From Allomyces macrogynus ATCC 38327 (Eukaryota; Blastocladiomycota; Blastocladiomycetes; Blastocladiales; Blastocladiaceae), in NCBI GenBank assembly GCA_000151295.1, contig GG745375.1, forward strand, positions 233,131-297,130: a DNA stretch of 64,000 nt. Direction: 5' to 3'. Position 1 is the first letter of the stretch. Every line of letters starts with the position of its first letter. A program made the translations under genes and the position numbers. Shown in pieces: positions 1 to 64,000 of this stretch. The notes under the pieces were generated by a model, which ran no database searches, was not told the DNA's origin, and was given only the letters and a program-made list of their open reading frames with translations.

Positions 1-3000
1 CTGTCGCCGCCGCGTGCGCACGAAGCATACCGAGCCGCATGTCACGCACGAGCTGGCGGTACCGGCGCACGGCGCGCGGGACATAGACTGGTAGCATCAG
101 CCCGCGGCCCGGCTCCTTGCCCTCGCGCGCGACTTGCAACTCCTCGAACTCGACCTGCATCGCCGGTGTCAGCGCGTGCTTGCTTTGCTCGGCCTGTAAG
201 GCCCGGAACCGGCGCATGCGCACGACCCACACCTTGACCGCCGTGTGCACGCGCTCAGGCAGACGAATCGCGTGCCGTTGTTGCTCCTTGCGCATGAGCG
301 CCTCCAGATTCTCCGCGCTTGACCCCGTGCTGGCTGCTGGACCGCGATCCTCGTCCAAGTCCATGCGCCGGATCTCGACCGGCTTCACGGGCGCCGCCGC
401 GGCGCCCTTCTCGCCGTGGCCATAAATGTTGACGTGCCAGACGTTGAGGCTCGGGTACTGCACAACCAACCGTTGCGGCAGCATGCTCAGGTGCGGGTTG
501 AGTTGGAAACGGCCAGAAGTCCCCGGCTCCATGCTGATGCACACAAAGAGGCTCTCGCCGGCGCTCGCGACCTGCGCCAAGTGCACGTTGAACTGGTTCT
601 GTGCCAGCGCCCACCGGTCCACCACGATCGCGCCATACGTCATGGTCGGCGCGAGATGACCGTCTTCATTGAGCAGCAGACCGCGCTCGACCAAGGTGTG
701 CAGGCCGCGCTGCTGCTTCCCAAAGTTGAAGTGGAACAGGAGCTGCAGGACCGCGAGCCGCGTGCGGAACTGGTTCATGCTGAGCTGGTCCGTGAGCTGC
801 GACTCAGCCAGACGCCAAACGGTGTGGTCCTTGGCCAAAATCTTGGAGACCAGGTGCGCCATCGTGACGCACATGTCGTAACACGAGACGGGGATGTGGC
901 GACGACGCGGATAGGCAAACAGCGCCAAGTGTGCGCTAAACAGCGCGGGATCAATCGTGTCGAGCAGCGTCATCAGCCGCTCCGTGAGCACGACCGAGTC
1001 GAAGCGCATGGTGAGCACGAGCAAGAGCGTCGTGGCACGCTCGAGGTGGAACAACAAGTCGAGCACGTCGACGGTCTTGTGCAGCCTTTTCATGGTCAGC
1101 ACTTGACTGAAGCAATCAAAGAGCGCGCGACACCCGTCGTAGAGATGCCAATGCCGAGAGCCGTCCCGCATTTCGTAGGGCAAGTGGATACGTGTTAATC
1201 CCTCGTGCAGTCGGCACAAGAATGCAGGCTGGTCGGGCGGACTGGGAAATTCGCCGTGGTACGAGCCCATCAGGCAGAGTGCGCGCACAACATTGCCGGC
1301 CGCAAAGCCGCTGCCGCTCGACAAATCAAGGAGACCGCGATACGCGACCTGTACCTCGTTGCTCTTGCGAATCTGTGCGAGCTCGACCGCGTTGATGCCC
1401 GAAATTGACGCGGGAAAGAGCGACCGGAACCAGCCAGACGGAGGAGCGGGCAGCGACTGGTCGCCCGTGCGCGACCTGATATCCAGCATCAACTCGAACG
1501 CGGCCAGCTGCAGGTAAAAGCGGTCGAGCGCGGCCTGGTGCCGAGCATCGCGCGTCGCGAGCTTGGCGCCCGCGTGCTCCATGCGTCGAATAATCTTACT
1601 CAAGAAATCGACCAGGATACGGGCAGCGGTGCAAAGACGCTCCGTGAGGGCCTTCGACAAACGCGCGCAAAGTGTTTCCGACTTCACCATGACAAGATCG
1701 CCCTTGACATTGCACTTGGATTCGACTCGAGCAGCGTCTTTTGCGTCGCTCTTTCCGTCTCCTTTCGTGTCCCCCTCGCCGCTTTTCAAGCTGCCTGTCC
1801 CGTGAGCATCGCCAGTGTCGTCAGCTTGAGCGGCTCTTGTTCCCTTGACCTGATCGTCACCCTCACCCTTCGCCTCTACACGAGCGGAGCGCTTCGGCGC
1901 ACGGCGCTTGTTGCCCTTGGCGCCCACTTGAGGAGCGCCTTTCGCTTCGCCAATATCAGCGCCATTGGCGTCGCTCTTGGCATCGACAAGAGCGGGGCGG
2001 CTCGAGTCGCCCTTGCCCGAGTCGTTATTACCGCCGCCCTTGGCGTCGGCATGAGCAGAGTCCTTCTGATCGCCCTTAGCTGCAGCCTTACTGGCACCGG
2101 ACTCAATTTGTAGCGCCTCAAGCACAATATGCGCAGCGAGAACATGGCCGTGCGGCACCGAAATATCCTTTGCGTACGCGAGCAGGGCCGGAAGGATCCC
2201 TTGGCGCGAGTCGAGATGCGCGAGATCCGACAAAAGGTTCAAGTAGACGTTCATGGCGGCCTTGGTGTGCATAAGCATTTCCTGGACGAGATCGACGGTC
2301 CACTCGCCAAACGTCTTGTCGTTGATAAGCGTGCCAATGTATCGGTGGAGAGTGCGGGCGCGAAGCAGTGACATGACCGGCATGATGGTCGCAGCGTCGC
2401 GATCGCTGCACGAAACATTGCCGAGCTTTTCAAGCAATAATTGCGGGAAGTTCGTGTGCGCACCAATGACCTCGAGCGTCGCGACAATGCTACCGCCAAT
2501 GTTGACGCCGCACCTGGCCATTTCGTCCGTGGCCGCCTTGGCGAGTGTCGGCCAGTCGTCGTACTTGCCAATCGCCAGGGCAAGCAAGTGCGGCACGACG
2601 AGCACACGCGCACACAGCGCGGCCTTGACCTGGTCCCCGCTCTTCCCCCATTGCTGCGCGGCCTCAGCCCACTCGTGCATGCGCTCGTAGATGGGCGCGT
2701 TGAGCTCATACTTCTGTTCTTGCACGTTGAGCTGCAGCAGCAGGCTCATGCGGTATCGCTTGAAGAGCCGCTGCTTGGTCGCGCTGTCGAGGAGCTGGGC
2801 AAACCGCTGCACGTTCACGTCGGTCGCATTCTTCTTGAGCGACCGGATCGTGGCGACGCGCGCACACTTTTCCAGGACGGCGGCCGTAACCGTGCCGATT
2901 GCGCCAGACGACGCGTCCACAATCGTCGCGTGCACGAAATCGAGATCGCCCGTGTTCCATGCGGCCTCGAGCGCGTCTTCGAGCGCACCTGTCTTAATGA

Positions 3001-6000
3001 ACATGGCTGTCGCGTCGCGGAACCGCTTCGCGCGCATGAACGCCTCAGCGGCCTTGCTAAACATGCCGAGGTCGACAAACTTGGCGGCGGCTGTTGCGTA
3101 CATGGCCGCTGCCTTTTGCGGACCGCCGTGCCGCGCGCCCTCCTGCTTTTCGGCGTCCTCAAACGCCATGTGCGCCGCGCACAGCGCCATCTTGGTCGTG
3201 TTGCCCGCGCGCTTGAAGCATGTGTGTGCGAGATGGTACTGCATCGAGTCGAACAGCTTAAGCCCTTGTTGCTCCCACAAGACCGGGTCAGACTCGCGCG
3301 TGAACGTCAAGATCGAATCAATGAGCGAATCGCGCCGGACGAGCGTCTCGTCGGCGAGCATTTTGAGCAGCGTATTGCCCTCGCCGCGCTCCTCGTAGAT
3401 CCATAGCCCCTCCTTGGCGCGCGTCACGGCCACATAGAGCAGCTTGAGCTCGTGTGCGAGCGTCGCGTGTTCCATCGGGTCGATGTGCTGCCCCTTGGCG
3501 AGCAGCTTCCACTTTTTGAACGGCGACGTCGAGACAAGATTGAACAGCAGCACGTCGTTGAACTCGAGCCCCTTGGACTCGAAAATGGTCAGCACTTGGC
3601 CGTCTTCGAGTTCGTGTCGCCGCATCATTTGCAAGACGCGCTCCTTTTCGTTGTCGTCCCGGACCAAGAAGGCCTGCGACGCGCCAAGACTGCACCGCCG
3701 CGACGACGTGCCAAAAACTTGTCGAATGAACGCGTCCTCGTCGCCATGGAACAGGAACGGCAACGGGCCGTCGTTGAGCGCCTTTTCCGGCTCGAGCTGG
3801 TCAATCGAATGTGGGAAATGCTTGACGAGCAGCTCCACGAGCCGCGCCGCCAGCTGCAGCACGCCGACATGCGTGCGGAAATTCTGTGTGAGCGTGTGCA
3901 GCGGCGGGACCTTGGCCTTGCGATAGGACCACTCTTGGATCCGGTTCAGAAACTCGCTGTAGAAGGTGGCCTTCATGTCCTGGAACCGGAACGCCGAGCA
4001 GGTAATCGTCTGCGCCGTGTCGCCCGCAAATAAAAACCCGTCCGGGTTCGCGCAAATCAGACTGAGCAGCGCGATTTGCGCCATGGACAAGTCCTGCGCC
4101 TCGTCGACATAGACATACTCGATGTCGCGCGGCACCTCAGACCCGCGCGCGTAAATGTGCCGCACGACGTCGGCCATGTCCCATTCATGCCGTGCACGCT
4201 TCTTGCGCGCGTACCAGACGTAGCCGTTGTAGATGGTCGCGCGGTCCGAGTTGGAGAGCGTCGACGTGCGATACGCGGCCAGACCAATGTACCCGTCCTT
4301 GGTGAGCACGCCCATGGGCGACTGCAGCGCCTCGAGCGACCCGCAAATGACGCCCTGGATCTGGGTCCACAAGTACGCCGGGTCAAATGCACGCACGGGC
4401 TTGGGCAGCAGCGGGTAGTAGGCGCGCTCGAAACGGCCAAAGTCGACGGCCTTGTCCTTGCGATGCAGGCCAATTGGATGGTCGGAATCAAGGTCGTCAT
4501 CATGATCCCACTCGTCCTGGAGCTCGTCGACGTCGCCATCATTGTTCTCCACCGCGCCAGTGCCTCGAACAGTCTCGTCTTGGTCTTCATCCACAATGGC
4601 CGCAAACACACGCTCGTGCTGGAAGAACGGCTGCGTTAAACGCGAATCGAGCCAGTCGACGACGTTGCCCCACGATGCGATGCGTGGTGCACTCTTCTTG
4701 GCCATATCCTCGCTGACTTCCGGCAGCAGCTTGCTGTACTTTTCGTACTGCGTTTGCAAGTTAGCCGCGAGCGTCGGCGACAACGTGAGCAGCAGCTGCG
4801 TGAGCGGCTCGTCGGCCGATCCGCGCTTGCGATAAACGTGCTCGCGCTGCCACAACTTGAGCAGCATGACCGTTGTCTTGCCCGTGCCGCTCCGCCCGAT
4901 ACAGAACATGCTGCCCTCCTGGCGCACGAGCTCCTTTTCCTGCGGCGTCAAGTCGCATAGCAGATCAAATTCGTGCAGCGCCTCGACCGACTCGACGGCA
5001 AACTTTTCCCAGAGCGCGTGGTTGAGCTGATACGACTTGATGAGCTCGAGCTGGCTCGCCGACGTGTTCTCGGCGAGATCCACTTCAGTGCAGGTGCTGC
5101 GGCGCAGCGTGCGCATAAACTCGAACCCGCCCGGCACCGTCGTGGGCATGTAAACGTCGTCCTTCCCTGGAGACCGCTTGACCTTGCGGCACACGGCAAT
5201 GTACTTGTCCGAGTGATTGCCGAGCGCGGAGCGCGCCTGCTGAACGCCCTGTGCGATGCCGGACCGCGGCCCGAGCCACCAAAACTTGATAATCTGCTTG
5301 ACGCTGTCCTTGACGCCACGCAGCGCCAGACTCCAAACAAACGCGTACTTGCCGGCCTCACCCGTGACGAGCATGTTGCTGAGATTGCCCGACGACTGCT
5401 TGCCGGTAAACCGCACGCCAAACTTGCCATCGAGCACGCGCACCATCTTGCGGATCACGGCCGCGCGGTCGTCGATCGCCATGCGCCGCATCGTCTCCAC
5501 CATTTGGTGCGACCACGACGACTCCCAGACGGCGCCCTCAAAGTTGAGAAAATGAGACTGGCCGCGCGATTTCACGGTCGCAGCCGCGGCCGCAACAGGA
5601 GCCGATCGGCGCGCGGACGGACGGGCAGCCACCGCGCCCGTCGCGCTTTCAATCAACTTTTCGACCTTGGCCGCCACGACCACAGCCTGGACCTCGTTGT
5701 AAAACGGGAGCCGCGACGCGTCGAGCAGAAGGTCACGCGAATGCGCGTCCATGATGAGCCTTTTCCACACCTCGCGCTTGAGCAGCGTCTCAGCGTGCCC
5801 GACTATCCAGCACGAGTACTTCGCGCGCGTGATGGCCACATTGAGTCGCCGTGGATCGCCGAGAAACCCGATGTTGCCCTTGCTGTTGGACCGCACGCAC
5901 GAGAAAATGATAATGTCGCGCTCTTGGCCTTGGAACCCGTCAATCGAGTTGATGCTCACCACAAGCTTGCCCTTGATCACGAGCATATTGTGCCGCGCGT

Positions 6001-8568
6001 TCGTCTCGACGACGCGCGTTCCCGGCACCTTGGCGAGCACCGTCTGCAGCAGCTTGCACTGGTCGGTATATGGCGCAATGACCCCGACCTCGACACGCGT
6101 GCCACCCGGCAACGTCGCTGCCACGGACATGAGCATCTTCTTGATGTACTCGGCCTCGATCGGGTTCGAGTACGACAGAGACACGGGGCCGAGCGACTCG
6201 GTGCCCTCGACGTCAATGAACAAGTACGGCGCGAGATGTTCGCCCATGCCGTGCCATGAACGGTCAAACCGGCCAAGTTTGGTGTAGTCGACGTGGTCCT
6301 TGAGCATCCCCGCGTAGAATTGCTGCTGCGGGAACGCGGAGATGCGCGGGTGCATGCGGTACTGCGTGTCAAGAAAGACGGTCGGGTACCCAATCGCCTT
6401 GAGCCGCTCCAGCGTCGACCGGTCGTACTTGCCCTGCTTGGCCACGTCCGAGGTTACGACCGATGGTAGCTGCCGGTCGTCGCCGACGAGCACCATCCGC
6501 CGCAGCTTCGGGAGCTGCAAGAGCAGGGACGTATCGCCCTCGACGAGCTGCGCAGCCTCGTCGACAATCACGGTCTGAATGGTGCCCTTGATGCGTACCG
6601 ACGACGAGACGGTCGAGAACCAGACCTTCGCGTGTTGGCTCATTTCCTGGTCCGACATGCCACACAGTACAATGATCGAGTGCAGCGCGCCGTAGATGCG
6701 CCCAAGCCGGTCCTCGATGCGCTTCTTGGTCGCCAAGAACTGGGACACGGCCGGGTCGTATGATCGTGCCAGCGTACGTTGATCAAACGAGTTCGAGATG
6801 GACAAAATGTACTGCGTCGATACGGTCCGGACGGCCGCCGCCTTGTCCACCAGGTCCTTGAGCCGCTTGCAGACGCGTTCCACGAAATAAGCGGCCTCAT
6901 CCACGTGCTTATTCTGCAGCAGCGCCGTCGGTACTGCGTGCTCGACGGCATCAATGCCTGCGTGGATCTTCCCCCACTCGACAACCCAGTCGTTGAGTGT
7001 GGCGAGGTAATAATCCCACATCGCGTCCATTTCGCGCATTCCAACGGGCACGGCCGTCTTGCCCTTGTGCTCTTGTTCGGCGACGTGATCAGCCCAGACG
7101 CGGTCAAACCCATGCAGGAGCGCGTTCGTCGCCGTGCAGGCCGCATCAATCGCGACGCGCAGCGCGCGCAAACGGTGCACGCGGTCCTCGACAAAAATGA
7201 GCCGCAGGTCGTTGTCGAGCCCAAGTCGTGTCGCATTTCCGACAAGTGCCATGTCTCCAAGGCGGAACGGCAAGTCGCTGCCCATGTCCTCACGCGCGTG
7301 CCGCGTAAACTGGATGAGCCGCTTAGCCGTCTCGGTCGCGGCCATGTTGGTTGGACCCGTGACGAGGCACCGCTCGCCTTGGTCGAGCAACTGCACAAGC
7401 ATGCCGAGAATAGTACTGGTCTTGCCTTCAATGGTGGACCACCAGTTGTATCAGTGCACGGCCAATCATCATCGCAAAATGAGCGAAAGCGAAGCGTACC
7501 CGTGCCAGGCGGGCCCTCCACGACAAACACCTTTTGCTGGGTCGCCGACACCACATTCGAAATGGCGTGCATTTGTGCCGCGTTGAGCTTCAAATTAATG
7601 AGCCACCGATGCCGTCCGTACATGCCCGCAGACAGCGCAAATGACCGGAGCTCGCGCTCAACCGCCGTCAAATCGCGCGGCGGATCGAGCACGGCGCGCA
7701 GCAGCGGCTTGTCGTGCATGGCGTTCCACCTGGAAAGCTCATGGAGCGCGCTGTGCGTGCGGCTCGTGCCCGTGATTTGGCCGAGCACGATCAGGTGCAG
7801 ATCCGAGTCCCCAAGCACCTCGACGGACCCAGAACGCGCATGGAACGCGACACGAACACGCAAATTGGGCCTGGTCGTGACCCACACGTCCATGTCGGGC
7901 GCCGACGACAAGAGTGCGATCACGTACGCGCCGTCGTGCATCACTTGGTCAAGCTGCGGGTACCGCCCAACCACGGCGAGCGTGCCCGGCGTGAGCAGGT
8001 CGCGGTCGACGCGTGGATCAATGACCTCGACCTCCGTCGAGTAAGTCACATAAGTCGAGCGATTCTCAGGTTGAGTGCTGCGCTTCGCCGACTTGCCAAG
8101 AGAGTACGCGGGCGGGCCCGCGCCCTGGACGTGCTGCTCAATGCGGGCGGCCATGGCATGGCGAAACTCTTCGAGGAACAGCGGGAGCTGCAGGTGCGCG
8201 TACTCGGCGGGCGAAATGAACCGGTCGGGCAGGTGCTCTAGGTGCGCGTAATGGAGTGGTCAGATTCACCATGCGCGCCCTTCCCTTGTGGGTGTTCGCT
8301 GCGGCGATTGTTCATCCAGCGTACCCAGCGCGTTCCCTTGGTGGTCGACCAGGCTCAACTTGTCGCGCGGCGCCAGAAACGCGTCAAGCGAGTCGAGTAA
8401 CAAAAGCTCGTCGGCGAGCTTGTCCGCGCGTGCGAGTCGGGACATCAGGTCGTTCGGCAGGTAGCCGACGTTGCTGCCATAATGGTCCAGCATTTTCTGC
8501 TGGTCGGTCGTGTTCAAGACACGATCACCGACTGTGGGGCGTGCCGTGCCGGCTCTGGCGCCGATCAT
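1..8568 (-). CDS. Dual SF1 helicase: UPF1-like plus UvrD/TRANK1-like, C-terminus off the window
   Basis: At least 2,800 residues, reading open to the left edge. Exons by eye: 8568-8325, 8237-7500 and 7425 to the edge. The 87-nt and 74-nt introns restore NALEHLPDRF and GPPGTGKTST. The first helicase is UPF1/SEN1-like: Walker A GPPGTGK (about residue 325), DEAAQ (about 613), GDDRQLP, QYRMHP, then FQGQERDIII and RRLNVAITRAK. The second is UvrD-like as in TRANK1: GRSGTGKTT (about 1175), VDEAQD (about 1435), GDTAQT, QNFRTH, ESKGLEF and YVAVTRAK. A long helical, TPR-like region follows with A/K/D-rich low complexity near 1,750-2,100. Both motif sets look intact, so ATPase or helicase activity on RNA or DNA is expected; the substrate is unknown. 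The start at 8568 is the first plausible ATG, and an earlier exon is possible. No stop was seen in the frame from 7425 to 1. Confidence 0.85.
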
Positions 8569-9358
8569 GGTTGCGCGCCGAGAGTTGTTGGTTCCGCTGT
8601 GGTGGAGGACGTCGTCACGTCTTGATCGCAGTCGCAAATGGTGCTCGTATCAGCGCAGGTGCGATGGATGAGAGAGAAGATGCACGCGCTGCGCGAGGAA
8701 GCATGTCGGCATCGCTCTGGTGGCCTTGATCACGCTGAGCAAAAAGCTCGACCTTGGCCATGCGAACGCGGCTTTCGGACAACTTGTGGACAAGAAGGAA
8801 CAGTATCGGTTCTGAACGAGGAATGCACTGGCCGCGCGATGTTGTTGAATTATTCGATAACCATTCACCGCGCTTGCATGGGAACAAGGACGACGTGCAA
8901 GCTGGCCATTCAACATCGTGGTAATTTCTTCAGTTACAGCTGACCCTTGTGGCGTGACCATGAGATATCATGGCCGCAAATATCATTGACTGCAAGAAGT
9001 TCGCTGGCCCTGCACGCCTGGCACAAGTATTCTGCATGTTCATCTAGTCTTGAAATCTCTTTTTCATTTGATCTATGGAGGAGAAGACACTTCGCTGATT
9101 GGACATCAATTGCTCGTTGGCAAAATAAACAGGACATGCAAACATGCACATCGCCACATGCACAAATAAACACTGCCATCCGCAGTGATCCACCATCGCA
9201 CATCCAGAATTTTCTGCTCCTTTTGACGCCACTGATCAGCATCGCTGATCCGCCGCTGGCCAACTAACGTGGACACTTACGTGGCAAAATTGGGCAAGCC
9301 ACTTTCATGGGCGCAGTCACTCGCGTTTAGTCGGCGAAGCAGGATCCACCTTCCAGGA
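8569..9358. other. Intergenic region, no gene supported
   Basis: About 0.8 kb between the divergent helicase and bZIP genes. It probably holds the promoters of both. The short frames on either strand lack motifs, codon bias or splice logic. An additional 5' exon of the helicase cannot be excluded here. Confidence 0.5.
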
Positions 9359-9365
9359 TATAAAA
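9359..9365 (+). promoter_or_regulatory. TATA box of the bZIP gene
   Basis: TATAAAA in the context ggatataaaaccc, 234 bp upstream of the chosen bZIP start codon. Transcription would begin near 9390, giving a leader of about 200 nt with two upstream AUGs. It also argues against a start upstream of this point, although the frame is open back to 9269. Confidence 0.65.
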
Positions 9366-9525
9366 CCCGCCGATCACCCACAAAAATTCTCCAGCGACTC
9401 AGTTCGTCTTTGTCAAGCTTCTTCCGCGCTCAATCCGGCTTTGGTGCGTCTCTTCTCCACTCGCTGCCCTGCACGCACGCACCACAATTGCATCGCGCGC
9501 ACAGTGTGCACCGCGTCCTGCAGCG

Positions 9526-9588
9526 ATGCGATGTGCACAGTCTGTTCAGTCCGCTCATCGCAAGTTTGCTCAATTCCCGCCCACCTAG
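9526..9588 (+). promoter_or_regulatory. Upstream ORF 1 in the bZIP leader
   Basis: This is the first AUG downstream of the TATA box. It opens a 20-codon frame that stops (TAG, 9586-9588) four bases before the bZIP start codon at 9593. A second AUG at 9531, in another frame, reads through the bZIP start and stops at 9791. The bZIP AUG is therefore the third AUG of the leader, although it has the best context (caccATGg). This arrangement resembles the translational control known for GCN4, CPC1 and ATF4. Regulation here is inferred, not shown. Confidence 0.5.
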
Positions 9589-9592
9589 CACC

Positions 9593-10513
9593 ATGGCGCA
9601 CGTCCCTCAGCAGCACCACCGCACCGGTCCTCAGGACCCGACGCATGGTGGACTCAAGGGCCATGAACAGTCTGGCACAACCACGATCGACTTGCTCGCA
9701 CCAGCGTTCACCAATCAGCAGCCTGAAATGCTGTTGCCCAAGCCAGGTCTTGCCCCCAAGGAGCAAGGTCCGCTCGAAACCGGCGATTTGAGCAACACCC
9801 CTCAAGGGAACCACTACCAACTGTCGCCCAGGGAAGTGGCCAAGTTCCCTGCTCCGTTGTCATCTCTCGCTGACGGGCTGCCGGAATGGGAAAGTCGTGA
9901 GGTGGTGGGGCCAGATGCGGCCACCGAGGCGGCTGGCGCACATCCGATCACGGTGGCGGGGACGCATCACACGGTCGATGCCTTGGCGTCAGGCATGGCA
10001 GCGCCTACCGCGTCGGCATTGCCGAGCACGAGCACGATCGATCTCGCGACGCCCAAGAAGACCCACATGGTTCCTGGTGTCTCCAGTGTGCAGCCGTATC
10101 CGGCTCATTTAGCCAAGCCTGGCGATCCGACGAAGCCAGCGCGCGGTCGTCCTTGCGCCATCACCCCGCAAGATGAGGCCACGCGCGTCAAGAAGGCAAT
10201 ACTGAAGCGGAGGAATGTTGAACATGCCCGCAAGCACCGCGCGCGGAAGGCAGCTGCCCTCGAGGGCACCAGTACTGCGCTCAACGAAATGCAGGTGCGC
10301 TTCGGCGTGCTGTGCTGGCAGTATGTGGCGCTCTCGGCTGAGCGTGACACGAACGTGCGCCAGGCCAAGGCCAAGGAAATCTCACTCTGCAACGACATTA
10401 CCACGATCACAACCCAGCGCAACACGCTGTTGGCCGAAAATGCCAAGCTCAACGAAAAGATTCGTGATCTCGAGATGGAGCTTTTGTTCACTGAGCTCAC
10501 AAACTGCAAGTAG
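9593..10513 (+). CDS. bZIP transcription factor, GCN4/AP-1-like basic region
   Basis: 306 residues, single exon. The N-terminal 190 residues are rich in Pro, Thr and Ala with scattered acidic residues, as in activation domains. The basic region near residues 205-222 contains RRNVEHARKHRARK. It fits the bZIP N-x3-A-R-x2-R pattern and is close to the GCN4 type (RNTEAARRSRARK). About 75 residues of predicted coiled coil follow to the C-terminus (ERDTNVRQAKAKE, then NTLLAENAKLNEKIRDLEME), longer than the GCN4 zipper. A nuclear DNA-binding dimer is expected. The start at 9593 was chosen for its caccATGgcg context and its position downstream of the TATA box. Family membership is clear; orthology to GCN4/CPC1 is suggested by the basic region and the uORF leader but not proven. 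Confidence 0.8.
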   Translation: MAHVPQQHHRTGPQDPTHGGLKGHEQSGTTTIDLLAPAFTNQQPEMLLPKPGLAPKEQGPLETGDLSNTPQGNHYQLSPREVAKFPAPLSSLADGLPEWESREVVGPDAATEAAGAHPITVAGTHHTVDALASGMAAPTASALPSTSTIDLATPKKTHMVPGVSSVQPYPAHLAKPGDPTKPARGRPCAITPQDEATRVKKAILKRRNVEHARKHRARKAAALEGTSTALNEMQVRFGVLCWQYVALSAERDTNVRQAKAKEISLCNDITTITTQRNTLLAENAKLNEKIRDLEMELLFTELTNCK

Positions 10514-10955
10514 TTCGCGCAGCAAGAACAGTCGGTCGCATTTGCGATGTTGTATTTGGTTGCGGCTGTTGTCGATGTTATTTTGTCCGCAATTGCCCTC
10601 TGAATATATTATGAGCTCTGTGCTTTGAATTTTGGAACTTTGGTAGTCGGGCATTGCATGCGCTCGAAAGTATCGCCCTTCGTTGTGCGGCCGTGTCGTC
10701 TCATGCCAGGTCTGACTTCCAGTTGCATGCAAGGCCCAACATCAACACGAGAGCGCAGCTCCGTATTCGTTCAATGGCCATCTGAGAAGGCAAACGAAAC
10801 GCAGCCGCAGGAGTAACAGAAAAGGTGCAGTTACAAAATAAGAAATGACGTTCGTACTTAAAAAACCACCTCCGGAGCGCCAGACCGCCGCTGCAGGTCC
10901 GCAACCATCAAATTGGGCGTTTCCACCCAAAGGAGCCGTGGTGCGCATCCGCTGC
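10514..10955. other. 3' flank of the bZIP gene, no gene seen
   Basis: About 440 bp containing the bZIP 3' untranslated region. AT-rich stretches such as gaatatattatgagc near 10600 could help form mRNA ends. No open frame with recognisable content. Confidence 0.4.
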
Positions 10956-11432
10956 TCACATCCCCAGCGTCAACTCGACCACGCACATGTGAAGTAGATC
11001 AGCAACGCCTTCATTGACCGGCTCGACTGCGTGAAACAGCAGCTCCTTGTTCGCATCACAAAGCTCAACGGCATCCATCGAGTTTGCCGCATCCATTGCG
11101 CGGAGTACGGCCAGACGCACAGGACGCACGTGAGTGCGGTCGCACAGACCGCGTTGTTTCGTGGCAAACCGCGGGCCGAATTGACCAGCGACAAGGCTCG
11201 CAAGAGTGTTGAATACGATAGTAGGGTCGGACGCGGGAAGCTAGTGCAACTTGGTGAACGCGTCGGGCGACCAAAGGATCGACCATTGTGCAGCCGTCTC
11301 GCCACGTGCCGTGAGCGTGTCCGCCAGAGCGAGTGATGCCATGATGCTGGCGTTTGAATTGCGGTTGATGATGTTGGCTGTGTAAGTGATGTTGAGCGGG
11401 GTTTGGCTGGGAGAATCGATGTCGAAAAGCAA
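10956..11432 (-). pseudogene. Gene fragment of unknown family with an in-frame stop
   Basis: One minus-strand frame reads from about 11432 to a TGA at 10956-10958 and is interrupted once by TAG at 11241-11243. Both halves have natural-looking composition (63 and 94 codons): SNASIMASLALADTLTARGE before the stop and DPTIVFNTLASLVAGQFG after it. They are rich in Ala, Leu and small helical segments and vaguely resemble ARM/HEAT-type repeats, but I do not recognise the family. A TGA lies just upstream of the frame and no ATG fits, so the 5' end is missing or spliced. I found no intron of the right phase that removes the TAG. A decayed fragment is most likely; a missed splice site or a sequencing error are alternatives. 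Confidence 0.35.
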
Positions 11433-12175
11433 GTGCGGGCGTGCAAGAGAGCGCCATCAAGAGCCATCGCATTACAATGTTTGGCAGGTGTGGCCATGCT
11501 CTCTCTCAACATATGTCATTCAACATCAGGACGAGAGCATTCCATGCTTGCTCTCTCCATGGCGAACAATGCAAGCTTACAAACCTCAGACGCGCACGGC
11601 TTGCGCAAGGGCGTGGCATCGATCCAACACAGTACTTTGCTGGATTCACAACCAGGCTGGCCCTTGTTGCTACTCAGGCACCAGAGTATCAGCCAGCGCG
11701 CGGTGGTAACATGGTGTGTGAAGACGAGCGGAAGTGTTGGTGCATGTTGACGCGGCGAACTCGATAAAGATGACGAACACAGAGCATGAGCGACCGCCAC
11801 GCGCTCCATGCGGGCGCTGTGATCCACGCTGACCCTGCCCTCCCTTCCACAAACCAAGCGTCCAACATCGCAGCATGCATTTCGCGCTCCACGACCGTGC
11901 GCTCCAAAATGGCCAAACATCCAGGCAGGCAAACAAACGCATCAACAGCACAAGGGCACAAAATCGCGCACGGCCCGGCCCAAGGGGACACGGCACCGCA
12001 GGCAAGGAGAGAGGGGAGAGGTGAGGAGAGCATGGATCAAACACTGCAAGTCAACGGAATCAACACAAAACGAACAAGGAATGAATGGGAGAGAACACAG
12101 TACAACAACAACAACAACAAAAAAAAAGAATGCAATACTATAGATCATCATCCTCGTCGTCGGGGGCCACTACCA
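11433..12175. other. Intergenic, with a small ACA/A microsatellite
   Basis: About 740 bp. An ACA repeat (12102-12120) runs into an A-tract (to 12127), just past the 3' end of the membrane-protein gene. Other open frames here are short and lack recognisable content. Confidence 0.45.
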
Positions 12176-14240
12176 CTATGCGCGTGACGGGCCCGGAGGC
12201 GGCGTCGCGCCACCACCCCCCGCCGCGTCCTCGACCAGCGCCGCGTCCGACCGCGTCGACGGCGTGCGCGTCATGGGCGTCGCCGCCTCGGAAACCGCAC
12301 CACCACCGCCGTTCCCACCGTCCCGGTCAGACCCCGCCCCACCGCTACTGCTGCCCGCAATCGGCCCCACGACCAGGCACGGGTTCGACTTGACGAGTTT
12401 CACGGCCGCGTGCCGGTTCAGCAACAACTGTTCGCGGTCGCGGTGGTCCATTGACACGCGCTCGACCACGATCCGGTCGTGTACGGCCGACGGCGGCGAC
12501 GCCAGCGACGAGGGCGAGGGGGATGCGCGTGCGCCGGCGGCGGCGGCCGAAGGGGCAGCAGCGGCGATGGCTGACGCCGCGAGGAGAGAGTCGATCGTGC
12601 CGGTGGACGCGCCGAGGTCCGATGTGCGCGCGACGCCGAGCCGCATGTGCGGCGAAGCCGCAGCAATTGGCGCACCAGCGTCCGACAGGAGCGACCCCTG
12701 TCGCGGGAGCGATCCGTGCCGCGTGGCTGTTGGCGGGGTCGTGGTGATCGCCGGCGGCCCACCCGCGGCAGACGTGACTTTCGACCGACGAGAGCGCCGG
12801 GCGCGAAGCAGCCGGTCCGCTCGCACCTCCGGCCGACGAGGATGGTGGCGGCGGAGGCGGTGGAATCAATCCGGCAGCCACAGCGGCGCCCGAGGCGACG
12901 GCGGTCGGCGGGACCGAGGTCGTCATGAACATGAACGGCTCGTTCGGGTCACCCGAAGGCACAGGCCGCATGCCGAGGTTATTGATCATTGTGTGAATAT
13001 CCTCGTCGTCGTCATCGTCGTCGATCGATTTCTTGAGCGCGAGCTTGAACGAGTTGGCGATCAGAATCGCGTCGGCATTGGATATCGCGCCTGGCGGGGT
13101 CAGGTTCACGGCCGACCCGTTCAGGGCCGTCAAACCGTCGGGGGTCGCGGGGGTGATGGCCGCGGCACTCGCGGCACCGGGGACCGCTGCGGTCGCGACG
13201 GGGGTCTCGGCGGTCGTGCGAGGTGCGGTCCCGCCAGTGCCCACCTTTTCGGCGGACGCGGTTTCGCGAAGAACGTCGTACGGTGCCGCGGCGGCAGCGC
13301 CCGCGGGGACAGCGACGACGGCGGTGCCGCCGGCCGACTTGGCCGACCCGGAGGTCCCGACAACGGCGCCAGACTTGAGGCGGCGCTTTTGGTGCCGACG
13401 GCGGCGCGCAATCAGGAGCAGAGCGAGCCCAATGAGCGCTGCGGCGGCTGCGGCGATAATGAGCGCGAGCTGCAGCGTCGTCAGGCCGCCATTGTCCTCG
13501 TTACCGTCGCTCTTGGCGAGCACGCTGGCCGTCGGAATGGGCACGGGGCCGACCGACGACGTGGCCGTGGGCGACGCCGTAGACGAGGTCGACGAGGTGG
13601 TCGACGAAGTGGGACCGGCCTGAATGGCCAATTCCACACCGCGCTCGCCAAACGACGTGTCCTCGGGCTTGTTGTTGAGCGGGACGGCCACGTACGTGTA
13701 CCGTCCCGGCTTGACTTTGGCCGGGTCGATCAAGGCGTCGACGATTTCGACCGATACGGACATGGCCGTGGCCATGGGAATGCACTTTGTCCCGTCGGTC
13801 GGGCACAGGTAGAGGTCGACGGCGCCTGTGGTCGCAAATGACGGCCATTTCGAGTTCCAGGTCATGCGCAGCATGCTGGTCGTGTTGTAGGTCTTGGCCG
13901 CCTCGGGCTGCTCCGAGTTGCCGGCATTGTGCGGGCAGTAGGCCGTGTTCGGGTTGGTCGACATGCAGTTGGCAAATGGTTGCCCGTTCGAGTCGACAAA
14001 CGTGTTAGCCGTGGGCGCCGGCTTGCTCGTGCCGCTCGCGGAAACGGTGGGGCCTAGCGGAGATTGCACAGATGGGGCGTCAGGGCTGACGGAACGGACA
14101 GAACGAGCATGGCGACGAAGCAGAGTTGAGCACGGACTGGCTTTGGCCGTCATGACGGCGACATGCGCGAGTACGGCCACGGCGACGATCAGCGCTGCGC
14201 CGAGCAGCGAGGGTCGAGCACGGGTATGGCGTGGGCGCAT
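12176..14240 (-). CDS. Single-pass membrane protein with Ser/Thr-rich stalk, unknown function
   Basis: About 670 residues. The ATG at 14240 begins a signal sequence: basic MRPRHTRARPSLLG, then a hydrophobic run LIVAVAVLAHVAVM. The outside part has a Cys-containing region (FANCMSTNPNTAYCPHN, LYLCPTDGTKC) and a beta-rich stretch ending RYTYVAVPLNN. A short Ser/Thr stalk follows, then one membrane helix (LQLALIIAAAAAALIGLALL) and RRRRHQKRR on the inner side. The cytoplasmic tail is low-complexity, with a DDDDDDED patch and a poly-Pro run. Near 12780-12830 the frame must change: a 49-nt GT-AG intron (about 12772-12820) joins SSSAG to VTSAAGGPP. The layout resembles fungal wall sensors of the Mid2/WSC kind, but I see no WSC or CFEM domain. 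The frame is open upstream to 14894; I treat that part as leader. Confidence 0.6.
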
Positions 14241-15040
14241 AGTGGCGGCGATGGTCGTTGATGGTGATAATGGTGGTGGCGGTGGTGGGCCGCGGCGTGC
14301 GATCCGCAGCACCGCCGTTTCGGGCGGCGGCAGCGATGCCCGACAAAGGTCCAATGCAGCCATGGCGCGGCACGACGCTGCTAGGGGGCCTTCTATGACG
14401 AGTCGGGTGGCCGCCGAGCAAGCGAACGTGCGCGCAACGGGACTGCGCTGGAAGTCGGGGGTGCCGCGCGAGGCGGGGGTTGGTGCGCGGGCCTTGGCGG
14501 CGTTGGGCGCAATGGCGGGCGGCGCCGGGTCGGGCGAGCGGGCGCCGGCAGAGTGCGACAAGTGCGGGGGCGGCGCGACGAGTTGGTGCAGGAGGACAGG
14601 AGCGCGCCGAAGTGGGTGGTCGTGAGCAGCGGCGGGATTGCCGTGGTGCAGCAGTCCTGCACACGGAGTTTTGGAGGGCAGCGCTGGCAAAGGCTCTTCG
14701 CTCTTCGACAGCGTTGGCGGCGCACGCAAACCGGAAGATTTTGATGAGAGGAATCCCGCTGCGCAACGGCGCCGCCACCGTTGCGTTGATTCTTCCAGCT
14801 CAGCAACGCCGCACGTGCCGCCACGCGACGAGCACGCATCGCCCGCCCGGCCGCGCTGCGCTGCGGCGCCACGACGACGGCGAGCCGACAGCAAGCGTTG
14901 CCACGAGCACAGCCGCGAGAGTCGACGAGCACTTGCTGCAACACGCGCTTCCTCACCCTACTGGACCAAGTTTCGAAGACTCACCGACCTCGCCTGCTCC
15001 AATCCCGACCATCCATCCGATCACCAACGACCCCGCCAAG
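14241..15040. other. Divergent promoter region, membrane protein / DIS3
   Basis: 800 bp between two divergent starts. Open frames cross it on both strands, but they have low-complexity Pro/Arg/Ala content typical of GC-rich non-coding DNA. No clear TATA box was seen. Confidence 0.5.
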
Positions 15041-18000
15041 ATGCTCCGCAACAAGGCCTTTGTGAAAAAGACCAAAAAGGGCGGCGTCGTCAGCGTCGTC
15101 AAGGAACACTGTGTGCATCCCGCCTCCACCCGCCCGATGGCCGCGTGCTGCAGCCGTCATTTTGACAAACACGGGCCCCTGATTCGCGACCCATTGCCGC
15201 TGCGCTAGACCTCCGCGACGACATTTACTGCGGCGCCGTACCATGCACCACGTGCGGCCACTCGACGCCCGTCCTCGCGGCCGCGCCCGCATCACTCGAC
15301 ACGGTCGGGCCACACTACCTTGTCCCGGACACGAATGTGTTCCTGCACCACGTACCGATCACCATTTGCTCCGCGCGTAAGCGATCGATGGATGGAACCT
15401 GACGCTGTTACGTGTCGACATTCTGCAGATTGATTTCATGGAGCACCCGGGCACCAAGGACGTTGTCATTGCCCAGACCGTTCTCGACGAAGTGCGGCAC
15501 CGCAACCTGCAAATCTACAACCGCTTGCGCACCGTCATTGCCAACCCGGACCGCCGCTTCTACGTGTTTTCCAACGAGCACCACAAGTACGTCGTCGATG
15601 CGCACTTCATCCGCCTTAAACCGCGCCGTCGCTAACGCTCGGTCCTCTCTCCAAAGAGCCACCTTCATCGAAAAGACCGACGGCGAATCCATCAACGACC
15701 GCAACGACCGCGCTATCCGCGTCGTCGCGCAATGGTACTCGACGCACCTCGCGGCGCACCACATCGCCGTCGTCCTGCTCACCGACGACGTCGGCAACCG
15801 CACGCACGCCAAAGCCGCGGGTCTGCGCGCCGTGTCCGTGCGCCGGTACGCCGACCTCTTTTCAGCGGTCCCCGAACTCGTCGACCTCGTCGGCGCCAGC
15901 GGCGACGACGACGGGACCGCACAGACCAAACCCGAAACGATCGAGTACGACGAGTACCTGCCGCCGACGGTCTTGACGTCCGGGATCAAGGCGCAGCGGT
16001 TCTTCCAGGGGACACTGTCGGTCGCAGCGTACAATGCGCTCGAAGGGTCGATTATCGCCAACGTACCCGGCGCGCCCGATAACAAGATCTACATCCAGGG
16101 CCGGAAAGCGCTGAACCGCGCGGTCGTTGGGGACGTGGTCGCCGTCGAGCTCTTGCCGCGCGACCAGTGGATCGGGGCCGCTGACCAGGTGATTGTCGAG
16201 AACGACGACGACACGGCGGTCGATGGCGAGGGCGATGTGACCATGACCGACGCCACCGCGGCGACGCCGGCGGAACCGAATCCGAACGCCCTCCCGACAG
16301 GCCGCGTCGTCGGCGTGATCAAGCGCAACTGGCGCCCGTACTGCGGCACGATCGACAAGACGTCCGTGGGCATGGCAAGTGGGACCTCGACGCAGTCGGT
16401 TTTCTTTTTCCCAATGGACCGACGCGTGCCGAAAATCAAGATCAAGACGCGGCAAGCCCCCGCGCTCGTTGGACAACGGATTATCGTCAGTATCGACGCG
16501 TGGGACCGCGGGTCGCGGTACCCGTCTGGCCATTTCGTAAAGGTGCTCGGTCCGGCGCTCGACAAGGAGACCGAGACAGAAGTGATTTTGCTTGAGCACG
16601 GCGTGCCGTACGAACCGTTTTCGCAAGCCGTCCTCAACGACTTGCCGCCCGAGGGCGAAAACTGGTTGTGTTCCCCCGAAGAACTCGCGCGCCGCCGCGA
16701 CTTGCGGCATTTGCCCGTGTGCTCGATTGATCCGCCCGGGTGTACGGATATCGATGACGCGTTGCACGTGCGCAATTTGTCAAACGGCAACTACGAGGTC
16801 GGGGTGCATATTGCCGACGTGACGCATTTCGTGAAACCGCGGACGGCTATGGACACGGAGGCGGCCAAGCGTGGGACGACCGTCTACTTGGTCGATAAGC
16901 GCATCGACATGTTGCCCGGCTTGCTCGGCACGAACCTGTGCTCGTTGCGGTCGAACGTCGACAGGCTGGCTTTCTCGTGTCTGTGGGAAATGACGCCCGC
17001 CGCCGAAATTGTGCGCGTTGAGTACACCAAGTCGATTATCCACTCCAAGGCCTCGTTTACCTATGAGGAGGCGCAGACGCGCATCGACGACGACCGCAAC
17101 CAGGACGAACTGACCAATGGCATTCGCGTCCTCAACTCGCTCGCCAAGCAGTTGCGGCAAATGCGGCTCGACCGCGGTGCCCTGACGCTGGCCTCGCCTG
17201 AAGTGCGATTCCGGCTTGAGGGCGACGCGCAGGACCCGGTCGACGTGGAGCTCAAGGAACTCAAGGAGACGAACGCGCTCGTCGAGGAATTCATGCTGCT
17301 CGCGAACGTGTCGGTCGCCGAAAAAATCTTTGCCACGTTCCCGAACACGGCAATGCTGCGGTGTCATCCGACGCCACCGCCCGAGAGTTTCCTGCAACTC
17401 AACCAGGCGCTCGAGCCGTTTGGGATCACGCTCGACACGACCTCGTCCAAGACACTGTCGGCGTCGCTCGACGCGGCGGTCGTGCCGTCGAACCCCTACT
17501 TCAACAAACTCGTGCGCATCTTGACGACGCGGTGCATGATGCAGGCCGTGTATTTCTGTTCTGGGACTCTGCCGCGGGACCAGTTCCGGCACTATGGTCT
17601 GGCCACGCCCATCTACACGCACTTCACGTCCCCGATTCGTCGGTACGCCGATGTCATTGTGCACCGGTTGTTGGCCGCGGCGATTGCGCACGACGCGTTT
17701 GCGTACGGCGAGGAATTGACGAACAAGGACGAGTTGGCGAAATTGTGCGACAACTTGAATGCGCGCAACCGGTTGGCGCAGCATGCGGCGCGCGCGAGTG
17801 TAGAGCTGTTCACGCACGTCTACTTCAAGGGGAAGACGCTCGTCGAGGACGCGTACGTCACGCGCGTGCTCAAGAACGGCGTGTCGGCGCTGATTCCAAA
17901 GTATGGTGTGGAGGCCGCGATCACGACGGATCAGGATGTGTGGAAGTTTGACCCGAACTTGAATGCGCTCGAGGCCATGGACGGGTCGACCAAGTTGCGC

Positions 18001-18216
18001 GTGTTTTCGCCAGTGAAAGTGTCGATTGAGGTGGTGGAGATTTCGGCGGGTTCGGGCGCGCAGAAGGTGGTCATGGCACTCGTGGATCCGAAGCCGAGCA
18101 AGGTAGTCGCGGCCATGGATGTGGACAAAGTCGAGGCGCCGGCACCAGCATCAGCGAGTGGGAGTGGAGGGTCGCGCACGTCGCAGGGCCGGCAGAAGAG
18201 GCAACGGAGGGCGTAG
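15041..18216 (+). CDS. DIS3: Exosome exoribonuclease DIS3/RRP44
   Basis: 976 residues in four exons: 15041-15110, 15209-15351, 15429-15586 and 15657-18216 (introns 98, 77 and 70 nt). The start MLRNKAFVKKT and the VKEHYLRDD junction match the family. The CR3 cysteines lie at YCGAVPCTTCGH. The PIN endonuclease domain follows, with acidic residues D64 (PDTNVF), E92, D138/D141 and D167/D168. Cold-shock domains come next, then the RNB exonuclease domain with the active-site cluster DPPGCTDIDDALH (D482, D488, D490, D491) and HFTSPIRRYAD later on. A C-terminal S1-like domain ends in a basic, Gly/Ser-rich tail. DIS3 is the processive 3'-5' and endonucleolytic subunit of the RNA exosome, in nucleus and cytoplasm. 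All key residues are present and length is normal. Confidence 0.95.
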
Positions 18217-18862
18217 GTTGAGACGTTTGAATGAAGCTTGTATTCCTCCATGTAACACTTCTTTGAAAACGTGAAGCGTGCACGATGCGGTCTTGGACGA
18301 GTGGGGCCTTGGTGCTGATGTGGTTTTGGTGCTTTCGCTGATGCTCTTTTGTTCGGTTTCCCGTCATTCGTTGACAGTAAGGAACTAGTCGCAACCTTGG
18401 TGTAGAGTACCTTTATGTCGATCGGCCTGAGGGTTCCAGCCTGGCGCACCGCCTGGCCGGACAACGTTGCAAGTCCATTGTTATCATTCCATGCGCGCTC
18501 TTGCAAGGATTCAAATGTTGCTGCTCGCGTGATGGGAAACGGTGGAGAACTGGGTTTGCTGATTTGCGGGGCAAAGCAGTTGCTCGCGCTTGATCAGGAT
18601 GCCTGGTGCGAGACGCTTATTCTTGTGCTTTTCATCATGCCCCTCTGCTCATCATTCCCAAAGCAACACGTTTGTGTTTTCTTGCCAGGTTCACAAGCAA
18701 GAATAGACATGCATGGCATCCCCATCGCACATTGGCTCAGATATACGCATAAGCATCGGGCGGGGAACAAAGAGAATGTAGTCGGCGTGACATTCATCTC
18801 AGGTGCACCAGGCTATCCTGCTCAGCATGGCGCACAACGTTACATTGGCCTTCATGCAGGAT
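18217..18862. other. Convergent 3' ends of DIS3 and the DUF1399 pseudogene
   Basis: About 650 bp of 3' flanks. No open frame with recognisable content on either strand. Confidence 0.45.
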
Positions 18863-19200
18863 TTAGCACCGCGCGGCGCGCACGGCCGTGTAGTTGGTCG
18901 CGTCGTCGGTTGCGTCGTTGGCGCACGCGCCCCAGCCGCCGCACCGCGCGGCGTGCTCGGCCTTGTCCTTGGTCGTGTCGTTGGCCCAGCAGCCACAATC
19001 GGCGCATGAATAGAAGCACCGCGCGGCGTGCTCGGCCTTGCCCTTGGTCGCGTCGTTAGCCCAGTGGAAGCTGCCACAATCAGCACACCCCGTGCGGCCG
19101 CACCGCGCGGCGCGCACGGCTGTTTCGTTGGTCGCGTCGTTGGCGCACCCCGAGCGGCCGCACTGCGCGGTGTGCCCGGCCGCGTCAACGTGGTTCGCGT
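18863..19200 (-). repeat. Cys-rich tandem repeats, C-terminus of the DUF1399 pseudogene
   Basis: Imperfect units of about 60-70 bp encode the pattern (H/R)AARCGRxGCADCGxxxANDATxxKAE. I count about five, each beginning near a gcaccgcgcggcg core in the plus-strand text. Paired cysteines suggest a metal-binding or disulphide-rich tail. The repeats stay in one frame although the rest of the gene is broken. Confidence 0.6.
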
Positions 19201-21071
19201 TGCACACGCCCGGGGCCAAGTATAAGGCCAAGAGCTCCTTCTCGGACATGTGATACTTGGCGCCCTGCGTGCAGGGCACGTGCACGTTGAGGTACTCCAT
19301 CGCCATGTCCATCCACAGCTTTTCCATGGCGTTGCCGCCTTCGGTAATGCGCTTCTCCGACTCGACATCGTCCGAGTCGTCGTGGTTAATGACACTGCCC
19401 GTGAGCATGAGCATGAGCGTGTGATTGCGGTAGACGGCCGGGCACAGTTGGTGCGTGTGCCACGACAGGTCAATTGCCGTCGTTGGGACCAAGAAACTGC
19501 GCGGGTGCACGACCGCCATGGCCAGGAACGTGGGGTACTGGACGAGGGCCTCGGTCTGGAAATGGTAGACGTCGCACGGCCCGACCGCACGAGATTGGCC
19601 ATCTTGGCCGAGAATCGGCGCTGGCAGCGGACAGCACGGACCATGTCCATGGCCCACGGGCCAGTGATAACGCCCTTGTGCGCATAGACGATCATGCCAA
19701 AGCGGAGCCGGTTGCCCGGCAGAGCCAGCGCGTCGGCCGCGTCCTTCATGATCGGGGCCATGACGGTGCCCTTGACGTCAGCCCAAGTCGCGAGCGTCGG
19801 CAGCTTGGCGGCATACTTGGCCCACATGGGCTTGTCAAAGAGCACGGCGAGGTCGGCCATGTTGGAACGGAGTTTGAGCATGGGCTCGCGCGTCTTGGGG
19901 TGCAACTGCGCGCCGACCATGCGGATGATGGGCGCGTTCTTGAACTTGGCCAGGAAACGATGTACAGCAACTGCTCGGCCGTGATTTCAACTGCGCACAT
20001 GTCGCACTCGGTCGCCTTGCCGTGCAGACGCAGCGCCTCATACTCGGGCATGGCCAGCGACAGCCCCGACGTGCAGTACGAGCACACGACGCGGGCAACG
20101 GCCTTGGTCTCGTCCACGTCAGCGGGCGTCAAGTCATAGGGTATGTATGCTTGGCCCAGAACTCGCGCGAGGCCTCGAGGTTGTCCTTGTTGGTGCCGAT
20201 CACGACCTTGGCCTAATTTCGAGTCCATGGTGTCAGCGCGACGAAATTAAACGGAGATGCACAAGAGCGGTGCGGTGCAGTCAATGCACGCAACACACGT
20301 ACCAGGCGCATCAGCGGCAGCGACATGTCAGCAAACGTGCCACCGTGGCAGCACATCATGACTTCTGCAGAGCGGATGGGACTCAGCTATGATATGTATT
20401 CACTTCACGGTTAGTTCGATTTGCGAGTTGCACCGGACACCAAGCGGGAGCCATCACGGTTTGCTCCTTGGAAGCAAACGGGCGAGTGCCAGCAAGAAAA
20501 CGTGAACACCGACTCCGTACCATGTGCGAATGTCAAAACATGGCCACGTCTATGGGCGGGAGCGGCAGGGTCTCGACGAGCGATTTGTCGCAAGGCCAGC
20601 GCGTCGAGGTTAGTGAGGTAGCGCATTTCGGCGGCGCACAGGAATGCACTTTGCAACCATATAACGGATTTAAAGGCACAGTGTCAACAAAGTCCATTGG
20701 TTCCAACACTGGTGGGTGATCATGGCGAAACCGCGCCTACAGATTATCAACCAAAACACGTACAGATCCTTGGCCTCGTTGGCACCATCACGTAACTGGT
20801 TGTGGAAGACCGAGAGAAGCAGCGTGTGGGCGAGCAGCGCATCCCGCGACACGGGATCGGCGGTCTCAGTGCCAATCACATCGACGAGCTTGTTGAGCCC
20901 ATCCTTGTCGACCTCGTCGCCATTCGTCCCCACCTTCAATACGGCGGCATGCGCGGCGAGAGCGTCGTTGTTGGGAGAAACACTGCCGATGGTGGCGCTC
21001 AAGACATTGGCCGCAACGGGCAGAGCATCGACGGGAGCGGACAAGGTAGAGGCAACAGCAGCGGCGGACAT
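18863..21071 (-). pseudogene. DUF1399 / glycine-rich-domain (GRDP-like) gene, decayed
   Basis: Minus-strand blocks in family order. Exon 1 (from ATG 21071) ends near AKDLY. Near 20655 comes AFLCAAEMRYLTNLDALAL, then in another frame LPLPPIDVAMF followed by TGA and HSHM; the family has FWHSHM, so TGG has become TGA. Next are ASREFWAKHTY, then shifted YDLTPADVDETKAVARVVC, then shifted AKFKNAPIIRMVGAQL, and shifted again HPRSFLVPTTAIDLSWHTHQ, the second DUF1399 hallmark. At least four frame changes plus a nonsense codon cannot be removed by introns, because the joins lie within a few bases. The C-terminus is a Cys-rich repeat tail. A TATA box remains at 21123-21129. Intact relatives are soluble proteins of poorly known function. 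Recent loss is likely, as the text is still easy to read. Confidence 0.75.
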
Positions 21072-21122
21072 GGTCGGATTGCTCGCTTTTAGCGTGGATC
21101 GGTCAAGGAGAAAGAGGATGCC

Positions 21123-21129
21123 CTTTATA
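21123..21129 (-). promoter_or_regulatory. TATA box of the DUF1399 pseudogene
   Basis: TATAAAG on the minus strand, 52 bp upstream of the ATG at 21071, which leaves a leader of only about 20 nt. Confidence 0.55.
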
Positions 21130-22108
21130 GCCAGGTCCTATCGTTCACAATGGTGCTGCCTTCGAGCTTTATTGAACTGCGTCGCCAGGCACTGTGAAGG
21201 GCACCAGGTTGATGTGTTCATGGAAGCCTTCGACCATTGTTAACATCGTCGAGTGCTGTGTTTGAAGAACTTTCAACAGAACGCGGCCTTTGCACGACGC
21301 TCCCGCTGCTCCCGACGCTTGGCGTTCTCGGAAACCAGCCACTTCCGGGTTGCATTCCTGAGCTGCAACTTGACCAAATGTGTGCCATCGATCTGGCGCG
21401 TGCTGGGATGTGAGACGCATCATAATTGTACATAGGCTTTGAATGTTATTCTATTCACTGGTCACTGACGTTCCTGGAATGCTGCTCACAAACGCGGCCG
21501 TGAAGCCATCATCTTCCAGTCCTTGACGATGCAACCCTATCTTGTCGTGCGGGGATCGAAGTGGTCGCAAGATGAATCGATGCGCGGAACAAGCTTGGCT
21601 ATTGAGCGAACGCGACACATTACGCTCGCGTTCTAATGGCGAATCAATGCCCGGGACTGTATTCCCTGCCCCTTTTCGCTCGCAAGTCCATGCAAAAAAA
21701 TCTGTTCCTTACCTTCTCCACCAAGTCTGTGCTCGGGCTGGGAGGTGTTGACGATTGGTCTTGGAACCAGACAATCAAGTCCATGAAACGACGCGCAACC
21801 TTACTGAGCGTGTCGGCCGTCCGCAACACGAAATCGGTAAGGTGGAGCGGGGAGAGCGGGGCAAAGTCTCAATTGTCACGAGTTCAAGTCTCAATTGTCA
21901 CGAGTTCAAGGGTGCAGGTCACATTCTGGTATTGAAAGTGATGGTCATTGGTACATGTATATCAAGCCGTCACCAATCCAGTCTATCAAACCTCAACCAC
22001 ACCCACCAGTCCTCGTTTCACGCTCTAAGTCTCCTTCCGCTCCACCCGCGCCCCCACGGCCCCATGCCCGTGCGTCACCACCAGCCCTTGGTTGCAACCC
22101 GATCCACA
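21130..22108. other. Intergenic, with a 22-bp tandem duplication
   Basis: About 1 kb between the DUF1399 promoter and the 3' end of the SAXO gene. Two exact copies of a 22-bp unit (agtctcaattgtcacgagtt core) stand in tandem at 21865-21908. No gene supported. Confidence 0.5.
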
Positions 22109-23345
22109 TCACATAGGCTGTTGCCGCGGCACCGCATACGTCGGACACACTGTCGGCCTCAGTTTCCCATCACGTTTCGGCTTCCTTGCCGCATGCACCA
22201 TCACAATATGCCCGTCTTCGCGACGACACATGCCCGCATCTTTACCACCCAATTTCTTCCGGACTTCCAGCGCGCGACAGGGCGCGGGGACATGCACCTT
22301 GGCATCATGAGCGGCGTGCGTTTCCGAGACCCATTCCCCGTTGGTCGGAACCGCCGGGATCGCCTGCTTGTCCGGCCCGTGCGCGCGCGTGATCAGAGCC
22401 TGCACAAAGTGCGGTGCATAGTCGGCTTTCATCGTCGACATGGATTCGAGTGGCGCCTCAGTCGGGTTGTAGGTCGCACAGTACGGCGCGTCGCGGATCG
22501 GGCGCGCGGGCATGTAGACGGCCGCGTACTCGGAGACGGCGGTGAAGGGCTGGTCGGGTGGGGTCGGAGCCGGCGGGACGCACGCGGTGCGGCGCGCGCG
22601 GGCGGCAGCGGACGCGGCGGTGGCAAAGTCGGCGTGCGAAGTGGATTCGTACCGCGCGGCAGTGGCGGACGTCGGGGACGAAGTAGCGGTGCCCGTGGAG
22701 GTCGTGGACGGGCGCGACGACACGTCAATGGCCGGCATCGACCTACTCATCATCACGCATTGAGCATGATCAGCCCAACTCGACTCCCTCCCTTCCCCAA
22801 TCCCAAATCTAAAACGTACCACGCCATCTGCCGATCCCGCTCGGCCGCCGACGGCCGGCGCTTCGCCGCCTGTGGCGGTGGCGGCGTGGGCCATTTCTTG
22901 AACGCGGCCGCGTACCCGGACGTCCCATCAAGCGCGTGCTCGGACGGCGCGTACTTGTGCTTCACGACCTGGCGCAGGATCGGGCGCTGCTTGCGTGGCG
23001 GCAAATCGGCATCGATCCGCGGCGGTTCCGGTAACCGGACGGGCACCTTGTACTGCCCGCGGTGCACAGGAAACCGGTCGTGGTACTCGGAGACGGCGGC
23101 GAGCGGGAGCGTCGCGGTCGGGAGGTCCGGGCGCGAGCACCGGTGCTTGCCGCAGTTGCAGAGCTATGGAGAGAGAGGTGGGTCGTGAGCATGGTGATGG
23201 GAGCGAAGAAGCGAAGAGATAGGGCGACGAGTACTTTGCAAAAGCACTGGTTCTCGGGCGGCACTTTGTCGGCAGGCGCGGGCGGCGGCGGGCGTGGACG
23301 GCGCACGGCACGGCCGAGATGGCCGGTGCGCTCGTTGACCATCAT
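22109..23345 (-). CDS. SAXO/STOP-family stabiliser of axonemal microtubules
   Basis: 362 residues in three exons: 23345-23235, 23163-22820 and 22742-22109 (introns 71 and 77 nt, both gtac donors). The first junction builds CFCKLCNCGKHRCSRPDLP, which matches the family's N-terminal Cys-rich motif (C-x-C-x2-C-x-CG-(K/R)-H-x-C). Downstream are Mn-type repeats recognisable by SEYHDRFPVHRGQY, SEYAAVYMPARPIRD and ESMSTMKADYAPH. SAXO proteins bind and stabilise microtubules of cilia, flagella, centrioles and basal bodies through the Mn repeats. In a fungus this points to a flagellated zoospore or gamete. The C-terminal 60 residues (basic, KKLGGKDAG) fit the family less well, so a missed intron there is possible. 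Confidence 0.8.
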
Positions 23346-24691
23346 TTTCAGAGGCGGGGGATCGCGGATCACGGGGCGGCGGGAATCGTGGCAAGGGGGC
23401 GGGAGTGCGCAGGCCGCAGGGAAGCAAGGGAGCAAGCAGGTGGGGGGACGAGGATATTCACGACGACGACGACGACGACGACGACGGCGACCGGCAGCGG
23501 CGACGAGGGCGATGAGTTGGATGTCGGAGGGGCGCGACTAAGCACGCAGATTGAGGAATCAGTCGCATGAATAGCGTCATTTCGCGAAACAATATGGCGC
23601 GCTCGGCACGTGCCACGACGCGGTCACGTGGATTGCTGCCAACAGAGCGCATCCTCGCCGGCCGCTGTCACCTCTCGAGCACTCGCAGCACGCCAGCTGG
23701 CCGGCGCGGCGACGGCGCGGACGGCGTATCGGTCAGGCAGGTCATCGCATCGCAGCTCTGTCCGCGGCGACGCGGCGTGGCGGCAGGGCCAGCACCCTGG
23801 CCAGACAGTGCCTCCGGTCTGACAGCGAGCAAGGACAAGGTCAGGCAATGGGTGGTCGTCACTCAATCGCGGCCTCGTATCAGCCCCAGCGCCGTGACGC
23901 CCGTGACGGCCGCGGCGCTGACATTGGCAGCGGGCATCACGGTCAGCATGTCGTGCAGGTCGGTGTGCGCGCTGTCGTGGTGTCTAGGGACTGCCTCATG
24001 CCAAGACGAAGCGATGCTGGCGTGTTTGGCCGCGTCTTGTCGGGTCTTGTCGTCGTTTCCTATTGCCCAGCTCGTCTTCCACTCCACCGACAGCCCATCG
24101 CGCCGCGCGCTCCATCGCCTTTGGCAACGCACCCGCACTCCCCGCACAGTCTTGCCTGAGCCCGCTGCAAGCGTTTGTGAAGGCGCGCCCGCCTGCGTCG
24201 TGCAGCGTCGCGTGCAAGTCGACCCGCATCGACTGCGAGCCAGCATCAGCACCACCAACACCAACCAACTCGACCTTGAACACTCGAACACGGCCCTTGC
24301 ACGGTCCTGCCCATCCCTGCAGCAAGCACCGCCCCGGCCTGCGTGACCCAAGTCGCGTGCTCGTATTTACACGACCGCCGTGCGCGCCCTGCACGCACCA
24401 GCGCTCCGACAGAACCGACAAGCCGGCCAAGCGACCGCACCAGCAAATCCAGCACGCAACCGCGCCCTCAAGCCAGGCAATCTTGGTCGCAGCAAGTTCC
24501 CACCGCACGGGGCTTCGTCGCTTCGTCTTCGACTCATTTCGTCTCGGCCTCCCCGCGCCATCGTCGTCGGCGCCCTGCGCGCCGTGACTCGCTCGCCGCC
24601 CTCCTTTCCCTCCGTCGATACAAGCTCAACGCACCCCCGCACCCCGAATCCGGCCGGCGGCCACTACCTCTCCACCCACACCACCTTCACC
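23346..24691. other. Divergent promoter region, SAXO / ATG1, with a CGA microsatellite
   Basis: About 1.35 kb. A (CGA)8 run lies at 23461-23485. Open frames on both strands overlap each other, have Arg/Pro/Ala-rich content and no motif I recognise; I support none of them as genes. Confidence 0.45.
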
Positions 24692-27600
24692 ATGGCCGAC
24701 CCCATCCGGCCCGCTGCCGTCCCGCCGTTGCCGGCGCCACCACCGCCCGCCGCCGCGGCCGTCGTGACCGTGCGCCCTCCCACCGCCCCGAGCACCGACG
24801 CAAATACAACCCAACTCGTGCTCGACCGGTACCAGATCCGCGACGAAATCGGCCGCGGGTCCTTTGCCACCGTCTACCGCGCCGTCGACGGGCACTCTTC
24901 CACGGCGCGCGTCGTCGCCATCAAGGCCATCCCGCTCGCCAAGCTCACGCGCAAGCTGCTCGCCAACCTGCACTCGGAAATCGAGATCCTGCGCAAGCTC
25001 GCGGCCTTACACCACCCGAATATCGTGAACCTCGTCGACTGGGAGCGGCACGAGGCGCGCAAGCACGTGTACTTGGTCATGGACTGGTGCGAGTGGGGTG
25101 ATTTGGCCGCGTTTCTCAGGAAACACACGAAGCGCGCCGGTGGGCCACTTGCCGATGCCGCGAGCTTGCATGCCTGGGCACAGGCGACTGTCAGGGACCC
25201 GACGTCCTTGGCCGTGGGGCACCCTCATGCGATGCCCGTTGGTGGGCGGTGGGGCGGGATATACCACCCGTTTGCCATGTACCTGCTGGGCCAGCTCGGT
25301 ACGGTTCACTATTGTTCTCGGAAACTTGATTCTCCCAGCGTTGCACGAATTTCAAGTCACTGACTCTGCTTGTCCGCATTTCCGTCGTTCGGTCAATAGT
25401 GAGCGCGCTCGAGTTCCTCCACCGGCACTCGCTCATGCACCGCGACCTCAAGCCGCAGAACCTGCTCCTGACCCCGCCGTCCCTCCCTTCCGCCGCACGC
25501 GCCGCATCCGCGGGCTTCTCCCCGCTATTCCCCGTCACCGCTCAACACGCCGCGCGCTTCCTGTCGCCCGAGGACCTTGACGACGCGAGCGACACGGCAT
25601 CCGTCACGACCGCCCTACAACTCCTCCCGCGCCTTCCCGACGTGAAACTCGCGGATTTCGGGTTCGCGCGGTACCTGCCCACCCCCACCTCGCTCGCCGA
25701 AACCCTGTGCGGGTCGCCGCTGTATATGGCGCCCGAAATCCTGCGGTACGAAAAATACGACCAAAAGGCCGACCTCTGGTCGGTCGGCGTGATCCTCTAC
25801 GAGCTGTGGTTTGGCCGAGTGCCCTACCGCGCGCAAAACCATATCGAGATCCTGCGCAAGATCGAGCGCGGGCGCGACCACGTGCGGTTCCCGCGCGGCG
25901 TCTTGCCGCCGTTGCACGCACCGGCCCCACCGCCGGCGGCGCCCGCAGACGTTGCCCGTTCCGCACCGTCCGCGAGCGTTCTTTCACCGAATACCGACGA
26001 CACGCCGGTCCTCCCGGGCTTACCGCCGCAGTACGTCGCGCACGAAGAGTACGATCTCGTCACGCACCTGTTGCGACAAATCCCGTCCCACCGCATGTCG
26101 CTCGCGGCGTTCTTTGCACACCCGGTCGTTGTCGAGGCGCGCAATTTGGCGGATTCGGTCGCGCACTGGCGCGCCAACGCGTACGGCACGCCCGCGCCGG
26201 GACCCCGCGCGCCAGTCCCGCGGCACCCGGTCCCGAGAATCGACGCGTCCGTGCTCGCGTCGCGCCGGATGCATGCGACCCCGCCACCGCCGTCGTCGTC
26301 GGCGACTCCACCGCCGCCCGCCGCACGTGTGCCGGTGCCCGTGGTCCCGCCACGCGCGAGTGTCCCGCCGCCGCCCGCCTCGGCACCGATTCCGATCGGG
26401 GCCCCGCGCTCGATCCCGGCACCCGTGGCGCGGCACGTGCGTCCGACGTCGATGTCGCCGTCGCCGCCGCACGGCACCGCGGGCGGTGCGGGTGCTTCTG
26501 GGGGGAGGCCCATGTCGCTCCCAGCGGAACCGACGTGGGCGATGCGCGATGCGGCCAGCGGTGCGGATGCGAGACGCGCGTCGGCTGCGGCCGCGCTCGC
26601 GCCCGTGCGTACCGCCACCACCGCCGCGATCGCCACGGGAACGTCGCGGTTCCAAGTTGTTCCGAGCCCGACGTCACCGACAGTCAATACCGGTGGTACG
26701 GGCGGTACGGCGTTTGGCGGAATCACCCCGCCGCCCGCGGCCGTCGCGAGCGCAGTCCCGCCGCCGATCCCGGCCCCGCCCGCGGCAACCGCCGCTGCCG
26801 TCGCGTTGGCCGAGGCCGTGGGCATGCGCAAGGTCCCGTCGGTCGGACAAATGATCCTGAACCGTAAGACGCCCGCGACCACCGTCTCGGCGCCATCAAG
26901 CCCGACAACCCCGGCTCCGTCGCCGTCGCCGCAGGCCGAGTCGTCCCCATCGATGCTGGCCATTGAGAGGGAGTACATTGTGATCGACCGCGACGCGCTG
27001 CATTCCCCACCGCCGGACCCCGGCCGGCGCCCCTCGACAACGGCCGCCCTGGCGCGGCGCGGGTCCAGTTCGTCGACAACGACCGGGACGCCGCCGCAGG
27101 GAATGAGCATGTCGGCGGCCGACCGCCGGCGCTCCTCGCTCGCGCTCCTCGGGATGGTCGGGAAATGGGCGTGGTCGGCCGCCGTTGGCGCGGCCAAGTC
27201 GGCTACCGGCACGTCCGCCGCGTCTCCCTTGCGGACGGGCAGTTCCTCGCCGCGCCCTTCCGCGTCGCGGTCGGTGTCGGCGGCCGACATGCCCGACTTT
27301 GATCCGACCCCAAGTGTACCGACGTTCCCGGCGCCCCGCTCGGCCGACCCGCACGTGGTCGGCGTGCTCGCGCACGTGCAGCGGCACGCAAGGCAGGCGT
27401 GGGCCGTGGCCGTGTTGGTCGCGCCGCGCGCGAGTGCCGCGTTGGTGACCTATGAAGTGGACGAGGTGGATGCGTTGACGAAAATGGCGGTCGCGATTAT
27501 TCGGGCGGGGCTGGGCACGCTGCGCAAGTTTTTGGCGGATGTCAGGGTTGGGAAGGGGGCCGCGCCGGCGCTCTGGCAGTTTGTCGCGGATGAAGAAGAA

Positions 27601-28437
27601 GATGGGAAGGGGATGGGAGGGACGGGAGGGGTGGGGGAGGAGCCCTTGGTCCCGGCGGCGGAGACGCGGCACTTGCTTGCGGTCGCCGAGTACCTCCGCC
27701 GCCTGCAAGATGTCTTGGTCGCGCAGCAGACGCGCGTGCACCAGGCGGTTCCGCCGCCGCGCTCCGCGTCCGCGACACAGTTGACGACCACTGTCTCGGC
27801 CGACCGGATCGTTTTCGCTGAAGCCGTACAACTTGCGCTCCGCGCGACTGCCACCCCCACCAACGCCCCACCCGCCTCGTCGTGGCCCGCGCACGCAACC
27901 ACCGCGACGCCGCCGACCCCCGTTGGGCCCGGCGGGATCCCGAACCCAAGTTCGCAAGCACCGTCTGCTGCCGACCGCACGCACGCCGCGCAGACGGCGC
28001 TCTACCTGTTCGAAGCCATCTTGGCTGTCGCGCCCAATGACCCGCCGTCCCCGCGCGCCGCCGCGTCGGACGAGTGGGCCGCGGGGGTACTGCTCGATGC
28101 GTCGGCAGATGGTGCCGCCACGAGTGAAGCCGGCGCGCGGGGGCTGTCGGATTCGGAACTCGTGTCGGTAACCATGTACGTCACGGATTTGAGTAATCAG
28201 CTCGTTGCGCTCGAGGCAGCCGCGGCGGCGGCGGTCGCGAATGTGGATCCAGGGGCGGCGGCGGGGAACGAGTGGGAAATGCCCATGGCTGCACGCCCGG
28301 AACGCCGAAGTGCGACCGCGATCGCGGCAGCGACGGTGTTGGATGATCCGCCGGTTGTGGTCGGGTTTGTGCCGCGTGCGGCCGCTGGCGGTGCCGAGGG
28401 GGTGCGCGACTCGCCGACGTCGTCGACGCTGCTGTAA
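24692..28437 (+). CDS. ATG1: Autophagy-initiating Ser/Thr kinase ATG1 (ULK family)
   Basis: 1,214 residues in two exons, 24692-25298 and 25400-28437 (101-nt intron), joined as [17 protein letters not shown]-terminal kinase domain: GRGSFATVY glycine loop, VAIK lysine K78, HRDLKPQN (about 216-223), [10 protein letters not shown], and the ATG1-typical [20 protein letters not shown] and [13 protein letters not shown]. The middle (about 480-860) is disordered, Pro/Ser/Ala-rich. The C-terminal part ([15 protein letters not shown] onward) fits the tandem MIT domains that bind ATG13. ATG1 phosphorylates early autophagy factors at the phagophore assembly site. An insertion of about 30 residues (near [18 protein letters not shown]) sits between the kinase lobes where ATG1 normally has a short loop. 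It contains no acceptor site, so it appears to be coding. A second insertion precedes [11 protein letters not shown]. Confidence 0.92.
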
Positions 28438-29646
28438 GGCAGGCGGCCGTCGCGCTCCGTTCCACGTCGCGAAGGTCGAGGGTCGAGGAGCAGGTGGGTG
28501 GGTGGACTTTGGGAAAGGCATTTGTGAATTTCTTTTTTTTTCTTTCCAACAGTGCTCAAGGACCGGACCGGCGCGGATGGGGACACGGACGCGGTTGGTG
28601 GATGAGATGGGTCGGTCCGTTTGTACAGGCATTTTAATAGTGGATGCATGCTAGGTGGATGGACGGTGGGTGGTTGGAGCACGAGGCTCCCAGAATCGTC
28701 TTGGCCATCCACCGTTCGTGGTGGTCCCGGATCGCACGACTCCGGTGGAAGCGTGCGTGTCGCGGGCATACCGTTCCCATGGATCGGAGCGCGTCGCAAA
28801 ACGGCCGGCCGCCTTCCATCACATCCCCATCACCATGCGGAAGTGCCCTCGCGGCCACAAACGCAACGACAACAATGGGCGCGGCAGGGTCCTTGCACGA
28901 ACGACACGGAACCTCGCGCATCCATTTCATTTTCGTTCCCATCCCGTACAAACTTGACGAAATTGGTCGGCTCGACACTTGTCCCTGCACCACTGTCGTC
29001 GCCATGCTTGTCCGTCAGCTGAGCCCATGCAGATCCCTCTCCCACAGTATGGCGTCTCGCGCGTTTCGGCAAACCACCGTGCCCTGCTGCAGCCAGGCGG
29101 AGCTGCGGGCGCAGCCATGTCCGCATCTCAACGAAGAGCCAGCCGCGTGCGTCATGGACCCCTCAACAGGGGACAAACACGCGTCTCGCACTTCCGCACA
29201 GCTCGCGCGCAGCCGCTGCGGTCCGGTGCGTGCATGCACACTGAGCGGGCCGCAGCACCTGCCAACGAAGCGCGTTGGCACCGACGAACGGATTTGTTGA
29301 GCAGTGATGGACACGAATGCGACGCGCTTTGCTTTGCGTTTGGACTCGAACGCGTCCGCGTCCGCGTCTGCGTTCCCGCGAGGCATGCAGGCGCACGTCG
29401 TCGATGAGGTTCGGTGCCCCAAACGCGTGCGCGCGCGCGGCGCGCCGTTGCGGTCCTGGGCTGCGGCGCGCCGCGGGTCATGAGCAGACGCCACGAGTTG
29501 CCTGAGTGGTTGGAGCTGGTCGCCACCACCAAAGGTCGAGCCTTGACTCGCGGCGCGTTTCGCGTCCCCAACGACGCGATCCGACGCGCCGTCGCGCGGC
29601 CGCGGTACAAATACCCGGGGCGCCGTCGTTCCAGAGGTTCACCATC
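28438..29646. other. Intergenic, ATG1 to QSQ-A
   Basis: About 1.2 kb. It contains the ATG1 3' flank (with a T-rich stretch near 28535) and the QSQ-A promoter. A weak TATA-like tacaaata lies near 29606. No gene supported; open frames on both strands lack recognisable content. Confidence 0.4.
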
Positions 29647-29688
29647 CATCGCATCGCATCGCATCGCATCGCATCGCATCGCATCGCA
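29647..29688 (+). repeat. CATCG pentanucleotide microsatellite in the QSQ-A leader
   Basis: Eight uninterrupted CATCG units end about 55 bp before the QSQ-A start codon. The paralogous leader in the inverted repeat has only gcatcgcatc at the same place, so this array expanded after the genes split. A run of caaccaaac units follows. Confidence 0.8.
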
Positions 29689-29741
29689 ACCTCGCATCCC
29701 TCGCACATCTCCACCAACCAAACCAACCAAACCAACCAACC

Positions 29742-31202
29742 ATGTCGGCCGCCGTTCAAGCCCAGTCGCAGTACCAGTCGCAGTGGGGTGTCGGCTCCGG
29801 GTCGCAGTCTCAGTACCAGTCGCAATCACAGTCGCAGTACGGCGATCATGGCGCGCAGTACCAAGGCCAGTCGCAGAGTCAGTACCAGTCCGGCTCCGGC
29901 ACGCAGTCGCAATCGCAGTCGCAGTCGCAGTACCAGTCGGGCGATCACGGATCGCAGTACCAAGGCCAGAGCCAGAGTCAGTACCAGTCGGGCGACGGCG
30001 GTGCGCAGTACCAGGGCCAGTCGCAGTCGCAATATCAGTCGGGCCACACCGGCCATAACTCGGTCGATCAATACCAGTCACAGGTACGCGTCGTGTTGCC
30101 TTACTCTATCTACCCATTCGCGATCATTGATGCCCACTTTTGATTTTTTTTTTCTTCTCGTGCGCGTTTCTAGAGTCAGTACCAAAGCCAGTCGGGCCAC
30201 GACGGCGCTCAGTACCAGGCGCAGAGCCAGAGCCAGTACCAATCGGGCGATCACGGCTCGCAGTACCAAGGGCAGAGCCAGAGTCAGTACCAGTCGGGCG
30301 ATCACGGCGCGCAGTACCAAGGCCAGAGTCAGAGTCAGTACCAGTCGGGCCATGGTGGGCACAACTCGGTCGATCAATACCAGTCGCAGGTGCGTGTTGT
30401 GTCGCCTCTACTCCCTCCAATACTTTTCTGATCGTCAATACTCACCAATCGCTATTCCGCACGCGTTTATAGAGCCAGAGCCAGTACCAGTCGGGTGATC
30501 ACGGCGCGCAGTCGCAATCCCAGGGCCAAAGCCAGTCGCAGTGGGGTGACCACGGCGCGCAGTCGCAGTCGCAGAGCCAGTACCAGTCGCAGTACGGCCA
30601 TGATGGCGCTCAGTACCAGGGCCAGAGCCAGGGCCAATACCAGTCGGGCGATGCGGGCGCTCAGTCGCAGTACCAGGGCCAATCGCAGTCGCAGTGGGGC
30701 CAGGATGCGGGTTACCAGGCGCAGTCGCAGAGCCAGTCGCAGTGGGGCCATGGCGGACACAACTCGGTCGACCAGTTCCAGGCGCAGGTGCGTTTGATTT
30801 GAAATTTGATCTCTCGATCCGCGCGCTCGATCTGAACACTCACTACCCCTATTTTCGCCCTTTCTCTCCCTGATGTAGAGCCAGTCACAGTCGCAGTGGG
30901 GTCACGATGCGGGTTACCAAGCGCAGTCGCAGGCTCAGTCGCAATCGCAGTGGGGCCATGACCATGGTGCCGACGCGTTCCAGTCGCAGGCGCAGAGCCA
31001 GTCGCAGTGGGGCCATGGCGGCGACGCGTTCCAGTCGCAGTACCAGTCGCAATCGCAGTCCGACTGGGGCCACAACCATGGCGACATTTTCCAGTCGCAG
31101 GCGCAGTCGCAGTCGCAGTGGAACGCGGACGGCGGGTACCAGGCACAGCACCAGGACCAGTCGCAGTACGTGATTGACCACAGCCACGGCGGCTGCTTCT
31201 AA
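29742..31202 (+). CDS. QSQ-A: Gln/Ser/Tyr-rich repeat protein, prion-like composition
   Basis: 398 residues in four exons: 29742-30083, 30174-30389, 30473-30787 and 30879-31202 (introns 90, 83 and 91 nt). Every intron is phase 0. Every internal exon begins with Ser-Gln, and exons 1-3 end in GHNSVDQ(Y/F)Q(S/A)Q. The body is built from SQSQYQSG, DHGAQYQGQ, SQSQWGHD and, towards the end, DAFQSQAQ units. There are few charged residues except Asp and His, and almost no Lys, Leu or Pro. The last exon ends GYQAQHQDQSQYVIDHSHGGCF-stop. No signal peptide or membrane helix, so a cytosolic or nuclear protein is expected. The composition resembles prion-like, condensate-forming domains (FUS-type Q/S/Y/G). 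I know of no named family; function unknown. Confidence 0.8.
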
Positions 31203-32473
31203 GCGGTCGACGACGCGTGGTGACAGCCGCAGGCTGTCCGCGCACAGTTTGGCGAGGCGCGGTGCCCGGCGGCGGCGGCGAGAGGAACGTGAAGAACGGG
31301 CAACGTAGCAAAGGGTGACGAGAAAGTGGAAGGAGGATGAGGTTCGACCATCATGCACATTTTGTGAATATTCAATCCGCAATCAATTGCGCCTTGCGCG
31401 CTTTTTCATCCTATTTTTAGCCTGCTCTTGCATTTGAGCGACGCTGATAAGCGGTACAGCTCATTCGCAGCAGCAGCGAGCAGCAGCTGAGAATCGATCG
31501 CTTGATGGCAACGTTCAGCTTGACCTTTTCATTTTGGCTGTATTAACGCCCACTCTCGAGAGCAAACAAGCTCGATAGTCTAATTCATAAATTGTCTACA
31601 TGGCAATTTCAGATATATTCGCGGTGTTAACAGATCGAAAAAACAGAGTCAATGGAGCCCCACTTCGCGCGTGATGCACTGGCGCGAGGCGACATTCATG
31701 GAGCAAGTCCTCGCCCAGGCCATCGTGCGTCAGGGAGAAGGAAGTGCGGCCCACAATCACTCGGGATGCAGCCGCTACCGCTCACGTTACAGCCGCTGTT
31801 GTAGACCCTCTTCCCCGAGCGGTCAGGAGCGGGAAAGAGAGAGTCATAAGTGAGTCAGGGATACCCGACTTTCCGCGGACGGAGGGAACGCGATCAGACG
31901 GCAATCAACACGCGGACGAGAAAGCAGCCGCACAAATCTGAGTCGAGCGACGATTTGCGATGATAGGGGCCAGTGACACGTGCGCACAGCTGCAAACACG
32001 CCCTGGCCGAACCCGTCGATGACGAAGAAGCAGCGTGCAAGGTTGGACCGTGCCAATCTCGCCGCGGCTTGAGCCGCTGGACGTCTCCGCGCCTTCTCCA
32101 CCCGGTTTAGCCGTCGAATTCCCGCTGGATAATTGTCGGAGCCGGGCGCGGATGGAATGTTCACGGCCTTCACGGGACAGTCTCAACCGTGGGTGTACGC
32201 TTTGAGCTGATTCGTACAGTTTGTGGTTTTCGTTTTTTTTTTTCGTTAAGGACTTGTCTTTGGGCGCCAGCAGCCGTGCGGGTGTCTGGTTCTGACAGAT
32301 CCTATGCTGGCCTCACGTGTTCATGGGATGGCAGCCGTCCGCTGGAGACATCTGGCTGCACAATTTGACAACATAAACGAGACTTTTCATCACGAAGCCA
32401 AGGCCTCAAGACCACAAAAAAACCGTCTTGCACGCTTCTGTTTGCGATCATATGCGACTGGCGAGTTTATTTG
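31203..32473. other. Intergenic, AT-richer stretch outside the left arm
   Basis: About 1.27 kb. The part from 31360 to 31650 is clearly richer in A+T than its surroundings. A T-tract lies near 32235. No gene supported. The final few bases (from 32467) supply the last codon and stop of the left 207-residue gene. Confidence 0.4.
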
Positions 32474-33090
32474 CGCATCCGCAGAACCATGCCTGGATTC
32501 ATCCCAAGCCGCGACTTCCTGGCTGGCGGTGCCGTCACGTCCACGCGCGTGCCTGGTGCGACAAGCACGCCGCCGCGCACCTCCATCGTCCCCATTTTGA
32601 ACCGGACGGCGACCATGGTCTCGCTCGACACGTCGTTGGTGGCGCGGAGCGTTTCGCCCTGAGCGACAACGTGCCAAGTCGTACCGTCGACTGTCACGTC
32701 CATGGCCGAGTTGGTCGCGTGGACGCTGATGGTATTGCGCGCGTCCAGCTCGGCCGCGGTCGGCGCGTCGACGAGGTCAAACATGGCGAGCAGAATGGGC
32801 TCATCCTTGGCGACGCGGTAAACCTCGACTTGCGCTGCCGCGGGAACGTAGCACCCGACCGTCGCTCCATCCGCCGCGCGCGCGTACACACACAACCAGT
32901 CCTGCGTTGCCGCAAAATCGTGCTCGGTGCCTGGATGGAGCGTGTGCCACGCGGACGCTGGGACCGAGCTGGGCTTCGTCGTGGCGGAAACCAGCACGGT
33001 GATGCTCGCGTCCGTGGAGTTCGTGACCCGGATCGTGTCGGGCGTGTCGATGGCAAAGAACCGTAGCTTGGCGGGAGCAGACGTGGTCAT
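32467..33090 (-). CDS. 207-residue protein of unknown function, left copy
   Basis: Single exon. The ATG at 33090 is preceded by gccaag; the open frame extends eight codons further but only through a TTG. Two tandem beta-rich halves are visible: DTIRVTNSTDASITVLVS with WHTLHPGTEHDF, and NTISVHATNSAMDVTVDG with WHVVAQGETLRATND. This suggests a duplicated beta-sandwich. The tail is basic (ARKSRLGMNPGMVLRMRK). No signal peptide or membrane helix. The arm ends inside the third-last codon: this copy ends Arg-Lys-TAA and the right copy Arg-Arg-TGA. I do not recognise the family. It lies downstream of, and in the same direction as, QSQ-B. Confidence 0.7.
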   Translation of the reverse strand: MTTSAPAKLRFFAIDTPDTIRVTNSTDASITVLVSATTKPSSVPASAWHTLHPGTEHDFAATQDWLCVYARAADGATVGCYVPAAAQVEVYRVAKDEPILLAMFDLVDAPTAAELDARNTISVHATNSAMDVTVDGTTWHVVAQGETLRATNDVSSETMVAVRFKMGTMEVRGGVLVAPGTRVDVTAPPARKSRLGMNPGMVLRMRK

Positions 33091-33780
33091 CTTGGCGGCT
33101 TGGCGATTTGGCAAGGGACGGTGCGATAGCGCGGCGGGCGCGTGGGGCGCGTGGGGCGCGCGGTGTGGTGGAGAAGATGCAGCACCAGGGCGGCGTCCTT
33201 GTGGTGGAGAGCAAAGGCCGTTGGTAGTTCAAACCGAGTGTATGATCGTTCAGCCGAAGAGGACTTGGAAAGCGACGTACAGTGGAAGCGAGCGCCAACG
33301 AGTGGTGAAAGCTTGGCTCTTTTTGGATACGGCGCGAACCGTCCAATTATTTTGGCAACTGTGGAAGTCGGAACGACAGCAGAACGCGGTGCCGTTTGTG
33401 TCTCGGCGCGTGGTGAGGCCGACCGAGAGTAAATACGAAATGCAGTGGCAATCTGGTCTGCTTGTGCGTTCAAAGCAACAGTAACTGGCCCCGCTGATAC
33501 TCTTGATGCTCGCTCGCGTTATTGCTGGGCAAAACAAAGGAAGCACAGGCGCGTGGAAATCAGAAATTCGATTTGATTTGATTGAATTGGATGAGCAATG
33601 CTTCAAGATATGGTACAAAGGACAGATGCGACGCTCCACCTCAAGAGCGCCAGATGGTCCACTTACACGGTAAAAATCAGCGGCGCACTCACCAGAGCGG
33701 CCGTCCACGACCGCACGCGCGTGCGCGCGCGCGCTCCATGGCGTGCTTGCGCTAACGTCATGCAGCGACAGCGCTGCTGC
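33091..33780. other. Left arm: region between the QSQ-B stop and the 207-residue gene
   Basis: 690 bp, mirrored at 42278-42967. It holds the QSQ-B 3' flank, including a run of alternating purine/pyrimidine GC (about 33714-33735), and the promoter of the 207-residue gene. No TATA box or other gene seen. Confidence 0.45.
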
Positions 33781-34752
33781 TTAGAACGAGAACTGCGACT
33801 GGTCCTGGTGCTGCGCCTGGTACCCGGCGTGATCGTGGCCCGACTGGTACTGCGACTGAGCCTGCGACTGAGCCTGGAACGCGTCGCCACCATGGTGGCC
33901 ATGCTCGTACTGCGTCTGAGACTGCGACTGCGCCTGGAACGCGTCGCCGCCGTGACCGTGGCCGTACTGCGACTGCGACTGAGCCTGCGACTGGAACGCG
34001 TCGCCGCCATGGCCCCACTGCGACTGCGACTGAGCCTGCGACTGGAACGCGTCGCCGCCCTGGTTGTACTGCGCCTGGCTCTAGAAACGCGCGCGCGAGA
34101 ACAATGAAAAGTGAGCATCAATGGTCGCGAATGGGTGGAGAGAGTAGAGCAACGCGATGCAACGCGTACCTGCGCCTGGAACTGATCAACCGAGTTGTGC
34201 CCGCCGTGGCCAGCCTGGTACTGCGACTGGCTCTGCGATTGCGCCTGATACCCGGCGTCATGGCCCCACTGCGACTGGCTCTGCGATTGGCCCTGGTATT
34301 GTGCGCCATGGCCATGATCGCCCGACTGGTACTGCGACTGCGATTGGCCCTGGTACTGCGCGCCATCATGACCGGACTGGTACTGCGACTGCGATTGGCC
34401 CTGGTACTGCGCGCCATCATGACCGGACTGGTATTGGCTCTGCGACTGCGATTGCGACTGTGCGCCCGAACCGTGGCCCGACTGGCTCTGGTATTGCGAT
34501 TGGGATTGTGACTGCACGCCCGAACCGTGACCCGACTGGCTCTGGTACTGCGACTGCGACTGCGACTGCACGCCCGAGCCGTGGCCGGCCTGGTACTGGC
34601 TCTAGAACGAACAATACAACGCGAAAACGCGGTGGACAAGTGAGCGCGTGGTTCGCAGGGGGCGTCTTTGTCGCGACATGCGTCGATTCGAGTCGGCTGC
34701 GCCAAAGATTCCACACACGCACCTGCGATTGGCTTTGGTACGACGACGACAT
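33781..34752 (-). CDS. QSQ-B: Gln/Ser/Tyr-rich repeat protein, left-arm copy
   Basis: 253 residues in three exons, mirror image of the right copy: 34752-34723, 34601-34170 and 34080-33781. The first exon is only ten codons (MSSSYQSQSQ). Exon 2 has QSQSQYQSQSGHGSG and DGAQYQGQ repeats and ends GHNSVDQFQAQ. Exon 3 has GGDAFQ(S/A)QAQSQ units and ends GYQAQHQDQSQFSF-stop. All introns are phase 0, all donors are gtgcg or gtacg, and the acceptors are ttctag. It is paralogous to QSQ-A, lacking one exon module. The antisense frame is also open (Leu/Arg/Val repeats) but is a by-product of the CAG-rich sequence. TATA box at 34852-34859. Confidence 0.8.
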
Positions 34753-34851
34753 GTTGGTGGGAGGGGTAGGGGTGGGTGGAGAAGCTTGTGCTTGCAAGTT
34801 GGAAGATGCGATGCAATTTGATGAGGACCCAAAACTCGGCGGGGCTGTTGG

Positions 34852-34859
34852 CTTTTATA
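34852..34859 (-). promoter_or_regulatory. TATA box of QSQ-B, left copy
   Basis: TATAAAAG on the minus strand (gggtataaaagcc), about 100 bp upstream of the start codon at 34752. Exact mirror of the right-arm element. Confidence 0.75.
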
Positions 34860-36973
34860 CCCGACGCGCGCGCGTGCTGTGCTCAAATCAAATTGAAGCC
34901 GCGCAAGAACGCGTCACATTCAACGTGCTGGCAGGGAGGGCAGAAGCGCACTGGTCGAGTCGGCGTGGCAGCGTGATGCCCTGCCCGTTGCGTGCTGCGC
35001 ACGTCCGTTGCGCGAGGCTCGCACCATCGGGTCCGCAGATGAAGTGACAACCCGCAGTCGCGCGACGCACACTGCGTGTGCGTGTGTGCGCCAAAAGTCA
35101 AGAAACGGCTGCGCGTGTCAAATCGCGCATGGCCCTGCGCACCCAGGCCGCACGTTTGCTCAAAACACGCAAGCAAGCGTCAGAGTGCTTGCCCGGCTGA
35201 GCTTTTGAGTTCGCCCGTCCGTGTGGCGCGGTCCGTGCACCTCCGATCTTCAACAGCCCTCGCTCATCGCGTGCTGTCACTGCTTGCAGCCTCCTGAGGC
35301 ACCGGCTGCCTCCGCCGACCACACTTTCATTCACGTTCTTCATCAACGCGTCGGGCCACTGGCTCTGATTTGAAGCTGATTTCGCGTTGGCACATCGTGC
35401 GGCGGCGGCGTGCGCCGCGGCGCCGCCGCTCGTCGAAACCAGTCATCCACACTGAACCAAACGATTTGGGCCATCCGCCACGCACAGAGCAGCTCGTGAA
35501 GTCGATGAAAACATGAATGGGACCCGATCAAATGGCACTGGCAGTCAGCAGTTGGTTCGATCGCGTTGGTTGCACTGCACTATACTTCACGCGCATCAAC
35601 TTCAGGCGTGCAAACCAGCAGCAACACGTCGTCAAGTATCATTTTACAAGCGTCGCCCACGTCGCAACTTGGCTGGCCGGATGAGCTTCGTCCGTAACGA
35701 TTCATTCCACTTGCTCGCCATGGCAAACGAGGCTGAATCGCCGTGGCAGCCGGAGCAGCAAAGCGCAGCAAGCAAATTGCGCGTCCTGAAGCACGTCGGG
35801 CGCTTCTTTGTCCTGGTCGATCCTGCTTTCTCTTTGCTGCAGCACAGACAGGCCAGCAGCTCCTAGAGGTTACGCGCGCCGACTTGCCGAGCAATTGCTC
35901 AATCTGGTGCCGCTCTGCGTCGTCTCTTGCTATATGCAGCTTCAAATTCAGATTGACAGATAATGGCGGGGCAAAGGCAAGGACTTTCGCGCACAACAAG
36001 TGCTCATTCAGGTGGTTGTCCAAGCTGTTTGAGGTCGAGTAGACTTACCACTTCCCATACGGTCTCTTTCTTCCCTCAATCAATGTTAATCGAGGCCGCA
36101 TTGTGATAGTCAAGGGCAGCAGGCCCTTAATCATGATTATCGACACTATTAACACCAGCGACCGAGTTACTCTCAGCATCGCTGATGTACTCTCAGCATC
36201 GCCGATCGTTAGTTGAAGACTTGGTACTGCATGAGCGAACGGAACAAAGGGAAGGTACCTCCAGGCCTGTGTTCAGAGCACACCGGGCCTCGGCTCGTTC
36301 CCCCTTTTATGCGCAGACGACTCTTATGTGCAGTCTCCAGACTCTGAAATTATGTGGCCAACACGCGTCACGCTTCGCGCCCTGCGCCTGATCGCCTGTG
36401 CGGTCTGCTGACCCCGAAATAAACCTAAATGATAAAAGGAAGCAACAAAAACACCGACCTAAACTCGGCTTCCCTTACCGGGTGCTGTCAGCGAAGAGCG
36501 CGCGCACTGCTATGGATCTGCTCATTGCTGCAAGCACGCTGTCCTTCCTCATCCAAGATGCCCTTCCCATGACAAATCGGCGGCCAAAATGGGCGGAGAA
36601 GGCGAGGAAACGCGCAGAGGGGCTTCACGCGACGACACGACGCGATCCGCCCTCGTGTTCACCAACTCGTCTCCAGCAAACTCGATCTGGGCATGCTCAC
36701 GTCAGAGCGCAGCGTAGCGCTTGCCCGCGACTGATCGCGTCGCAATCACTTCACCTGGCAACCTCCTCCCGGTTTGGAATACTGCTCTTGGTCAATTGGT
36801 TGGCGTACAGCAACGCTCCAGCTGTGAGAGCGGCCGCTTGGATGATTGAATCGCTTGTGCAGGGCCACACCTGCAGAAGGCGCCCCTGACGGCCTCCACG
36901 ACGCTCGGCGACCGCTTCGGAGTCGGCCAACGACGACGCGCGCGAACACGCTCGCGCTGACTTCGACTGGTTG
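34860..36973. other. Left arm: 2.1 kb upstream of QSQ-B, no gene recognised
   Basis: Mirrored at 39085-41198. It contains open frames of up to about 160 codons on both strands, none with motifs or splice structure I trust. A direct repeat of tactctcagcatcgc occurs twice near 36170-36202. No terminal inverted repeats or transposase seen. Confidence 0.4.
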
Positions 36974-36974
36974 T

Positions 36975-37582
36975 TGACTTACGGACGCGGGGCTGACAGT
37001 TCGAATTTTGCTTCACTTGCACTGGCGTGCTGTGCGTCAACTGACGCCACTCCTTTTGCCACCTTCTCTTCGCGCCTTTTACCCTGTCTTCCATAAAGTT
37101 TATTATGAGTCCCCGCGCTGTTGTTTACCACCTTCTCAGGCGCGGCTACGCCCGTCGACCCCGCCCGCACCCGCAGCACCCGCAGCGCGTGGTGATGCAG
37201 GCTTGAGCTCCGACTGCGACATGTATCGCTCTACGTTCTCTCTCCGTTTCTGGCTCCGTTTCTGGCTCCTCAGCCCCTTCCATCCCTGACCGACCGATCT
37301 CGGTGACGCCAACCGACCCTTGAGGCCCTCTGCCAACTTGATCACGCCCGCTAACCCGATGCCGCCCCTCACGGCGTCGCGCTCCTCGCCCAACCCAGCG
37401 CTGCAGGTCGCTCTTTATGCTTGCATGACACACCGCTCACATCTGGGGGTCAGAAAAATGTTGTAGAATTGAATTAATGAATTACTGGTCATCAAATGAA
37501 ATAACTTGAAACCACTGTGATTGACATGACTGTGGCCACGGCCATGGCCATTGTGAAATCATTTGCCTGGCGCATAGACTGG
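36975..37582. other. Spacer of the inverted repeat, left part
   Basis: Single-copy sequence between the arms, beyond the 3' end of the GH28 pseudogene. The part at 37445-37530 is AT-rich. No gene supported. Confidence 0.4.
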
Positions 37583-38570
37583 TTATTGGTTGAGGAGGAC
37601 AGTCCGCAATCCTGGCCAGCACCAGTGCATCCCGCGAGTTACCACTTGATGGTGTTGATGTCTATGCAGCGCCTGGTCCGAGTCGGCAATCGTGTTGCCC
37701 TGGATCAGGACGTTGTCCACGTGCTTGCCGGCCTTGATCGAGCCAATCAAAATGCCGTGGCCGCCAATGCACTGGTTGGTGAGGAACTTGACGTTCTTGC
37801 CGTCGTTGAGCGCGAGCCAGTCGTCCTGGTTCTTGCAGATCGAGTTCTGGATCGTCAGGCCGTTGACGTTCAAAACGTCAAAGCAGCCTGCTGCACGAAA
37901 CGACAGACAGAGAGAGCGGTAAGCGACGTGCTTTCGGGTGGAGAAGAAGCGTCGAGCATGAACTGTACTGTTGTGGCCGCCGTTGTTTGCGCCAAGCGAA
38001 TCATCGATGGTGATGCGGTCGAGCAACATCTCACCCTTGGCGCCGACCGAAATAGCGTGGGTGGGCGTGTTCTTGACACCGAGCAGCGACACGGAACCGG
38101 CCGCATTCAGCTTGACCACCAGGTGCGGCTTGGTTTTGCCGCCGTTGCTGCCCTTGCCATCCCAATACAGCTTGTCCTAGCCGTCAAGAACGTGGCCGTT
38201 GCCGTTCTATTATTCGAGGCAAGATGGTTGGTGGTGATTGAAGACACCTGATCCTGCTCCAGACCCAACCTCGACACGCACCGCTGTGACCTTGGCCGTA
38301 TCTGACGCGCCTGAGACGCGGAACAGCGGGCCCTCCCTCTCACTGTAATCGAACAACAGGTCGCCCGCGAAATCGACAATGGCGTTGTCCTTGAGCCCGT
38401 CGAGCGAGCGTCTGGCCGCCAGGCACCATATACGTATTGATGGTGCTGGTCGAGCAGTCGGCCAGGATTTTGGAGACTTCAAACGAGTCCACGACGCATG
38501 TCTTGCCAGTGGGCGCAGCATGCGCGGCAAGTGCGGCAAAGGCGAGCAGGAAGACGAGCAAGCGATGCAT
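37583..38570 (-). pseudogene. GH28 polygalacturonase, broken and truncated
   Basis: ATG 38570 starts a signal peptide (MHRLLVFLLAFAALAAHAA) and a normal GH28 N-terminus. Later blocks are diagnostic: YWDGKGSNGGKTKPHLV, GVKNTPTHAISV, NVNGLTIQNSICKNQDDWLA (family NQDDC) and CIGGHGILIGS (family GGHG). Disabling changes: near 38400 a four-base repetition (cgctcgctcgac) shifts the frame between GGQTL and LDGLKDN; near 38170 LDG is followed by TAG before DKLYWDG; after TIADSDQAL the frame is lost, and the normal last third (RIKT and beyond) is absent. At least two genuine introns are also present. Intact GH28 enzymes are secreted and hydrolyse pectin. It lies wholly in the spacer of the inverted repeat, so it is single-copy. 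Confidence 0.8.
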
Positions 38571-38633
38571 GGTGAGGAGTCGGATCAGGAACAATGTGGG
38601 TGTGCAATGCGATGATGGGCGGCCTCTAGCGCC

Positions 38634-38640
38634 TTGTATA
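38634..38640 (-). promoter_or_regulatory. TATA-like element of the GH28 pseudogene
   Basis: TATACAA on the minus strand, about 64 bp upstream of the ATG at 38570, in line with the spacing at other genes of this window. Confidence 0.45.
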
Positions 38641-39083
38641 TGGTCGGTGGCCCAAGCGGCACTCGTTGACGGACTTCGGATTCAGATCTGGGCGGACGGT
38701 GCAAAGCACGTCCACTGGACCACTCGGTACGCGATGCATGGTGCCTCCTGGGATTTTAACGGCAGCACGCCGCTCCCAGCACAAGGGATAACGGCTTGGC
38801 AGGCTCGACGCTCGTCGCTCAGCCAGGATGGGTGCCAAGACAGCGTGCAGTCATGAACAACGCCAATAATTCCCCTCACATCTCACGCTCGTGCCCCCTC
38901 GTTTCATCTTTTGGCCACGACGACTGTTCTTGGAGGATTTACATCCGTCAATGCGATCTCAAGGTTTATCCGGGACACAAACGTTCAGACAGGTGAACAC
39001 GAAGGGCTGCTTTGGTTCATTGCGTCAACATCAAGTTGAACGCCAGGTGAACGGTGACCAAGCATTCCACATTTCGCTGGGTG
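38641..39083. other. Spacer of the inverted repeat, right part
   Basis: About 440 bp upstream of the GH28 pseudogene. No gene seen. It ends where the right arm begins (acaaccagtcg at 39084). Confidence 0.4.
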
Positions 39084-39084
39084 A

Positions 39085-41198
39085 CAACCAGTCGAAGTCA
39101 GCGCGAGCGTGTTCGCGCGCGTCGTCGTTGGCCGACTCCGAAGCGGTCGCCGAGCGTCGTGGAGGCCGTCAGGGGCGCCTTCTGCAGGTGTGGCCCTGCA
39201 CAAGCGATTCAATCATCCAAGCGGCCGCTCTCACAGCTGGAGCGTTGCTGTACGCCAACCAATTGACCAAGAGCAGTATTCCAAACCGGGAGGAGGTTGC
39301 CAGGTGAAGTGATTGCGACGCGATCAGTCGCGGGCAAGCGCTACGCTGCGCTCTGACGTGAGCATGCCCAGATCGAGTTTGCTGGAGACGAGTTGGTGAA
39401 CACGAGGGCGGATCGCGTCGTGTCGTCGCGTGAAGCCCCTCTGCGCGTTTCCTCGCCTTCTCCGCCCATTTTGGCCGCCGATTTGTCATGGGAAGGGCAT
39501 CTTGGATGAGGAAGGACAGCGTGCTTGCAGCAATGAGCAGATCCATAGCAGTGCGCGCGCTCTTCGCTGACAGCACCCGGTAAGGGAAGCCGAGTTTAGG
39601 TCGGTGTTTTTGTTGCTTCCTTTTATCATTTAGGTTTATTTCGGGGTCAGCAGACCGCACAGGCGATCAGGCGCAGGGCGCGAAGCGTGACGCGTGTTGG
39701 CCACATAATTTCAGAGTCTGGAGACTGCACATAAGAGTCGTCTGCGCATAAAAGGGGGAACGAGCCGAGGCCCGGTGTGCTCTGAACACAGGCCTGGAGG
39801 TACCTTCCCTTTGTTCCGTTCGCTCATGCAGTACCAAGTCTTCAACTAACGATCGGCGATGCTGAGAGTACATCAGCGATGCTGAGAGTAACTCGGTCGC
39901 TGGTGTTAATAGTGTCGATAATCATGATTAAGGGCCTGCTGCCCTTGACTATCACAATGCGGCCTCGATTAACATTGATTGAGGGAAGAAAGAGACCGTA
40001 TGGGAAGTGGTAAGTCTACTCGACCTCAAACAGCTTGGACAACCACCTGAATGAGCACTTGTTGTGCGCGAAAGTCCTTGCCTTTGCCCCGCCATTATCT
40101 GTCAATCTGAATTTGAAGCTGCATATAGCAAGAGACGACGCAGAGCGGCACCAGATTGAGCAATTGCTCGGCAAGTCGGCGCGCGTAACCTCTAGGAGCT
40201 GCTGGCCTGTCTGTGCTGCAGCAAAGAGAAAGCAGGATCGACCAGGACAAAGAAGCGCCCGACGTGCTTCAGGACGCGCAATTTGCTTGCTGCGCTTTGC
40301 TGCTCCGGCTGCCACGGCGATTCAGCCTCGTTTGCCATGGCGAGCAAGTGGAATGAATCGTTACGGACGAAGCTCATCCGGCCAGCCAAGTTGCGACGTG
40401 GGCGACGCTTGTAAAATGATACTTGACGACGTGTTGCTGCTGGTTTGCACGCCTGAAGTTGATGCGCGTGAAGTATAGTGCAGTGCAACCAACGCGATCG
40501 AACCAACTGCTGACTGCCAGTGCCATTTGATCGGGTCCCATTCATGTTTTCATCGACTTCACGAGCTGCTCTGTGCGTGGCGGATGGCCCAAATCGTTTG
40601 GTTCAGTGTGGATGACTGGTTTCGACGAGCGGCGGCGCCGCGGCGCACGCCGCCGCCGCACGATGTGCCAACGCGAAATCAGCTTCAAATCAGAGCCAGT
40701 GGCCCGACGCGTTGATGAAGAACGTGAATGAAAGTGTGGTCGGCGGAGGCAGCCGGTGCCTCAGGAGGCTGCAAGCAGTGACAGCACGCGATGAGCGAGG
40801 GCTGTTGAAGATCGGAGGTGCACGGACCGCGCCACACGGACGGGCGAACTCAAAAGCTCAGCCGGGCAAGCACTCTGACGCTTGCTTGCGTGTTTTGAGC
40901 AAACGTGCGGCCTGGGTGCGCAGGGCCATGCGCGATTTGACACGCGCAGCCGTTTCTTGACTTTTGGCGCACACACGCACACGCAGTGTGCGTCGCGCGA
41001 CTGCGGGTTGTCACTTCATCTGCGGACCCGATGGTGCGAGCCTCGCGCAACGGACGTGCGCAGCACGCAACGGGCAGGGCATCACGCTGCCACGCCGACT
41101 CGACCAGTGCGCTTCTGCCCTCCCTGCCAGCACGTTGAATGTGACGCGTTCTTGCGCGGCTTCAATTTGATTTGAGCACAGCACGCGCGCGCGTCGGG
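39085..41198. other. Right arm: 2.1 kb upstream of QSQ-B, no gene recognised
   Basis: Mirror of 34860-36973. Same content: unassigned open frames, the tactctcagcatcgc direct repeat (about 39856-39888), and no transposon hallmarks. Confidence 0.4.
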
Positions 41199-41206
41199 TA
41201 TAAAAG
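41199..41206 (+). promoter_or_regulatory. TATA box of QSQ-B, right copy
   Basis: TATAAAAG about 100 bp upstream of the ATG at 41306. The leader then contains gcatcgcatc, where QSQ-A has an expanded CATCG array. Confidence 0.75.
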
Positions 41207-41305
41207 CCAACAGCCCCGCCGAGTTTTGGGTCCTCATCAAATTGCATCGCATCTTCCAACTTGCAAGCACAAGCTTCTCCACCCACCCCTACCCCTCCCA
41301 CCAAC

Positions 41306-42277
41306 ATGTCGTCGTCGTACCAAAGCCAATCGCAGGTGCGTGTGTGGAATCTTTGGCGCAGCCGACTCGAATCGACGCATGTCGCGACAAAGACGCCCCC
41401 TGCGAACCACGCGCTCACTTGTCCACCGCGTTTTCGCGTTGTATTGTTCGTTCTAGAGCCAGTACCAGGCCGGCCACGGCTCGGGCGTGCAGTCGCAGTC
41501 GCAGTCGCAGTACCAGAGCCAGTCGGGTCACGGTTCGGGCGTGCAGTCACAATCCCAATCGCAATACCAGAGCCAGTCGGGCCACGGTTCGGGCGCACAG
41601 TCGCAATCGCAGTCGCAGAGCCAATACCAGTCCGGTCATGATGGCGCGCAGTACCAGGGCCAATCGCAGTCGCAGTACCAGTCCGGTCATGATGGCGCGC
41701 AGTACCAGGGCCAATCGCAGTCGCAGTACCAGTCGGGCGATCATGGCCATGGCGCACAATACCAGGGCCAATCGCAGAGCCAGTCGCAGTGGGGCCATGA
41801 CGCCGGGTATCAGGCGCAATCGCAGAGCCAGTCGCAGTACCAGGCTGGCCACGGCGGGCACAACTCGGTTGATCAGTTCCAGGCGCAGGTACGCGTTGCA
41901 TCGCGTTGCTCTACTCTCTCCACCCATTCGCGACCATTGATGCTCACTTTTCATTGTTCTCGCGCGCGCGTTTCTAGAGCCAGGCGCAGTACAACCAGGG
42001 CGGCGACGCGTTCCAGTCGCAGGCTCAGTCGCAGTCGCAGTGGGGCCATGGCGGCGACGCGTTCCAGTCGCAGGCTCAGTCGCAGTCGCAGTACGGCCAC
42101 GGTCACGGCGGCGACGCGTTCCAGGCGCAGTCGCAGTCTCAGACGCAGTACGAGCATGGCCACCATGGTGGCGACGCGTTCCAGGCTCAGTCGCAGGCTC
42201 AGTCGCAGTACCAGTCGGGCCACGATCACGCCGGGTACCAGGCGCAGCACCAGGACCAGTCGCAGTTCTCGTTCTAA
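41306..42277 (+). CDS. QSQ-B: Gln/Ser/Tyr-rich repeat protein, right-arm copy
   Basis: 253 residues in three exons: 41306-41335, 41457-41888 and 41978-42277 (introns 121 and 89 nt, phase 0). It starts at caacATG. Gln and Ser make up over half the residues; Gly, Tyr, His, Ala and Asp most of the rest. Intron 2 is visibly related to QSQ-A intron 1: both contain cccattcgcga and cattgatg and end gcgcgtttctag. This shows that exon plus intron were duplicated as a unit. The sequence appears identical to the left copy. No secretion signal. Composition is prion-like; self-assembly is an inference and the function is unknown. Confidence 0.8.
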
Positions 42278-42967
42278 GCAGCAGCGCTGTCGCTGCATGA
42301 CGTTAGCGCAAGCACGCCATGGAGCGCGCGCGCGCACGCGCGTGCGGTCGTGGACGGCCGCTCTGGTGAGTGCGCCGCTGATTTTTACCGTGTAAGTGGA
42401 CCATCTGGCGCTCTTGAGGTGGAGCGTCGCATCTGTCCTTTGTACCATATCTTGAAGCATTGCTCATCCAATTCAATCAAATCAAATCGAATTTCTGATT
42501 TCCACGCGCCTGTGCTTCCTTTGTTTTGCCCAGCAATAACGCGAGCGAGCATCAAGAGTATCAGCGGGGCCAGTTACTGTTGCTTTGAACGCACAAGCAG
42601 ACCAGATTGCCACTGCATTTCGTATTTACTCTCGGTCGGCCTCACCACGCGCCGAGACACAAACGGCACCGCGTTCTGCTGTCGTTCCGACTTCCACAGT
42701 TGCCAAAATAATTGGACGGTTCGCGCCGTATCCAAAAAGAGCCAAGCTTTCACCACTCGTTGGCGCTCGCTTCCACTGTACGTCGCTTTCCAAGTCCTCT
42801 TCGGCTGAACGATCATACACTCGGTTTGAACTACCAACGGCCTTTGCTCTCCACCACAAGGACGCCGCCCTGGTGCTGCATCTTCTCCACCACACCGCGC
42901 GCCCCACGCGCCCCACGCGCCCGCCGCGCTATCGCACCGTCCCTTGCCAAATCGCCAAGCCGCCAAG
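42278..42967. other. Right arm: QSQ-B 3' flank and promoter of the 207-residue gene
   Basis: Mirror of 33091-33780. Just past the QSQ-B stop is an alternating GC run (about 42323-42344). No additional gene seen. Confidence 0.45.
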
Positions 42968-43591
42968 ATGACCACGTCTGCTCCCGCCAAGCTACGGTTC
43001 TTTGCCATCGACACGCCCGACACGATCCGGGTCACGAACTCCACGGACGCGAGCATCACCGTGCTGGTTTCCGCCACGACGAAGCCCAGCTCGGTCCCAG
43101 CGTCCGCGTGGCACACGCTCCATCCAGGCACCGAGCACGATTTTGCGGCAACGCAGGACTGGTTGTGTGTGTACGCGCGCGCGGCGGATGGAGCGACGGT
43201 CGGGTGCTACGTTCCCGCGGCAGCGCAAGTCGAGGTTTACCGCGTCGCCAAGGATGAGCCCATTCTGCTCGCCATGTTTGACCTCGTCGACGCGCCGACC
43301 GCGGCCGAGCTGGACGCGCGCAATACCATCAGCGTCCACGCGACCAACTCGGCCATGGACGTGACAGTCGACGGTACGACTTGGCACGTTGTCGCTCAGG
43401 GCGAAACGCTCCGCGCCACCAACGACGTGTCGAGCGAGACCATGGTCGCCGTCCGGTTCAAAATGGGGACGATGGAGGTGCGCGGCGGCGTGCTTGTCGC
43501 ACCAGGCACGCGCGTGGACGTGACGGCACCGCCAGCCAGGAAGTCGCGGCTTGGGATGAATCCAGGCATGGTTCTGCGGATGCGGCGTTGA
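42968..43591 (+). CDS. 207-residue protein of unknown function, right copy
   Basis: Same protein as at 32467-33090 except for the last residue (Arg instead of Lys), which lies beyond the end of the repeat arm. ATG at 42968 after ccgccaag. Two beta-rich halves with Trp-His (WHTLHPG and WHVVAQG) in equivalent positions suggest internal duplication. No signal peptide, no membrane helix, no intron. It follows QSQ-B by about 690 bp in the same direction, in both arms, so the pair has been kept together. The family is unknown to me. Confidence 0.7.
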   Translation: MTTSAPAKLRFFAIDTPDTIRVTNSTDASITVLVSATTKPSSVPASAWHTLHPGTEHDFAATQDWLCVYARAADGATVGCYVPAAAQVEVYRVAKDEPILLAMFDLVDAPTAAELDARNTISVHATNSAMDVTVDGTTWHVVAQGETLRATNDVSSETMVAVRFKMGTMEVRGGVLVAPGTRVDVTAPPARKSRLGMNPGMVLRMRR

Positions 43592-43829
43592 TTCCATTTG
43601 GCTACCAACATTCACAACAAGTGCATGATTCCAAAGCAGTCATTTGCCACTATATACACGACATGGCCTGCAGAGCAGCTTCGTCTTGCCGACGATTGTT
43701 GAGCAGGAAGAATCTGTTACAGACATGACAATCGGCTTCATTTGCTCCAAAACATGCACACTCGGCAAACAAAATCTTCGACTCAAAAAATCACTCAACA
43801 CTCTGCAAAATCCGCAATGTGCGCGTGCT

Positions 43830-46800
43830 CTAGTACGCGGCCATGGTGTAGTGACGCTGCTGCGTCTTCTTGCGGTGGCAGCGCTTGGGCTTCGACGCAA
43901 TCGGCTCCTCGGGCACCTCGAGCTCGCCGTACGAGTCGCCAGCGGGCTGCGTGGCAACGGGGACGGGCGCGGGCGTCGTGGCAACCGGCACGGGCGTCGT
44001 CTCGGCGGGCGACTCGGGCACGACAACAGTCGACGTGACGGTGGGCTGTGCCGGCGGCGGGATCACAATCACCGTCTTGACGCCGCCATTGCACTCGTTG
44101 CACGGCACGACCGTGTTGGTCGGGGTGACCGTCGCAGGCGCCGTCTGCGTGCCGGTCGGCGGCACAATGATGATCGTCTTGACGCCACCAGGGCACTTGC
44201 CGCACGGCTCGGTCGTCACGGTCGGGGCGGGGCCAGCGGTCGTCGGGCTGGCAGGGACCGTGGGCTGCACAATCACCTGCGTCGTCGAGCCACTCGGCGG
44301 GCACGTGTTGGCGTCCTTGCACGGAACAACGGTGTGCGTCGGCTCAATCGTGCAGACGTCGGTCTGCGTGCCGACCGGCGGGATGATGATGACCGTCTTG
44401 ATACCGCCGGGGCACACGTTGCACGGCACCGTGGTCATGGTCGGCTGCGGCGTGACCGTCTGCGTGACCGTCTGGGTCGGCGGGACGATAATGACCGTCT
44501 TGGTGCCGCCGGGGCACTATTCTCAGTCGAGAAGGGACAGTGGGGTGAGTTGAACGGAACGCGACTCATAAAAACTCCAACTTGCAAGCAAAATTACGCA
44601 CCACCGGGCAAGGAGCGACCGTCGTCGTGACCGTGGCGGTCGGCTGGACAATGATCACCGTCTTGGTGCCGCCGGGGCAGGGCGGGCAAGGGATAACCGT
44701 GGTGCCGGGCGACTGAGTCGTCGTCGCGGTGGCGGTACCCGTGATGGTGGCCGAACCCGAAGCGGTGCCCGTGGCCGTGGCCGAACCCGAAGCGGTGCCC
44801 GTGGCCGTGGCCGAACCCGAAGCAGTGCCCGTCGCCGTGATCGAACCCGAACCAGTGGTCGCGGTGGCGGTAGCCGAACCGGTGCCCGTCGTCTTGGTCT
44901 GGTCGGGCGCAGTAGCCGTGCCCGAAAGCGTGGACGAAGCCGATCCCGTCGCCGTGGCGGTGCCCGCGGCCGTCGACGAAGCCGAACCGGTCGCGGTGGC
45001 CGTGCCAGTCGCCGTCTGCGAGCCCGTGGCCGTGGCCGTCTGCGAGCCCGTGACAGTCACCGAGGTGGTGCCCGTCGCGCTACCCGTTGCGGTCGCCGAA
45101 TCGGTACCCGTGGTCGTGGACGAGACGCCGGTCGTCGAGGCCGTCGAGGAGGTGGTGGTCGCCGTGGTACTAGCCGAAGTGCTGGCTGCGGTCGAGGTCG
45201 TGCTGGTCGTCGTCGAGGTGCCGGCAGTGCGGTCAATCAGGATCACGGGCGACTTCCAGGCCGAGCGCAGCTTGTTGTAGTAGTTCTTCTCGTCGAGCGC
45301 CGGCGGCGTGATCTCAAACTGCCAGTAGTAAGCGCCGTTGGGCGCGTCAATGGCCTTGGCCTTGTCGTCACCCAGGCCGAGCGCGGCCTTGATGGTCTTG
45401 AAGTAAGTGCCGTCCCAGCCGTAGAGCTCCTTGCCCTGCGTCTCGTCGACGTTGCCCGAGTCGGGCGCAAAGAAGCCGCCGTTGGTGAGTGTCTGGATCG
45501 GGTTGGGCAGGTAGCCGAGCTTCTTGTTGGTCTTGGTGTCGTAGAGTGCAATCGCGGCGAGGCGCGAAACGTGCACCGACTGGCCAAAGAGCAGCGGCTT
45601 GTCGAGCCCCTGGAGTGAGAACACCTTGGTCTCCTTGACCGTCGAGTCCCACGAGGGCAAGTCGGGTATATCCGTCTTGAGGTCCCAGAAACCGAGCGGC
45701 GCCGTGGAAATGACGGGCTCGCCATCGAGCAGCTGGTAAGTCGAGTAGTCACCGACCATAACCGCGTAGGGAACGCGCAGCGTCGCCGTCTGGGCACTCG
45801 ACGTCTCGGTCGCCTCGAACACAACGTAACCCGACTCGATCGTGTGCGGCGGCAGCTCACCCGCGTAGGGCTCAACGATGACGTTGACCGTCGCCGACTG
45901 GCCCGCGGCGACCGTGATCGTCGACGCCGACAGCGTGACGCGCGCACCCGACTTGGAGTACTTCAAGTCGGCCTGCGGCAGCGCGCCCTCGCCAAACACC
46001 GACGCAGCTTGCTGGTGAAGCACGCGGAACGTGACGGGCTTCGAGCCGGAGTTCGTAACCTTGAGCGTGGCCGACTTGCTGTCGCCTGCCTTGGGGCTGT
46101 CACCAAGCTCGATGCGCGACGGCGTGATCGTCACGTCCGTGGTCAGGGCGTCGAGCACGTTGAGGAGACCAGGGCCCTGCTTGCCAACGGGCCACGGTAG
46201 TCCCGTGTCCGGGTGCAGCGCCGGGCGCGCCGTGTTCTGGAACTTGACGCGCGCGTGCTCGAACCGGTCGAGGTTCTTCTCCTTGGGCTTGATCTTCTCG
46301 AGGTAGAGCGCGAGCGAGCCCACAACGTATGGTGTCGCCATGGATGTGCCCGAAATCGTGTTCAGACCGCTCTTGTCGGCGAGCTTCAAGGGCCACGCCG
46401 ACAGGATCTCGCCACCGGGCGCAGCGATATCAGGCTTAATCTTGAGCGTCGCATCAAGACCCCACGACGAGAAATCGGACGGCTGCCCGCCGGTCGGGTT
46501 CGCAATAGTCATCTTATCGCCCGAGAAGAGAATCGTCGCCGCGGCATCGTCCGACGCGCGCGCGTAGAGCGTCTCGCCGTCGGCCTGCTGGATAAACGCA
46601 ACGGGGACGCCGAGGTTGGGCGAGCTGAGCGTGCCGACGAACCAGCCGGGCAACTTATTGTAGATCACAACGCCTGACGCGCCCGCGGCAATCGCGTTTT
46701 TGGCCTTGAGCGCAAAGTCGCATGTGCCGCGCTTGATGAGCGCAACCTTGCCCGTGAAATAGCCAGCAGGGAAGGCGTTGCAGCCGTCGTCGGTCGCGGT

Positions 46801-48431
46801 CGGCGGGTTCGGCGACCGCTTCAACGGTAGCGCCGTCTTGGGCCACTTGGCCTTGATATCGTTGTCAAAACCGGCCGGAATCGAGAGCGGGCCGCCGGGA
46901 ACGTTGGCCGTCATCTTATCAACCGTCAGGTTGATGTTGTCGAACGAACCGACGCCAAAACCGTTGCGCGCGACGCCAGGGGACGACGCCTGGAACTCTC
47001 CCTTGTCGCCATCATTCCCGAGAGCCGAGCCGACTAACATTCCGCGGCGCGCAAGCTTATCCACGACTTGCGAGTCCGGGTACGAGGGGAATGCTTGCCC
47101 TCCACCCAAGCTCATGTTGATTAAATCCGCTTTCGCCTTAAATGACGCCTCGATCGCCGAAATAATAACCTGTTTTGGTGGGAGGACAAGGGTTAGCTTC
47201 GGTACTTGATTTGGGAGAGGGGTGGGACAGAAACAAACGTACGTCGGTCGCGGTCGATCCATCACACCCGAAAATGCGGCCAGCGTAGAACGTCACTTCG
47301 GGTGCAACGCCCTGAAAGACACCCGGATAATTGCCGCCGACAATTCCTGGAGGTTTGACGCGTCAGTCCATGTCCGTGACCCATTTTTTGGCGCGTGGGA
47401 GGAAACGAACCAGCGACGTGCGTGCCGTGACCAGCGCAGTCCATGGGCGAGGGGCCCGGGTTGGGGGTCGAGTGCAGTGGCGAGTTCGAGTCGTAATCGT
47501 CACCGACAAAGTCCTGTAAAACGAATCGATGGATGTCGGGTGGGTCAGTATGGGTGTGCAAGGGAGCGTCACGAATCGCGTCAGAGAACGCACCTGGCCG
47601 TCGACGACACGGCAGCCGTCGCCCTTGAACGACTTGCACTGCTTTCCCGGAACCCAGAAGGCCGGGTGGAGGTAGTCGATACCTGTCGGCAGATCACAAA
47701 CCGGGACGTGATCAGTAACAAATCAAAGTCCTCCCCCACTCAACGCCAATTGTCAAGAGCGTACCCGTGTCGAGGATCGCGACCTTGATCCCCTTGCCCG
47801 AGAGACCGTAGTTCTGGTGCAGCTGCGTGACGCCCGTCATGTTGTGCGCGTAGATCAGGTTCGGATGCGCGCTGCCAGCGGCCGCGGCCGCGGCATCGGT
47901 CGTGTCGCGCTTGACAAGACTGCCCATCGAGCCCGAGCCGGCCTTGGACGCAAACACGGGCAGGCGCTTGTACGAGAGGACGGGGAAGACGGCCTTGACC
48001 CCCGGGGCCTTGGCGACCGTCTCGAGGTGGGCCTCGTCGTTGACCTTGACGGCGACGCCGTTGAAGACGTGCGAGTAGCTCTGCTGCACAGCAACGTTAT
48101 TCTGAATGCCCTGCGTCGCGAGGAAGTTCTTGAAGTCGGCCTGCTGCGCCTGTGCGGCAGCGGGCGAGCCCGTCACAGGCGCAAACGACTCGGCCGTGCT
48201 CGACGTGTCCGGGATCGCCGGCTCAGCGTCGAATTGCACAATGTACTTGCCGGGAACGATACCGGTGCCCTTGGGCAGCTGGTTCTTGTGCGCGCGGCGA
48301 ATCACGTCCGCGGGCAGCGCGGCCTCGGTGGTCGTGGCCATGTACGCCAACGCCGCGACAAGCAGCAGGGCGAGCAGCGACGACTTGCGCGTGGCACGAC
48401 GCGCCGAGCGCGACGAGCGGCGAGCAGCCAT
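43830..48431 (-). CDS. Secreted subtilisin-like serine protease (S8) with PA domain and Cys-module tail
   Basis: 1,405 residues in six exons: 48431-47765, 47682-47594, 47513-47411, 47346-47243, 47169-44602 and 44516-43830. Signal anchor and cleavage region near [21 protein letters not shown]. An I9-type propeptide follows ([26 protein letters not shown]). Catalytic triad: Asp in VAILDTG, His in [11 protein letters not shown], Ser in [13 protein letters not shown] domain ([17 protein letters not shown]) is inserted before the Ser, and Fn3-like domains follow, as in Vpr/C5a-type subtilases. The tail has about 200 residues of Ser/Thr repeats (ATATGSAS), then six modules of the type PCxxCPGGxKTVIIV. 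The first five-intron structure fits all phases. Extracellular proteolysis is expected; the tail suggests cell-wall attachment, but no GPI signal is evident at the basic C-terminus. Confidence 0.9.
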
Positions 48432-49350
48432 GATGGTCGGTCTATCGAGATCTCTACGGGTCCCGGTCTATCGGAGAGGGGGACGGTGGGGCCCACGACG
48501 ACGGTTGCGAGAGAGCCGGTCGGATTCGGTCGGACTCCTTGGGCGAGCGTGCGTCAGCGGGTATGGGTTGGTGTGTCGAGAGAGGCAGACGGTGTGCGGG
48601 GCCGTCGCCAGCTTTTATTGTCTTCCCGGGTTGCGCGTGCACGCTCGCGAGTGCCAAGCCTGGCCGCTTGGCACAACCTGGACCACGGTGTGACCCTTGC
48701 ATGCCGGACGACAATGGACAGGCAGGGTTGTTGCTTGCGATCGAGGTTGGGGCGCGCGGGATGACGGTGCGCAAGCGCATCGCGCGAGGTCGGGGGTGGT
48801 GCAAGTCGATCACGCGGTCGTTCGATGCATCTGGCACAATCATGCCCACCGGCAATCATCGTGCTGCGAGGAGCTGGTGCCGGCCGGCCGATCCGTGAAG
48901 GCAAAAGTTGTTCGTTGGTTTGCAAAGGGGACATGATACCGCTCTCAACGGCACTGCTTGCGATCCAGGGGAATTTGTGACATGTGATGCGGCAAAGTGG
49001 CGTCGGTTCCGCCCTGTCATGCGGTCTGCGCCACGAGCGAATGCTGAAACAGGCGCAAAAAGGCTAATCCTGAAACAATGCGAGTCAGAATCGCATGTCA
49101 GCAAATCTAGTTGTTCCAGACCTTCATCCGACAAGCAACACGTCGAGCACTCAACCACCCACCAGAAACCTGTCCACGCCGGACGGCCGCGGAGAGAATT
49201 ATCTCCTCCGTGTGGCAGAGCTGTTGCACGTGCGCGCGCTCAAGAGCGGTCAGAATGTGCGGCGCCGCTGGCGAGTCGTCCACGACAACGCGGATGCGAC
49301 AAATGCAATTTCTATTTCGCCCCTCCTTTTTGCAAGTCCACCTTTCACCC
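48432..49350. other. Subtilase promoter and 3' flank of the MBL hydrolase gene
   Basis: About 0.9 kb. A TATA-like aataaaag (minus strand, about 48613-48620) lies about 180 bp upstream of the subtilase ATG. No gene supported. Confidence 0.4.
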
Positions 49351-50815
49351 TCACGGCACAATCACCGCCGGGTCCGCCGTCGGGTACACGACGACGCGCA
49401 GCCCGTCGTACGCCGGCATCAGCTTCTTGACCTTGCCGCGCTTGGCCTCCCACTGCGCGCGAGCATCGTCGGCGGCCGCATTGTGGTGAACGAGTTCGCT
49501 GAGCGACTTGTAGCTGGCCGTGCGCTCGAGCACGTCGCCTGGGAAGACAAGATGACCCGTGTTCCAGTAACGTTCGGCGACATCGACAATTTCGGTGTGT
49601 TTGAGCGTGTGCGAGAAGCCCGTGATGAGACCGACGGGTGCTTGGAAGTCGACCATGGCCGTGAGCGCTTGGCCAATGGAAAAGTGGCTCGCGTACGGCT
49701 TTGCTAAACGATGGTTCCGCAAGGTGAGCGTTGGAAATGCGAAAACGCTGATTTTTCAAGGCTATACGAACGTCGCAGCCCGTCCATGACCATGAGCTTC
49801 GAGTGGTGCATCTTGGCGGCGGTCGCGGGCGGGATCTTGGAGCAGTCGGACACGTAGACGATGTCGTCAAACCTGGAAATTGTTCGATGGTGAGAAAATG
49901 CCAGCACATACGCGACCATACAGCAATCGGCGTGCCCATACCGGAACCCATAGCAATAGAACGGATCACCATTTCGGTGCGACCCGTGCTCGACCTTCAG
50001 GGGCACAAACGGCATGCCGCACACGACAAACGCGTCTGTGTTATCGTCAAACTGGTGGAACGACAGCGACGGGACCAAACCACCGCCCGTGGCCCGCGAC
50101 GTTTCGACGCAGTACGGGAACACTTGCGCGACGGTCGCCATCGTGTCGACCGACAGGTAGACGGGCACGCCGGTGAGTTTGAGATCCGGGTACTGCGTCC
50201 ACGCACGCAGGTCGTCAATGCCTATTCCCGCGATTAGTGACCATGGTGAGCCGCAGCGCGATAGTTGGGTGGACAATGGGCAGAAAGGCGCACCGAGGAT
50301 TGCGTCTGCGTGCGGGTGCGTCAACACGACGGCATCGATACGTTTGATGCCGTACTCCGGGAACCACTGCAGCGTCGCCTCGTAAAAGGATTTGCCGGCG
50401 TCGATGAGAATGTTCCTAAAGAAGCCAAGGGTCAGAACATTTCCGTCTAAGCGATTACCGCAAAGCAATGACCGTACTTGTAATGATCCGGTTCGGTCAC
50501 GCTTTCGCGCGCAACGCGGACGAGAAGGGACGTGTTGCGGCGGCGATCGCGGGATCGCGGGTCGCGCCCTGCGCCAGGGCACACCAGGCACCCCGAGTTG
50601 GCGTTGACGATGCAGCGCACGTTCGGAATGCATCCGGATGTGCCTGTCGTGAAAGCCAGTCTCGGTCAGTGAGTGCGCCGACGGAGAGGCATGCTGACAA
50701 GCTACTTGCCCGTGCCGAGGAACAGGATCTCCTTGACGACCAGACGATCGGTCATGTCCTCGAGGTGGCAATGTGCCAGAATCGGCGTATCATTGATGTT
50801 GGCCGTGCTGGTCAT
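49351..50815 (-). CDS. Metallo-beta-lactamase-fold hydrolase
   Basis: 375 residues in six exons: 50815-50710, 50643-50478, 50415-50294, 50221-49942, 49872-49772 and 49703-49351. Motifs: [16 protein letters not shown] at the N-terminus, CLVC and [22 protein letters not shown], then the metal-binding [16 protein letters not shown] (HxHxD; family THxHADAxxG). [22 protein letters not shown] and a late [11 protein letters not shown] complete the fold. It belongs to the PhnP-like / fungal MBL group; the substrate cannot be told. The first intron uses a GC donor (G|gcaagtag...cacgacag), supported by the restored GTGTSG motif; all others are GT-AG of 62-72 nt. The start at 50815 is the first ATG that fits; a longer N-terminus is possible. 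Confidence 0.85.
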
Positions 50816-51200
50816 TCTGATTGCGGGTACTGGTTTCGTGGTTTCGTTCTTGAATTCGGTCTGGAGAGAGTTGACGCTCCGGATGCAGCGAGTGCCGATG
50901 GTCCAATCGGCTTGGAGCAAGCAGGCTGGTTGTTCGTTCAGCTCCACGAAGACGTAAACGGCGCGCAAATCGAGTCAGGATTTGGTCGAACGATGGGAGC
51001 TGGTGAAGAGACACGATCGTCAATAAGGGCACAACGTCACGTATGTAGCTGCACAACGCTGCTGTCAGATGTTGGCTGCAAGTCCCTGTCCATCCCTGCC
51101 CATTGCTTTTCTTTGATAGGGAGGGTTCTACTTTGCACGTGGGAATGACGCGCATCGGATTGATCGGTCGTTGCGAACCGCCGCTTGTGACAAATCCATC
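50816..51200. other. Divergent promoter region, MBL hydrolase / VanZ-like gene
   Basis: 385 bp between two divergent genes. No TATA box stands out and no other gene is seen. Confidence 0.4.
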
Positions 51201-52285
51201 ATGGCACACCACGCAGATTCGGACCAACTCGCCGCACATGCAACACGACATGCCGCACTCGATGCCAATACCATCTCCAAGGACGCTGCTGCAAGACCCG
51301 GGCCGCCCGGCTCGTTCTGGCCGATAACGCCCCTACCACCAACTATATCGTCTCCCCGCGCGCGATCCCCCGATTCATCAAGCTCCGAGCCGTTTATCGC
51401 GACGTCCAGGTCCCTGCATCGCACCTTCTCGGCCGACGATTTGGGCGTCAACCATACCACGCTCGCCGGTATTCCTCCATCACCAACGAGCGCCGCACAC
51501 CGCTCGGCACCATGGCGGCAATTTGCGCAGCATCTGCTCGACCACCACACGCGCAAATGGCTACTCTACCCGCTCGTCGCTTGGCTCGTCATGATGGCCT
51601 ACCTCGGGTTCTCGCGCCAGCTCGCGGTCCCTGTTTCCGATAAGCTTCTGCACGGGACGACGTTTGCGGTGTTCTACGCGCTCGTGCACTACGTGTTGCG
51701 GTCGCCAAGACGCATTTTTTGGGGCCCCATGGGACGCAATGTCGAGTGCGATCCGTGGACAGCGGCGCGCGTGCAATTACCGCCGTGGGTCTGGCGGGAT
51801 GAAGACGACGAGTCCGTGTGCGCGTGGCTCGTGTCGAAGCGTGGCCGCGAGGCCGTTGCGTGGGTCGTGACGGGGTCGGCGGCGGTCGTGAGTGAGGCGG
51901 TGCAGGGGTTGGTGACGGTATGTGTGCACATTTGGTCGTGTTTGTTGGTGTGAAGCGCGCGAGACTGACGGGAATGGATGCGAAGTCGCGACCGTTCGAC
52001 CCTATGGACATTTTGGTACGTGCAAATGGCGATGCCATGTCCCTTCCAAGTTCTCCACCCGAATCTCATACTCGCACGCATGTGTAGGCCAACTTTCTCG
52101 GCATCCTGGTCGCTGCCCTCTCGTGCCATACCGTGGCGTCCCCACGATGGTTATGGCGATTCGTGCGCCACGTTCCGGGCCTGTCGTTGTGCATGCGGTG
52201 CTGCGGCCGCCCGCAATCAGGGACCGACGGCGCGGCGGACGTGGGCGCGGCACTGCTCCCGAGGCATCATGACGAAAATGGCTGA
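51201..52285 (+). CDS. VanZ-like membrane protein
   Basis: 314 residues in three exons: 51201-51917, 51986-52015 and 52088-52285. The middle exon is only ten codons and encodes SRPFDPMDIL, the conserved R-x-F-D-x-x-D-I motif of VanZ proteins; ANFLG follows directly after the second intron. The N-terminal 110 residues are Ser/Pro-rich and probably cytosolic. Hydrophobic segments: LLYPLVAWLVMMAYLGF, LLHGTTFAVFYALVHYV, VAWVVTGSAAVVSEAVQG and ILVAALSCHTV. The typical DKLLH and SEAVQ residues are present. VanZ proteins are small integral membrane proteins of unclear biochemistry; bacterial relatives affect glycopeptide sensitivity, while fungal roles are unknown. Start chosen at the ATG in atcATGgca; an upstream frame begins only with TTG. 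Confidence 0.8.
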
Positions 52286-52632
52286 GTTCATTTTGGGTGG
52301 ATCATGACTGCTCGATTTTTGGACGTCGGTTGTATAACGAACGGCCCGACGGTTCGCATGCCGCAACTTGACGTGAAGTTTAGTCTGCAACCCCCCGCGA
52401 CGGCGGTGCAGGGGCGAAAGCTCGGAAAAAGCAAACATCCATGACGGTGGTTTATGTGCAGGTGTGGAAGGGCGATGAGAAACAAGAAATCCCACAAAAG
52501 CAACAACTCTTTGGTCGGTGCTGACCAAACACACAACGACAACCACTTGGCAGCGACCACGCTGCCCACGACGATCCCGTTCCCGTCATTTCCCGGAGCC
52601 GCTTTGCGCACGTTCGAGGATGATTGGCGCCA
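52286..52632. other. Convergent 3' ends, VanZ-like and J-domain genes
   Basis: About 350 bp, no gene seen. Confidence 0.4.
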
Positions 52633-53403
52633 CTAGTAGACCAAATGGCTCGGCCCCTTCTTCCCACCCCCTTCCTCATCACTCGCATCGGCCGCTGGAC
52701 TCGGTACACTCTCGTCCTTCTGCACCGGAACCGCCCTGCCCGCGCGCCGCGCGACATTCCCCGCAATATGCCTCTCCAGCTCGGAATGAAACTGCGCGGC
52801 CGACCGCTGCGCCGCGCGCAACCGTACATTCTCGAGCACTTTCAAGTTCTCTGCGTTCTCCGCATCGAGCGCGGCGCGCACGAGCGACGACCCCGTCGTG
52901 TACCGGTAATACTGCATTGCCGCACCCGCGACCGCAAACGCGAGCACACCAATCGACACGATCCGGTTCGACCATCCTGACGCGGGCTTGGTCGGCGCGG
53001 CAGGACGGTACGCGTAGTAGCTGAACCGGTCGTAACTCGCGTCCGGGTCGAACCGCGTGAACCAGACGGGTTCAGCCGGTCTTGCTGCTGTTTGCGACGG
53101 TGGTGGGCGGAACGACGACCGCGCAGCGACCGCGTGCCGGTCGTAGAGTGCGCGTAACGTGCGGCTGGTCAGAACGTCGTGCGCAGTCTTGACACGGTCA
53201 AACTTGGCGCGGACGGCGGCCGGGTCGTCGGCGCCCATGTGCCGGTCCGGGTGTAATGCGAGCGCGAGTTCGCGGAAACGCGCCTTGATGGCGGCGGGGG
53301 TGGCGGACTCGGGGACGCCCAGGACAGCGTAGGGCGAGGAGCCAGAGAGGGAGGCGAGCGCCGAGTGCAGCTGCGCGTGCGGGTCTTGTGGTGGTGCAGC
53401 CAT
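52633..53403 (-). CDS. J-domain (DnaJ-like) single-pass membrane protein
   Basis: 256 residues, no intron, ATG at 53403 (gccATGgct on the minus strand). The J domain spans about residues 22-88: PYAVLGVPESATPAAIKARF, HPD in LALHPDRHMG, then FDRVKTAHDVLTSRTLRALYDRH. The HPD tripeptide needed to stimulate Hsp70 is intact. A linker with WFTRFDPDASYDRFSYYAYRP leads to one membrane helix (IVSIGVLAFAVAGAAMQYY) and a charged C-terminal helix with a Lys-rich end. No zinc finger, so a type III J protein. It probably recruits Hsp70 to an organelle membrane (mitochondrion or ER cannot be distinguished). Confidence 0.85.
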   Translation of the reverse strand: MAAPPQDPHAQLHSALASLSGSSPYAVLGVPESATPAAIKARFRELALALHPDRHMGADDPAAVRAKFDRVKTAHDVLTSRTLRALYDRHAVAARSSFRPPPSQTAARPAEPVWFTRFDPDASYDRFSYYAYRPAAPTKPASGWSNRIVSIGVLAFAVAGAAMQYYRYTTGSSLVRAALDAENAENLKVLENVRLRAAQRSAAQFHSELERHIAGNVARRAGRAVPVQKDESVPSPAADASDEEGGGKKGPSHLVY

Positions 53404-53915
53404 GGTTGGTTACGGAGATGGGTGGGTGGTTCCTGTTGTGGTTGATGGTGGTGCTCGACGGTGCAGGTGCGGCAGCAGGCTTGCGAGAGGAGGACGGGCG
53501 CAGATGGCCGTGTCCATGGTTCGGCGAGAGAGAGACGACGTTGCTGGTCGCGCGCTTGCTTGTAGAGAGGAGCTTGGCCGTGATGCGGCTGGTCGGATGG
53601 GATGGTTGTTGACAATGGCGTGGAGAGCGGAGGCGGGCGACGGGACGAGGTCGCCATCGGCGAGGATCGGCAACTCAACGGGCGATTTACCGCTGCCCAC
53701 TCCCGCTACGAACAAACACATCAACATTAACAAGGACGCGTTGTACACATCACAAGCCATCGACCTGCACACAGACGAGCCAACTATGCGGAGCACGCAA
53801 GAATGGCGCGAAGCCGAGATCAACGTGAGGCGCGGACGCGACAACATGACGACGACACGTTCTGTCAAAATCAGCTGTCTTCGGCGCGCACGAGCAAGGG
53901 CCAAGGACACGATCG
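53404..53915. other. J-protein promoter and RhoGEF 3' flank
   Basis: About 510 bp. A minus-strand frame here continues past the RhoGEF stop in another frame and encodes a hydrophobic stretch (MGIVVGAAVTIVSLALARAR, 53872-53943) overlapping the RhoGEF end. I do not join it. Confidence 0.35.
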
Positions 53916-55692
53916 TCACGGCCGCGCCGACGACGATGCCCATGGCAGCCTCGGCGCCCAACTCGTCCACCCACCGCCGCCGCGTTTCCGTTTCTTGCCC
54001 GGGCTCGCGTGCGGCGATGGGTCCACCCTCGCTGCCGGCGGCGGCCCCACCTTCGCACGCACATTGTCGGCACCCGTGAAAGATTCGGGCGCTGTCAAGG
54101 CCAGAGAAAACGGGACCGATTCCGGGGTCAGCGGAGGGACAGGCGACGCCGACGTGGTCCGCGACGTGATCGTCACAGTCATGGCCTCGGGTGTGGTCGG
54201 GACCGGGTCGATGGCGGGTGGAGAGAGGAGCGGGGAAGCGGAGGCGATGTAGCCTGCACCGCCAGCGTGACACGCGGCGTTCAGGTCAGCGGCGGCCGCG
54301 TCAATGGCCGCGAGCGCGATTTCGATGGCGGTGTGCATGTCGTCGGACGGCGCGGTGGCCTTGGCGAGTTGCTGCCACGAATCACAACGAAGGTCAGTTT
54401 GTGGATGCGGGCGCAGTCGCGTGGCAAAAATACAGGGACAAACGTACGCGTAGAAACAAGGGGTATTTCAGGACGCGCTGGATCGGCTTGATGAGGAGCC
54501 ATGACAGGTCCCACCGCCGCGTCGCGGTTGACGCGGTCGGATCGTTGGGGATCGCGTGCACGTTTTGGACCGCGGCGCGAAGTCGCTGGTGAGAGGAAAT
54601 TGATCAGGGGGTCACCGCGCGTGTCGAAATTGTCACGAATCGACCATTGTAACGCACCTGGATGTGCTGGTCGTGCTTCTCGACATGGTGCGCGGCCACA
54701 AGACCTGCAGATGCGGCAGAGCAGTACGGGCGGTACGCGGCAAGAACGCTTGGTATCTATTCCCGCTCGAGAAAAGGGGTCACATCAGCGAAAATGGTTG
54801 GGGAGCCCAGACGATATGTCGACGCATCCGATGCGCACCAGAGCCGAAAAGACTTGCCCAATCGACTCGTCGTCCGGGTACTCTGTCGCCCACCGCAGCC
54901 GCCGCGCCAGCAGGTCCGCGACCGTGGTCACGTCGCGCGAGGCCACAAGCAGCCGGCAGAGGGGGTCTGGGAGCGGTGGTGGCAGCGCGACGGGTGATGG
55001 TGGAGGACACGCGTCTTTTGGATAGAAGCCCGGGATACGGTGCCGCAGCGGGATCAAGTAGGCCTATCAGCACGAGATGTCGGCATCACAAAGCAATCAA
55101 TTCATTTTGAGCACCTGTAAACATCGCAGCATCAACGCACCTCTTCGAGCACGCCCAGTTCGCGCACGTACAAGTCTTCCGTTTCCACTAGTTCGCGCAC
55201 GATACGGTCCCATAATTTGTGACCGTCTCGGTCGAGCGTCGTTGGCGTTGGCATCATGGGCGAATCACCACCTGCGCGTTTCTTGGCCCGCTTCGTCGGC
55301 GACTTCTTGACCCACGCACGCCAAACGGGTATCGCCACGGGCACCGGCGCTGGGACCGCCATATTCTTGACGACGCGCACGGGCGGCGGCGGGAACGGCA
55401 CGGCCACAGTACGGTGCGCGGTCGCGGGCCGCGCATCGACGACCACGGGCGAGGTCGGTGGCTCATCGTGCACGCGAGACGGATCCGAGTGTGTCGTCAG
55501 AAAACTCCACCGGGCGCGTGGTGGCGCAGAGGTCGGCAACGAATCGAACATGGTGCAGCTAGGGGGCCGCGGTGGGCGCGGCGGGACGGCATGCACGACA
55601 AGGTCTCCCCAGTCGAGGGCGAGCGGGGTACCGAGCGAGCTGTCGGTGTCGTCAACGTCGACAGCGTTGGGCGCCGCAAATGCAGCGAGCAT
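53916..55692 (-). CDS. RhoGEF (Dbl-homology) protein
   Basis: 489 residues in five exons: 55692-55141, 55063-54839, 54756-54658, 54585-54448 and 54371-53916 (introns 72-82 nt). The N-terminal 150 residues are Pro-rich. The DH domain begins at WDRIVRELVETEDLYVRELG, continues EEAYLIPLRHRIPGFYP and ESIGQVFSALIPSVLAAY, and carries the signature DLSWLLIKPIQRVLKYPLFL (conserved region 3). Exon joins restore each of these motifs. DH domains exchange GDP for GTP on Rho-family GTPases in the cytosol and at membranes. No PH domain is visible; the C-terminus is Ser/Pro-rich with KKRKRGGGG. Start at the ATG in gcATGctc; the frame is open further upstream through non-ATG codons. Confidence 0.8.
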
Positions 55693-58314
55693 GATAGCAA
55701 AAAAGTACGCGGGCGTATCAGGCGACTGCGCGGTGGAGGTTGGAGCTGCCGCGGTCGGAGCATGACGGGAGCGACCGCAAGGTCCACGGCGCCATTGCGC
55801 ATCGAGGTATCCATGGCGACGTGGCCGGACAAGTGGAGAGGTATCCAGAAAAAACCAATCGTTGTGTTGACGGGATGCTGCTGCGGCCAAAAGGGACCGA
55901 TCATGGCAGCACGTTCGCGGTGGCAAACGACGCGTTTTGCCACGCTCATTGACAACGCCGGCGCAAGATCTGAGGTTTGCGGGTATTGGCGTCTGTGCTC
56001 ATGGTGCTTGCAGCGCGCAGAGGAAGAGTCGACCCGTCGTTGATGGAGCAGCAGCATGGTGCAGCCGTCGCAGCAAGTTGGCGACGTCAGGTTCACGGCG
56101 GTGCTTGAACAGTGGTGGGTGCGGTGGACATGCGTTCGAAGATTACAACACTTCTGACAGCCTTCATCCGTGACCGCATCGCGACCCCCTACCGCAGCGC
56201 TGTTGCTGCACTGCTCCGGGCCACCGTCGCCAACAGCGCTGCCACCCGGGCAACGATATCGCCCAGCAGCGCCGCCGCCGCCGCGGGCCGGGACCAGCTG
56301 CAACGCGCTGCAACGGTGCCCGCGCCCACCCGGCCGGCAGTTAACATGATGCAATGTGCCTGCCAGTGCCCAAGGGCTGGCCTCAAGCTGTCCATTCGCG
56401 TTAAGAGTCGTATTCATGCCTGGCGCCCCACGTCGCCGTGTTGGAACCCGCTATGTACATACTTGCAAACCGTCCCATGGATCTGTGGTGCTGCCGCCCT
56501 GCAAGAGTGGCGCGCGTCGGCGGCGGCGACGCTCGCGCTCAATGTCGCACCAATTTCGACCGGTTCCCGTTGTTGTCGCTGCTGCTGCTTCCCCGAATCG
56601 CCAGGCAAACGTGCGGTGCCCGGCCTGCAGTAGCGCCGCCGCCGACCCGACGCTGTGCCCCTCAGTGCCTGCGCCTGCGCTCGCGCTCGCGTTTGGAACG
56701 GGCAATACATGGCAGAACGAGTGTTCCCGGCCCAGAGCCCCCATTCCTGGCGCCCTCTCCTGAAAAACGCGCGAGTGGCAACGACGTTGCATGGCATATC
56801 CTGCATAAAATGATGCTTTTCACCATCGGTGAAGACGAGAGCAGGCGGCAACGCGATGAGAATGGAGGAAGCCAGCGCAATCGCGAGTTTGCGCTTCGAT
56901 GCGCCGTGGAGCCCGATGTCGGCGCGCATCGCCATTCAGCCTCAACCTGCTCATCGCGTTTGTGGGTTCACAGCTACAATGTCTGGAGTTCGGTCCCAAT
57001 GTCGCGGACGCCACCGTTGGGGTCGTGGTGCGGCTGGGTGCGACCGCTCCTCGTGCCCGACTTGACGGCGGTCAAGTGGTGCGTGGATGTCAGCGTTTCT
57101 CCTCGCTGCCGACTCGAAATATCCCCCGGATTCTACTTGTCCCTTGATCCCACTTCTGCGCCTCCTCTTTCACCTGTTCTTGCATCGGCCGGGCGTGAAC
57201 GACCGTCGTCCACTCTCCTATCTGATGGCTCTGGCCTTCTTCTGTCCTGTTGCCATTCGCTTGGTCCTCAAACGCAAAGTGGAATCAAGGGATCATTTGC
57301 GATGGTTTCGAGACCCTCTTTAGTATTTTCCGGGCACGTCCTGCCGCGCTCGTTCAGCGCGCCGTGCAATGCGACTGTAGACTTGCCGGCAAAGCAACGG
57401 ACCAAGTTATGTACGCGAGGCTTTAGTTATCATACGGGCCCGCATGCGCGTTTTTTCGGATATCGACTAACGTTGGGTGGTTTGGCATCGCACTAGCTGC
57501 TCGGCCACGAGCAACTGAAGCCATGCGCCGCCAACTCGGATCAGCGTCGCCGCGGAGGCCGCGCGATCTCGTTCGCCTCCAGCATGGTGCCCTTCTTCTC
57601 CGCCTTTTGCCCCTCATCCGCTCGTGCTCGAAGCACCAAACACCATTTCCGAGTCCCAAGATCGGAGACGTGCTCATCGACGGGCCCAACACACAGCTTG
57701 TACGCGCGCTGTCGATGGGACGAGCGGCGCTCATGGATCCTTGGGTTCGCTCGCACTCCCGCACGCGCGCGCATGTCCAACCGTCTCGGTCTCGTGTGGG
57801 GACAAATCGCAGCACGCGCGCGGCGTGGTCGTGTGCGGGGTAGGCCGTCGCGCACGCCGCCCGCACCAGCATGCCGGGTCGGTTCACCCGCACCGACCGC
57901 ATGGGCGCTGGCCAGGTTGCTCCACCGCACTCGCACTTGCGACTGGCCTCGATGAGCGTGCGCGCGTTCCAGCCGACTGGTGCGACGTTGTGCCATCCGT
58001 AATTGTCGGACCCACAGCGCAGCAGCGCACGAACGCACGCGCGGCACCACGCCAGTCGGTCGTGTGCCCCACCTGCCTGCCCTCGTTGTGTCGCCGACTC
58101 GACCTATGCACGCGCGCGCACTGTGGGGGCGCGACGCGACGCGACTGGAATCACGCCGCCCACCGCCCGCCGCCCGCCGTCTGTTGGTCGGGTTCCGCTT
58201 GCTTGCGCCGGGGCGCGCTTGCGCCCGGCACCGTGGCTCCACGGCGATCGGCGCCGCAGAGGTCTCTTCCTTCACGCGCGCTCGTTGCCCCGCGTTTGGT
58301 GCGCGCGCGGGGCC
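55693..58314. other. 2.6-kb region without a supportable gene
   Basis: Overlapping open frames on both strands (for example 56414-56935 minus, beginning MAMRADIGLHGASKRK with a hydrophobic LAIALASSILIALPPALVF; and 56438-57496 plus). None shows motif content, splice logic or consistent codon use that singles it out. The 56414-56935 frame starts with a true ATG and could be a small membrane protein, but I would not annotate it. Confidence 0.4.
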
Positions 58315-58321
58315 ATAAATA
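58315..58321 (+). promoter_or_regulatory. TATA box of the cyclin gene
   Basis: ATAAATA in ggccataaatacc, about 217 bp upstream of the cyclin ATG. Similar spacing to that of the bZIP gene. Confidence 0.5.
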
Positions 58322-58531
58322 CCAGCGCGCGCCCCCGCGGGTGTCGGGCGCTCCACGGCGACTCTTGTTGTTGCTATCGCTCGCGCTCGCCCGCCCGCTC
58401 ATCGACAAACGAACCGCAGCGTCACGGCGCCATCCTACGCCGACGCCCCCTTTTTGCATCGTTGGCCCGTCCCTGCCATCGCGCGTTCTCTCCCATTCCC
58501 ATCGCCACCTCCGCATCAACCGCACCTCGCC

Positions 58532-60297
58532 ATGACCGTCTCATACCCGTCTCGTCGACGCGCGGTCGCTCGGACTCGCACGCTCCGAGCGCTGCCCACC
58601 GTGCGCGCTGCTGTGCTCGCGATCCCACGCCGGCAAACGCGGCGGCAATCGTTTTTGCACACGACGCCGCGGTCGACGTTTACCACCGTCGGACCCGCCT
58701 CGACCATTTCTGCCACGCCGCAGCACCACGTCCCGCAGCAGCACCCACTCGGCCTCGACGCGCGCTGTGCTCCGTGGCGCACGCTGAGCAGCACCAGCAG
58801 CGCCACCGCAACAAGCAGCGTGCATGCATTTGTCGCTCGGCCCGCCAGGCTGGCGGCAGGCGTTGCTGCCGCAACGACCGAGACACGCGTTGCTGCTGCT
58901 CCGCCCGTGGCGGCGGCACGAGCTCACGTTCGAGCTCCGGCCGACGCTGCGGCCGCACCGCGGCCAACACCGACGCGCCGCGGTCGTTCGCGCGCACCAT
59001 CGTCGTCATCCTCGTCTTCGACCCGCCGCGGCCCACGCGACCCAGCGTTTTGGACCGACTTGGTCGTGAACCCGGCGCGGTCGCTCGTTGTGGCGTGGAT
59101 GGCGAACGTACGTGCCGCCCGCACCCTTCGTTCATTGTCAACCCCGGGCACACTCGTCCACTCACTCAATTGACCTCATCACACACAGACCAACGCGCGC
59201 CACGCCGATTTCCGCTTGCACCCGGACACGCTCTTCACGGCCGTGCACTACCTCGACCGAATTCTCCTCGTCTCCCCACCCACCTGCCTCGCGCTCACGA
59301 CACTCATTCACGACCCGTCCACATGGGCGCGCGCGCTCTACCTCGCCGCGGCCGTATCCCTCGTCCTCGCCGCCAAGTTCCTCGACGAGTACCAGCACCC
59401 GAGCGTCGCGTCGGTCGTCGCCGCACTCGAGCCGGCGCACGAGGACATGGTTGCGATCGCGTGCGCGGCCCGCGGAATCGCGTGGCACCGCCAGTGGTTC
59501 CGATCGTGCCCGGGGATGTGTTGCGCATGGAGCGCACGGTTCTGGAAGCCCTCGAGTTCCGGCTCATGACGGGCACCTGGGCGAGCCCCGGCGCGTGTCT
59601 GCAAGTGTGGGCCGCCGAGCACCCGCTCGCTGTGCGTGGGCTGTGGGAAGGGGAGGGTGGTGGTGATGGTGACACGCGCGCGGATCGCGGAAGTCTCGCC
59701 GCTGAACCCGCGGCGGCAGCGGCGGCGGATCGGGCTGGTCACGCATCGCGGGCGGCGGTCCCGCCGACGGGGGTCGTCGGTACTGCGTCAAGCGCAGCGA
59801 CGACGATTGCGACCATCACGCCGCCGTTCACGCCGGCGCCGGCGCTGGCGTCAGTGCTGTTCTCGTCGTCCACAGCCTCGACGCTCGTGATGGCCGCGCC
59901 CGAGCGGTGGCCTGCGGTCCTTGCCTCCTCGCTCGCACGGCAGCGCCGGCTCGCGACGTTCATGGCTACGATTCACCAGTGGCAGACGACTTTGCTTCTC
60001 TCGGACGCGAACGCGACGCGGTACCCCGCGCGCGACGTCGCGGCGGCGCTGTACCGCGCGGCCACGTCCCCCGACGCCGTCGTCGACGACGACGACGACG
60101 ACGACGAGGATGGGAACGGTGTGGAAGCCGCGGTCCGCGCCGCGATCGCGTGGTGGCAGCGGACGGCAGGCCCGCCGCGCCCCCGGCGGAACACGGCCGC
60201 GACCCATCTTGGTGGTGCGACACGCACGGCGCATGCGGCATCGACGGCGGCAGCGGCGTCCGTGATGCGGCGGCCTCGGCGCGCCGCGTCGTGCTAA
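58532..60297 (+). CDS. Cyclin-box protein with a frame conflict
   Basis: Exon 1 58532-59107 and exon 2 from 59189 (81-nt intron) join as LVVAWMANTNARHADFRLHP, the start of a cyclin box; DTLFTAVHYLDRILLV and LAAAVSLVLAAKFLDEYQHPS follow. The box continues in another frame: GDVLRMERTVLEALEFRLM, then WASPGACLQVWAAEHPL, running to TAA at 60297. The switch must occur between about 59450 and 59500. No GT-AG or GC-AG intron of the right phase fits, so a one-base indel (real or sequencing) is needed. The N-terminus is Ala/Arg/Thr-rich and the C-terminal half is low-complexity with DDDDDDDED. The gene would bind and activate a CDK; the subtype is unclear. It is either a recent pseudogene or an intact gene with one sequence error. 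Confidence 0.65.
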
Positions 60298-61143
60298 CGC
60301 GCGCCTTGTGCGGAACGGGAAGTGGAGTCAGATCGCTGTTTTTGCATGGACGCCAATTTGATGCACGACTGGGTCGCAACCGCGGGATGGGCCCGGACGG
60401 CGCGACCAGCGATCGTCAAGTCGAAGCGCGATCGTGCGTGCAGATTTTTTTGGCCCATGTCGCGTCGCGCGTACGCCGTGCGAGTGTCATGGCCCAGTCT
60501 TTGACACCCGCTTGCCGTGTACATACAAGCTGCGCTGGTCTCGGTTCTGTGGGGCCGAACATGCTGGCCCGGTCGCGGCCCCCGCTTTGCGGGCTCGACG
60601 CGCGCGACAGCCCGTTGCTCCACGCCCTTCTCGCTTTTTTCCTTGTCGTTCCCTCCGTCTCCTCCGCTTCTGTTGCGTGCGTGCATGTACAGTACCCGGT
60701 ACCCCCTCTATTTATTCCAGCATCCCTCTTTTGTTCCTTTTCTTGTTCCTGTTGTCATGTCGACGTGCTGTGCTGGTCGCAGCCGTTTGTGGAGCAGGGG
60801 ATCGTATTTCTATCTTTGTCCCGTGTAAAAATACCAACGTTGCGGAAACCCGAAAAGCTAAATGGCAGGCGTTGGTCACTTGGCGTCACTCTTGTCGAGT
60901 GAAACGCTGGCGGAGCCCATCGCTCGCTGCCTTCTCTCTCCCGCTCCCCCAACCACAAGCACGTCCATCGCATCGCACAGCACCCAGCCACGACAAGCAC
61001 CACGACCACGACGACGACGACGGCGAGCCTGGACCCGCCGCCGACCGTCGCGCTGATCGACGCCCCTCGTGCGCCCGCCCCGCTGACACGCTCAAGACGC
61101 GCCCTGCACATCACTGCACGACGACCGGCCGCCATCGCTCACC
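60298..61143. other. Intergenic, cyclin to the WELKL protein
   Basis: About 850 bp. Open frames cross it, but their content (Arg/Ser/Pro/Cys) looks non-coding. AT-rich spots near 60705-60745 could be promoter or 3' end elements. Confidence 0.4.
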
Positions 61144-62629
61144 ATGTTCGCCGCAGCCCCGTTGTTCACGTCCTCGCCGCGTACCGCGCCCGTCAGTCCC
61201 GCGACCAGCCGCGCCTCGTCGCCCGCGCGCGGCCTCGTGCGCGTCGCGTCCGTCTCGTCGCTGCGCGCGCGGACCACCGACATTCCCGCCCCCACGCAGT
61301 AGTCGCGCGCACCACGCGCGCCGCGGCAGCCTCCCCGCGACCCCGACGCTGATGCGCATCGACACGGCCTCTGAAGTCGCGCCGTCGTCCAGCTCGTGCC
61401 ACGCGTCGCCCGACGAAGTCGATGACCCCGAGGAGGACGACGACGACGACGACGACGATGTCCCGGTCCTTTCTTCAGCGCCCGTTCCGACGATCCTGAT
61501 CCACGACGACGACCGTGACGAGGACGGCCGCCCGCCGCCGGCCTACATGTACGAGCACGCCATGGCGTGCATGACGATTCACCGCCGCGGGTACATTCAG
61601 TTACTCGGGTTAGCGAAACACGAGCTCGAGGAGCTGGCCGAGGCGTTGCCGACGTCGTGGATGGTGCGCGTGCAGCGTACGCTGCGGTCGCGCGCGGCGC
61701 AGAGACAGCCGGCACGAGGTGGGGCGGGTCCGCCAACGGCACCGCGCAGTTCTCCGTCGCACCGGTCGTTGGCGGCAGCATTGACGGGCGGGTTGTTTGG
61801 CAGTAGCGGGTCGGTGGGCGGAGGCGGGAGTGCGTCTTCCAGCACGAGCACGAGTCCCGGGGAACCCGCGTTGATGCTCGCGCGCGCGGGATCCGTGCGT
61901 CGTGGCGCGCCAGCACCCGCGTCGGCATCGGCTCCGGCGCCACCACCACCCCCTTCACCGGCGGCGCCGCTCATCCAAGACCTGACGACCCCGCCGTCGG
62001 ATCTCGTCCGGCCATCGACTCCACGCGGTGGCGGCGCAGTCCACCACCACCACCGTGCTGCGCACGCGGCGGCGGCGGTCGGGCACGACGACGCGCACTA
62101 CTGCTGGGAACTGAAACTCGGTGCGGGCCACGGGTGGGCCGGGGAGCCGGACGCGACGCGGCGCATGCTCGCGCAAGTGTTTCGCCACCTGTTGGCCGCC
62201 GGGTGGCGTGTGGTGCTGTCGACGGATACGTCGAGCGACCGTGACTTGGCCACGTTGGTCTTGCTCAAATCGGCGCCGGCCGTCTCTGACTCGGTTTTTA
62301 CCATCTCGTTTGCGGCCGACGCGATTTTACGGCTGATTGATGCCCCTGCCGACGTGGCGGCCCTGATCGAGCGCGTGTTATGGCGCCGGTGGTCGCACGG
62401 GATCGCGCAGGCGGGGGCCACGGCCGCGGGCGTGTATGTGATTCGCGTGGCCAGTAATCCGTGGGCCGCGGCAATGGCGTCGGCCGAGGCGAGGTTATTG
62501 ACGACATGTATGGTCGCGGAGCTGAGACAGGCGGGGTACTCGGTGTATGCGAGCTTGGATCTGGGCGCGGGCAAGCGCGGCGTCGATTTGGAGACGTGGG
62601 TCGTCGTCAAGGACCTGCCGCCGTTTTGA
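61144..62629 (+). CDS. Conserved protein of unknown function (WELKL-type C-terminal domain)
   Basis: The C-terminal domain, from about 62098, reads YCWELKLGAGHGWAG, MLAQVFRHLLAAGWRVVLS, DLATLVLLKSAP, FTISFAADAILRLIDAP and finally YVIRVASNPWAA and LLTTCMVAELRQAGYSVYAS. I recall similar WELKL...GW proteins in fungi and protists, but without a named function. Before it are an acidic patch (DPEEDDDDDDDD), a conserved-looking AYMYEHAMACMTIHRRGYIQ and long Ser/Ala/Pro linkers. The 5' end is uncertain. Either the ATG at 61144 with a 53-nt intron (about 61244-61296, joining RVA to SRAHHARRGSL), or the ATG at 61352. No membrane helix or signal peptide. Confidence 0.55.
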
Positions 62630-62829
62630 TGTAACGGATGGCGCGCGACGGCGCGCGCGAAGAGGAGCGGAGAGAGCGGGTTGATGAGGTTGTAGTGCTT
62701 GTTTGCTGCTGCTGTGTTTTGTTCCTTGCGTTCGGCCGGGCCCAGTCCAGTTTTGGTACCTCTTTTCACTTCCGTCGTGTCTTGTCCTGTTCTGTCTTGT
62801 CTTCCCCATCGTTCCGCTGTCGCATTCCA

Positions 62830-62851
62830 CCCCCCCCCCCCCCCCCCCCCC
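62830..62851. repeat. 22-base C homopolymer
   Basis: An uninterrupted run of C between the convergent 3' ends of two genes. Its length is probably unstable and sequencing there unreliable. The surrounding 300 bp (62630-62933) hold no gene. Confidence 0.9.
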
Positions 62852-62933
62852 ACCCCAACAAAAAGAGAACGAAACAACCATACCCAAAACACCAAATGCA
62901 CTCTCTTGGCTTTCCATTTCTGTCTTGAATCAA

Positions 62934-63974
62934 TCAGACGCTCTCGGCGAGGTACGCGCACACGACGATGCCGACGCCAAACACGACCAACAAGTAGCAC
63001 GCGTCCATGACGAGCTGCGAGAGCGCAAACCCCACGTTTTGCAGCGACGAGGTCATGGCGACCAGGTGCGGCGGCAGACCGACCATGCCCGACAGCGGCG
63101 GCGGGCGCGACGCAGCCTTATCAAACAGCACGCGCGACGAGGTGAGCACGGCTTCCATGGTCAGGAAGTAGTAGAAGACATTCTAAGTGCCGAAGAGACG
63201 GACGTGTCAGAAATCGAGACACACAAGCAACGACGTGGCCAAGTAACGTACGACGGCCGGAATCCGCAAATCATCTGCATGCTCAATCAACAAGTTGGCC
63301 AATGCCCCTTCGCCATCAACGTGTATCTCGGACGTCGCCCAGTAGACGTAGATGAACATCGCAATTGCGGCAAACAGCGAAACGACCGTGTGGATCGTGC
63401 GCCACCGCCGCACGCCCGCCGCGTATTGGCGCTCCTGCAGTTGCGCGAGCATCGCGCGCTCGGGCAGCGACAGGCCGGGGGACGACGCGTCAAGCGGCGC
63501 GGTCGAGCGCGGTTTTGTTGCGACCGAGGTGGTGGTGGACGCGGCGGCGGGTTTCGATGCGGAAGTGGCGGTGCGGCCGGGCGCGCGTGCGCGGATCTGC
63601 GATGCGGGTGGCGCGGTCGCGGTCGTGGTTGCGGATGGCGGTGCGGTCGCGCGCGGTGCGGGCGCTGCTGGTACTGTCTCGGGTCCAGGGACGGGCGCCG
63701 ATGCAGCGACAGGCACTGGCACAGGTACGGGTGCGCGAGCAGGCAACTCGGTCCGAGACTCGGTCTCTGTCTCAACAGGTGCCGACGCGGGTGCCGATCC
63801 CGACGGCTCGATCGTCGTGTCCTGCGTCGTGTCGGACGCGACCGACGAAGTATCGTCGGCAACGGAACTGGCCGAGGACGAGGACGAGAGCGCCTTGATG
63901 CGTGCCAGTCGTGCCTCGGAGTTTTCCAGGCGGCGGCGGCGCGCTTCGGCGCGCTTCTCGGCGGCGGAGCTCAT
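62934..63974 (-). CDS. GET2/CAML-like tail-anchored-protein receptor subunit
   Basis: 323 residues in two exons, 63974-63252 and 63182-62934 (69-nt intron, gtacgt donor). The N-terminus MSSAAEKRAEARRRRLENSEARLARI matches the basic cytosolic motif of GET2/CAML, which binds the GET3 ATPase. A long Ala/Pro/Thr linker follows. Three hydrophobic segments come after it: TIHTVVSLFAAIAMFIYVYW, a weak VFYYFLTMEAVLTSS, and YLLVVFGVGIVVCAYLAE at the very C-terminus. That is the GET2/CAML layout: charged N-terminus, three C-terminal helices in the ER membrane. Assignment rests on the N-terminal motif and topology rather than overall similarity, so it could be another ER protein. Confidence 0.65.
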
Positions 63975-64000
63975 GGCAGCGCGGGCAGTAGTCGTGCGCG

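Follow-up and report, generated by a model that had tools for sequence, protein, structure and literature searches.

An apparently undescribed family of highly regular, glutamine-rich repeat proteins in Allomyces macrogynus

Genes and features of the locus

The window analyzed is a stretch of 64,000 nucleotides from contig GG745375.1 of Allomyces macrogynus ATCC 38327. It contains the genes QSQ-A, QSQ-B, and QSQ-B', the last two of which lie in the arms of an inverted repeat (Table 1). The models of QSQ-A and QSQ-B were predicted from the sequence alone. The splice-site patterns were composed after the first genes had been viewed, and four acceptors were placed manually where the automatic pass had picked later ones; the donor form common to the family is therefore partly a result of construction. 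As proposed in the initial annotation, (i) all introns of QSQ-A and of both QSQ-B copies are in phase 0 (4, 3, and 3 exons, respectively), (ii) every later exon of QSQ-A and QSQ-B begins with SQ, and (iii) GHNSVDQ(Y/F)Q(S/A)Q closes four distinct module exons, namely, exons 1, 2, and 3 of QSQ-A and exon 2 of QSQ-B. The QSQ genes are open and have a common phase-0 splice pattern.

Table 1. Positions of the genes and associated elements in the window
Feature	Position	Strand	Description
TACAAATA element	29606-29613	+	TATA variant, 136 bp upstream of QSQ-A start codon
QSQ-A gene	29742-31202	+	4 exons, 398 aa; splice model, phase 0 throughout
QSQ-A exons	29742-30083, 30174-30389, 30473-30787, 30879-31202	+	Each length divisible by 3
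QSQ-A intron 1	30084-30173	+	Phase 0; related to QSQ-A intron 2 and QSQ-B intron 2
QSQ-A intron 2	30390-30472	+	Phase 0; related to QSQ-A intron 1 and QSQ-B intron 2
QSQ-A intron 3	30788-30878	+	Phase 0; C28_203 subfamily type
Inverted repeat, left arm	32474-36974	+	4,501 bp; bears QSQ-B' and one further reading frame that is duplicated
QSQ-B'	33781-34752	-	Exact inverted copy of QSQ-B, whole-gene match
Inverted repeat, right arm	39084-43584	-	Bears QSQ-B
TATAAAA element	41199-41205	+	107 bp upstream of QSQ-B start codon; same for QSQ-B' on opposite strand
QSQ-B gene	41306-42277	+	3 exons, 253 aa; splice model
QSQ-B exons	41306-41335, 41457-41888, 41978-42277	+	

The proposal that exons and introns were duplicated together was assessed by comparing intron similarities with 500 dinucleotide shuffles, and it holds for introns 1 and 2 of QSQ-A and intron 2 of QSQ-B. 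The similarities A1-B2 (z 9.8) and A2-B2 (z 5.9) were above all 500 shuffles, and the pair A1-A2 (z 3.2) scored 43, the highest shuffle reaching 41. Joint duplication does not extend to intron A3, which showed no similarity beyond shuffles to A1, A2, and B2 (z 0.6, 0.1, and 0.5) and resembles the intron of C28_203 (z 7.5), which belongs to another subfamily. No similarity beyond shuffles was seen between intron B1 and A1, B2, or the C28_203 intron (z 2.3, 2.3, and 0.6).

A TATA-like element was present in 25 of the 25 upstream regions examined, as compared with 30 of 7,500 shuffles and 19 of 2,000 random 150-mers from the window. The strong TATA boxes initially reported could be recovered as a TATAAAA sequence for QSQ-B, whereas QSQ-A possesses the variant TACAAATA. 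Compared with 11 ribosomal-protein and histone loci, the codon bias of the QSQ genes is mixed. Strong, stage-specific expression of the QSQ genes is plausible.

Alternating-glutamine architecture

QSQ-A and QSQ-B have the composition initially described, with ~31% Q and ~20% S; K, R, and L are absent from both proteins, as they are from every intact copy of the family. The glutamines alternate in (xQ)5-6 runs, in which x is mostly Ser, Ala, Tyr, or Phe, and these runs are separated by Gly/His/Asp turns of 4 to 10 residues, resulting in a unit of ~17 aa. Runs of 10 or 12 residues cover 63% of QSQ-A and 62% of QSQ-B, and the five copies in which they were counted have 12 to 22 strand-plus-turn repeats per protein. 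None of the 15 distinct intact copies contains QQ, for which ~14 to 40 occurrences are expected by shuffling, and in all 15 the QxQ count (38 to 104, with 14 to 40 expected) exceeds that of each of 1,000 shuffles. Since glutamines alternate and QQ is absent, the sequence points to beta strands and not to a polyQ/N tract. The initial label of prion-like is thus appropriate as to Q content but overlooked the alternation, and the architecture of the QSQ proteins goes beyond a generic prion-like tract.

Yeast-type prion-like domains are Q/N rich with few charged residues, and the 15 distinct copies have such a composition (Q, 29 to 32%; K+R, 0; D+E, 4.7 to 6.8%). The [G/S]Y[G/S] repeats that define the low-complexity domains of the FUS type occur in none of the 16 intact QSQ copies. 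The likeness to yeast prion-like domains and SNF5, as far as excerpts of PMC8890752 describe them, consists in Q richness, K/R depletion, and the presence of His; the differences are that the entire QSQ protein is repeat, that QQ is lacking, and that N amounts to about 1% in QSQ-A and QSQ-B. According to the same excerpts, histidines in the Q-rich region of yeast SNF5 are required for pH-dependent recruitment. With 4 to 8% His and neither K nor R in a Q-rich sequence, QSQ might similarly be a pH-sensing regulatory sequence that acts on transcription or on a partner. We consider this very unlikely: no DNA-binding or other domain was found in QSQ-A or QSQ-B (Pfam, E up to 1), and the 16 intact copies would fit a bulk product better.

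Searches for relatives

The initial annotation knew of no described family with this layout, and our searches agree. (i) QSQ-A and QSQ-B matched zero Pfam families at E values up to 1, and QSQ-B had no match among PDB sequences at E values up to 1. (ii) QSQ-A matched two NCBIfam models of staphylococcal adhesins (28.7 and 27.6 bits; E 3e-7 and 6e-7), which we rejected as reflecting composition only, the scores being far below the cutoffs of 999 and 1150. (iii) Horizontal origin was rejected: prokaryote genomes and viral contigs were each scanned once with an alignment of the last exon, and of the 596 and 600 stretches with pattern matches, respectively, none was confirmed. (iv) A Foldseek search with a QSQ model retrieved no solved fold at E 0.001 (best E, 0.14). 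(v) The GHNSVDQ stretch, searched for as a single exact DNA pattern, had zero matches in the genome, because one codon choice fails to cover the copies. (vi) Literature searches by topic showed no report of the family among the papers listed, those by peptide strings gave matches that look unrelated by title (two concern other fungi, with one occurrence each), and the excerpts of PMC1550239 and PMC11878562 do not describe it. QSQ is, by these searches, a putatively undescribed gene family encoding highly regular glutamine-rich repeat proteins.

Family size, selection, and inverted repeats

The QSQ family comprises 19 copies, 16 of them intact, on contigs C28, C60, and C29. GH28-related DNA adjoins QSQ genes at three places. 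An origin of the C28/C60 pairs as haplotypes was rejected. The pairs are more likely old homeologs, since the aligned stretches are mostly only 73 to 84% alike, several being near 90%. Pooling five homeolog pairs gave a dS of 0.350, a dN of 0.040, and a ratio of 0.11, with 43, 38, and 190 substitutions at the three codon positions. These values derive from a simple count method applied to aligned repeats, and the pair C28_200/C60_313 is itself touched by conversion. The ratio was 0.04 to 0.20 in individual pairs, including 0.04 for QSQ-B and its homeolog C60_249, and 0.49 in the recent copy pair C60_246/C60_308, where it is based on 6 and 3 changes. The QSQ copies are under strong purifying selection.

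These data bear on the view that the locus is simple-sequence DNA, in which an expanded CAGTCG hexamer happens to leave several frames open and no product is under selection. The QSQ-A homeolog C60_253 agrees with this view in that it carries a 1-nt frameshift in exon 1, with exons 2 to 4 alike, and still reads through all its spliced exons, since the repeat has no stops in the other frame either. The low dN/dS is, however, frame specific, as pooled ratios in the wrong frames were 4.83 and 3.40, and this control contradicts a simple-sequence artifact. In addition, synonymous codons are mixed, and the copies have splice pattern and promoter element in common, so that we regard such an origin as highly improbable.

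The inverted arms in the window are 4,501 bp each, 100% complementary, and 2,109 bp apart. An assembly error may lie behind this complete identity. For the inverted pairs at 221-224 kb of C28 and 278-280 kb of C60, such an error is argued against by their not fully identical copies and a diverged spacer in common. The two copies of inverted gene pairs are 99 to 100% alike, whereas the arms of different homeologs are only ~73 to 79% alike. There are thus sequence signs that inverted duplication and gene conversion keep QSQ copies alike, and the locus is a clear case of such pairs, in which palindrome-linked gene conversion could be studied in a fungus.

Predicted structure and proposed assembly

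The AlphaFold2 model of QSQ-A exon 4 aligned with QSQ-B exon 3 contained only strands (13 to 16 residues, one of 6), with a pLDDT of 66.6 and a pTM of 0.47, the five models spanning 66.6 to 47.0. That of QSQ-A exon 3 also contained strands (pLDDT 50.3). Both models are of low confidence, having had only 2 and 4 aligned sequences as input, and the modeled strands extend beyond the xQ runs. In keeping with the initial annotation, no signal peptide was apparent in the 4 of 16 intact proteins checked, which had no hydrophobic 11-residue window within the first 60 residues.

We consider it an evenly balanced proposition that QSQ acts within the cell as a structural protein, has no leader, and assembles with itself by way of beta strands with Gln ladders and turns that carry His. 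In an extended strand, the alternation would have Gln point to one side and residues that are small or aromatic to the other. Neighboring strands could then pair, by ladders of Gln side chains and contacts between aromatic residues, to form a beta-rich fiber or gel, and the His/Asp turns might make this assembly respond to pH or metal. With many copies that bear a TATA element, the protein would be made in bulk at a single stage, and inverted duplication with gene conversion would maintain the likeness of these copies. We infer beta assembly, the His switch, the cell interior, and stage and bulk expression from the features described. Should QSQ assemble, it would constitute a periodic glutamine material that is genetically simple, free of Lys and Arg, and maintained by selection inside a cell, with bearing on the safe use of Q-rich sequences and on new protein materials.

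Two known assembling systems are similar in part. CsgA, a bacterial functional amyloid, has strand-turn repeats, Gln ladders, and Gly-containing turns, as given in excerpts of PMC10192328, and the same elements are proposed for QSQ. Its curlin core motif, N-$-Psi-$-Psi-$-Q in that source, has 0 matches in the 16 intact copies and in L051 of the wider superfamily, the secretion leader is absent from the 4 proteins checked, and the Pfam curlin repeat is absent from QSQ-A and QSQ-B at E values up to 1. It was likewise missing from L051 and from two parts of the C75 gene at E values up to 5. The squid beak proteins HBP-1 and HBP-2, which in excerpts of PMC6884462 phase-separate with pH and have GHGxY repeats that drive coacervation, share Gly-His motifs and aromatic residues with QSQ; they differ in that GHGxY is absent from all 16 copies and QSQ is Q rich.

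Low GRAVY (-1.35 to -1.64 in all 16 intact copies) and negative charge (-10 to -21.5 at pH 7) could equally hold the protein soluble. Fungal hydrophilins are delimited in excerpts of PMC6730492 by a GRAVY below -1, at least 8% Gly, and over 50% predicted coil, and with 13.5 to 15.7% Gly all intact copies lie within two of these three limits. Hence, QSQ might be a hydrophilin-like protectant against desiccation or osmotic stress, soluble and disordered, for instance in thick-walled resistant sporangia. We judge this unlikely, as the hydrophilin definition demands no alternation, yet QQ never occurs, and the strand-turn alternation sets QSQ apart from hydrophilins. The models of two exons, at low confidence, show strands and not coil. 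A disordered septal-plug or surface material, which would gather at septa or leave the cell without a leader to serve as an adhesive or as part of the wall, appears quite unlikely. The neighboring GH28-related DNA speaks for it and the absence of leader and membrane segment in the 4 proteins checked against it, although export without a leader may occur.

A wider superfamily

The same genome contains a wider QSQ superfamily, namely, the C73/C75, C61/C58, C62, and C72 genes. Like the window family, they have alternating-Q repeats and a TATA-like element, and those starts that were inspected by eye show a short first exon followed by a phase-0 intron, with no leader evident. In contrast to the window family, QQ occurs (14 in L051), and the repeats recur at a lag of 24 (C62 and C72) or 22 (the C75 gene), compared with the compact ~17 residues of the window family. 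The genome also encodes a rhodopsin-guanylyl cyclase fusion, a trait indicative of a zoosporic fungus, probably a member of the Blastocladiomycota. A more specific form of the self-assembly proposal, which we hold tentatively and think somewhat unlikely as a whole, is a functional amyloid or silk within the cell: a fiber or gel of alternating-Gln strands and turns in the cytosol, kept uniform by inverted-repeat conversion, would form a structure specific to one stage of the zoosporic life cycle, and the superfamily would have diversified by unit length (~17, 22, and 24 residues) and phase-0 exon duplication.

In profile searches, the five distant sequences had best-domain scores of 12.6, 12.6, 31.4, 31.7, and 35.7 bits, with large bias corrections throughout. 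Two kinds of shuffles that retained composition and alternation were made, 200 per sequence and kind, and none reached these scores. The matches of C62 and C72 are weak (best domain, 12.6 bits; whole sequence, 12.6 and -24.0).

Gene models and protein composition

The coordinates first proposed for QSQ-A (4 exons), QSQ-B (3 exons), and the exact inverted copy of QSQ-B were borne out, with predicted products of 398, 253, and 253 amino acids, respectively, and GT..AG splice sites between codons. The initial annotation had also described introns of phase 0 only, which proved true of every intron modeled in the family's 16 intact copies. All these introns start with GTRYG; since this donor pattern served in locating the introns, the donor form is partly a matter of construction. 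As had been noted as well, SQ opens the later exons in A and B, and GHNSVDQ(Y/F)Q(S/A)Q closes their module exons. The claim that exons and introns were duplicated together holds for A intron 1, A intron 2, and B intron 2, which are mutually related, and does not extend to A intron 3 and B intron 1, which fall outside that set. A intron 3 matches another copy, C28_203 (copies are named by contig and kilobase position), and, given these two affiliations, QSQ-A looks composite, its 5' half having apparently grown by exon-plus-intron duplication and its 3' end being of the other subfamily type.

Composition and shuffle counts were taken on the 15 distinct intact copies. Q makes up 29 to 32% of their residues, and K, R, and L are absent from all of them. 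QQ was found 0 times, versus about 14 to 40 expected by shuffling, and the QxQ count exceeded all 1,000 shuffles in each copy. A and B are built from xQ runs of 10 or 12 residues (63% of A and 62% of B), between which lie stretches like SGDHG, WGHGGDA, and SGHTGHNSV; in all copies x is mostly S, A, Y, or F. Measured in five copies, the distance from one run start to the next is 15 to 22 residues, and the best repeat lag was 17 in A and C28_158, jointly 17 in C60_278, 2 in B (with 17 third), and 37 in C60_308. The C-terminal residue is F in 16/16 intact copies, preceded by C in 11 of them. The computed charge lies between -4.3 and +6.6 at pH 5 and between -10.0 and -21.5 at pH 7, a shift suggesting that the histidines could act as a pH switch.

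Family copies on probably homeologous contigs

A search with protein A against the 54-Mb genome to which the window belongs returned 62 matches, and reading of the matched loci resulted in a QSQ family of 19 copies, defined within this one genome.

Positions of the QSQ copies and of the rhodopsin-guanylyl cyclase fusion frame
Feature	Contig	n	Position
QSQ copies	C28 (includes the window)	9	158, 200, 203, 221, 223, 263 (QSQ-A), 267 (inverted QSQ-B copy), 275 (QSQ-B), 324 kb
QSQ copies	C60	9	189, 246, 249, 253, 278, 280, 308, 313, 348 kb
QSQ copy	C29	1	161 kb
Rhodopsin-guanylyl cyclase fusion frame	C63 (locus L037)		1.226 Mb

Three of the 19 look broken. In C60_253, exon 1 carries a 1-nt frameshift, perhaps a sequencing error; C28_324 has both a frameshift and a missing donor; and C29_161 has a stop within the last exon. 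The spliced frame of C60_253 (locus L027) past the 1-nt frameshift is still open, with 398 amino acids, and is Arg/Ser-rich. Because the order of copies is the same but reversed on C28 and C60 and their aligned stretches are mostly 73 to 84% alike (several near 90%), the two sets look like old homeologs. Genome searches for ribosomal S12/S23 and histones gave 5 and 11 matches, respectively, again with paired hits on different contigs, which fits a polyploid past.

Inverted pairs and probable gene conversion

The QSQ-B pair of the window sits in 4,501-bp arms without any difference, and sequence comparison places a single B-type gene at the corresponding site of C60. Another inverted pair is found in both homeologs, at C28 221-224 kb (arms of 867 bp, 99.8% identical) and C60 278-280 kb (1,014 bp, 99.0%). 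The spacers of these two pairs are related (71%), and the arms compared across homeologs are only about 73 to 79% alike. The simplest reading would be one old inverted pair held uniform by arm-to-arm gene conversion, the alternative being separate duplications on each contig. A conversion tract appears more directly in C60_313: its upstream 120 bp are 96% like the homeolog C28_200, its coding part and intron are 94 to 100% like C60_280 and 64 to 98% like C28_200, and on its 3' side the resemblance returns to C28_200. C60_308 and C60_246 have an identical intron, mostly identical exons, and diverged flanks, and C60_189 and C60_246 lie within a 3.7-kb duplicate (99.7%).

A partial glycosyl hydrolase family 28 gene lies in the inverted-repeat spacer of the window (37583-38119, minus strand; E 1.5e-20); related DNA occurs on C75 and also, roughly 2 kb away from QSQ genes, on C28 (155 kb) and C60 (351 kb). 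A 215-amino-acid reading frame (42944-43591, plus strand), free of any Pfam match, is duplicated along with QSQ-B, its mirror lying in the left arm; weaker relatives of its DNA are found on C28 (302 kb) and C60 (213 kb). The superfamily, the wider set of alternating-Q repeat genes of this genome, may show inverted pairing in general, since other matches to it likewise fall on opposite strands of one contig, at C48 538/553 kb (57.9 and 57.9 bits), C71 438/440 kb (41.6 and 41.9 bits), and C69 68/143 kb (41.6 and 32.3 bits).

Substitutions, codon use, and upstream element

Over five homeolog pairs, substitutions at codon positions 1, 2, and 3 numbered 43, 38, and 190, and dN/dS was 0.11 in frame versus 4.83 and 3.40 out of frame (single pairs, 0.04 to 0.20). 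The recent pair C60_246/C60_308 gave 0.49, a value based on just 6 and 3 changes. Use of TAC, TTC, AAC, and CAG was 0.97, 0.97, 1.0, and 0.90 in QSQ genes; 1.0, 0.83, 1.0, and 0.91 in histones; 0.82, 0.67, 0.83, and 0.70 in DIS3; 0.95, 0.61, 0.86, and 0.85 in subtilisin; and 1.0, 0.71, 0.78, and 0.85 in the cyclase fusion, the last two being near QSQ except for F. For H and D, QSQ values (0.70 and 0.77) are below those of histones (1.0 and 1.0). Codon use thus appears to favor high expression only mildly.

A TATA-like element (TATAAA, TATATA, TACAAATA, or TATTAATA) was present in 25/25 upstreams of genes that are mutually related and hence not independent, namely, the 19 family copies (-82 to -136) and six distant relatives (-73 to -181), with 150 bp scanned, or 300 bp for locus L035. 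Controls had it in 30/7,500 shuffled upstreams and in 19/2,000 pieces of 150 bases drawn at random from the window. Of 12 histone and ribosomal-protein fragments, 2 had a match to a slightly stricter form of the pattern in the 500 bp preceding the search hit, whose start need not be the first exon.

Superfamily and comparison with known systems

The large C75 gene as query gave 73 matches on many contigs, and a C61 query led to a close relative on C58. The loci read in addition were C58, C62, and C72. The repeat lag is 24 in C62 and C72 and 22 in part of the C75 gene. Where the gene start was read by eye, the first exon is very short and a leader is not evident; in the six-exon C61 relative, all exon lengths, with exons picked by eye, are divisible by three. 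The C75 gene (L032, around 3,150-3,700) seems to have short segments of the GGNTGYDNGQW type in alternation with similar intron-like stretches of roughly 70 bp, suggesting duplicated mini-exons. The best-domain score of the QSQ last-exon profile, in which bias corrections are large, was above all shuffles in each of five distant sequences (for each, 200 block shuffles and 200 that preserve composition and parity). C62 and C72 cleared them only narrowly (12.6 bits), and the whole-sequence score of C72 was -24.0. Judged by these scores against shuffles, the C75 and C61 genes are kin to QSQ beyond mere composition, and the kinship of C62 and C72 is weaker.

AlphaFold2 gave an all-strand model for A exon 4 with B exon 3 (pLDDT 66.6, pTM 0.47; five models down to 47.0) and a weaker one for A exon 3 (50.3 and 0.38); Foldseek found no match to the former in the PDB at E 0.001. 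The models agree with a strand-turn idea and are no proof of it. In its mode of action, QSQ would most resemble curli and other strand-turn self-assemblers, and proteins that form coacervates in response to pH, such as those of the squid beak; however, the motif tested for each occurs in 0/16 intact copies, and QSQ is classed with neither. The main rival is that QSQ would be a hydrophilin, in favor of which it shows two of the compositional features by which hydrophilins are recognized. QSQ is best placed among Q-rich low-complexity structural repeats.

Rhodopsin-guanylyl cyclase fusion

Elsewhere in the genome, a single reading frame of 563 amino acids contains both a rhodopsin and a guanylyl cyclase domain. 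Such a fusion is described from the Blastocladiomycota Blastocladiella, Allomyces, and Catenaria (PMC4046227), and certain chytrids are reported to carry rhodopsin guanylyl cyclases too (PMC12264004), so that the source may also be a chytrid. A second rhodopsin match, weaker than that on C63, is located at C44 0.127 Mb (L038).
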